A stretch of DNA of 43,354 bases from Vulcanimicrobiota bacterium (GTDB taxonomy: Bacteria > Vulcanimicrobiota > Vulcanimicrobiia > Vulcanimicrobiales > Vulcanimicrobiaceae), in assembly GCA_003161555.1 (NCBI GenBank), contig PMOG01000073.1, forward strand, positions 1 to 43,354, in the 5' to 3' direction. Position numbers and translations under genes: made by a program. Every line of letters starts with the position of its first letter. Positions within the stretch are counted from its first letter, which is position 1. A model generated the notes under the pieces. That model was not told where the DNA came from. It saw nothing but the letters and a program-made list of their open reading frames with translations, and did no database searches. Positions 1 through 43,354 of the stretch are shown here, in pieces.

Positions 1-962
<962 letters not shown>

Positions 963-1023
963 CTAACGGCGCGTCGGCCCCTTCCCGCGAGGCGAAGAGG
1001 ACTCATCCCTGGTAAACCGCCGC

Positions 1024-1602
1024 GTGGACGGAATCGATGCGTATCTCGAGCGTCTCGCCTCGGCCGATCCGACGCCCGGCGGCGGCAGCGCTGCGACGTT
1101 GGTCGGCGCGTTCGGCGCGGCGCTCTGCGCGATGGTGGCGCGCATCACGCGTGCCGCCCCGCGCTTCGCGCCGGTGCACGCCGAGGCCGACGCCATCGTG
1201 GCCGCCGCCGACGCACTGCGGGCACGTTTGACTGCCGCGCGAGCGCTCGACGAAGAGGCGTACGCGCGCGTCGTGGCAGCCAGTGCGCTCCCCAAGACGA
1301 CCGACGACGAAAAGGCCGTCCGGACCACGTCGCTTCAGGAAGCGCTCGCAGGAGCGGCCGAGGCGCCGCTCGCTGCCGCCGCGATGGCGGCCGAAGGCGC
1401 GGCCCTGGCGCGTCGGACCGAAGCGCTGGGGAACACGCACCTGGTCAGCGACGTCGAGTGCGCGTTCGCTTTCTTCGGGGCCGCGCTCGAAGCGTGCACG
1501 GCCAACGTGCGCATCAACCATCGCTTCATGCGCGACGCCGAACGGGTACGCGCGCAGGACGAACGTCTGGCCGCGATCTTGATCGCGGCGCGAAGCGTTT
1601 AG
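1024..1602 (+). CDS. cyclodeaminase/cyclohydrolase family protein (formimidotetrahydrofolate cyclodeaminase-like)
   Basis: ORF with GTG start; LASADPTPGGGSAATLVGAFGAALCAMVARIT is the family signature. Confidence 0.85.
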   Translation: MDGIDAYLERLASADPTPGGGSAATLVGAFGAALCAMVARITRAAPRFAPVHAEADAIVAAADALRARLTAARALDEEAYARVVAASALPKTTDDEKAVRTTSLQEALAGAAEAPLAAAAMAAEGAALARRTEALGNTHLVSDVECAFAFFGAALEACTANVRINHRFMRDAERVRAQDERLAAILIAARSV

Positions 1603-2183
1603 CCGGCGGCGGGCGCCGGGTTCGCGCCGCTCGGTTCGCCGTTGCGCGCGCCCGTCATCGTCGGCGTCGCCAGCGTTCCGGGCGGGGGCGACATATCGCG
1701 CTGCGCGAGGACGGCGAATGCACCCGCGATGCCCGCGGCGAGCCCCAGCGTCGTGATCACCGGATGGCGCAGCGTCTTGTCGATTCCGAGCAGGTGGTCG
1801 AGCGACAGATCACCGTAGCCGGACGACGCGAACGTCACCGCCGCGCCGGCATAGAGCACGCCGAGTTCGATGCCGTTCTTCCCCGCAAAGAATCCGTTCT
1901 TGGCATGCACGGTCGTCTGCGCGACGATCATCGTCGAAAGCAGCAGTGCCGGTCCGATCGGGCCGCCCAGACCGAGCGCGATCAGCACGCCGGCGCTCAG
2001 TTCATTCGCCGAAGCGACGCCCGCGTATTGGGTCCCCGGTTTGAACCCCAGCGACTCCATGAAGCGCCCCGCACCCTCGGGGCCGGGACCTTCGAACCAG
2101 CCGAAGGCCTTTTGCGAACCGTGAGCTGCGATGCCGCCGCCGACCGCCAGCCGCGCCGCGAGCAATCCGAGCGCCTCGATCAT
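1599..2183 (-). CDS. DoxX family membrane protein
   Basis: LLAARLAVGGGIAAHGSQKAFGWF...ELSAGVLIALGLGGPIGPALLLSTMIVA; DoxX-like four-helix membrane protein. Confidence 0.75.
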   Translation of the reverse strand: MIEALGLLAARLAVGGGIAAHGSQKAFGWFEGPGPEGAGRFMESLGFKPGTQYAGVASANELSAGVLIALGLGGPIGPALLLSTMIVAQTTVHAKNGFFAGKNGIELGVLYAGAAVTFASSGYGDLSLDHLLGIDKTLRHPVITTLGLAAGIAGAFAVLAQRDMSPPPGTLATPTMTGARNGEPSGANPAPAAG

Positions 2184-2188
2184 CGCCG

Positions 2189-2428
2189 CTACTCGACCGC
2201 GGCCGGATCGTCGGACGCGTCTTCGATCACGGTGATGCGGTCGGCGCCGTGGATGACTTCCGTGACCTTCTCGCCGCCTTGGCGAACGGGGTCCGACACG
2301 ACGGCGTAGTGCGTGTGCCCGTGGCCGTGGCTGTCGTCGGCATGCAGCGTTCCGGCCAGGACACGTCCGTCATCGAGGGTGAGGCGGACGGGGGATCCGA
2401 CGTAAGGACGGACTTCGTCATCGGTCAT
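2189..2428 (-). CDS. small hypothetical protein
   Basis: Internal ATG of the listed ORF gives MTDDEVRPYVGSPVRLTLDDGRVLAGTLHADDSHGHGHTHYAVVSDPVRQGGEKVTEVIHGADRITVIED. Confidence 0.6.
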   Translation of the reverse strand: MTDDEVRPYVGSPVRLTLDDGRVLAGTLHADDSHGHGHTHYAVVSDPVRQGGEKVTEVIHGADRITVIEDASDDPAAVE

Positions 2429-2507
2429 CGGGACAAGCTCCTTGCCGTGCGTGAGGTGGAAATCAGTATTCCCATTTCGATGGGACGCCCGGGGCCCGGC
2501 AGCGGTT

Positions 2508-3305
2508 TCAGGCGACCAGATCCAGGAACGGCTGGATGTCGGCCGCTTCGACGTCCATGCCGACGCCGCGTGCATTCCAGCGGGGATCGTGGAAGTCCGA
2601 ACCGGCCGTCATCACCAGCCCGAGCCGTCCGGCGAGGGCCCGGAAACGCGCCACCTGCGGCGTCGTGTGGGTGGGGTAGAACACCTCGAGACCGGCCAGG
2701 CCCGCTTCGGTAAGGTCGGCGACGATCGCATCGTCGTCGAGCCGGCCCGGATGCGCCAGCACCGGCACGCCGCCGCTGCTGCGCACGATCTCGATCGCCT
2801 CGAGCGGGGTGATGTGATGCGAGGGCGCATAGCCCACCCCGCTGCTCGAGAGCAGATCGCGAAATGCGGCGGCGACATCGCGCACCATCCCGGCGCGGAC
2901 CAGGGCTTTGGCGACATGCGGCCGGCCGAGGGCGTGTCCGCCGCCGGACTCCGCCAGCACTTGCTCGACCGTCACCGGATAGCCGGCCCGGTTGAGTCCC
3001 GCGACCATCACGTCGATCCGGGCACGCCGGTGTTCGCGGTTACGCGCCAGCGTGTCGCCGAGCGGCGAGTCGCCGACCGGGATGCCGTAGCCCAGGATGT
3101 GGACGTCGCTGCCCTCCCAGGTCGTGTTGATCTCGATCCCCGGCACGATGTTCGGCAGCGCGCCGACGACGTCGTAGGCGCGCGTCGTGTCGTGGTCGGT
3201 GATCGAAAACCAACGCACGGCACGCGCCTGCATCTGCTCCACCAGCGCTTCGGGCGCGAGCGTGCCGTCGCTCTGGCTGGTGTGGGAGTGAAAATCGACC
3301 AGCAC
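2508..3305 (-). CDS. PHP domain-containing phosphoesterase
   Basis: VLVDFHSHTSQSDGTLAPEALVEQ...FSITDHDTT...PGIEINTTWEGSDVHILGYGI...PVLAHPGR...TAGSDFHDP; PHP metal-binding motifs. Confidence 0.85.
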   Translation of the reverse strand: MLVDFHSHTSQSDGTLAPEALVEQMQARAVRWFSITDHDTTRAYDVVGALPNIVPGIEINTTWEGSDVHILGYGIPVGDSPLGDTLARNREHRRARIDVMVAGLNRAGYPVTVEQVLAESGGGHALGRPHVAKALVRAGMVRDVAAAFRDLLSSSGVGYAPSHHITPLEAIEIVRSSGGVPVLAHPGRLDDDAIVADLTEAGLAGLEVFYPTHTTPQVARFRALAGRLGLVMTAGSDFHDPRWNARGVGMDVEAADIQPFLDLVA

Positions 3306-3345
3306 GCGTTTCAGCTGCCGGCGAGGAGCGCAGTCGCCCCCATGC

Positions 3346-4104
3346 TCATGCCAGCCCTCGCAGGTTGATGCGCTTGATGTCCAGCGCGTGTCCGGTCGCA
3401 ACGTCGATCCGCGTGACCGCCGCGCAGAAGTGCCGGATGCCCGTTTTCTGCACCGCGAAGCGCTCGGAGACGGCGTTGGTGAAGCGCTCGAGCACGGCGG
3501 TCGACTCCATCCCGATCACGCCTTCGGACGGGCCGGTCATGCCGACGTCGGTGAGGTACGCGGTGCCGCCGGCGAAGATCTGTTCGTCGGCGGTCTGCAC
3601 GTGCGTGTGCGTGCCGTAGACGAAGGAGACGCGGCCGTCGAAGAATCGGCCCAGCGCCATCTTTTCGGATGTGGCTTCGGCGTGGACGTCGATCACGATC
3701 ACCGGCGTGCGCTCGCGCATCTCGTCGACCAGCGCGCGGCCGATACGGAACGGATCGTCGACCGGCGGCATGAAGACGCGCCCCATCAGATTGATGACAC
3801 CGATCGTCACGCCGTTGACCTCGAAGGTTCCCGCGCCGCGGCCCGGCAGGCCGGGCGGATAGTTGGCCGGTCGCAGGATGCGGTCGGTCTCGTCGAGTGC
3901 CGGACGGAACTCGCGCTTATCCCAGATGTGGTTGCCGGAGGTAATGAAGTCGACGCCGGCAGCGAACATCTCTTCGGCCGTCTGCTCCGTCAAACCGAAA
4001 CCGCCCGCGGCGTTCTCGCCGTTCGCAATCACCGCATCGATGTGATGCTGTTCCCGCACCAGCGCCAAGTGTTTCTTGAGGACATCGCGACCCGGGGAAC
4101 CCAT
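3346..4104 (-). CDS. YmdB/TIGR00282-like metallophosphoesterase (true start probably upstream of 4104)
   Basis: GDVMGSPGRDVLKKHLALVREQHHIDAVIANGENAAGGFGLTEQTAEEMFAAGVDFITSGNHIWDKREF...GTHTHVQTADEQI...LTDVGMTGP. Confidence 0.85.
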   Translation of the reverse strand: MGSPGRDVLKKHLALVREQHHIDAVIANGENAAGGFGLTEQTAEEMFAAGVDFITSGNHIWDKREFRPALDETDRILRPANYPPGLPGRGAGTFEVNGVTIGVINLMGRVFMPPVDDPFRIGRALVDEMRERTPVIVIDVHAEATSEKMALGRFFDGRVSFVYGTHTHVQTADEQIFAGGTAYLTDVGMTGPSEGVIGMESTAVLERFTNAVSERFAVQKTGIRHFCAAVTRIDVATGHALDIKRINLRGLA

Positions 4105-4142
4105 GACGTCGCCGACGGCGAGGATCGTGACCGTTTCGGGCG

Positions 4143-4700
4143 TTACGATCGGGCCCTTGCTTTCGCGCGTTTGGGAGCGTGCGCGAAATACACCAGCACG
4201 CGCTGTTCCTCGCGGAAACCAACCAGACGCTGACGCTGCGCCGGGTCACGCAGCGCGTCGAGCGCGACCTCGACCAGGTCGTCGCGGGCGGCCGGATCGT
4301 CATCGAGCGGCGTGCTGCCGGCGTCGTCGCGGACCAGTCCGTCGCGGAACGCGTCGGCGAAGAGGGCGACGAGCAGCTCGAGTTCACCGCGCGAAAACGA
4401 TTCAGCGTCGCGCGTCACGGTGACGAAGGTGACCGCGGCATCCCGCTCCGCGCTGACCGCGATGCGGTCGGGAGCCTCGCCCCGCAGATCGAGCAGCGCG
4501 CGGATGTGCTCGCCGATGTGCTCGCCGAAGGCCTGAGTCTGCGCGCGGTCGAGCCGTTTGCGTACCGCGAAAGAGAGCGTCAGCGTCGCGTCGTCGGGGT
4601 TGGACCGAACGCTGTGGATCTCGGGGAAGTGCACCAGCAGCGCCACGACACGGTTGACCGTATCGGCGGACTCGAAGGCGAGGGTGCGCGGCGTCGACAT
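4143..4700 (-). CDS. hypothetical protein upstream of the ymdB-like gene
   Basis: ORF with plausible start MSTPRTLAFESADTVNRVVALLVHFPEIHSVRSNPDDATLTLSF; overlaps the ymdB-like reading frame, suggesting an operon. Confidence 0.55.
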   Translation of the reverse strand: MSTPRTLAFESADTVNRVVALLVHFPEIHSVRSNPDDATLTLSFAVRKRLDRAQTQAFGEHIGEHIRALLDLRGEAPDRIAVSAERDAAVTFVTVTRDAESFSRGELELLVALFADAFRDGLVRDDAGSTPLDDDPAARDDLVEVALDALRDPAQRQRLVGFREEQRVLVYFAHAPKRAKARARS

Positions 4701-4936
4701 TGCTCTCTCGGCGTAGGCGGCAGGTGGGGGGACGTTCATTCGGACCGGGCTGCGGCGGGGACCTGCGGCCCCCGGCAAGTGCCTTCTGCGGCCGCCGGCG
4801 GCTCCGGCTAGCCCTGGCTGGGACGCGCCCAAACGGCGAAGGGTGGCGCCATCCCCCTTGCCCCCGTCGCCCGGCGAGGGAGGGAAGAGGGAAAGAGAGT
4901 CCACGCTCCATGGTGTATTCCGTCCCAAGCCCTCCC

Positions 4937-5647
4937 ATGTCGTACGTCGCCCTCACATCGGCGCTGCGGCGCCGGCGGCCCCTCGTGGGCCTCGCGTCCG
5001 CCGTCGTCCCCGCCGCGGTTCTCGTCCACCTCGTCTCCGAGGGTCTTGCGCTAGGCTGGGCGGGTCTGAACGGCGACTTCGTCGCCCGGCACGTCTATCT
5101 GGTCCTGCTGGCCGCGCTGGCGACCTGGGCCTTCGCCGCCAGTGTCGGCCTCGGTCGAGGGCGCGCCGAGATTCGCCGCCGGACGGGCCTCTTGCGGGCT
5201 GCGCTGGCGCCCCGGCGCCGGCCCGCGGCGCTGGGTCTGCTGCTGGTCGCGAACTTGGCGTTCTTCACGCTGACGCAGGCCGACGAAGGCCTGCCGATTC
5301 TGTCCGGTACGCTTTGGCTCGCACTTGCCGCGGCGACGCTCGGCTCGATCCTCTCGGCGCTCCTGGTCTACGCGTTCGGCCGCACGTTCCTCACGGTCGC
5401 GGTCGCCGCCCTCGACTGGCGGCCACGCCGCGCGCGTTCCGCGCTTCCGTCGCGGGTTCGGCCCGACGCCGCACACCCGCGCAATCCTTCGACGTCCTAC
5501 AGTCTGTTCGTCCCGACCCGGCCGCCGCCGGCGGATCCCTTCATCAGCTCCATCAGCAAACGTTTTGAAGGGATCCACCTGTGTTCAGCCTGGTTCGCGC
5601 GGCGCATTTGGCGCCGGTGCTCGTTCTTGGAACTGCGTTTTTCGTAG
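4937..5647 (+). CDS. hypothetical membrane protein
   Basis: MSYVALTSALRRRRPLVGLASAVVPAAVLVHLVSEGLALGW... with several hydrophobic segments; 3' end overlaps the next gene start. Confidence 0.5.
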   Translation: MSYVALTSALRRRRPLVGLASAVVPAAVLVHLVSEGLALGWAGLNGDFVARHVYLVLLAALATWAFAASVGLGRGRAEIRRRTGLLRAALAPRRRPAALGLLLVANLAFFTLTQADEGLPILSGTLWLALAAATLGSILSALLVYAFGRTFLTVAVAALDWRPRRARSALPSRVRPDAAHPRNPSTSYSLFVPTRPPPADPFISSISKRFEGIHLCSAWFARRIWRRCSFLELRFS

Positions 5648-7980
5648 CGGCGTCGAGCGCCGCTGAAGCGCAGTCCACAACCCATCTTTCCGGCCTCGTC
5701 ACCAACGCGCAGAACGCCCCCGTTGCGGCGGCCGCTGTGCTCGCGACCGGCAGCAATCTCGTTCTGCGCACGAAGACCGACAGTCACGGCGCCTTCACGT
5801 TCCCGGCCGTGCCGCCGGGAACGTACAACGTGGACATTACCGCACCCGAAGGTCACGCCTCGCTGCGAGTCGATCTGACCAGCGCCGGCACGACGATCAC
5901 CGTCGCGCTGACCCAAGTGAAAGAGATCGGCCGCACCGCGGTCACCTCGCGGCCGCCGGCGCAAGGCTCCGGAACCGACGTCAGCCTCTCGGCCGAGAAT
6001 CTCGCCCGGTCGCCGGCCAACGGCAACCTTTCGGAGCTGCTCGTCCAGCTGCCCGGAGCCGCGCGCGGCGCCAACGGGGTCGTGCACATCAACGGCGATC
6101 ACGGCGACATCAACTACATCGTCGACGGCGTCCCGATCCCGCAGGAACTCAACCGCACCGTCGGCGGCGAGTTCGATTCGAACAACCTGGCGTTCGTCGA
6201 AGCGCTGCAGGGGGCGTATCCGGCGCAGTACGGAGAACGCTTTGCCTCGGTCATCAACATCAACACCCGCAACGGAAACGGACCGGCGGGCTTCACCGGA
6301 GACGTGCAAGGCGGCTCGTACGCCTACCTCGACTCGACGCTCGGATACCACGCTCCGATCGGCACCGGCAACATCGACCTTGCCGTGCGCAACGAACGCG
6401 GGGACCGCGGTCTCGATCCGCCGGGCTTCGACTCGCCGCACAACGACTACAGCAACGCCAATCAATTCCTGCGCTACACGCAGCCGCTCGGAACGGACTT
6501 CCTCAACCTGACGGTCAGCCGTTCGTATCGCACCTACCAGATCCCGACCGACCTCGCCGGCGGCGAGCCGGCCTCGACCGACGATAGCCAGACCCAAGAA
6601 GATCTCTTCTCCGCGCTTCAGATACGGCAGCCGATCTCCGACCACGGTTCGCTCTCGTTCGGGCCGTTTTATAAGCGCTCGCGCATTCGCGATTTCGGCG
6701 ATCCGGAGAACGACTTCGCGTACGGCGAAGCCCAAAACCCGGGGCTGCCGACCGACTGCGCGAACGCGCTCTCGCCAACGGTTTCGTATACGAATGCAAC
6801 CTGCGGAGTCTCGCTCTTCAGCGATCGCACTGCGATCGACGTCGGCGCGAACCTCGACTATCAGAACCGCAGCGACAAGCACACGGTCGCGTTCGGTGCG
6901 CTGTACGACGCGACGCATGTCAGCAAGACGTACGCGATCACGCTCCAGCCCGGCAACTTCCTGGCGCCGATCTTTACGCCGGCAACGCCCGACGCACCGT
7001 ACACGGTGGTCGACAATGCGCCCAACGTCGGGCACCTCAGCGTCGTCTACCTGCAGGACAGCTGGCGTATGGGCTCCGATTGGCAGCTCGATATCGGCGC
7101 GCGCGGCGACAGCTTCACGATATTCTCAACCCAGTTCAGCGACGGCTTCGGACAAATCAGCCCGCGGGTGAAGCTGACCCGCTCCTTTGGGCCGCGCGCC
7201 AACGTCTACGCCTATTACGGCCGTTTCTTCACCCCGTTCTCGCTGGAGAACGTCTCTCCGGCGGCGTCGTTCACGTTGAACCTTCCGCTGCAGAAGTCGG
7301 TCGCGGCGTTCGACCTCAAGCCGCAGCGCGACTCGGACTACGAGATCGGAGGACACTTGGGCGTCGGGTCCGGCGATCTGGGTCTGCGCGTGATGCAGAA
7401 AGACGCGACCGATCTGATCGACGACACCCAGATCGGGACGACCGACCTGCATCAGGACATCAATTACCGCGAAGGGCGGATCGCGTCGCAAACGGCCTAC
7501 TACCAGTTGCCGCTCGCGCGCTCGGGGCGTTTCTACGCGTCGGCGACGCACACGTACTCGGTGAACAAGGGCTGCGAGACGCAGCTGCTGGCGCCGTGCT
7601 TCGGTCAGCCCGACGACTGGACGCCGGCCGACCACGATCAGCGTTGGGACGTCACCTCCGGCGTGCTCACCAACGACCGCCGCAACGGCTGGTTCGCGCT
7701 CGACGGTGAGTACGGCAGCGGGTTGTCGTCCGGACTCAATCCGGCCGGGGGCATCACCTGCGGGGGACCCGCGGACAACAGCGGCGGGCCCTGCAAACGC
7801 ACGCCGCATCTGACCTTCGATGCGGAGAAGGGCATCGGGCTGGCGCACGGGATGGCGCTGACGCTGCGCGTCGGCAACATCTTCAACGACCGTTACTACG
7901 TCACGTATCTCAACGCCCAGGGAAACCACATCGCACGTCCGCGGACGTTCGACCTGGGACTCCGGTTCAGTACGCGCTAG
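5581..7980 (+). CDS. TonB-dependent receptor with N-terminal carboxypeptidase-regulatory-like domain
   Basis: 799 aa; signal peptide, LSGLVTNAQNAPVAAAAVLATGSNLVLRTKTDSHGAFTFPAVPPGTYNVDITAPEG, plug domain (NYIVDGVPIP...), C-terminal FDLGLRFSTR beta strand. Confidence 0.88.
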   Translation: MFSLVRAAHLAPVLVLGTAFFVAASSAAEAQSTTHLSGLVTNAQNAPVAAAAVLATGSNLVLRTKTDSHGAFTFPAVPPGTYNVDITAPEGHASLRVDLTSAGTTITVALTQVKEIGRTAVTSRPPAQGSGTDVSLSAENLARSPANGNLSELLVQLPGAARGANGVVHINGDHGDINYIVDGVPIPQELNRTVGGEFDSNNLAFVEALQGAYPAQYGERFASVININTRNGNGPAGFTGDVQGGSYAYLDSTLGYHAPIGTGNIDLAVRNERGDRGLDPPGFDSPHNDYSNANQFLRYTQPLGTDFLNLTVSRSYRTYQIPTDLAGGEPASTDDSQTQEDLFSALQIRQPISDHGSLSFGPFYKRSRIRDFGDPENDFAYGEAQNPGLPTDCANALSPTVSYTNATCGVSLFSDRTAIDVGANLDYQNRSDKHTVAFGALYDATHVSKTYAITLQPGNFLAPIFTPATPDAPYTVVDNAPNVGHLSVVYLQDSWRMGSDWQLDIGARGDSFTIFSTQFSDGFGQISPRVKLTRSFGPRANVYAYYGRFFTPFSLENVSPAASFTLNLPLQKSVAAFDLKPQRDSDYEIGGHLGVGSGDLGLRVMQKDATDLIDDTQIGTTDLHQDINYREGRIASQTAYYQLPLARSGRFYASATHTYSVNKGCETQLLAPCFGQPDDWTPADHDQRWDVTSGVLTNDRRNGWFALDGEYGSGLSSGLNPAGGITCGGPADNSGGPCKRTPHLTFDAEKGIGLAHGMALTLRVGNIFNDRYYVTYLNAQGNHIARPRTFDLGLRFSTR

Positions 7981-7982
7981 GA

Positions 7983-8056
7983 GCAAGCCGCCCTCACGAA
8001 ACACGGGCGGCTTGCGGCGAAGCCGCAAACGCGAAGGATTCGGCTACGCCGAATCC
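7983..8056. terminator. cluster of hairpins between convergent genes
   Basis: GCAAGCCGCCC/GGGCGGCTTGC (7983-7993/8005-8015), TTGCGGC-GAA-GCCGCAA (8012-8028), GGATTCGGC-TAC-GCCGAATCC (8036-8056). Confidence 0.6.
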
Positions 8057-8058
8057 AC

Positions 8059-9339
8059 CTAACCGGCCTGACCGGTAATCGTCAGGAAACCCATCCACGC
8101 GCCGAGCGACACGCACACGACGGCGACGCCGACGGCAACGAGATTCCCGAGCGCCGAATTGACCCGGTCGCCGAGAATCTTTTTGTCGTTGGCCATCACC
8201 AGCAAGAATCCGAGCACGATCGGCAGGACGAACGCGTTGAACGCCTCGACCCACACCGTGATGCGAATCAGCGGCAGGTGCGGGACCAGCACGATTCCCG
8301 CGCTGATCACGACCATCGCCGTATACAGTCCGTAAAAGCGCTTGGCGTCGAAGCATTTCGCGTTGAGCGAACAGCGCCAGGCGAAGGCTTCGCCGAACGC
8401 CCACGCCGTCGCCAGCGACACGACCAGCGCCCCGATGAGCGCCGCGCCGAGCAAACCGGCGCCGAACGCGATGCCGGCCCATTTGGTGCCGGTCAGGGGA
8501 ACGAGCGCCAGCGCGGCGTGCGCGGCGTCGGAGACGCTGATGTGCTTGACGTAGAGGGTCGCGGCGCAGGTGACGACCACGGCGACCATGATCAGCTGCG
8601 TGGCGACCGAACCGATCGCCGTGTCGAGCCGGGCCCACGGAAGATCCCGCGGTTTTAATGCCTTGTCGACCGTCGCCGACTGCTGGTAGAAAATCATCCA
8701 CGGCATGATGACGGCCCCGATGTTGCCGGCGACCAACAGGAGGTAGTCGCGATTTCCCAGCGGCTGGCTTCCGAAGATTCCCTCGCGCAGGAGAACGCCG
8801 GGGTCGGGATGCGCGGCGAACGCGGCCGGGATGAACAGCAGCTCCAGCACGCACAGACCCAGCGCCATCAGCTCGGCGCGGCGGTAGCGTCCGCTCAGCG
8901 CGATCCCTAACAGCACCGTTGCGGCCGCGACGACCATCGGAGCCACCGGAACGCCGAACACGAGCGCCGCACCGGCGATGCCGATGAATTCCGTCACCAA
9001 GGCCGCCACGTTGGTCAACAGCATCGTCCCGAGCGAGACCCAGGTCCAGGCCAAGCCGTAGTGCTCGCGGATCAACTGGGCGTGACCCTTACCGGTCACC
9101 GTGCCGAGCCGCACCGTCATCTCCTGGACGACGAACAGCGGCACGATCAGCAGCAGCTGGAGCAGCACCAGCTTCATCCCGAACTGCGCGCCGGAGGTCG
9201 CGGCGGTTGTTATGCTGCCGGCCTCGGTGTCGGCGAACGCGACGATCAGGCCGGGGCCGGCGACGGCAAGATAACGCCAGAGGCCGCGGCGCGGGCGCAC
9301 GGCGGCAAGAGTCTGAGGATCGGCGTGAACGGCGGCCAT
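8059..9339 (-). CDS. Nramp family metal ion transporter (non-canonical motif variant)
   Basis: GPGLIVAFADTEAGSITTAATSGAQFGMKLVLLQLLLIVPLFVVQEMTVRLGTVTGKGHAQLIREHYG; 426 aa polytopic protein. Confidence 0.85.
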   Translation of the reverse strand: MAAVHADPQTLAAVRPRRGLWRYLAVAGPGLIVAFADTEAGSITTAATSGAQFGMKLVLLQLLLIVPLFVVQEMTVRLGTVTGKGHAQLIREHYGLAWTWVSLGTMLLTNVAALVTEFIGIAGAALVFGVPVAPMVVAAATVLLGIALSGRYRRAELMALGLCVLELLFIPAAFAAHPDPGVLLREGIFGSQPLGNRDYLLLVAGNIGAVIMPWMIFYQQSATVDKALKPRDLPWARLDTAIGSVATQLIMVAVVVTCAATLYVKHISVSDAAHAALALVPLTGTKWAGIAFGAGLLGAALIGALVVSLATAWAFGEAFAWRCSLNAKCFDAKRFYGLYTAMVVISAGIVLVPHLPLIRITVWVEAFNAFVLPIVLGFLLVMANDKKILGDRVNSALGNLVAVGVAVVCVSLGAWMGFLTITGQAG

Positions 9340-9477
9340 CGTGCGTGGGGCTCCAGTGAGGCTTGCCTAATTGGGCCCCAGCGCATTCTCCTCCGGGGAC
9401 TACGCCACGACTAGCGCTTTCGTCGCAGGACGCTCGCCCTGGCTGGAACGGAGCGCAGCCCGTCGAAAAGCCCCACC

Positions 9478-10269
9478 GTGCTCGCTCTCGCCGCCGTTCT
9501 GCTCGCGTTGGCAACGCCCGTCGCATCGGCACTGCCCGCCCCGGAGCCGGCTCCGACGAACCCGTTCAACCTGAACCCGATCCCGGCCGGCACGCCGTAC
9601 CCGGTCATCGGGACGACCCGAACGCGCGCGCTGTGCCAGGCGATCCGGAAGGTCGTAGCTCCGGCCGTGCTCGCTGCGATGACCAGTGACAAAACCTATG
9701 CGACGTTCCGCAAGAGCTTGTACGACTACACGGTCAACGGCAGCGACACGTCGCGCGACTTCATGCTGATCCGCATGGACCGCTCGGTCGACGCGATGGT
9801 CAAGAGCACCAAGGAACTCGAGTCTGAGCTCGACTCCTACAACTTCACCACGCCGGCGAACACCGGTCAGCGCGACGCCGAGGCGCTCGCGAAAGTGCGC
9901 GAGTCGCTGCGCGGCGTGCTGGCCGCGCAAAAAGTCGAGCTCGACGCGATGAGCGGCTTTGTCGAAACCGAACGCATGCGCACCTTCGGTCAGCTCAGCG
10001 AGAGCGAGCGCAGCATGCAGGCCGCGGTCGGTCCGCCCACCTCGGCGCCGAACGTCCCCGGCCAATCGTTCGGTCCGAGCAACACGGACGATTCGAGCTA
10101 CGGCTTCCTGCACGACTCCAACAACGTGTTCAAGCTGCCGGTGAGCAAGATCAGCCTCGACCAGGCGCACTTCCTCGACCGCGATCTCGGCGATCTGGCC
10201 GCATTTACGTCCAAACGCGAGGACGTCGCGTCGAAGGCCATCATCCCCGCCACGAACCTCTGCAAGTAA
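9478..10269 (+). CDS. hypothetical secreted protein
   Basis: GTG start, signal peptide-like MLALAAVLLALATPVASALPAPEPAPTNPF; full-length ORF. Confidence 0.6.
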   Translation: MLALAAVLLALATPVASALPAPEPAPTNPFNLNPIPAGTPYPVIGTTRTRALCQAIRKVVAPAVLAAMTSDKTYATFRKSLYDYTVNGSDTSRDFMLIRMDRSVDAMVKSTKELESELDSYNFTTPANTGQRDAEALAKVRESLRGVLAAQKVELDAMSGFVETERMRTFGQLSESERSMQAAVGPPTSAPNVPGQSFGPSNTDDSSYGFLHDSNNVFKLPVSKISLDQAHFLDRDLGDLAAFTSKREDVASKAIIPATNLCK

Positions 10270-10315
10270 GCGCGAGCACGCGCGCGAGGCCGGTCTGGCC
10301 GGGTTCCCGAAGGGC

Positions 10316-10894
10316 ATGACCCCGATGGGGGTCCCCCGCAAGCCGAGCCCGGCGCCCTCGATGGAAGCTTCGGCGTTCCTCGAGCAGGCGATGGACCAGT
10401 ACGGCAAGGCCACGTACAACTTCGCCTACCGGTTGACCGGCAACGAGGCGGATGCGCGCGACCTGACTCAGGACGCCTTCATCCGGGTCTACCGGGCGTG
10501 GCGGTCGTTTCAGCCCGGGACGTCGTTTCTGTCCTGGATTTACCGGATCGTAACGAACCTGTACCGGGATGAACTTCGGCGGCGAAAAGGACGTTTCCAG
10601 GAAGAGATACCCGAAGACAACGCCCCCCAGGAGTACGCCGGCCAGCGACCGCTCGCGGTCGACCCGATCGGCGACTACATGGCCGGGCAATTGGGAGAGC
10701 CGCTGTCCAAGGCGCTGGGGCAGCTCTCCCCGGAACAGCGCCAAGTCGTCGTTTTAGCCGATATCGAAGAGTATAGCTACCAAGAGATCGCCGACATCAT
10801 GGGCTGCTCGATCGGAACCGTCCGGTCGCGTCTCCATCGGGCTCGTGCACTTCTTCGTCGGCTCGTGACACGGGCGCAACAGGAACAACAATGA
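10316..10894 (+). CDS. ECF RNA polymerase sigma factor (SigE/RpoE-like)
   Basis: FAYRLTGNEADARDLTQDAFIRVYRAWRSFQPGTSFLSWIYRIVTNLYRDELRRRK ... LADIEEYSYQEIADIMGCSIGTVRSRLHRARALL. Start may be an internal ATG at 10361. Confidence 0.92.
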   Translation: MTPMGVPRKPSPAPSMEASAFLEQAMDQYGKATYNFAYRLTGNEADARDLTQDAFIRVYRAWRSFQPGTSFLSWIYRIVTNLYRDELRRRKGRFQEEIPEDNAPQEYAGQRPLAVDPIGDYMAGQLGEPLSKALGQLSPEQRQVVVLADIEEYSYQEIADIMGCSIGTVRSRLHRARALLRRLVTRAQQEQQ

Positions 10895-11421
10895 ACCCCC
10901 ACTACTCCAGCGAAATCCTCAGCGACTACCTCCACCGGGCGCTTAGCCCGGCGGCTGATAGTGCTGTCTTGACGCACCTCGATGTGTGCGGCGACTGCCG
11001 CCGGCGCTTCGACGACGAAGCCGCGATCGGCGACGCGCTCCGAGCGGCCGCGCGCGCCGATGAACGCGAATTTCCCTCGATGGTGAAGGCGCGCGTCTGG
11101 GACGCCGTCCGCCGCGAGCGGCCCACGCTGCTCGACCGCCTGCACTCGCGCTGGGCAACCGCACTCGCGGTCCCGGTCGCGGCCATGGTCGCGCTGGCCG
11201 TGTACTTCGGCACGCCGATCCTGCAGAGCGCCGGGCCTCCGACCGTCTCCGCGAGCTACTATCTCGACGAGCACAACGCCCAAACGACCCAGAGTCCGCT
11301 GGGACCCAGCGTGTCGCCGGCGGTCTACACGACCGACGGCACCGGCTCGGCCACTGCCGCCTCTTACATCGATACCGCCGACGCCGCCACCCTCGACGAC
11401 GCCGCCGGTGCCGGCCGTTAG
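10891..11421 (+). CDS. anti-sigma factor, zinc-finger (zf-HC2-like) type
   Basis: ALSPAADSAVLTHLDVCGDCRRRFDDEA followed by a membrane segment (WATALAVPVAAMVALAVYFG); overlaps the sigma gene stop (ATGA). Confidence 0.8.
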   Translation: MNPHYSSEILSDYLHRALSPAADSAVLTHLDVCGDCRRRFDDEAAIGDALRAAARADEREFPSMVKARVWDAVRRERPTLLDRLHSRWATALAVPVAAMVALAVYFGTPILQSAGPPTVSASYYLDEHNAQTTQSPLGPSVSPAVYTTDGTGSATAASYIDTADAATLDDAAGAGR

Positions 11422-12496
11422 CCTTTCGCTCGCGCTTCTCGTTTTCGCGCTGAGCACCGCCGACGCGCGGGCGGCAGCGACCCCGGCACCGCATCCGCCG
11501 CCGCACGGAAAATCGCGCGCGGCTACGCCGGCGCCGATCACGGGCACCGACGCGCGCCCGCTGATCGTCGAGGCAGTCACGGCATCGTCCCACGTATCGT
11601 TCGTCGGCCAGATGTCGTCGATCCGCAGCGGCACCAGTCAAGCGCTCGCGGTCATCTCGAAGATCGAACATCGCGCGCCCGACGAAACGCGTCGCACCTA
11701 CCTCGCGCCGCGCGCCCTCTACGGGCAATTCGTGATCAGCCGCGGCGCGATGTCCTGGGATGTCGACAGCGATCACAAGCGCGTGATCGTCAGCGAGAAC
11801 CGGGCCGCCGTCGATCCGGTCGCGATCGTGGACGACATCGCGCTGCTCGACGGAAACTACCGGGCGGTGCGCACCGCGTCCGACGATGTCGCCAATCGGC
11901 GCACCGACGTCGTCGACCTGGTGAGCCGCTACACGGGCGAACGCGCCATGCGACTGTGGATCGACGTCGATACGCACATCGTGCTGGCGAAAGAGGCCTA
12001 TCACAGCGACGGTTCTCTGGCCTGGCGCACGCGCTTCGACGACATCCGCTACACGGACGACATTCCCGAACAGGTTTTCACCGACTCGATCCCCTCCGGT
12101 TTCGCCACCGTCAAGGGCCGCTCGTACCAGCAGCCGCGCGCCCTGCCCAGCACCGCTCCGGACGCCGGCTTCTCCCCGGTCACGCCGAAATATCTTCCCG
12201 ACGGCTTCTCCCTCGTCGGCGCCGACGTGTCGACGGTGAACAGCGTACGCAACCTGCACCTGATCTATTCGGACGGCATTCGCACGTTGTCGCTGTTCGA
12301 AAACTCGACCAACCGCGCGATCGACTTCGGTGCGATGCAGTCGCACATCGTCAAGTTCGCAGGCCACGACGCGCGTTACGTCCACGACGGGCCGACCACG
12401 CTGCTGGCGTGGCGCGAGCGCCGGCTGGCCTTCGCGCTCGTCGGCGATCTGGACCTCAACGAGCTGATCGCGATCGCGGTCTCCGTCGTCCCTTAA
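11408..12496 (+). CDS. MucB/RseB-like periplasmic regulator (sigma-E regulatory domain)
   Basis: Third gene of the sigma operon; signal peptide, SSIRSGTSQALAVISKIEHRAPDETRRTYLAPRALYGQFVIS... consistent with an RseB/LolA-like fold. Confidence 0.55.
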   Translation: MPAVSLSLALLVFALSTADARAAATPAPHPPPHGKSRAATPAPITGTDARPLIVEAVTASSHVSFVGQMSSIRSGTSQALAVISKIEHRAPDETRRTYLAPRALYGQFVISRGAMSWDVDSDHKRVIVSENRAAVDPVAIVDDIALLDGNYRAVRTASDDVANRRTDVVDLVSRYTGERAMRLWIDVDTHIVLAKEAYHSDGSLAWRTRFDDIRYTDDIPEQVFTDSIPSGFATVKGRSYQQPRALPSTAPDAGFSPVTPKYLPDGFSLVGADVSTVNSVRNLHLIYSDGIRTLSLFENSTNRAIDFGAMQSHIVKFAGHDARYVHDGPTTLLAWRERRLAFALVGDLDLNELIAIAVSVVP

Positions 12497-12543
12497 GCCG
12501 CCCGGGAGCTAGCCGCCGCGCGGCTTGCGCGGGAAGGGAGAGC

Positions 12544-12750
12544 GTGGCGATCTCGCTCTCGTCGGTCGATGCGGTCGCGTCGCGCATACGGCGCGCGCAG
12601 CGGGTCGATTTCGGAGCCTACGTGCTGCACCCGGGCGACATCGAGCGCGCGCTAACCGCCGCAGCCGAGCACGGTGCGCGCGTCCACGTCATCTTGCAGC
12701 GCGATCCGTACCGCGGCGGCGCCGGCGAGCGTCACCTCAACCGCGATGCG
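12544..12750 (+). pseudogene. N-terminal fragment of a phospholipase D-like protein
   Basis: GTG start after GGGAGAG; VAISLSSVDAVASRIRRAQRVDFGAYVLHPGDIERALTAAAEHGARVHVILQRDPYRGGAGERHLNRDAA, then frame and family change. Confidence 0.45.
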
Positions 12751-13900
12751 GCTCGGCGTGACGCTCGCGACCGCGCACAATCGCAACAACGCCGTCATCG
12801 TCGAGGGCTGCGCAAAGCTGGGGTGGGAAGCGCGCGCGATCCCGCGCAATGCGGACTGCGGCGGCGACCGCTGCGGCTACTGCGGTTTCGGCTGCGCGTA
12901 CGGCAACAAGCGCGGCACGGCGCGCACGTATCTGCAAGATGCGGTCGATGCGGGCGCGTCAATCTACGCGAACACGCGCGCGACCCGGATCCGCATCGAC
13001 GACGGCGCCGTGACCGGCGTCGACGCACGCACGGCCAACGGCGCACCGGTCGAGATCGACGCGCCGCTGGTCATGCTCGCCGCGGGCGCGCTGCGCACGC
13101 CGGGTTTGCTCGCGGCCGGCGGCGTTCGCTCGCCGCATCTCGGCAAGCATCTCCATTTGCATCCGACCAGCGCGCTCAGCGCGCTCTTCGACGAACCGGT
13201 CGAAACGTGGCACGGCGCGATGCAGACCGCCTTATGCGACCGCTTCGCCGAGAGCGACGACGGGTTCGGCGCCACGATCGAGGCCGCGCCCTCGCACCCG
13301 GGCTTGATGGCGCAGGCGATGCCGTGGATCGGCCGCGACGCGCACGCGACGGTGCTGAGCAGCGTGCGCAACCGCGCCTCGCTGATCGCGCTCACGCGCG
13401 ACCGCGGCGAAGGCGCCATCGGACTCGACGAGCGCGCCGACGTCACCTACGAGCTGGCGCCGAGTGACGCGCGCAATCTGGCGGCCGGCCTCGCCGCAGC
13501 CGCACGCATCGCGTTCGCCGCGGGCGCGCGCGAAGTGTCCACGCTGCATGCCGAACCGCTCGTGCTCGGGGCCGAAGCCGCGACCCCGGCCGGAATCGAC
13601 GCCTTCGCCGCCACGCTCGCGCGCTCGGCCGAACGCAAGATCCCGCTCGCGCTGTTTTCCGCGCACCAGATGGGCAGCGCGCGCATGGCGAGCGACCCCG
13701 CCGGCGGCGTGCTCGATCCCGACGGCCGCGTCTACGGCGTCGAGGGTTTATTGGTGGTGGACGGCTCGGCGTCACCGAGCGCCTCGGGCGTGAACCCGAT
13801 GCTGACGATCATGGCGCTGGCGCATCGCGCCACCAGCGCGCTTATTGCGCGACGCGCAGGGTCAACGTCGAGCGGGTCGCCAGTGCGATCGCACTCATGA
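12748..13900 (+). pseudogene. GMC-type FAD-dependent oxidoreductase, missing the N-terminal FAD-binding part
   Basis: LGVTLATAHNRNNAVIVEGCAKLGWEARAIPRNADCGGDRCGYCGFGCAYGNKRGTARTYLQDAVDAGASIYANTRATRI ... HQMGSARMASDPAGGVLDPDGRVYGVEGLLVVDGSASPSASGVNPMLTIMALAHR; no upstream GxGxxG region. Confidence 0.75.
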
Positions 13901-14921
13901 GGTAGCAGACCGTCGACTCGGCACCCTGATTGCGGTTGACGCCGTGCACGTCGAGGCCGTCGGAGCAGCCGCCTTGGCTCACCAGCGAAACGCGATGCAC
14001 GTTGTTGCCAAGATACCAGGCATGGGCGATCTCGACGACGCTGCGCCACATCTGCTCGCCGGTCTGATCGTAGGCCGCCAGCGCGGCGTCGACGAGCGCC
14101 GCCGCTTCGAGCGGCTGCTGACCGAAGCGCGCCTTGGGACCGCCGCGCGGATACCAGCCGTCGTTGCCGACCGGATGGAACGTGCCGTGCTTGATCGTCT
14201 CGACCGCATAGAAGCGCAGCATCGCCAGCCCGGCTTCGACGTAGCGCGGGTTATCGAGCGCCGCGCCGGCACGCAGCAAGGCTTCCGGCAGCCGCGCATT
14301 GTCGTACGTCATCAGCTCTTCGCACCACTCCCAATCGGGGGCGCGATGGGCGTCGAAGGCGTCGGCGATCGGACGGACCGCATCGTCGAGCACGGCACGC
14401 AGCGCCAGCTCATCGTCGGGATGCCCGCCGAGCGCGTGCGTGAGCCCCAGCGCGGCGTACGCGCGCGAGCGGAGATGCTCCATGCGCGCGACCGCCGGCA
14501 GCGAACGGCGGCGCATCGCGCCCGCCAGGGCGCTCCACGACGGCTTCGGCGCGAAGCGCTCGGCGTAGCCGAGCCCCCAGATCGCGCGCCCGATCGCGTC
14601 GGGCGAGCCGCTGCGGTCCTGCCAACGGCGGTCGTAGCCCATGAAGTTGTGGAACCAGCCGTCGGGCTGCTGCGCGTCGTGCAGGTAGGCCAGGTACGTC
14701 GTCATCAGCCGCGAGGTATCATGATCTTCGTTGAAGCGGCGGGCCGCGTCGACCGCGACCAGCAGCGCGCGGCCAACGTCGTCGGTGCAGTAGCCGCACG
14801 ACCGGTTCGGGATGTCCAGCGTCGCGTGCTGAAGGATGCCGACGTCGTCGGTCATCGCGTTGAGATGCTCGAGCGACGGCCAGCGATAGCCGGAGATCAG
14901 CATACGGCCGGCGATGGGCAT
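13842..14921 (-). CDS. alpha/alpha-toroid glycosidase-like protein associated with glycosyltransferases
   Basis: MPIAGRMLISGYRWPSLEHLNAMTDDVGILQHATLDIPNRSCGYCTDDVGRALLVAVDAARRF...QQPDGWFHNFMGYDRRW; adjacent to glycosyltransferase. Confidence 0.6.
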   Translation of the reverse strand: MPIAGRMLISGYRWPSLEHLNAMTDDVGILQHATLDIPNRSCGYCTDDVGRALLVAVDAARRFNEDHDTSRLMTTYLAYLHDAQQPDGWFHNFMGYDRRWQDRSGSPDAIGRAIWGLGYAERFAPKPSWSALAGAMRRRSLPAVARMEHLRSRAYAALGLTHALGGHPDDELALRAVLDDAVRPIADAFDAHRAPDWEWCEELMTYDNARLPEALLRAGAALDNPRYVEAGLAMLRFYAVETIKHGTFHPVGNDGWYPRGGPKARFGQQPLEAAALVDAALAAYDQTGEQMWRSVVEIAHAWYLGNNVHRVSLVSQGGCSDGLDVHGVNRNQGAESTVCYLMSAIALATRSTLTLRVAQ

Positions 14922-14923
14922 GA

Positions 14924-16120
14924 TCAGGCCGGGGTCGCGAGCGCCGAGTGCGCCGAGACGGGCAGCAGATCGGCAAACACGTGTCCGTACGCTTGCGCGA
15001 CGTTGGGCCACGTCATCCGCCGGCCGTACCGGTAGGCACGGCGTTCGGTACTTTCGCGCAGGGCGGGATCGTCGAGCAGCGCCACGAGGGTCGTGGCGAT
15101 CGCCGAACCGTCGCGCGCCGGGACGAGAAAACCGCGGCCGTGTGCCAGCAACTCCTGCGCGTACAGGTAGGGTGTCGAAACGATCGCTTTGCCGCAGCCG
15201 ACAGCGTACGCCAACGTGCCGCTGACGATCTGGGTCGGGTTCAAATACGGCGTGAGGTAAATGTCGGTTGCGGTGAGATACGACAGCAACTCATCGAAGT
15301 CGAGATATTTATCGACCAGCAGCACATGATCGTCGAGCTTGTTGGCAGCGATCTCGGCTTCCAACTCGCGCCGATACGATTCACCTTCGCGCCGGCGAAT
15401 CACCGGATGCGTCTGTCCCAGAATCAGGTACAGCGCTTCGGGATGCTGGGCGACGACGGCGTTCATCGCTTCGATCGCGTACTCGAGCCCTTTGCCGCGG
15501 TTGATCAGGCCGAAGGTCGAAATCGTCATGCGGCCTTCAAGACCGAGCCGCTTCTTCTCGCCGGCGCTCTCGCGGAACGGCACGTCCGGAACGCCGTGCG
15601 GAACGACCCGGATCTTGTGCGGCGCGACGCCGTAGCGGTCGATCAGAATGTCGCGGCCGGTCTCCGAGAGGACGACAACGCCGCTCGAGGTGGCGCACAG
15701 CGCGCGCGCCACGCGCAGATGTTCGGCTGAGGGATCCGGCAGCACGGTGTGCAGCGAGGTGACGACCGGTTTGCGGATCTGGGCGATGCAGTCGACGATC
15801 CACTCGCCGTCGTTGCCGCCGAAAAGCCCGTATTCGTGCTGAATATTGATGACGTCGCAGGGATAGGCGTTCGCGAACGCGGCGGTCTCTCGATAGGAAT
15901 CGGGATCCTGCTGCACGAGGCGCGCGACGACGCGGCCCGGGTACACACGGTCTTCCGCGCCCGGCTCGTCAATAGCGATTACGGCGCTGTGCGTACCAAA
16001 CGCAGCGTCATAATTCGTCACGACATCCTTCATGAAGGTCGCAATTCCGCATTCCCGAGGCGGAAAAGAACCGAAGAACAGAACCCGTGGCGCCTGACTT
16101 GTCACCGTCGTCCCCTGCAC
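14924..16120 (-). CDS. glycosyltransferase family 4-like protein
   Basis: RVLFFGSFPPRECGIATFMKDVV...ISTFGLINRGKGLEYAIEAM...YLTPYLNPTQIVSGTLAYAVGCGKAIVSTPYLYAQELLAHGRGFLVPARD. Confidence 0.85.
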   Translation of the reverse strand: MQGTTVTSQAPRVLFFGSFPPRECGIATFMKDVVTNYDAAFGTHSAVIAIDEPGAEDRVYPGRVVARLVQQDPDSYRETAAFANAYPCDVINIQHEYGLFGGNDGEWIVDCIAQIRKPVVTSLHTVLPDPSAEHLRVARALCATSSGVVVLSETGRDILIDRYGVAPHKIRVVPHGVPDVPFRESAGEKKRLGLEGRMTISTFGLINRGKGLEYAIEAMNAVVAQHPEALYLILGQTHPVIRRREGESYRRELEAEIAANKLDDHVLLVDKYLDFDELLSYLTATDIYLTPYLNPTQIVSGTLAYAVGCGKAIVSTPYLYAQELLAHGRGFLVPARDGSAIATTLVALLDDPALRESTERRAYRYGRRMTWPNVAQAYGHVFADLLPVSAHSALATPA

Positions 16121-16269
16121 GGAGCCGGCGCCGGATTGCGCCGGGTTAGGCGTGATCCCTAGAAGCGACAGCAGTTTTTTCGTCCGCTGCTCTTTAGGAC
16201 ACGCTCGCTTGTGCCGACGGTTTCGTACCCGCGGAACTCAGGATTCTAACTCGGCCATTGTACGCTGAC

Positions 16270-17340
16270 TCAGCTTGCCGTTGCGGCAATCCGAGCATCG
16301 GGAGCAAGCTGGGTATTTGCTGGGACGCTCACCCCGTGGCCGATCACGGACCCCGCCCCCACGCGTGCGCCCGCGCCGATGCGCGCGCGGCTTGCAACGA
16401 TCGCCGTGTTTAAATGTGCACCGGCGCCGACGACGACGCCGTCCCATAAAAGGGAGTCCGCGACGACCGCACCGGGTCCGATTTCGCAGTTATCGCCGAG
16501 GACGGTGTAGGGTCCGACGACCGCGTCGGGAGCGATCCGGCAGCCGTTTCCGACAAAGATCGGCCCTCGGACAGCTGAGGGAGGGACCGCGTCGCGCCCG
16601 GGTCCGTCGACGCCGGGCACGACGCCGAGGGGCATCGTGTTGTCGAAGATGTGCCGGTGGGCGGCCAGGTACGCCTCCGGTCGGCCCAGGTCGATCCAGT
16701 AGTCGTCGGTGGTGTAGGCGTAGAGGGGGCGCCCGGCCGCGATCAGGGCCGGGAAGGTCTCGCGCTCGATCGAGACCGGCCGCCCGGCCGGGATCGCGTC
16801 GAGGACCTCGCGCTCGAGCAAGTAGGTGCCGGCGTTGACCTCGTTCGAGGGGGCTTGATCGCGCGGCGGCTTTTCGATGAAGTCCAGGATCCGGCCGGAG
16901 CTGTCGTGGACGACGACGCCGAAGGCGCTGGGGTCGTCGGCGTGGATCAGGTGGATCGTCGCCAGGCCGCCGGTACGCTGGTGGTCGGCCAGCATCGCCC
17001 GCAGGTCGAGCGAGGTCAGGACGTCGCCGTTGAGGACGAAAAATGGGCCGTCGATGAACTGTTCGACGTTCTTGAGTGCTCCCGCCGTACCAAGCGGGGT
17101 CGCTTCGATCACGAAGCGCAGCCGCATCCCCAGCCAGCTGCCGTCGCCGAAGTACGAGGTAATCGCCTCCGGCAGGTAGCCGGCCGGGAGGATGACGTCG
17201 TCGATCCCCGCCTCTTTGAGCCGCCGGAGCGTGCGCTCCAGGAACGGCATGTTCATGACTGGGACCATCGGTTTCGGGGTCTCGAGGGTGAGCGGACGGA
17301 GCCTTGTCCCCTCTCCCCCCACGAGGACGACTGCCTGCAC
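16270..17340 (-). CDS. sugar-phosphate nucleotidyltransferase (mannose-1-phosphate guanylyltransferase / glucose-1-phosphate nucleotidyltransferase-like)
   Basis: GTG start; VQAVVLVGGEGTRLRPLTLETPKPMVPVMNMPFLERTLRRLKEAGIDDVIL plus C-terminal left-handed beta-helix repeats. Confidence 0.88.
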   Translation of the reverse strand: MQAVVLVGGEGTRLRPLTLETPKPMVPVMNMPFLERTLRRLKEAGIDDVILPAGYLPEAITSYFGDGSWLGMRLRFVIEATPLGTAGALKNVEQFIDGPFFVLNGDVLTSLDLRAMLADHQRTGGLATIHLIHADDPSAFGVVVHDSSGRILDFIEKPPRDQAPSNEVNAGTYLLEREVLDAIPAGRPVSIERETFPALIAAGRPLYAYTTDDYWIDLGRPEAYLAAHRHIFDNTMPLGVVPGVDGPGRDAVPPSAVRGPIFVGNGCRIAPDAVVGPYTVLGDNCEIGPGAVVADSLLWDGVVVGAGAHLNTAIVASRARIGAGARVGAGSVIGHGVSVPANTQLAPDARIAATAS

Positions 17341-17436
17341 GGGTTCTCCTGGGCCGAAATGCGCGCGGCAAGCCAAAAGGCGTGCCGACTTCCGATACTA
17401 CCCGAAAGCCCCGTCGAAGTCGCTCACGTGGCGGTC

Positions 17437-17474
17437 ATATCCCGGCAACCTCGCGACAATATGCCGGCAACCTC
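17437..17474. repeat. two direct copies of ATAT(C/G)CCGGCAACCTC with 22-bp period
   Basis: 17437-17452 ATATCCCGGCAACCTC and 17459-17474 ATATGCCGGCAACCTC, immediately upstream of the LexA-like palindrome. Confidence 0.7.
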
Positions 17475-17480
17475 AGCATG

Positions 17481-17494
17481 CGAACATATGTTCG
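17481..17494. promoter_or_regulatory. LexA/SOS-box-like palindrome CGAACATATGTTCG
   Basis: Perfect 14-bp palindrome identical to the Gram-positive (Bacillus DinR/LexA) consensus; overlaps the 5' end of the HNH ORF. Confidence 0.6.
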
Positions 17495-18096
17495 TGGGCT
17501 TGAGGGTCTATCGGGAGCGGATCAACTGGGCTGCGGTGCAGGCCTTCCACGACGCCGGCCACGGGATGGTGGCGTGCCAGAAGCTGTTCGGGTTCTCCTA
17601 TACCGCCTGGGTCAAGGCCATAAAGCGCGGCCGGCTTCGGACAACTCCAACTCCCTTCGCGGATCGCCGGCGAAAGTACGATTGGGCAGAGGTCCAGCGG
17701 TATCATGACGAGGGGCACTCCGTCAGGGCCTGTTGCGCGCGCTTTGGGTTCGTAAAGGAGACCTGGTGCAAAGCGCGCCGGCGGGGGGAATTGAGGACGC
17801 GTCCGCTTGGCCAGCCGCTCGATCAACTGCTCGCGAAAGGCAAGTGTCGACGCAACATCAAGAACCGCTTGATCCGCGCTGGTATACTAGAAAATCGTTG
17901 CGGGGAATGCGGCCTGACCGAGTGGAGGGGCAAAAGGCTCAGCGTTCAAATCGACCACATCAACGGAATCCGCGACGACAACCGGCTCGAAAATCTTCGT
18001 ATGCTCTGCCCAAACTGTCACAGTCAAACGGAAACCTTCGCGGGGTATAACATCAAACGTTCCCGGGTCGTTCAATGGCAGGACCGCAGGCTCTGA
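17488..18096 (+). CDS. HNH endonuclease with duplicated N-terminal helical/HTH-like repeat
   Basis: INWAAVQAFHDAGHGMVACQKLFGFSYTAWVKAIKRGRLRT / YDWAEVQRYHDEGHSVRACCARFGFVKETWCKARRRGELRT then CGECGLTEWRGKRLSVQIDHINGIRDDNRLENLRMLCPNCHSQT (HNH). Exact start (17461, 17488, 17494 or 17500) uncertain. Confidence 0.8.
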   Translation: MFVGLRVYRERINWAAVQAFHDAGHGMVACQKLFGFSYTAWVKAIKRGRLRTTPTPFADRRRKYDWAEVQRYHDEGHSVRACCARFGFVKETWCKARRRGELRTRPLGQPLDQLLAKGKCRRNIKNRLIRAGILENRCGECGLTEWRGKRLSVQIDHINGIRDDNRLENLRMLCPNCHSQTETFAGYNIKRSRVVQWQDRRL

Positions 18097-18134
18097 ACCT
18101 GTGTATCGGAGTTCGAATCTCTGCCCGGGAGCCA
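18061..18134 (+). tRNA. tRNA-Gln (anticodon CTG), CCA encoded
   Basis: Acceptor TCCCGGG/CCCGGGA, anticodon arm GCAGG-CTCTGAA-CCTGT, T-arm CGGAG-TTCGAAT-CTCTG, GCCA end. Confidence 0.92.
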
Positions 18135-18135
18135 T

Positions 18136-18208
18136 GGCCCTATCGTCTAGAGGCCTAGGACGCCGCCCTCTCACGGCGGTAACACGGGTTCGAATCCCGT
18201 TGGGGCTA
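18136..18208 (+). tRNA. tRNA-Glu (anticodon CTC), no encoded CCA
   Basis: Acceptor GGCCCTA/TGGGGCT, anticodon arm CCGCC-CTCTCAC-GGCGG, T-arm ACGGG-TTCGAAT-CCCGT. Confidence 0.92.
18189..18208 (+). repeat. attL core: 3' end of tRNA-Glu
   Basis: TTCGAATCCCGTTGGGGCTA, exact 20-bp copy at 29463-29482. Confidence 0.88.
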
Positions 18209-18212
18209 TTTC

Positions 18213-18238
18213 AAAACCGCGTAACCACGCGGTTTTTT
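18213..18238 (+). terminator. rho-independent terminator after tRNA-Glu
   Basis: AAAACCGCG-TAACCA-CGCGGTTTTTT. Confidence 0.85.
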
Positions 18239-18250
18239 ATTCGCTACCGG

Positions 18251-18273
18251 CAAACGGTTGCCATACGGTTGCC
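18251..18273. repeat. putative integrase arm-type sites, left end
   Basis: CAAACGGTTGCC (18251-18262) and ACGGTTGCC (18265-18273), 11-bp spacing; CAAACGGTTGCC recurs at 29343-29354. Confidence 0.5.
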
Positions 18274-18304
18274 GTGCCGCCGGGTCTCGATCGCCGACTC
18301 GGCT

Positions 18305-19249
18305 TCATTTAGGTTGACGACCCTCATTGATCCGCTTAGCTGACCGCCGTAAAACCTCTGCCGCGCGCTTTTCTTGTTCCGGCGTGACGAACTGCAGTCG
18401 GTCGTTGATTGCCAGCGTTTGCTGAATAATCGCATCGATGACGCGTAGCACGCCGTCCTCAAACCGCTTCGTGATGCAGTTCGCTAAATGCAGCAACACC
18501 CAAATCAAGGTATAGGCGAGGCGGTTTCCATAGCCGTCTCTGCTGGCAACATCGAGAAACTCTCCGCCCACGCCTTCGGTAGAGCGCGCGACCTCTCGCA
18601 GAGCAAGAACGCTCCCGTGCGATACTTGACTCTGCAGCCCGAACGTGCCGGCGTAGCGGCGAGCACCTTCCGGCAATTCCTCCATCGCGGATTTAACGCT
18701 GGCACTCTTACCAAAGAGGGCCTTCTTCTCCGAGCCGGTGTTTATCTCGGCCGACGGCCTACCGAGCACCCTTTCGATCTCGGCTTCAACCGCCTCTTGG
18801 TCCGCGACCTCTAAGTCGCTTGTGACTTTGCGGAACTCATGGACGAACGCATCGAAGAATGCCGTTGCACGCGTGGGATCTTCGAGAATACGCTTAACCC
18901 GAAACTCATACTCCATGAGCGATCGGAAATGCACGCGTGCATGCCTATCCAATCCGGCACCGGCAACGATCAGGAAGGCGCGCCCCTCATTGAACGCCAG
19001 AATCCCAAAGCCGAGGAGCGCTTCTCTTACCGCGCGTTCTTCATCAGAAAGCCCGGCACAACTCGTCGTCCGTTCTCGCGCAATGGCAGACGCCAGCATC
19101 TTCAGCGCCTCGGCCATCGTCGAGGCTAGGTCACTATTAAGGTATCCCTGCGGGTGACTCAGCGTGAAGTTCACGGCAGCCGATTTAGGCTGGCCGGTGA
19201 AACGAAGGCCGCCCTCCTTGGTATTCTGCCCGTCTTCGCCATCACTCAT
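18305..19249 (-). CDS. hypothetical protein, DUF5677-like
   Basis: EALLGFGILAFNEGRAFLIVAGAGLDRHARVHFRSLMEYEFRVKRILEDPTRATAFFDAFVHEFRKV; 314 aa ORF. Confidence 0.6.
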   Translation of the reverse strand: MSDGEDGQNTKEGGLRFTGQPKSAAVNFTLSHPQGYLNSDLASTMAEALKMLASAIARERTTSCAGLSDEERAVREALLGFGILAFNEGRAFLIVAGAGLDRHARVHFRSLMEYEFRVKRILEDPTRATAFFDAFVHEFRKVTSDLEVADQEAVEAEIERVLGRPSAEINTGSEKKALFGKSASVKSAMEELPEGARRYAGTFGLQSQVSHGSVLALREVARSTEGVGGEFLDVASRDGYGNRLAYTLIWVLLHLANCITKRFEDGVLRVIDAIIQQTLAINDRLQFVTPEQEKRAAEVLRRSAKRINEGRQPK

Positions 19250-20419
19250 CTGCGTCGCCGTGAAGGTATTGCGCCGGTCACGGCTTTTCTTTCGGCCTGT
19301 TCCATTGCCGCGCCGAGACGATCTGCCGCATTAACCATCGCGCCCTCGAGCAGATGCGCGTAGACCGTCATCGTCGTCACCGCTGAGCTGTGACCGAGCA
19401 TTCCTGCTACCGAGCGCGCGTCGATCCCGGCGACCAGCATCGTCGTCGCCGCGGTGTGTCGCGCGTCGTGCAAGCGTGTCGACGAGATCCCAGCCTTTTC
19501 GAGCGAGTTCACCGAAGGCGTAACTCGCATTCCAGGGCGTGATTCGACGGCCGACCGCGTCCGCGAAGACGAAGCCGTCATCCTTATAGGAAGCGCCGGC
19601 GGCGAGTCTGTCGGCGGCTTGTGCCACCTTCTGCCGGCGGAGAGCGTCGAGCGCGAACGATGAGAGCGGCACCGTTCGAACGCGGTCCGTCTTCGTGCCC
19701 TTCATCGTCACGCCAGCCTTCGTTTGCGAGAGCGAACCTTCGATCCGCACGACGCCTCGCTCGAAATCCACGACTGGCCACTTCAGCGCGAGCAGTTCGC
19801 CGCGCCGCGCCCCGAGGGCGAAGGCGAGGGCGATGAAGGAGTGCCAGCGCGTCCCACGCGCCGCGTCCAGGACGCGCGCGATCTCATCGGCTTCGAACGC
19901 TTTGGCCTCTGATCGGCGGACCGCCGGCGCATCCACCGCCGAGACGACGTTGCGTCCGACGAGCGACATCTTCACGGCCCATGCGAGCATCCCGTTGAGG
20001 AGGGACCTCGCATGGAAGACGGTCTTCGCGGAGATCGGCTGCCCATCTTGACCACCCTCAGCCGCGAGCACCGCCTGCCAGTCTGAAATGTGCGCCGGCC
20101 GCAACTTCGCGAGCGTCAGCGATCCAATTCGCGGCAGGATGTAGCGGTCCGCGATCCCGTGATACTCCTCAAGGGTCTTCGCGCCGCATCGGGTGGCTCG
20201 ATCGCGGAGGTAGGCATCCATTGCACCGGCGACCGTCACCGTCGTCGGCGAGAGATCGACTCCGCGATCGCGCGCAAACAGCGCCTCGCGTTCCGCCTTC
20301 TCCGCGTCGCGCCGCGTCGGGAACGTGCCGAGGGAACGACGCCGACGTCGGCCGGCGGCCGTCGTGTCGAGATCCACGAGGACCGCCCAGCGGCCAGACT
20401 TGCGACGGTAAATGCTCAT
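19246..20419 (-). pseudogene. tyrosine-type site-specific integrase, split by a +1 frameshift at an A4 run
   Basis: Frame 1: MSIYRRKSGRWAVLVDLDTTAAGRRRRRSLGTF...ALGARRGELLALKWPVVDF...; after AAAA at 19496-19499 homology continues in another frame: KAGISSTRLHDARHTAATTMLVAGIDARSVAGMLGHSSAVTTMTVYAHLLEGAMVNAADRLGAAM. Confidence 0.85.
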
Positions 20420-21021
20420 CGTTTCTTCCCCTTCGGAGCAGCCAGCTCTGCGGCAAACTCTATCGTTTCATGCACGGTTTCATCGAAATATTTGTACTCG
20501 ATTGAATCGAGGAAGGCGTTCAGGGTCGCGAGTTCCCAGGCGTCGGCCATCGCGCGTGCGGACTTCGCGATGTACGCCTTGATGTCGCGCGTGACCAGCT
20601 TCTTCTTTGCATCACCAATGCGGACACCGTTCACACCGGCGACGACTTGCGCGATGAGTTCGGCAAAGCGCCCGACGTCGCCGGGCAGGATCAGCGCCGC
20701 CGGCGTCCGCGTCGTTTCGCGGATCTTCGTGTACCAATCGGCCTGAGTAGCGACGGGCCACAACAGCGCTACTGCGTCGCGCCCCTTCCGACCGTTCCGA
20801 TTCCCAATCTCCCTGACGGCCTCGACAAGGTCGAATGCGGTCGCCGTAGGTAGCGTCCTCTTTTTGGTCAGCGCGTTTGTCACGCGTCTCGGGTCCCACC
20901 CGAGATGCTCGGCGATGTTTTCGTTGTGAAGCCCCTTCAAGTCGCGAACGCGCCGGATGAGGGCACGCGCTTGAGCCGCATCGTGCGGGCTGAGGGCCGC
21001 GGAGTCAAGCGTTTTGGGCAC
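20416..21021 (-). CDS. hypothetical regulator with HTH-like N-terminus
   Basis: ARALIRRVRDLKGLHNENIAEHLGWDPRRVTNALTKKRTLPTATAFDLVEAVREIG; stop overlaps the integrase start (ATGA). Confidence 0.55.
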   Translation of the reverse strand: MPKTLDSAALSPHDAAQARALIRRVRDLKGLHNENIAEHLGWDPRRVTNALTKKRTLPTATAFDLVEAVREIGNRNGRKGRDAVALLWPVATQADWYTKIRETTRTPAALILPGDVGRFAELIAQVVAGVNGVRIGDAKKKLVTRDIKAYIAKSARAMADAWELATLNAFLDSIEYKYFDETVHETIEFAAELAAPKGKKR

Positions 21022-21096
21022 CGCATACTCACTATGCGCCTAACCGTGAGTATCCTGCGTTGGCCGCCGAAAGCCGTCAGCGCATATACTCGGCCA

Positions 21097-21354
21097 ATGG
21101 AACAGCCGCGTTTGCTCACGATCCCCGAAGTCGCCGCCACCCTCCACCTGTCGATCTCGGCGACGAAATCGCTGGTGTATTCGGGCAAAATACGAACGCT
21201 CACAATCGGACGCTCTCGCCGATGCACGCAGGAAGCACTGACCGAGTTCATCGCGAACTGTTGCATCGTGAACGACGGCGCGCTGCCGACTGAAGCGACG
21301 GCGGCCCGCTCGGTCAACAGACGCACGAGGCGCGCGCGCTCAGCCCTTCCGTAA
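21097..21354 (+). CDS. excisionase/MerR-like HTH protein
   Basis: MEQPRLLTIPEVAATLHLSISATKSLVYSGKIRTLTIGRSRRCTQEALTEFI; typical excisionase family HTH_17. Confidence 0.8.
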   Translation: MEQPRLLTIPEVAATLHLSISATKSLVYSGKIRTLTIGRSRRCTQEALTEFIANCCIVNDGALPTEATAARSVNRRTRRARSALP

Positions 21355-21491
21355 GTATTTTCCGAAGAATCGAAACGCGTACCGATTGCGGACGCGCAGG
21401 GCCAGGGCTCTGGGTTTCCCTAACGCGGCACGGGAGAAAGCGCGCGTCCAAGCGAGCCTTCTGGCGATGCGGAAGGCCGCAGAAACCGCGC

Positions 21492-21734
21492 TCATGACGT
21501 CGCCCGGCCGTCGACGAGCGGCGGCAGACCGCGCTCGACGAAAAGCGCCGAGAGCGCGCCAAAAGCGAGAGCCTGAACCGTCGTATCCTCCTCGATCGCG
21601 AGTTGCTTGAGGCGCTTCCGCTGTGCCGGCGAAAGGCGGATGAAGATTTGCTTGCGGTCGTCCGACGCAGGGGGCGGCGCCGGAATTGCGGCCACCTTGG
21701 GCCGAGCCGGCTTGGCGAATTGTCGCGGCTTCAT
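21492..21734 (-). CDS. small ribbon-helix-helix-like protein
   Basis: DDRKQIFIRLSPAQRKRLKQLAIEEDTTVQALAFGALSALFVERGLPPL. Confidence 0.6.
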   Translation of the reverse strand: MKPRQFAKPARPKVAAIPAPPPASDDRKQIFIRLSPAQRKRLKQLAIEEDTTVQALAFGALSALFVERGLPPLVDGRATS

Positions 21735-21777
21735 CGCTGCTTTTTCTCCTCCGACTGACTCGCGAGAATAATGTCTA

Positions 21778-22014
21778 TCACGGGCGGCCCCCAGTTTGAA
21801 GTTGCACGGCGACGTCTCCGAACTGGCGTCGTATACCGATGAGGAACCGGCCGTGCTCGGCACGATCGGGGACGCGCGCGTGTACCAGTAACTCCCCGCC
21901 GACATCGATCACGCGCAAGCCGATCTCGTCCGAACGGCCAGCGCGTTCCCGGTGGTTCGGTGCCGCTTCGTCCAAAACGGCGGCCAGTCGACGTTCGATC
22001 TCGTCTTCAGTCAC
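21778..22014 (-). CDS. small hypothetical protein coupled to the recombinase gene
   Basis: GTG start overlaps recombinase stop (GTGA); MTEDEIERRLAAVLDEAAPNHRERAGRSDEIGLRVIDVGGELLVHARVPDRAEHGRFLIGIRRQFGDVAVQLQTGGRP. Confidence 0.5.
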   Translation of the reverse strand: MTEDEIERRLAAVLDEAAPNHRERAGRSDEIGLRVIDVGGELLVHARVPDRAEHGRFLIGIRRQFGDVAVQLQTGGRP

Positions 22015-22877
22015 AGTCCCACTTCGCTTGCCGCATTCCCGTCCCAGATCGTCGCCGGCCGCGTATACCGTTCGATCATCGCGCTCGACTTGTGACCGCT
22101 CTGGCGGCGGATCGTCAGTTCGGAGATCCCGCGCATCGCGCACGATGTCACGAACCCTGCGCGCAGGCTATGCGCGCCGAGGTTCGACGAATCCCGTCCG
22201 ACCTGCTCCGCGCGGCGCTTCACGACGAGCGCGACGGCTTCGGGCGACAGGCGATTCGGCGAGACACGGCCGTGCCGATTGATCGGCCGGAAGATCGGTC
22301 CTTCGACGATGGCGATGGCGTCGAGCCAGCGGCGCAGGGCGCGCACGGGACACGTTTCGAGGTGCGAACCGTTAGGGACGCCGATCAATCGGCCGGCGCC
22401 CTCCTGGTCGGTCTTCGACCGCCGAAGGTGGACCTCGAGGCCGCTCTCGACGAACCGCACGTCGCCGACGTTGAGCGATACGATCTCCGAGCGGCGCATC
22501 GCGGACGCGAAGCCGATCAAAAGCAATGCGCGATCACGCAAGGCCAGCGGATCGTCGCCGAGAGGTGCGACGATCGCCCGCAGGTCGTCGGTGAGGATCG
22601 CCGCCTTGCACGATTGCGCGACGCCGAGCCGACGCCTAATGCCAGCCATGACGGCCGCGACCTTCGGGTGCGAATGGGGGCTCTGGAGTCCGGCTTCATG
22701 GTGCGCGGCGGCAATCGCTGAAAGGCGGCGGCCGATTGTCGCGACCTTCTTCGAGCCGGCGAGGTGCGTGACGTAGAGCGCGACTGCGCCGGGAGCCGCC
22801 GGAAGCACCCGCGCTCCCGTCAACGCGCACCAACTCGAAAAGTCATTGAGATCCGCCGCGTCAGCAATGGTAGACAC
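22011..22877 (-). CDS. second tyrosine recombinase
   Basis: ALRDRALLLIGFASAMRRSEIVSLNVGDV...LGAHSLRAGFVTSCAMRGISELTIRRQSGHKSSAMIERYTR; R, HxLR, GH and Y motifs all in one frame. Confidence 0.87.
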   Translation of the reverse strand: MSTIADAADLNDFSSWCALTGARVLPAAPGAVALYVTHLAGSKKVATIGRRLSAIAAAHHEAGLQSPHSHPKVAAVMAGIRRRLGVAQSCKAAILTDDLRAIVAPLGDDPLALRDRALLLIGFASAMRRSEIVSLNVGDVRFVESGLEVHLRRSKTDQEGAGRLIGVPNGSHLETCPVRALRRWLDAIAIVEGPIFRPINRHGRVSPNRLSPEAVALVVKRRAEQVGRDSSNLGAHSLRAGFVTSCAMRGISELTIRRQSGHKSSAMIERYTRPATIWDGNAASEVGL

Positions 22878-23096
22878 AATCCATGCTGAATGGGCGCTGG
22901 ATTCGGGACGCTAATGGAGATGCGCAAATGAGCAGCGATGTAATTCGCGCTCCAACGAGCGGTTAGGAGTCTCGCTCACCTACGACACGATGCTTTTCGG
23001 AGCGGAGCGATTTCAGAGTATGGCAGAGAACCTTGGCGCAATCCTTGCCGCTTTGTCGGATGAGCGAACTGTCGGCGACATCCTCGCCATTTGCTG

Positions 23097-23864
23097 TACT
23101 GTTGCATGACGTTCAGCGAGATCTTTTTGCTGCTTCTTGACGATGAGCGGCGAGCGGCCGGGGTAGGGGGCGCAGCGGGCGGTATCGTACGCGAGTGGTC
23201 TCCGGACCGTTCCGAGTGCCGCATCGTGTTCTGCGACGCGCCGGATGAAGACCTCGCGCGCGTCGTCGTGACCGAAGCGGCGTGTGCCCGCGAGCAGCGG
23301 TACGCGCTGGAGTGGAAAGTTTACGGCCACGATCGCTCAGCGACTGTGATGAGTGCGTTGCTGGGCGCGGGCTTTGAACCGGGAGACCTAGAAACGGTGC
23401 TCGGTATCGAACTGCACGCCCCCAGGGAAACGGGAGGGCTGCCGCCCGGCGTCGAGATCCGGATCGTTCGGGATCCTAGGGAGCTCGCCGATGTCTCCGC
23501 AATCTCTCGTGCGTTGGGACGGCGCAACGTTGAGGGCGAGACTCGAGCGCTGGCAACGGCACTACATGACCGCCCTTCGGCGATCAGCGTGCACGTTCTT
23601 TACGAGGATGACAATCCCGCGGCTTGCGGCCGCATCCACTACGGACGCGTTCCAGGCGTAGCCGAACTCGCCGGCGGACGGACGGTTCCATCGCAGCGGC
23701 GGCGCGGCTTCTTCAGGGCTCTCGTGGAGTCTCGGCTACGGGAAGCGGCGGCGCAGGGTTCAAGGTACGTGTTCGTCGACGCTTTGCCTTCGTCGCATCA
23801 TATCTTGACGCGTCTCGGCTTTGCGGCTGTGACCACGACTCAGCCGTACATTTATCCCGCATGA
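23097..23864 (+). CDS. GNAT-like acetyltransferase
   Basis: GGRTVPSQRRRGFFRALVESRLREAAAQGSRYVFVDALPSSHHILTRLGFAAVTTTQPYIYP; C-terminal GNAT motif A/B. Confidence 0.6.
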   Translation, partial: YCCMTFSEIFLLLLDDERRAAGVGGAAGGIVREWSPDRSECRIVFCDAPDEDLARVVVTEAACAREQRYALEWKVYGHDRSATVMSALLGAGFEPGDLETVLGIELHAPRETGGLPPGVEIRIVRDPRELADVSAISRALGRRNVEGETRALATALHDRPSAISVHVLYEDDNPAACGRIHYGRVPGVAELAGGRTVPSQRRRGFFRALVESRLREAAAQGSRYVFVDALPSSHHILTRLGFAAVTTTQPYIYPA

Positions 23865-24275
23865 GGGTTGAACGGAGAGACCCATGACGCCGAAGGAGTT
23901 CGTCGACGCACTCTCAACAAACCCAACTCCACAATTATGTGCGGCCTAATGTTTGGGCTCAGACCCCAGCCGCACTCATAGTTGAATCAGCCGATCTCAT
24001 GCTGACCCCGATGCACTCGTCTTCGAATGCGCCGCGCTACGTCGCCGAATTGAATACCTAGGCCCCGCGTTCTCCCGACATAATGGTTAGCGGTTTAAGC
24101 CCGGATTCGCCGGGTGAACGCTGGAAAAGACATCTTAGTCGCAAATAACCCCGGATTGGTAGTGGACACCTTTAACCCATTATCGCCATTGATATGCAGC
24201 GGTTAGGCAGACCCTCTCGACTGCGTTACGCTCATCTGAGGCCACTACGCGTAAGCAAACCGGTTCGAAAAGGCG

Positions 24276-26024
24276 TCACAGTTTACAATTTCCGTGCACC
24301 ACCGTCACCTTTGATGGATCAAACATTCCGTGAACTTGGAACGTTCTGTCTCGAATGGAATCGGTAGGTACGATCGCCAACCCTCGACCATCTGCAAAAC
24401 ATTGCAGATTAGGATCGCTGCTACTCCCATTGACCGTCTCGTGAAAGTGCTGCCACTCAGCATCTATCGTATCACCCGGTGCATTGAGTTCGGAACCGAT
24501 CTGAAGATAGAGCACGTCGTCTGCACGAAAGAAACGATCCTCTTCCGCTGAAAATACTTGCTTCCCATCAACAAATAGCCGAATTACGCCTTGCTGACGC
24601 TTGATTTCAATATCGTGCCAGCCATCTGGAATGAATGAGCCTTCGACATATTTCAGCGGCTGCTGGAACAGTTGGTCCGCCACAAACGTTTGGAGGCGGA
24701 ATTGTCGACGCGCATCACGGATTATTCCGACCTGTAAAAATGGCGCGATCAACGACTCCGGGCCGCGGTTTGCAATCACCATAAGCCAAGCCGCCGAAAA
24801 GTCATGGTTCCCTTGGATCTGCGACAATTGAACGTTAGCTTTAAACGTATAGCTACGGGGAAGATAAAGTCGATATGCAGTAGCGATTGCATTGCGCATT
24901 TTTGTGGGACTGAGGTGCACGGGTGCCGCGTAGCCGGTGAGTTCAACGAAGCCGACACCGATTTGTTCTCCGCCAGTTGCCTCATCTTGGAGTTCGACGG
25001 CACCCTTCCAGTAAGGCTCGCCGCCTGCGGAGGGAACCACTTCCTGGTCCAACGCGACACCGCGTACCGAGAACGTGCCAAGTGACGGAAGCTTCACATC
25101 CCAAAAAGCGGGGTAGGCAACTGCCGAGTGAGGACTCATCCATCGGGCTCCGCCGCGAATACTGACGTGAAAGACAGAAGCCGTTAGGTGAGTGGTCTTG
25201 CCGTCACGATCGACTAACGTTCCGCTTGACTCGGCGCTATAGCTGCCATCCTCTCGGCGAAAAAGATACAGCATTACTTCGCGCCCATCGTTGAACTGAA
25301 AACCGAACCAATCCCAGCCAACTACATCTGCCGGCAGCTCAGCGTCAAACTGATGGTCCATCCACGATAGACCCGAGACAGCTAGGGTAGCACCGTTGAA
25401 CGTTAGCTTGCCGGAAGTACGCAAACGCGTATAAGAATAGTAGCGAGAGGAGCAAGACGAACACGGTCCCGTACGCAAAATGCCTGAGGCACCGTGCGCG
25501 ACCCTCGCCTTATCAGCCGTCGACATAAGGTCGATGCCAGTTAGGCCATTAGTTGCAGTCGCTCGTAAGTAGCGGCCACGGCCAAGCGGCTCGCCTTCGA
25601 GACGCCAGTTATCAAGATGCACGCTGAGGCCGCTCTCGCTTGCCCCTGCTATACCGAGTGACTGCCTTGCCAGGCGGTCTACGACCGAGAAACCACGCGT
25701 ATCTTCGTTCGTAATCGCGAGCACCGCGTGGTAGAAATTGGGCGCATCCCACGCTTCTGAGGTTCGGGACATTGTCCGATGTGGCAAGGCAAACCGGAAA
25801 AAACTGAGCTGGTAATCGAACTCATGCCCAGTCGAATCTTTAAGGTGTCCCGTCAGATGCCACCATTCAGATCGCGAAGACCGATGGACACCATCTGACA
25901 CTCCGTCCGCGAGCGCGCCCGGCGACGGACTGAAGACTGCCGCCGAGGCTACATGATCGGCTGCTAGCGGAACTTGAGGATAGCCGAGTACACAGCACAG
26001 CAATCCATAGAATAGGCTTTTCAT
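24276..26024 (-). CDS. AttH/CrtC-type lipocalin-like protein fused to a C-terminal concanavalin-like domain
   Basis: HRSSRSEWWHLTGHLKDSTGHEFDYQLSFFRFALP...GWDWFGFQFNDGREVMLYLFRREDGSY, then DGWHDIEIKRQQGVIRLFVDGKQVFSAEEDRFFRADDVLYLQIG. Confidence 0.75.
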   Translation of the reverse strand: MKSLFYGLLCCVLGYPQVPLAADHVASAAVFSPSPGALADGVSDGVHRSSRSEWWHLTGHLKDSTGHEFDYQLSFFRFALPHRTMSRTSEAWDAPNFYHAVLAITNEDTRGFSVVDRLARQSLGIAGASESGLSVHLDNWRLEGEPLGRGRYLRATATNGLTGIDLMSTADKARVAHGASGILRTGPCSSCSSRYYSYTRLRTSGKLTFNGATLAVSGLSWMDHQFDAELPADVVGWDWFGFQFNDGREVMLYLFRREDGSYSAESSGTLVDRDGKTTHLTASVFHVSIRGGARWMSPHSAVAYPAFWDVKLPSLGTFSVRGVALDQEVVPSAGGEPYWKGAVELQDEATGGEQIGVGFVELTGYAAPVHLSPTKMRNAIATAYRLYLPRSYTFKANVQLSQIQGNHDFSAAWLMVIANRGPESLIAPFLQVGIIRDARRQFRLQTFVADQLFQQPLKYVEGSFIPDGWHDIEIKRQQGVIRLFVDGKQVFSAEEDRFFRADDVLYLQIGSELNAPGDTIDAEWQHFHETVNGSSSDPNLQCFADGRGLAIVPTDSIRDRTFQVHGMFDPSKVTVVHGNCKL

Positions 26025-28258
26025 TCCACGCGAATCGCCAGATCGGTCCGAATCCTACTTGCGATGCGCGCCGGGTATGTGCCGGCTAAGAGAACAGCTA
26101 TCGTGCTTAGTAATGCAAGCCATGCCGCTAGGCGGTAGGGAATAGGTATTTCGCTGAGAGATGGTACCGGCACTTGAACGCCGCCGTAGACAAGAGTGAC
26201 TGCGAGGAAGAAACCGAGCAGGACGCCGATCGTAGCCGCGAGCAGGCCGATTAGAGCCGCTTCGCTCAGCACCATCAGTTGCACTCCGATGCGAGCGAAA
26301 CCGAGGTACCGGAGGGTAGCAATCTCGACGCGTCGTTCAAGTACACGCGCCGCAAGCCCGGACGCAAGCCCGAAGATGGCGAGGCCAAGTGTAACCGCGC
26401 TGAATACATACGTGAGTCCGAACGTTCCCTTAAAAATCGACTGAATACGGGTGCGCAACTCTCGTGTCGTTTGTACGCTTATTAGGCGCGGAGTCAATCT
26501 TCGGATCAGGCGCGATCGCAAGCTTATCAGATTCGTGCCAGGAATCGCCGTGATAACCGCTTGGCTTTGATCGCTGCCCGGCGTGCTCCGCAAGCGTGGT
26601 TTGCCGCCACTTGGAAATGGAGCGAGCTGGGCGACGCCTGCAGTCGCGGCTATCAGAGCCAAATCACCTGGATGCCAAGCCCCGACTGAGACACCGAAAC
26701 CGTCACTCGGCTTGATTACAAGGTCGCCGGGAAGAACTTGGCTCGCCCACATATCGACGGCACCACTATACGCGGAAACCGCGAACACGGCTACGACCAT
26801 CATTGCGGACGCAACAGTCATCGAAGCGAATGCGGCGGCCGAACGACGTGGCAATGCGGCAAGGTATAACGCAGCAAATCGTATCTCTGGAAGGAGTGGA
26901 GCATTGCGACCTAGTGCAACCACACTACGGATGGTCCAGGGAATGCAGAGCACTACGCCGACCGCTGCGACTACACTCACACCGCTTACCAGGAGCACCG
27001 GGGCGTCGATCCGACGGTATAGAAGGACGAGACACGCAGCAACGGACGCGGCGAGCCCGAATAGCGCAAGCCCTAAGTCCGCTTTTGCATTGCCGCGCCC
27101 GTTCGACGCCGCTTCCCCGACTGCGTCTAGAGCCGGAAGTATAGCGGCAGCAATCGCGATGAGAATGCCGCAGAGAAACGCGCGCAACAGGCCCGGAAAA
27201 TCGTACACGACGCCGTCAGGCAACGTGCCGGCAACCGATCCGCCCATGAGAGGCGCGAGGGCAAACCAAGTAAAGAAAAGGCTTAAAGTGATTCCCTCCA
27301 TCGAACCTACAACCCCGATCAGGAAGCCTTCAGTCAGGAATGCTTTAACGATAGCTGCGCGGCTTGCACCCAGGCTGCGGAACGTTCTTATTTCGGGACG
27401 GCGTTGCTCTACCGACAATGCGATCCCATTGTAAATCAGGGTAGCGGCAACGAGTAAGCCCAGAGCGGAAACGGTAGCAAGGCTGACCCCAAAGTTGCGC
27501 AGTACGTCGAACAATGTTTGCGAAGAGTTCGGCAGAGTTACGAATCGGGTCCCTATAGGCAAATGTGTCTGCATTATCCCGCGGACGGCGCCTAATCGAA
27601 CCGGGTCGACAATGCAGTCGATGCGATCAATATAGCGCGAGTCACCATTCAGCTGTTGAGCAACCCCGAGGTCCACGAAAACAATGCTTGAATCGACGTC
27701 CGCTACGGCCGGCGGAAGAATGCCGGCAACGCGAAGGCGGAGTTGTCTAGACTCAGCCGTGCCGGTTAGCCACGAGCCTACAGAGAGGCGATATCGAGTG
27801 GCAACGCGAGTCGATATGATCGCCCCGGGATCACCGAGCAACGCCTGAGCGGACGGCTGGCTCCCCCAAGCGTCGAATGCCCCGGGCCTGATCGTGCGAA
27901 TCTCGGCGTCCCTAGGCAACGGCTGAAGCATATCGAGACCGACGAGGTTGAGTATTTCGCCCCGCCGGTCGCCTATAGATATCGGCCGCTCGATCACCGG
28001 ATCAGCCGAAAGAACTCCCGGAACCGCGCGCACCACGGCGAGAACCTGCTCGTTAAGCCGATGGGGCAACGCGAACACCGATAGGTTAACCTTATCATCA
28101 GCGGTATGGACGCCCGCGGCGAAGGAGGCGTTCGCTGTCGCGATGACGGTCGCGGTCGTGGCCGCCAGCGCAACGCCCAAGGCGGTAGCCACGGCAGCGA
28201 TTAGCGAGCGAAGTCCGTTTTGACGCAAATAGGCCGCTACTAGAACGTCGAAGATCAC
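26021..28258 (-). CDS. ABC transporter permease, FtsX/MacB-type
   Basis: MIFDVLVAAYLRQNGLRSLIAAVATALGVALAATTATV...LSVEQRRPEIRTFRSLGASRAAIVKAFLTEGFLIGVVG...VLERRVEIATLRYLGFARIGVQLMVLSEAALIG; overlaps next gene (ATGA). Confidence 0.88.
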   Translation of the reverse strand: MIFDVLVAAYLRQNGLRSLIAAVATALGVALAATTATVIATANASFAAGVHTADDKVNLSVFALPHRLNEQVLAVVRAVPGVLSADPVIERPISIGDRRGEILNLVGLDMLQPLPRDAEIRTIRPGAFDAWGSQPSAQALLGDPGAIISTRVATRYRLSVGSWLTGTAESRQLRLRVAGILPPAVADVDSSIVFVDLGVAQQLNGDSRYIDRIDCIVDPVRLGAVRGIMQTHLPIGTRFVTLPNSSQTLFDVLRNFGVSLATVSALGLLVAATLIYNGIALSVEQRRPEIRTFRSLGASRAAIVKAFLTEGFLIGVVGSMEGITLSLFFTWFALAPLMGGSVAGTLPDGVVYDFPGLLRAFLCGILIAIAAAILPALDAVGEAASNGRGNAKADLGLALFGLAASVAACLVLLYRRIDAPVLLVSGVSVVAAVGVVLCIPWTIRSVVALGRNAPLLPEIRFAALYLAALPRRSAAAFASMTVASAMMVVAVFAVSAYSGAVDMWASQVLPGDLVIKPSDGFGVSVGAWHPGDLALIAATAGVAQLAPFPSGGKPRLRSTPGSDQSQAVITAIPGTNLISLRSRLIRRLTPRLISVQTTRELRTRIQSIFKGTFGLTYVFSAVTLGLAIFGLASGLAARVLERRVEIATLRYLGFARIGVQLMVLSEAALIGLLAATIGVLLGFFLAVTLVYGGVQVPVPSLSEIPIPYRLAAWLALLSTIAVLLAGTYPARIASRIRTDLAIRVE

Positions 28259-28259
28259 A

Positions 28260-28955
28260 TCAACGCTCTACTCGGCCGTCCTGCATGCAGATGACGCGAT
28301 CACACAATGAGGCTGCGGCATTGGAATGAGAGGCCAGCAGTATGGACTGCCCCCCGAATGCGAGCTCGCGAAACAACTGCATTACTTGCATAGCATTCCG
28401 GGAGTCGAGATTGCCGGTCGGCTCATCGGCAAGAACGACCGCGGGCCCGTGGATCGTAGCGCGAGCGATCGCAACACGCTGGGCCTCTCCGCCGGACAGC
28501 TCATCCGGGTAGCTTCGTGCCTTTCTCTCAAGTCCGACCGCCTCGAGCGCAGCAGATACACGGTCAAGGATCTCAAAGCGCCCGTGTCCTTGAAGGACAA
28601 GAGGGACACCGATATTCTCCGCGACAGTCATTGTTGGCAGAAGGTTGAAGAACTGAAACACCGTACCAACACGAGTTCGACGCAGCAAAGTCATCGCCGA
28701 ATCGCTCAATGTCGTCGTTGCCTGACCTTCAATGGTGACGACTCCAGAAGTCGGACGATCGACACAACCAACAAGAGCAAGTAGCGTACTCTTCCCGCAA
28801 CCGCTCGGTCCGGTAAGCGCCACCATCTCGCCGGTTGAAACCTCAAAAGAGACGTCGTCCACCGCCGGTACGCCGTCTCGGCTAGCACCGTAAACCTTCG
28901 TGACGGCACTTAAACGGACAGGCAAAGTCTCAAAATGAGCTTCTGATCCGATCAC
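28260..28955 (-). CDS. ABC transporter ATP-binding protein (LolD/MacB-like)
   Basis: MVALTGPSGCGKSTLLALVGCVDRPTSG...LSGGEAQRVAIARATIHGPAVVLADEPTGNLDSRNAMQVMQLFREL. Confidence 0.93.
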   Translation of the reverse strand: MIGSEAHFETLPVRLSAVTKVYGASRDGVPAVDDVSFEVSTGEMVALTGPSGCGKSTLLALVGCVDRPTSGVVTIEGQATTTLSDSAMTLLRRTRVGTVFQFFNLLPTMTVAENIGVPLVLQGHGRFEILDRVSAALEAVGLERKARSYPDELSGGEAQRVAIARATIHGPAVVLADEPTGNLDSRNAMQVMQLFRELAFGGQSILLASHSNAAASLCDRVICMQDGRVER

Positions 28956-29342
28956 TTCTCTTAAACGCTTCTAGCAACGCGATTTAATCCCCCAGGCGCA
29001 GGCCGTCGCTTTGACCTAGGGTCCCAGCGCGGGTCGCATGGTAGTTACGCCGGATATCTCAGAATCATTGGTTCTACGGGAGCGTGCGAGCCGTTCGTCG
29101 AGGCGACGAACCTTAGGCATTCCAATGTAAATGGTCGCTCGCAAAGTCCACCGCAATCCGGTCCCGACCGTTGCGCTCGACCACTCGACCTTCGCTGATC
29201 GTCTTCCGCGGGTTCGACGGCCCTCGGCCCGGACATGTTGGTCGTTTGTGGCTTACGTTGATGGTAGCCCGTATTGGTCGGGCAAGAACGTAGTCGGCAT
29301 GACGCAGTTTCCGTGGTGCTATACGAATCGAGCCGCGGTTGC

Positions 29343-29368
29343 CAAACGGTTGCCGTCGGTGGCAACCG
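29343..29368. repeat. putative integrase arm-type sites, right end
   Basis: CAAACGGTTGCC (29343-29354) identical to the left-end copy; inverted GGCAACCG at 29361-29368. Confidence 0.5.
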
Positions 29369-29462
29369 CCGGTGGCCTTGGTTGACCTCCAGGTACCGGG
29401 AAAGCCGCGTCGTTATCGCGTCGGCGGCCGTCCCTGACCTTCGGAATCCCTCACGCAACGGT

Positions 29463-29482
29463 TTCGAATCCCGTTGGGGCTA
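29463..29482 (+). repeat. attR core: duplicate of the tRNA-Glu 3' end
   Basis: TTCGAATCCCGTTGGGGCTA identical to 18189-18208 and followed by CCA. Confidence 0.88.
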
Positions 29483-29488
29483 CCACTT

Positions 29489-29514
29489 AAAACCTCGCTA
29501 CGGCGGGGTTTTTT
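29489..29514 (+). terminator. rho-independent terminator, likely the original tRNA-Glu terminator
   Basis: AAAACCTCGC-TACG-GCGGGGTTTTTT just after attR. Confidence 0.75.
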
Positions 29515-29715
29515 CTATGTTCGGAGCCCTGAAATTGACTCCGCGTAACAACCGGTCAGCACCGAGCGAAGCGCCAATAAGAAAGGGGCACGCGTTCGAG
29601 CGCGGGACTTCGTGAGCGCTAGAGTAGAGCCGCGTATGTTGTCGTGTCAAATAAAAAGCCCCGCGCCTTAAGTCTTTTGGTAGGCAGTCCAGGCGTCTTG
29701 ACGCGTTATTGGCCG

Positions 29716-30741
29716 CTAACTCGGCGAGTCATTATCGTACACTGCAATAATGGACTTGCCGAATAGCTCCGATTGGCTCGTCTCGTTGCTCATACGCCCA
29801 ACGGCGTCGAGCAGCAACGCGTCATTTTGCGGTATAGGGTAGGCCTTCTCACTGACGCGAACCCCCAGTATATGGACGCCGAGCATTCCGATGACAACCA
29901 TGGGCTGTCCAGATAAGGTGACGATGAAGGCAAAATGGTGACTGTCAGGCGCGATATTGATGGAACGCAACATCCCATTGACGTCCATCGATGAATTCAG
30001 TTGAATTGCCGGCCCGGAAGGGACGCCGTCATTCAACCACGATCTCATGGCGGCGGCAATCGAATCATCGAGCCATTCATCTCCAAGCCAGTACCATGCC
30101 ATTTCATATGCTATCTTCAGAAGCCCCATCTGGTGGCCGCCGCGATTCATGGGCACGTCGACCGCTACGACAATATCCGAGTTGCTTGTTTCCAAACTGG
30201 CAATGAACTGCTTAGTCACTTCCGCGATAATCGCTTCGTCCCGAACGTCGCGCTTTCTAAGGGCGCTCCTGACCAACATCGGAATCCTGTCGTTATCCTT
30301 GGGCGCAACAACCGTATCTGGGCTCGGGCCGATTGATTGTAGTGAACCGTCGTCCTTATACGTAATGATGAAGTCGCTTTTCGTTACCGACTCAAGCCTA
30401 GTCTCACCATCTGGTTCTCTTATTACTCGAACCATTAAACCCGGTTCGGTTGGATGAGGGATTGGTTTCTTAATGGCATCGCCTACAGGGTCAGGAACAG
30501 ACCCGCGATGCCCCTTCAATCCAAGTTCGATGCGGCGTTGCAAAAGATCGTACTGTTTTTGAAGTGGCCCGTCCGCGAAGTCCCCTAACCTATTATCACA
30601 CGTCTCGCAAACTCGATGAATGGTGAAAGACCCGCCCAACCCGTATGGGAAAACGTGCTCTCCCGAACCAGTACGCTCGGGCTTATCCTTGAGACATATT
30701 ATGCAGAGCACAGAATCATTATAGGTCTGGATGCAGTCCAA
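29716..30741 (-). CDS. HNH endonuclease domain-containing protein
   Basis: LCIICLKDKPERTGSGEHVFPYGLGGSFTIHRVCETCDNRLGDFADGPLQKQYDLLQRR. Confidence 0.65.
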   Translation of the reverse strand: MDCIQTYNDSVLCIICLKDKPERTGSGEHVFPYGLGGSFTIHRVCETCDNRLGDFADGPLQKQYDLLQRRIELGLKGHRGSVPDPVGDAIKKPIPHPTEPGLMVRVIREPDGETRLESVTKSDFIITYKDDGSLQSIGPSPDTVVAPKDNDRIPMLVRSALRKRDVRDEAIIAEVTKQFIASLETSNSDIVVAVDVPMNRGGHQMGLLKIAYEMAWYWLGDEWLDDSIAAAMRSWLNDGVPSGPAIQLNSSMDVNGMLRSINIAPDSHHFAFIVTLSGQPMVVIGMLGVHILGVRVSEKAYPIPQNDALLLDAVGRMSNETSQSELFGKSIIAVYDNDSPS

Positions 30742-30875
30742 ATCAAACTGTCCGCGAGGTTTTTAGAATCACTTTTTTGATTGCTATGACCACTCCTAAA
30801 CGCCCAGCCCATAGATCATCGTTAGTCGGCGGATTGCCTTCACTGCGTACCGTGTGTGCGCGTGAGCCTCTCGCC

Positions 30876-32024
30876 CTAGAAATCGACAAACGATCGCGCT
30901 GCCGGGTTGTAGCGACGCTGTGTCACGTCGGGGCCGCCTAATGCTTCAGGAGTCAGCTGTCTCGCGGCAAAGGGGTTGTGAAGGATTAGATATTCCGGTC
31001 CGCCCACGAACCTTCGAGTGTACGAGATCACAGCACTAATCCGTGTGTTACTGTCGGGGCGAAATGCGCCGTCTGCGTCCCGCCAATTGACGAAATTGCC
31101 ATTCATGACCCTGAGGGATTCGGTCCCAAAGCACGCGTCCATGACATCTTCGTCATGCATAAAGGTGCTGTTCGTGCGATCGATCACGACGATGCCGGAC
31201 TCTCCCTGGGGCAGTTGTCGGATTGCTTCACGGATTCGGCGGCGGGCTTGATCACTGTGCTCATCGCCAAAAACGTATTCGCGGCCCATTGAACTTGCAA
31301 GGTAGCCTCCGTTTTCGGATTCGGTCGCGTTCGCTTCGATTGAGAGCCCGTCAATCTCGAATGTAAACGGGAGCGCGCCCCCGGCAAGAAAATGCGCAGC
31401 GAACAGCTTTTTCATTTTCCGGACGAGTGCAGCTACATTAGCCGACTCGAGAGTTGCTTCACGAATATGTAGCGCATATGGTTGTTCGATTCGCCTAAGG
31501 CGCTGCATCACGTCTGCAGTAACAGAATCCGCGTCTTTGACATCAGGCAAATCTTGAAGTGACTTGACCTCAAACCACAACGTTAGGTCACCGCGAGAGG
31601 CGCTGAACTCGACTAGTTTAGTTCCGACCGGAGGCTCAAGTACAACATGGTAATGACGTTCTTTCATCCAAGCAGCAAAGTGGAGCTCGGAAAGCGCGGA
31701 AGCGTAAATCGAATAGGAGAGATGTCGAAACTTTGTCCGGAACTTCTCGAAGGAGCCTTCGGCCTTCAAAAAGTCAAGAAGCCGTGACAGCTCGAGCATC
31801 TGCCCAACTGCTGCTGCGTCATTTGGCTGCGCCAAGACGAAGAGCAGATAGTTTTCCGTGGTTCGACGACTCGATAGCTTGGTCAAAAACGCGTCGTCGT
31901 AGAGGTATTTCAAGCTGGGAAATTGCTCCGTCATCAGCTCACAGCGACCGCGGAGCACCTCCGCTGGCAGTAGCATGAGTTCGTCGATCGTCAAATCGCC
32001 ATCAGCTCGACCCTTCTTGCTCAT
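30876..32024 (-). CDS. hypothetical protein with possible PD-(D/E)XK nuclease-like core
   Basis: YASALSELHFAAWMKERHYHVVLEPPVGTKLVEFSASRGDLTLWFEVKSLQDL; start overlaps upstream gene stop (ATGA). Confidence 0.45.
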   Translation of the reverse strand: MSKKGRADGDLTIDELMLLPAEVLRGRCELMTEQFPSLKYLYDDAFLTKLSSRRTTENYLLFVLAQPNDAAAVGQMLELSRLLDFLKAEGSFEKFRTKFRHLSYSIYASALSELHFAAWMKERHYHVVLEPPVGTKLVEFSASRGDLTLWFEVKSLQDLPDVKDADSVTADVMQRLRRIEQPYALHIREATLESANVAALVRKMKKLFAAHFLAGGALPFTFEIDGLSIEANATESENGGYLASSMGREYVFGDEHSDQARRRIREAIRQLPQGESGIVVIDRTNSTFMHDEDVMDACFGTESLRVMNGNFVNWRDADGAFRPDSNTRISAVISYTRRFVGGPEYLILHNPFAARQLTPEALGGPDVTQRRYNPAARSFVDF

Positions 32025-32767
32025 TTGCCAGCCTCGCGTTGTCGCTCGAATTCAGGTCTGGTGATGCCCATATCGCTCAGCTCTTCATCGCTCACTCGAC
32101 GTGCGTAGACTGACGTCATAGTGTAGTCCCGGCACTGAGACTTCGGAACAAAGCGAATCTCGGATCCGAGGCTAAGGCGTTCGGCAAAGTCCGTCGGCGG
32201 AAGCCAGGGCGTCGCGAACAGGTGATGCCCCCAGTAGGGATCGCGGTCGATGACCCGACGTTCGTAGTTTTCGCCCTCAAGCCATCGCCAAATGGTGCCC
32301 ATCGTCTCGTCAACATACGCGAGCAGATTATCAAAGTCGGAATCGTTCGGAACGCCCATGACATCTGCATCTCGATGAGCTACTCGCTTTGCCACGTACT
32401 GATGCAATTTAGCGCGTCGCTTGCCGAGGTCCCGAATGACGAGTCGAACGTCGCCCTTTTCCGGGGCAATTGCAAAACTCTCTGCTCTAGCGACGTCAAT
32501 GCGTTCGAGTAACCCGGTCAAGGTGAGTTGGTCCGCTCGCCGATCGGTAATGGCCCGCAAAGCGATGTGCTGGTAGTTCTGATACCAAATGAACATGGCG
32601 TCGACGAAAAAATGGCCGAACCGCAACGCGGCTTGATCGGGCGAGATGAGAATTACCGATCGAAAGTCGTCGAATACGTCTTTGTAGTGCTTTAGCATGG
32701 CAATCTCGCGATCAACGGTATTGGCCAGGGCGATAAGCTCATCGCGCAGGGTGCGCTCTAGCCGCAT
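32021..32767 (-). CDS. hypothetical protein, AbiU2/HEPN-like
   Basis: Helical; ALRFGHFFVDAMFIWYQNYQHIALRAITDRRADQLTLTGLLERI ... RDLGKRRAKLHQYVAKRVAHRDADVMGVP; AbiU2-like layout with RRAKLH (R-x4-H) and AHRD motifs. A longer start at 32854 is possible. Confidence 0.4.
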   Translation of the reverse strand: MRLERTLRDELIALANTVDREIAMLKHYKDVFDDFRSVILISPDQAALRFGHFFVDAMFIWYQNYQHIALRAITDRRADQLTLTGLLERIDVARAESFAIAPEKGDVRLVIRDLGKRRAKLHQYVAKRVAHRDADVMGVPNDSDFDNLLAYVDETMGTIWRWLEGENYERRVIDRDPYWGHHLFATPWLPPTDFAERLSLGSEIRFVPKSQCRDYTMTSVYARRVSDEELSDMGITRPEFERQREAGK

Positions 32768-32778
32768 GTACACATCGT

Positions 32779-33852
32779 TCAGTCGCCCTTGAGTAGTCGG
32801 CGGTAATTGCGGATCGCATCGGCCGCGACGATCGTCGCTGCGGTCGTCCGCCATGGATAGCGTTCACTGCGGCGGTGCCCTCTGTTCGGGCCGGAAGCAA
32901 TAGTAACGATGAACTGGACGACGCCGCGGTCCCCGTCGGGCTTATAGTCCGCAGCGTGACCGAAAATGCCGCTTCCGAACCGCCGCGGAGCTCCGGCTTG
33001 CGAGGCATTGCCGCCAAGTTCATCATGGATGATAGAGTAGATCGCCTCCACCCAGACCGCATTTGAGACTTCGGAATCCTTCGGATTCTCGGGACCGCTT
33101 TCGAGAAACCGTGCGATACGGTCGGCGGCATCATGGCGGGCAGCAACGTCGTCGACGTCGATGATCGGAAAATAGTCGCCGACCGGATTCAAGTGATCCT
33201 GAAATGTCGGCCCAGAGAACGGCAAGAAGCGCACGCTGCGGGCGCGCTGGCCGGGCGGGCCCACGAGCATCGCGCGAACCTCGTTGTCGCCGAACTTCCA
33301 CGACGGTGTCGTCCTAAAGGGGTCGAAGGTGACGTCGACGGTCAAGCGCACGGCGACATCGGCGTTCACTCCGAGGACAAAATCGAATAGCATCGGCGCA
33401 ACATCGTATCCCGCCGGCGGCACGAGTTCGCGCACGGTAATCACGAGTACGGGTGAGCTGTCCACGTCGATTTGCTCGGCGCTTTCAATCTGGCCGCGAA
33501 GCTGATCGGGCCCCTGACCGATGACAACGTAGCTCCCGGTCGCCGGCGCCGGCAGAACTCGGTCGCTGTCGGCTTCAAAAATGCGGTCTTCAGCGTTGGC
33601 AGAGCGGTAGATGATCCGCGCCGGAATGAGCGGACCGCTCGCTTTGTAGCCCGGGAACGTCCAAACCGGCGCCCGTTGAATCCCGGTCTTCCGGAGGCGG
33701 TCAGCTTCACGCTCGACGAGCCGACGCACCAGCGCTCCGCGCGACTCTCCGGACGTTCGCTGGACCTCGGCGAGCTGGGCGATTGTTTGCGGATAAAGCG
33801 AGATCGGGACTAGTTGCGCCCTATCGGGCAGCCGCTGCTGTTGTTTGGCCAT
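32779..33852 (-). CDS. hypothetical protein with N-terminal ribbon-helix-helix-like segment
   Basis: LVPISLYPQTIAQLAEVQRTSGESRGALVRRLVEREADRLRKTG then a long domain of unknown function. Confidence 0.5.
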   Translation of the reverse strand: MAKQQQRLPDRAQLVPISLYPQTIAQLAEVQRTSGESRGALVRRLVEREADRLRKTGIQRAPVWTFPGYKASGPLIPARIIYRSANAEDRIFEADSDRVLPAPATGSYVVIGQGPDQLRGQIESAEQIDVDSSPVLVITVRELVPPAGYDVAPMLFDFVLGVNADVAVRLTVDVTFDPFRTTPSWKFGDNEVRAMLVGPPGQRARSVRFLPFSGPTFQDHLNPVGDYFPIIDVDDVAARHDAADRIARFLESGPENPKDSEVSNAVWVEAIYSIIHDELGGNASQAGAPRRFGSGIFGHAADYKPDGDRGVVQFIVTIASGPNRGHRRSERYPWRTTAATIVAADAIRNYRRLLKGD

Positions 33853-33853
33853 T

Positions 33854-33905
33854 AGTAAACTATATAGTATCACGCCAGCACTTCAGTCACAACTATATAC
33901 TTTAC
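33854..33905. promoter_or_regulatory. imperfect inverted repeat, possible operator/promoter
   Basis: AGTAAACTATATAGTAT (33854-33870) and AACTATATACTTTAC (33891-33905). Confidence 0.4.
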
Positions 33906-34078
33906 GAACCCTAGGGCGCCGGATACTAGCGACTGCCGGGGCCATCGAGCCTCTCGCCGCGACCGCTTGATTAAGCCACTAGGTTAAGTGCCCAGACGCC
34001 ACGCAATTCCCAGAATGGCCTCCTCCGGAAGCAAATTGATATTTTGTAGGGCTTCTGCTACTATCTCAGGTAGAAAAG

Positions 34079-34675
34079 ATGACAGCTGTAGCAAAGATTG
34101 AGCGCCGGGTCTCCGCCGCGCCTCCTGGCCACCTCTTCACGATCGAGGACTTCCTAGCGTTCGGGCCTCCCGCTGCCGCAAAGACGGCTGCCTCCCGACT
34201 AAGCAAACGAGGGCTCCTAGAGCGCGTACGCCGCGGACTGTATTGCAAGCCTCGTGTGTCGCGCTTTGGCCGATGGACGCCCTCCCCGGAAGAGCTTGCT
34301 CTTGCCGCCGCGCACGGTAAAGCACCGGGCCCTGCCGGTGCCAGCGCGGCAGCCGCTCTCGGTCTGAGTACACAGATCCCGGCCCGTTCAACCATTGCCG
34401 TGGTGGGCAATCGCCCAAGCTCGGTCGCGAACGTGAGATTTATCGAGCGCTCCAACATCGAGCGCGTCTCCGCAGGTCTTCGATCGGCAGAAATTGCGTT
34501 GCTTGAGGTGTTGCGTGATGACCTCAAGTGGGTGGAGCTCTCCGATGCGGATATTCGTAACCGCATCCACGACCTTGTCGCCGCCGGCGACATCGACGTT
34601 CGCCGTATACGCCGTGCGGCAAAGCACGAACCGCGCCGCGTCGAAGAAAAGCTCGCCGCGGTTCTTCCCGCCTAA
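34079..34675 (+). CDS. AbiEi-like antitoxin (DUF6088-type) of a type IV toxin-antitoxin pair
   Basis: FTIEDFLAFGPPAAAKTAASRLSKRGLLERVRRGLYCKPRVSRFGRWTPSPEELALA; directly followed by AbiEii-like gene. Confidence 0.83.
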   Translation: MTAVAKIERRVSAAPPGHLFTIEDFLAFGPPAAAKTAASRLSKRGLLERVRRGLYCKPRVSRFGRWTPSPEELALAAAHGKAPGPAGASAAAALGLSTQIPARSTIAVVGNRPSSVANVRFIERSNIERVSAGLRSAEIALLEVLRDDLKWVELSDADIRNRIHDLVAAGDIDVRRIRRAAKHEPRRVEEKLAAVLPA

Positions 34676-35637
34676 TGCCACTGCTCCGCGAAAACCCCGA
34701 CGACTTCGACGTCCTCGTCGGCCGCGTCGCGGAGCACCTTGGGTTTCCTACTGCTTTCGTTGAGCGAGACTACTGGATTACGGAAATCCTTCGCTCGATT
34801 TCTCAGCCGATCGAAGACTACGAAGCGAACGTAATCTTCAAGGGCGGTACGAGTCTCTCCAAAGGGTGGCGCCTCCTCCAACGGATGTCGGAGGACGTCG
34901 ACGTCATAGTCACTTTTGGTCAAATATCGAAAAACGGCCGCGATCGCGCTTTGAAACTCGTCATAGAGCGGGTTGAACGAGATATCGGGGTCGAATCCAC
35001 GGAAAATACTGCGGAAAAGTCGGTGCACCGATCTCGCCATTTCAACTACCCACAACGATTCCAGCACGGTGCTTTGAGCGGTGAGCGAGTTTTATTGGAA
35101 CTTGGGACGCGCGGAGGTCCAGAGCCGCACCAACGACTGCGGTTACGGTCCCTTATTGCTGAGGTCGCGTGCACTGTATTTGACGTGGGCGAGGGCGACT
35201 TCGATGAGTTCGCCCCGCTCGAAATCGACACGTTGGCTCCGGAGCGTACCCTCTTTGAAAAGCTCGCCGCGTTGCACCATCTCGCTGAGACAGCTTCTGT
35301 CGACGAGAGCAGATATGAGAATCTTGGAACGCTTCTCCGCCATGCCTACGATATCGCGATGCTCCTCGAAAATGAAGCGACGCTCGCTGCTCTGAGGGGA
35401 CTTGATCGCGCGACTATGCTCAAAGACATCGAAGATCGTAGCCGTGAGAGCGGATGGCCGTGGACGCCGCGACCCGCAGGTGGGTATGCGGAAAGCTCCG
35501 CTTTCGGTCCAGCCTTCATGCAGCAGCCGGCGGTTGCAGCTGCTTACGCGCGTGCTTTAGAACTTGTTGTTGGTGGCCCGAAACCATCGCTCGCCGAGGT
35601 CGCAGAACTCGTTCGCGCGCGCGCAGATCTTCTTTAA
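34675..35637 (+). CDS. AbiEii/AbiGii-like nucleotidyltransferase toxin
   Basis: FVERDYWITEILRSI...VIFKGGTSLSKGWRLLQRMSEDVDVIV...TLFEKLAALHHL...RHAYDIAMLL; TAATG overlap with the antitoxin. Confidence 0.9.
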   Translation: MPLLRENPDDFDVLVGRVAEHLGFPTAFVERDYWITEILRSISQPIEDYEANVIFKGGTSLSKGWRLLQRMSEDVDVIVTFGQISKNGRDRALKLVIERVERDIGVESTENTAEKSVHRSRHFNYPQRFQHGALSGERVLLELGTRGGPEPHQRLRLRSLIAEVACTVFDVGEGDFDEFAPLEIDTLAPERTLFEKLAALHHLAETASVDESRYENLGTLLRHAYDIAMLLENEATLAALRGLDRATMLKDIEDRSRESGWPWTPRPAGGYAESSAFGPAFMQQPAVAAAYARALELVVGGPKPSLAEVAELVRARADLL

Positions 35638-35647
35638 GGCGCAGAGC

Positions 35648-36355
35648 GTGTCGGAAAGTCAAGGGCCGCAGTCATCGCTCCAGGCGAAAATGCAAATTCG
35701 TTCGCCAGCTGATACGCTCGCCGCGCTACGCACGTCATACGACGTCGCGTCGATCGTCCAGCTCAGCGTCCGCCTCGATGCCGTTTGGACGAACATCTGC
35801 ACGGCGATTATTCGCGGCAACAGCGCACTTCGTCGTACACTCGACCAACCGAAACGCGTTGAAGTGCAAGTTGTGGATCGACTTTTTGCGTTCACGTGGG
35901 CGGACGTAGACGCGACGCAAACGGATGCCTTTGTTGTATCCGCCGCTTCGGGGTCGGCTATCGTCCCCGGAACACGCACTTCGGTGACATACTCTCTCGC
36001 CGAGTCAGACATCGGCTTTTGGGGCAAGCCATCACCCCCGAACTTTCCTGGCACTCCTCTCTCGCGCTGCTGTTGGGCTCGCAGCTTCCCGACGTTGGAT
36101 GAGGTTTCGGGGTTCGAGCTGCTCGCGACTTCGGGTATCGCACGTGTGGCCGATCGGCTCCCGCAGCGCTACACCTTTCCTTCGGGATTGTCGACGTGCG
36201 CTTGCAGCTGGCTCGCATCGGGAGCCTGACAGATCTGTACCCAAGCTACCCGGAAATGCATTGGCGCGCGACCCCGGGCGGTGAGGCGACCGTCGACGTT
36301 GCGGTGCCCGTCATTAGCAGATCGAGCGCGCCGATCACGTGCGCCACGACATGAT
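35648..36355 (+). pseudogene. hypothetical gene downstream of AbiEii, apparently frameshifted
   Basis: Frame of 35648: MSESQGPQSSLQAKMQIRSPADTLAALRTSYDVASIVQLSVRLD...; protein-like sequence switches frame near 36015 (AITPELSWHSSLALLLGSQLPD) and again near 36190 (IVDVRLQLARIGSLTDLYPSYPEMHWRATPGGEATVDVAVPV). Confidence 0.4.
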
Positions 36356-36530
36356 CGGCTTGTGATCCGCGATACCAGCGATCAACTATCACGTTGCGAA
36401 TATTCTTTGGATGCTGCTTAATGTCTACCGCGTCGGCATTGAAGGCCTCAAGGAGATAACCGCCGAGTTGACGGGTTGAAAGCCTAAGCACCTCGTCGGC
36501 CGTCGGTAACAGCAGAGCTAGTTCTCTCAT
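36246..36530 (-). CDS. small hypothetical protein
   Basis: MRELALLLPTADEVLRLSTRQLGGYLLEAFNADAVDIKQHPKNIRNVIVDRWYRGSQADHVVAHVIGALDLLM; overlaps convergent sequence at its 3' end. Confidence 0.4.
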   Translation of the reverse strand: MRELALLLPTADEVLRLSTRQLGGYLLEAFNADAVDIKQHPKNIRNVIVDRWYRGSQADHVVAHVIGALDLLMTGTATSTVASPPGVARQCISG

Positions 36531-37177
36531 CGTAGCTGGACGGCGCGTTGAGCTCGGCGACTTCCACCGCTGCAAATTGCTAAAAGAGCGTCGGCTTTGC
36601 GGTTAACGTCGGTGCCAACCAGTTTTCAGATACTAACGCATCTTGCGACATTACGTTCATTGCCGGTTATCCTGAATGGCTTCGAGGACCTAAATCGCGC
36701 CCCAGTGGCGTCACCAACTAGCGTTTGCTGGAAGGCATCGCCTTGGCCATACTTCTCGACCATCAAATGCAACGTCGACACCCCGCCGTGTTCACGTCAT
36801 CAACATGGAAGGCGCTGCAGTGCGCCTTAGCGTCCTCGATCCAGTCCTCGACACATGCTCGCATCCGTGAGGAATCAAACAACACCTGTGTCCACGCTGG
36901 CGTTCCACCGAGGTCAAACTCAAGTCGCAACAGCTCGCCACCTTCGCAACCAAAGTTGCGAAGCCTCGACTCAATATCGTCGCCTCCGATGTTCTTGAAG
37001 CCGGCACGCGTAAGAAAGCCGTTGCACCAGTCCGTCCACGAAGGGTGGGCCATTAAGCACCTGCGCAACGGGAGCGTAGGTTCGATCCTCAACCATCTCC
37101 CCGTACTCCCGCTTCTAGTCCGGCATGGGCATTGACATCGAGTGCGTATATCTAGCGCAAGATATTAGCGAAGGCGG

Positions 37178-37909
37178 TCAACGTATACGGCGCGCGCGTC
37201 GCTTCTTGCTCTTGTTCTCGGCACGCGTCGAGTCTCCGGTCAACTCTCCAGTAAGGAGATCCATACCGTCATAGTACATCGCACGGGCGCGTTTGTCGGC
37301 AGGGTTTTCCACGAGCGATATCTCGCGGACGCCTTCAATGTCGTGAATAATGCGATGTGCGACCTCTCCCGCGTAGATGTCGCCCGCCACATGGTTGCAT
37401 TCGCCGCCTCGGACGTGACATATGCTACATTCAACCTCGGCCTCATTAATAATCATCGCAGGACTAAAGAAGCGTTGCTTCGGGAACAGAACGCGCTCCA
37501 CGATCGATAGATGCTCCTCGAGCTGCTGAGCGGGTTCAAAGTTCGGTAACCAGCACGCCGCCCAGTATGCTGAGCCCTGCGTCGTAACGAGCATGTCCCA
37601 TGCAGCACGGAATTTGTGTTCGCTTACGAGAATCCACATGTGCATTTCACCTTGCAGCGCCCGCACGAATTCCTCAATTCGTCGCCATTCGGACGCAAGA
37701 TCATCCAAACCGGCTGCGCGCGTGCCGGCGACGGCGCGCGTACACTCAATCAGTGTGTGCTCGTGACCACTGAGGACGGCACGCTTTTTGTGTGTCGAGA
37801 ACGATAGAGTCGCGACGATGCAGTGCGCCTCATAGTCGGCAGCGAGTTGCTGAAGTGCATCGGCCGGGGTGTTCACCAATGGCCAACCCGCATCGTCCTT
37901 AGCAATCAT
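37178..37909 (-). CDS. hypothetical protein with CxxC-x6-CxH motif
   Basis: MIAKDDAGWPLVNTPADALQQLAADYEAHCIVATLSF...EVECSICHVRGGECNHVAGDIYAGEVAHRIIHDIEGVREISLVENPADKRAR; overlaps upstream gene by 11 nt. Confidence 0.6.
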   Translation of the reverse strand: MIAKDDAGWPLVNTPADALQQLAADYEAHCIVATLSFSTHKKRAVLSGHEHTLIECTRAVAGTRAAGLDDLASEWRRIEEFVRALQGEMHMWILVSEHKFRAAWDMLVTTQGSAYWAACWLPNFEPAQQLEEHLSIVERVLFPKQRFFSPAMIINEAEVECSICHVRGGECNHVAGDIYAGEVAHRIIHDIEGVREISLVENPADKRARAMYYDGMDLLTGELTGDSTRAENKSKKRRARRIR

Positions 37910-38471
37910 CAGAGTTCGCTCCGAACGCTGTACGTGCGGCCTCCACGATGGATGGCAGACCCTGGACGGGACCACGATACGTCAGCCGCTTTGCCATCCT
38001 GCCCCGTGTCACAACCAGTTCGAACGCGGCTTCATATTCGCGAGCCTCGCGTCGCCCGCAACGTGATTCGAGATGGCGCGCGAGGTGCTCGAAAAAGCTG
38101 ACTGTGATCGTCGCGCCGCCTTCGATCAAAAACGCATGCGCGAACTGCATCACAGGTATGATGATCTCGTGATCTCGTTCGTGGATCGTATGATGTCCAG
38201 ATGGTCCCGCAACGGTGATTTCTAGACCAACTTGTCGCCCCAAGATCCGTATCGTGCTCGTCATCTGCTCATAGACGAAGTCTTCTGGCGAATTCGCTAC
38301 CGCGAAGTTCCGCGGCAGCACCGACGCACGCGGCGCGTTGATTCCGAACTGCTCGAGGCGCGCAGCCACCGTCTCGTCGGCCTCGACAACAATTGGCTTA
38401 TCCAGCGCAATGACCGCCGGCCGACGATCAAGACCATCCAGGTCCGTACGTTCGAACTTGTGCTCCTTCAT
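37899..38471 (-). CDS. hypothetical protein, first gene of a two-gene unit
   Basis: Likely start MKEHKFERTDLDGLDRRPAVIALDKPIVVEADETVAARLEQFGINAPRASVLPRNFAVANSPEDF with GAGG upstream. Confidence 0.55.
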   Translation of the reverse strand: MKEHKFERTDLDGLDRRPAVIALDKPIVVEADETVAARLEQFGINAPRASVLPRNFAVANSPEDFVYEQMTSTIRILGRQVGLEITVAGPSGHHTIHERDHEIIIPVMQFAHAFLIEGGATITVSFFEHLARHLESRCGRREAREYEAAFELVVTRGRMAKRLTYRGPVQGLPSIVEAARTAFGANSDDC

Positions 38472-38498
38472 GTCGATCCTCGCGCTTAACCCATAGCC

Positions 38499-38524
38499 AT
38501 CTATCGAACGCATGTTCGATAGAT
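38499..38524. promoter_or_regulatory. LexA/SOS-box-like inverted repeat
   Basis: ATCTATCGAAC-GCAT-GTTCGATAGAT (11-bp arms); core CGAACGCATGTTCG at 38505-38518 fits CGAAC-RNRY-GTTCG. Confidence 0.55.
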
Positions 38525-38755
38525 CAGCTTAAGCCCCTCCCGGTGGTTCAGACAAAAACGACGGTCCAGGGTCACAGCTGCGCTCGATCGAGCAGCCATG
38601 CGTTCTAAGCACGTGCGCCGCCACGACCTGACATTGCAGCGCGTTGCGGCCGCAGTCAAGGCGATGAAGCGCGATAAGCGCGCCCATCATCTCGCCGGCG
38701 GTGCCCTTCCGCACTTGTTTAGGTCGAGGGCTTGGTCGTCGTCGCGGACACAATG

Positions 38756-39016
38756 ACGAATCGGCGCCCCAAGGGCTTCCTCGGCATGGTAATGGGCAAG
38801 CCGGAGATTTTCGAGAACGAGAACAGCGCGCGGGTCGTTCGCCGGATTATCGACGCGGCCGACCAGATCGCTGCGGAAAGTGGGGGAGTGATTGTGATCG
38901 ACCAGTCGTCCGTGGATCAATGGCCGTTGGCCCGGCGTCTTCGACGATCTATCGAGGGCGTGTATCAGCGCCCTCTCATATACGCGTCGCTGGCGGGACA
39001 CCCACAACGCTCATGA
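38756..39016 (+). pseudogene. possible C-terminal gene remnant
   Basis: MTNRRPKGFLGMVMGKPEIFENENSARVVRRIIDAADQIAAESGGVIVIDQSSVDQWPLARRLRRSIEGVYQRPLIYASLAG looks protein-like but lacks a clear N-terminus. Confidence 0.3.
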
Positions 39017-39360
39017 CGATCTTTGCACAATCCTAACGCGTTGAAGCCGCTGCCGCCAAACGCCCTGACCTTCGACGGCGTACGCCAAACTCGCAGCGAC
39101 GCCGACGGCCGCGGGTTTCAGCTCGTGACGACGCCGGAGAACGACGCCGCTCAAGCTCCCGGCCAGGGCTTCAGCCGCGGCCGCGCGAGCGCGCTTAATT
39201 GCCTCTGTGTCCAGGCGTTCCGGCGTCGCGCAAGCAGTCGGTACAGCGATGGTTCCTGCGGCCAATCGAGTACAGATTACCGCAGTTCAGGCGGCGCATA
39301 CGCGTCACGCTGTTCCGCATCTTGAATATAATAGCGCAATAGCAGTCAAAACTTCATGAG

Positions 39361-39684
39361 TCACACGATGCGCGCGAATTCGTGCAGCATGTGTCTGACA
39401 TACGCGCGGTCGCCGCGCCAGTCGAGCGCTTCCAGCAAGGCGTCAATTGCAGTGTACCCCTGGTTCTTGAAAACGCCGACGACATTGCCGTCCTCTAGGT
39501 GCGAGATCTCGGCTTGGGCGACAACTCCATTGCCCATGTTCAGGGTCGCGGCGTCAGCGATTTCCTGTTGTGTCTTATTAAGGTGTAGACGCCGGCTAGC
39601 TAAGATATAGCCGACGTCTTCCATCGCCCTCTGAGCAGCCTTGCGTATGCGGCCCTCAGCTTCTTGCCAACCGAAATTCGCCAA
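39361..39684 (-). CDS. XRE-like helix-turn-helix protein
   Basis: ILASRRLHLNKTQQEIADAATLNMGNGVVAQAEISHLEDGNVVGVFKNQGYTAIDALLEALD. Confidence 0.55.
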   Translation of the reverse strand: MANFGWQEAEGRIRKAAQRAMEDVGYILASRRLHLNKTQQEIADAATLNMGNGVVAQAEISHLEDGNVVGVFKNQGYTAIDALLEALDWRGDRAYVRHMLHEFARIV

Positions 39685-39824
39685 AAAGAACCTCCACCCT
39701 AGACATTGCGGGGTCCAAATGTCGACCTAATGCCCGTGAACTCCGGACGGTTGCTCGCCGGCTCCGTCGTTTGCAAAAAGCACTTCGCGGAACTCGATCG
39801 CCTCGTTCCTTGATGTCATTTAGG

Positions 39825-40478
39825 CTATTTCACGGTTGCGTGGTCGTCCGAACATTGCATCGCCACTGGAAAGATGCCGAGAACAAAACCCGCGATGCTC
39901 AGCGTGTTCTTTTGGCCCGTGCTGCCTGCCGCCGAGACGAACTGTGGGCTTGCCGCGCTATACGCACTGGTCGCGTAGCTGAGAACCTTACAAACACCCG
40001 AAGTTGTTGGAGTAACCGCTTTCGCAAGCCCTTGTATGGTGGTGCTATACACGGAAACCACCTTGCCGCTGTCAGCGCCCGGCACAGCGACTGTAACGGA
40101 TGCGGGGCCTGGCGATCGAAGCGCGCCAACGATCGCCGCCGATACCTGTGCGGCAGCGCTGGCAGCCTCAGCATCAGACATAGTTGCGATCGCTTCCCGA
40201 GAAAGTCGCTCGGCATTTTGAGCTGCAATGACCTGACTGCGTAAAGCACCCACATCCTTCATATCGTTAACCGCGGCGGTCGAAAGCGGATGGTACGCGA
40301 CTAGCCTTGCGTCGAGGTCCTTCGTCATCGAGTCTTGCAACAGCCGAATTGCAAGCGATGCCGCCTGGCGATTGTCAAACGCTTGTAGGGCACGTTCTGA
40401 AGTCTGTACTGCGCTCACTGGGCTCACTGTTGATGCGATGAGCGCCGCAAGAATTATGAAGCTTCGAACTCTATTCAT
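39825..40478 (-). CDS. hypothetical secreted protein
   Basis: Internal start MNRVRSFIILAALIASTVSPVSAVQTSERALQAFDNRQ... with a signal peptide. Confidence 0.5.
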   Translation of the reverse strand: MNRVRSFIILAALIASTVSPVSAVQTSERALQAFDNRQAASLAIRLLQDSMTKDLDARLVAYHPLSTAAVNDMKDVGALRSQVIAAQNAERLSREAIATMSDAEAASAAAQVSAAIVGALRSPGPASVTVAVPGADSGKVVSVYSTTIQGLAKAVTPTTSGVCKVLSYATSAYSAASPQFVSAAGSTGQKNTLSIAGFVLGIFPVAMQCSDDHATVK

Positions 40479-40723
40479 TTGTGCCTCGGTGCGGAGATGA
40501 AGCGAAAATTGATCTTGAGGCTTTGGCTCGGCGAAGAGCATTCGCACCTGTCGCGCCTCCCGTGGTCTAGTCGCAACCTCGTCAACACGATATTGGTGGG
40601 ACGGCGATGTTCGTGATGGCATGCAGAAAAATAAGGAGCGCGGTGACGGCGTCCACGGAAACACCTCCGGCCTAGCAGCGAGTCTGCTAGGACGGTAGGC
40701 GCTCGGCTGATGCCGCAGTCTAC

Positions 40724-43297
40724 CTAATGTTGGGTAGGTGCGTTCCAGAAATCGGGGCGCGTCGCGGCGAGATTGATCAGCGCTTCGCGGCCCTTCACGC
40801 CGAGTTTCTTCGTTCCGTTACGTATGTGCGTTCGGACCGTTTCTACCCGGCGATCTAGGAGGTCGGCGATCTCCTTCGCCTGCCGGCGCTCGGAGTACAG
40901 TCTGAGGATCTCGCGTTCCGACAAGCTCAGGATCGACGTCGGTGCGCGATCTGCGGCAGGTGCCAGCATATCGAACAGCTGCGCATAGCCACTCAGCCCG
41001 GCGTCCCGAAGTTCACTGATGACGCACGACCAGGCGTGCCGATCCTCAGCCAACGCGAGCCCGTGTGCTGCCTTGGCGAGTTCGCGCTCGCGGCGATTCC
41101 GTGCGGCTTTCACGGCGTCGCGCGCGGCCCGAGAGGCAAGGCTGCGGTGACCTCGGGACGCTTCGACTGCAGCGACGACGGCATGGAGCAGGACGCTCGT
41201 GCGCGACGTAGCGCCCCGCGGATCGACGCCGAACGAACGGGTCCGACTGCGCATTACCGACAGGCGCGCCCGGCTCGTCCCCGATTGTCGCGAGACCGCG
41301 ATCAGCGTCGAGATGGCCTCGGCGCAGGCAACGATTTCCGGCGGCTCGTCATTCTCCGACACGATTCGGTCGAGCCCGGCCATGGCCGAAGCGAATCGCC
41401 CGCGTCGCGTTTCACCCAACGCCCGGGCGAACGCGTGGGGAAGCGCATCGCCGTATCCGCGCACGGGGCCGAGTCCAGCCAACTCCGATTCGGCCTTCGC
41501 GAATGCCGCGTCGTCGCCGACCTCTGCTGCATCGACCAGCAAAGCCGTCAGTCCGGCCATCTCGATCTGCCGAAGTCCGCAGCGTCGCGCAGCCACGACC
41601 ATCCTCCTGGCTTCTGCGACGATGGCGTCTTCGTCGTCCTCGGCGACGGCGATGTTGTACAGCAGCGAACGTATCCGCGCTTCGACACCGTCCAGGCCCT
41701 CGGCGATCGCAATTTCGAGTGCGATCTCGCAGCGGTCGCGCGCGACCCTCGGTGTTCCGGCAAAGTGCGCAGCGAGGCCGAGGCGCTGCCATGCACGGGC
41801 GGCCTTCAACGGCTCCGAACATCGGCGCGCTGCACGGACACCGGCGTCAACGACCGCGCCCAGCATCGAGAACTCGCCGGCCGCCGCAAGCGCTACGGCG
41901 AAGGCGCTCTGGACTTCGGCATCGTCCGGATACATGAACGCTACCGGCCGCAACACGTCGGCAGCTCCTCGCCGGCCGCGATTCACGAGTTCGGTCGCAA
42001 GGCGCACCGCGGCAGTGCGGCCGTCAACGCCGCCGGCGGATGACGCGAGGCGCAGCAGATCCTCGGCGACGTCCTTTCTGCCGCGCTCGACTTCAGCCGT
42101 CGCCTCAAGCAGCAGCAGCGCGGGTTCGGCCCGGCGTTCCTGCTGCGGAATCATCGCGAGCCCGCGCACGATGTCCGCACCGAAGCCGCACTCATAGAGC
42201 CGGTCGCCGAAATCACGCAGCAGCGGCAAGAGGCGCATCGGTTTCTGGCCATTCAGGTACGAGCGAAGCGCGTCGCCGTGCATGCCGAAGGCGAGATACG
42301 CATCCCCGACGCGCCGCCACTTGTCGGCGCGTTTCTCGGGAGCCGTCAGCGCCTCTTCGCTCGCGAGGGTCTCCATCAGCGTGCCGTGCACCGCGAAGCC
42401 GTTGTCCGTCGCCCGTAACAGCGGATTCACGCGATCGAGGCGCTGCAGCGATCTCCGCGCATCGTGCAAGCCGAGCTGCTCCAACAGATCAGAACGCAGC
42501 GGCACGTAGGCGGCCCACGAGAGGAGCTCGCGCTCAGAGGGGCCGAGACTCTCGCGAACCCGGTCGACGATATAGCGGGCCAGCGCCTCGCGCGCTCGCG
42601 GCAACGCGGCTTCGCTGAAGCGCCCCTCGTCCGATAGCTGCAACGAAATCGAAACCGCGACCGGCCACCCAGCGGTGCTCACCTTGAGCGCGAGCGCCTG
42701 TTCCGTCGTAAGCTGCGCGTTCCGCAGACGCCCCAGCTCCTCGATCTCATCGACGTCGAAGGCCAGGACGTCCGCATCGACCGCCGGCCCGAGGCGTCCT
42801 TCCGCCAGTAGCGGACCCAGGTGCAGATCCTCGGCCTCGCCGACGACGGCGTACCATCGCGACGCGCCCGAGTGCGCGAGCAGCTCACTCAGGAAGAGCC
42901 GCACGTCGGCCGACGCCGATCCGACATCGTCGAGAGCCACCCAATCGCAGCGCCGTTCGTCGATGCGCTCGCCGAGCCAGCGCGCGGCGTACGGCATCAG
43001 CCCACGCTCGGCGACCGTGTGGACCATCGTCCGGAGCCCTTCCGACGCTCCCGCCAAGGTGGCTAAAGCGCGGAAGACGTCAACTACATCGAAACCCCGG
43101 CGAAGTTCGTAGGCGATGCCCTGCGTGCCGATCGCCTGAAGATGTTGCCGCAGCGCGACGCTCTTGCCGTAGCCGGCGGCCGCCGCGACGAGCACGACAT
43201 CGCTCTGGGCAGCCTCAGCGAACGCAGCAAGCACTCGCGGACGCACAATGTGCTTCGTTCCGCGTTCGCGACCCGGCAGCAGACGGGATTGCACCAT
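40724..43297 (-). CDS. LuxR-family (MalT/LAL-like) transcriptional regulator with ATPase domain
   Basis: VLVAAAAGYGKSVALRQHL (P-loop) and C-terminal LSLSEREILRLYSERRQAKEIADLLDRRVETVRTHIRNGTKKLGVKGREALINLA. Confidence 0.9.
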   Translation of the reverse strand: MVQSRLLPGRERGTKHIVRPRVLAAFAEAAQSDVVLVAAAAGYGKSVALRQHLQAIGTQGIAYELRRGFDVVDVFRALATLAGASEGLRTMVHTVAERGLMPYAARWLGERIDERRCDWVALDDVGSASADVRLFLSELLAHSGASRWYAVVGEAEDLHLGPLLAEGRLGPAVDADVLAFDVDEIEELGRLRNAQLTTEQALALKVSTAGWPVAVSISLQLSDEGRFSEAALPRAREALARYIVDRVRESLGPSERELLSWAAYVPLRSDLLEQLGLHDARRSLQRLDRVNPLLRATDNGFAVHGTLMETLASEEALTAPEKRADKWRRVGDAYLAFGMHGDALRSYLNGQKPMRLLPLLRDFGDRLYECGFGADIVRGLAMIPQQERRAEPALLLLEATAEVERGRKDVAEDLLRLASSAGGVDGRTAAVRLATELVNRGRRGAADVLRPVAFMYPDDAEVQSAFAVALAAAGEFSMLGAVVDAGVRAARRCSEPLKAARAWQRLGLAAHFAGTPRVARDRCEIALEIAIAEGLDGVEARIRSLLYNIAVAEDDEDAIVAEARRMVVAARRCGLRQIEMAGLTALLVDAAEVGDDAAFAKAESELAGLGPVRGYGDALPHAFARALGETRRGRFASAMAGLDRIVSENDEPPEIVACAEAISTLIAVSRQSGTSRARLSVMRSRTRSFGVDPRGATSRTSVLLHAVVAAVEASRGHRSLASRAARDAVKAARNRRERELAKAAHGLALAEDRHAWSCVISELRDAGLSGYAQLFDMLAPAADRAPTSILSLSEREILRLYSERRQAKEIADLLDRRVETVRTHIRNGTKKLGVKGREALINLAATRPDFWNAPTQH

Positions 43298-43354
43298 CTC
43301 GGTGGCTCGATACGGCGACGGGACGAGCTCTAAATGTCTCGACCTCGGTATGGC

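Follow-up and report, generated by a model that had tools for sequence, protein, structure and literature searches.

AbiU2, the HEPN protein (HEPN_AbiU2) of the lactococcal AbiU system, has been described as carrying an R-x4-6-H RNase motif, and AbiU2 genes have been found in restriction-modification operons (PMC3710099). In an E. coli screen that included cloned lactococcal AbiU2, AbiEii was the only one of the lactococcal two-component Abi proteins to inhibit growth (PMC3985639). Among type II antitoxins the exchange of partners is established, and promiscuous antitoxins such as Panacea consist of one conserved head gene with varied partners (PMC10440598). Other described relatives of the locus studied here are the CopG/RHH_1 regulators (PF01402), the ribbon-helix-helix (RHH) antitoxins and the YraN/UPF0102 proteins (PF02021, NF009151), which have a PD-(D/E)XK fold.

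We analyzed a stretch of 43,354 nucleotides (the window), a contig of a 2.9-Mb genome (G000) of the candidate phylum Eremiobacterota that is 74% complete. It contains three adjoining genes, P1, P2 and P3. P1 resembles the CopG/RHH_1 regulators and RHH antitoxins in its N-terminal RHH segment and its paired palindrome-like upstream site, but it has about 300 extra residues of undescribed domains, and the genes behind it differ from genome to genome. The latter property recalls Panacea; however, P1 matched no Panacea or other known antitoxin domain, is known from four loci only, and would neutralize its partners only putatively. The alignment of P2 with AbiU2 proteins of Eremiobacterota spans most of P2, whereas its partners are RHH and nuclease genes, unlike those of the AbiU system, and no AbiU1-like gene was recognized (no PADLOC match for P1 or P3). 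We tentatively propose that P1-P2-P3 is an autoregulated conflict operon, most likely directed against phages.

Results

Organization of the operon

The three minus-strand open reading frames (ORFs) that the earlier note had reported, and their spacing, were found again when ORF positions were checked in the window:

32779-33852, minus strand, P1, ATG at 33852, 357 aa
32021-32767, minus strand, P2, ATG at 32767, 248 aa
30876-32024, minus strand, P3, ATG at 32024, 382 aa

The genes are packed head to tail. The gap between P1 and P2 is about 10 bp, and the P2 stop and P3 start overlap as ATGA at 32021-32024; this near-zero spacing and overlap imply translational coupling. A GTG at 32773 is also possible as the P2 start. 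A longer start at 32854 overlaps P1, and the added stretch looks non-coding. No obvious ribosome-binding site was seen before the P1 ATG. The called frame is favored by codon usage throughout, by 0.24 bits per codon in P1, 0.19 in P2 and 0.14 in P3. Comparison of P1 with its relatives gave dN values of 0.24 and 0.37 against dS values of 1.7 and 2.0, the latter near saturation, and judged in this way P1 is under purifying selection. Neither P1, P2 nor P3 had a significant match in Pfam, PADLOC, NCBIfam or PHROGs, and a PDB sequence search returned nothing relevant.

Genomic setting

The operon is flanked by two conflict genes, as had been noted before:

34079-35637, plus strand, AbiE, transcribed away from P1
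29716-30741, minus strand, HNH_5, just downstream of P3

The HNH_5 gene has its own match to a sigma-70-like promoter (TTGATT-17-TATAAT), and an HNH_5 gene is also found beside the P1 locus of genome G077. Farther downstream, a perfect 20-bp direct repeat of the tRNA-Glu 3' end occurs at 18189-18208 and 29463-29482 and encloses a pair of integrase genes together with a set of ABC-transporter genes; the repeats are likely the att sites of an integrated element, which ends 1.4 kb before the P3 stop. The GC content of the low-GC stretch that holds the operon is 52-61%, compared with about 65-70% outside. This refines the island of the earlier note: since the att repeat bounds an integrase element that ends before the operon is reached, the operon lies in the low-GC stretch that adjoins the element and not within it.

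P1 is a member of an undescribed RHH family

The RHH-like N-terminus attributed to P1 was upheld through a homologue. The P1 homologue at locus L020, with 57% identity, passed the cut-off of Pfam RHH_1 (PF01402; 21.7 bits against 20.5, E 1.9e-4), while the window copy itself was below detection for RHH_1 in the Pfam scan. P1 comprises an N-terminal RHH domain, a middle region and a C-terminal domain that is common to stand-alone proteins:

33703-33804, minus strand, RHH core of P1, residues about 17-50, transferred by alignment from the L020 match
32782-33069, minus strand, C-terminal domain of P1, residues about 262-357, supported by profile comparison with the G108 proteins and L060

Seven short proteins of genome G108 (copies at L027, L028, L029, L030, L017 and L031) and one protein of G051 also carry the C-terminal domain, and profile comparison gave P 4e-12 with the G108 proteins and P 8e-6 with L060. 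The idea that P1 contains two copies of one domain was examined and found unsupported. Homologues of P1 were identified in G091 (68% identity), G128 (57%) and G077 (39%) among 149 genomes of the phylum. By its sequence, P1 is thus an RHH protein of an undescribed family that is missing from the family libraries searched, and we regard it as a candidate repressor or sensor.

A paired TATATA site precedes P1

Two candidate operators were located upstream of P1:

33859-33868, unstranded, proximal candidate operator, the 10-bp palindrome ACTATATAGT, just before the P1 start
33892-33901, unstranded, distal candidate operator, 33 bp away from the proximal site and reading GTATATAGT on the minus strand

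The TATATA pair recurs upstream of P1 across genomes, with spacings of 33 bp in G000, 35 bp in G091 and 31 bp in G128, and the G077 locus has a looser pair 44 bp apart. Shuffled upstream sequences contained a pair at 31-35 bp in at most 1 of 2000 cases, and of 152 upstream regions of the retrieved loci a single one had it, that one being a P1 locus. The proximal site may be either an operator for an RHH protein or a -10 box, and the paired sites could likewise be promoter -10 elements instead of operators.

Different genes follow P1 in different genomes

Same-strand genes stand behind P1 in all four genomes and are different in each, and conflict genes surround all four loci:

G000: P1, then P2 and P3; neighbors AbiE and HNH_5
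G077: P1, followed after about 10 bp by a Ymh HEPN protein; neighbors Ymh HEPN and HNH_5
G091: P1, followed after about 34 bp by a Gp49/HigB-type protein and next by an HTH protein; neighbors Fic, AbiJ_NTD4, PIN, Gp49/HigB, HTH and integrase
G128: P1, then a 291-aa protein without known family about 130 bp on; neighbors TIR and SLOG cluster 3

In G128 the operon is uncertain because the follower is about 130 bp away from P1. The loci suggest that P1 is the recurring part and that the effectors behind it are swapped between genomes; with only four P1 loci, this pattern is suggestive and unproven. P1 might even found a class, not described before, of large RHH proteins that act as sensor-repressors or promiscuous antitoxins and control exchangeable effectors (AbiU2-type HEPN plus nuclease, Ymh HEPN, HigB and others) through one conserved paired operator, which we consider possible but doubtful.

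P2 is a divergent AbiU2-type HEPN protein

HEPN_AbiU2 matches were obtained in six Eremiobacterota genomes, and five of these proteins were aligned. The resulting profile found P2 with E 1.3e-6 among about 1300 ORFs, the next unrelated ORF scoring 0.59, and hhalign of P2 against the phylum AbiU2 profile gave P 9.5e-5. P2 and the Eremiobacterota proteins have in common an aromatic helix before 'ALR', an 'SLxxLLExI' segment, AHxD and the following helix. The Pfam HEPN_AbiU2 model (PF18734) did not match P2, and its family membership therefore rests on its relatives. On this basis P2 is a divergent AbiU2-type HEPN protein: the earlier guess of an AbiU2/HEPN-like protein proved right by the phylum profile, despite the negative Pfam model.

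All the motifs quoted in the earlier note are present in the sequence, but RRAKLH, taken there for the R-x4-H motif of a HEPN protein, was rejected because it is out of register with the conserved AH. The conserved histidine is H131 (codon at 32377), within KRVAHRD. The RNase arginine is absent from P2, where the residues at -5, -6 and -7 from H131 are A, V and Y, and the R-x4-6-H arginine is also missing from four of the five aligned phylum AbiU2 proteins; RNase activity of P2 is therefore not to be assumed. A 404-aa AbiU2-like protein of G120 (L101, 778-1992) has an additional C-terminal portion, and an AH motif is not evident at the expected place. Close relatives of P2 were found neither in the 149 phylum genomes nor in the genome-collection scan, and weak matches in the phylum (E 0.001-5) turned out to be unrelated proteins in the three loci checked.

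P3 is a likely PD-(D/E)XK nuclease

P3 contains a PD-(D/E)XK signature on the minus strand:

31688, minus strand, E113
31610, minus strand, E139
31571, minus strand, E152, first residue of E152-x-K154
31565, minus strand, K154

These four residues are invariant in all four P3-family proteins that cover the core. The core matched YraN weakly by HMM (E 0.12) and with moderate strength by profile comparison (P 6.7e-4, E-V-K aligned), the latter match scoring 24.5 against 18.2 for the best of 150 column shuffles. The helix glutamate, the second acidic position and E-V-K are found in both P3 and YraN, identically ordered and similarly spaced. P3 differs from YraN in having about three times the length, in having E-F at the second site where YraN has E-I-D, and in its patchy conflict-type setting, whereas YraN was found in 54 of 58 genomes.

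The structure models were weak, with a pLDDT of 40 for the single-sequence model of P2 and a low-confidence 57 for P3, and no significant fold match was obtained. The predicted elements around residues 111-187 of P3 agree partly with the alpha-beta-beta-beta-alpha-beta order. The best fold-search match of P3 had E 0.3; the matches were at chance level and included many kinases, and HsdR and NotI, at E above 1, were not counted. The nuclease assignment made in the earlier note is favored by the invariant E/E/ExK set and the YraN profile match, with no significant match in the fold search, and we consider P3 a likely PD-(D/E)XK nuclease from its sequence.

Five other genomes hold relatives of P3 (identity about 31-46%), of which several are truncated or lie at the ends of contigs, and a genome-collection scan retrieved three genomes only, all already among the known relatives. 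A decayed family member lies about 5-7 kb from the intact operon:

38610-39121, plus strand, frameshifted P3-family copy with the 5' part missing (profile E 1.6e-10, tblastn E 5e-10)

Patchy and often broken relatives are as expected for fast-turnover conflict genes, and P3 would add a narrow family of likely nucleases of this kind.

The three genes do not travel together

Of the 149 phylum genomes, P1 occurs in four, P3 in six and P2 itself in one, and G000 is the only genome with both P1 and P3. P3 relatives occur without P1 or P2 in five genomes, P1 without P2 or P3 in three, and a second P1-P2-P3 trio was found in none of the 149. Plasmid records and viral contigs yielded no relatives either. 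The three-gene module proposed in the earlier note is thus not supported, since in these genomes relatives of P1 and of P3 stand apart from each other and P2 is without close relatives. A conserved trio is thereby refuted for the genomes searched, by a neighborhood check that the earlier note had itself named, yet this does not touch a working operon here. Judging by the sequences, P1-P2-P3 is probably a one-off anti-phage gene set.

Discussion

Putative mechanism and alternatives

Overall, we provide a putative mechanism for the P1-P2-P3 operon. The P1 RHH repressor would bind the paired TATATA sites before its own gene and hold the operon low, while its middle region and C-terminal domain probably respond to a trigger or keep hold of the proteins encoded downstream. 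Upon release of P1, P3 would cut DNA as a PD-(D/E)XK-type nuclease. P2, which does not have the canonical RNase arginine, may be a partner or regulator that assists or restrains P3 and not a free RNase. The best reading of P2 and P3 is an effector pair of the abortive-infection or restriction type. The gene anatomy, the RHH, HEPN and nuclease signatures, the paired site and the differing followers can be read from the sequence, whereas repression, the trigger, DNA cutting, cooperation of P2 with P3 and defense against phages are inferred. This explanation is our preferred one, with the caution that the trio has been seen once, that P2 has no catalytic arginine and that the defense libraries are silent on P1-P3, all of which count against it.

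We also considered that the three genes are chance neighbors which entered a hot spot of gene acquisition separately and act independently. The single occurrence of the trio in 149 genomes, the P3 relatives that are solitary or beside unrelated genes, the decayed P3 copy nearby and the adjoining integrase element with its att-type repeat would all fit such an origin. Nevertheless, the near-zero spacing and ATGA overlap imply translational coupling and the coding frames of all three genes are intact, and we think this origin unlikely, if worth keeping in mind. Somewhat less likely still is a toxin-antitoxin-like module, in which P1 would be a large RHH antitoxin neutralizing the protein behind it and P2 or P3 the toxin. 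The position of an RHH protein at the head of a short operon, the paired site upstream of it, the Ymh-type HEPN protein encoded about 10 bp behind P1 in G077 and the known partner exchange of type II antitoxins (PMC10440598) speak for this arrangement; however, the HigB follower in G091 has its own HTH partner and no need of P1, the RNase arginine is absent from P2, and lactococcal AbiU2 was not among the growth inhibitors of E. coli (PMC3985639).

Size also weighs against a toxin-antitoxin module, as the usual RHH antitoxins are far smaller than P1. The alternative we find least probable is a restriction-like pair without abortive infection, where P3 would be a DNA endonuclease that depends on modification or recognizes a specific sequence, with P2 as its accessory subunit and P1 as a timer of its expression. 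The PD-(D/E)XK core of P3, the adjoining HNH_5 gene and the occurrence of AbiU2 genes in restriction-modification operons (PMC3710099) agree with it, but no methyltransferase or specificity domain was recognized among the neighboring proteins scanned (Pfam, PADLOC, NCBIfam, PHROGs).

If the autoregulated operon that we prefer is real, Eremiobacterota, whose immunity is little charted, would carry a reusable control head for different anti-phage effectors, which would help to explain partner swapping among defense genes. The P1 family and its paired site could then serve as bait for further effectors.

Other observations

In the window, two overlapping minus-strand genes at 37178-38513 encode proteins of 265 and 204 aa with no convincing family match in Pfam, PADLOC, NCBIfam or PHROGs. 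In G128, L020 3718-5546 encodes a TIR-domain protein and then a SLOG cluster 3 protein; this stretch is close to the P1 homologue and looks like a defense island.
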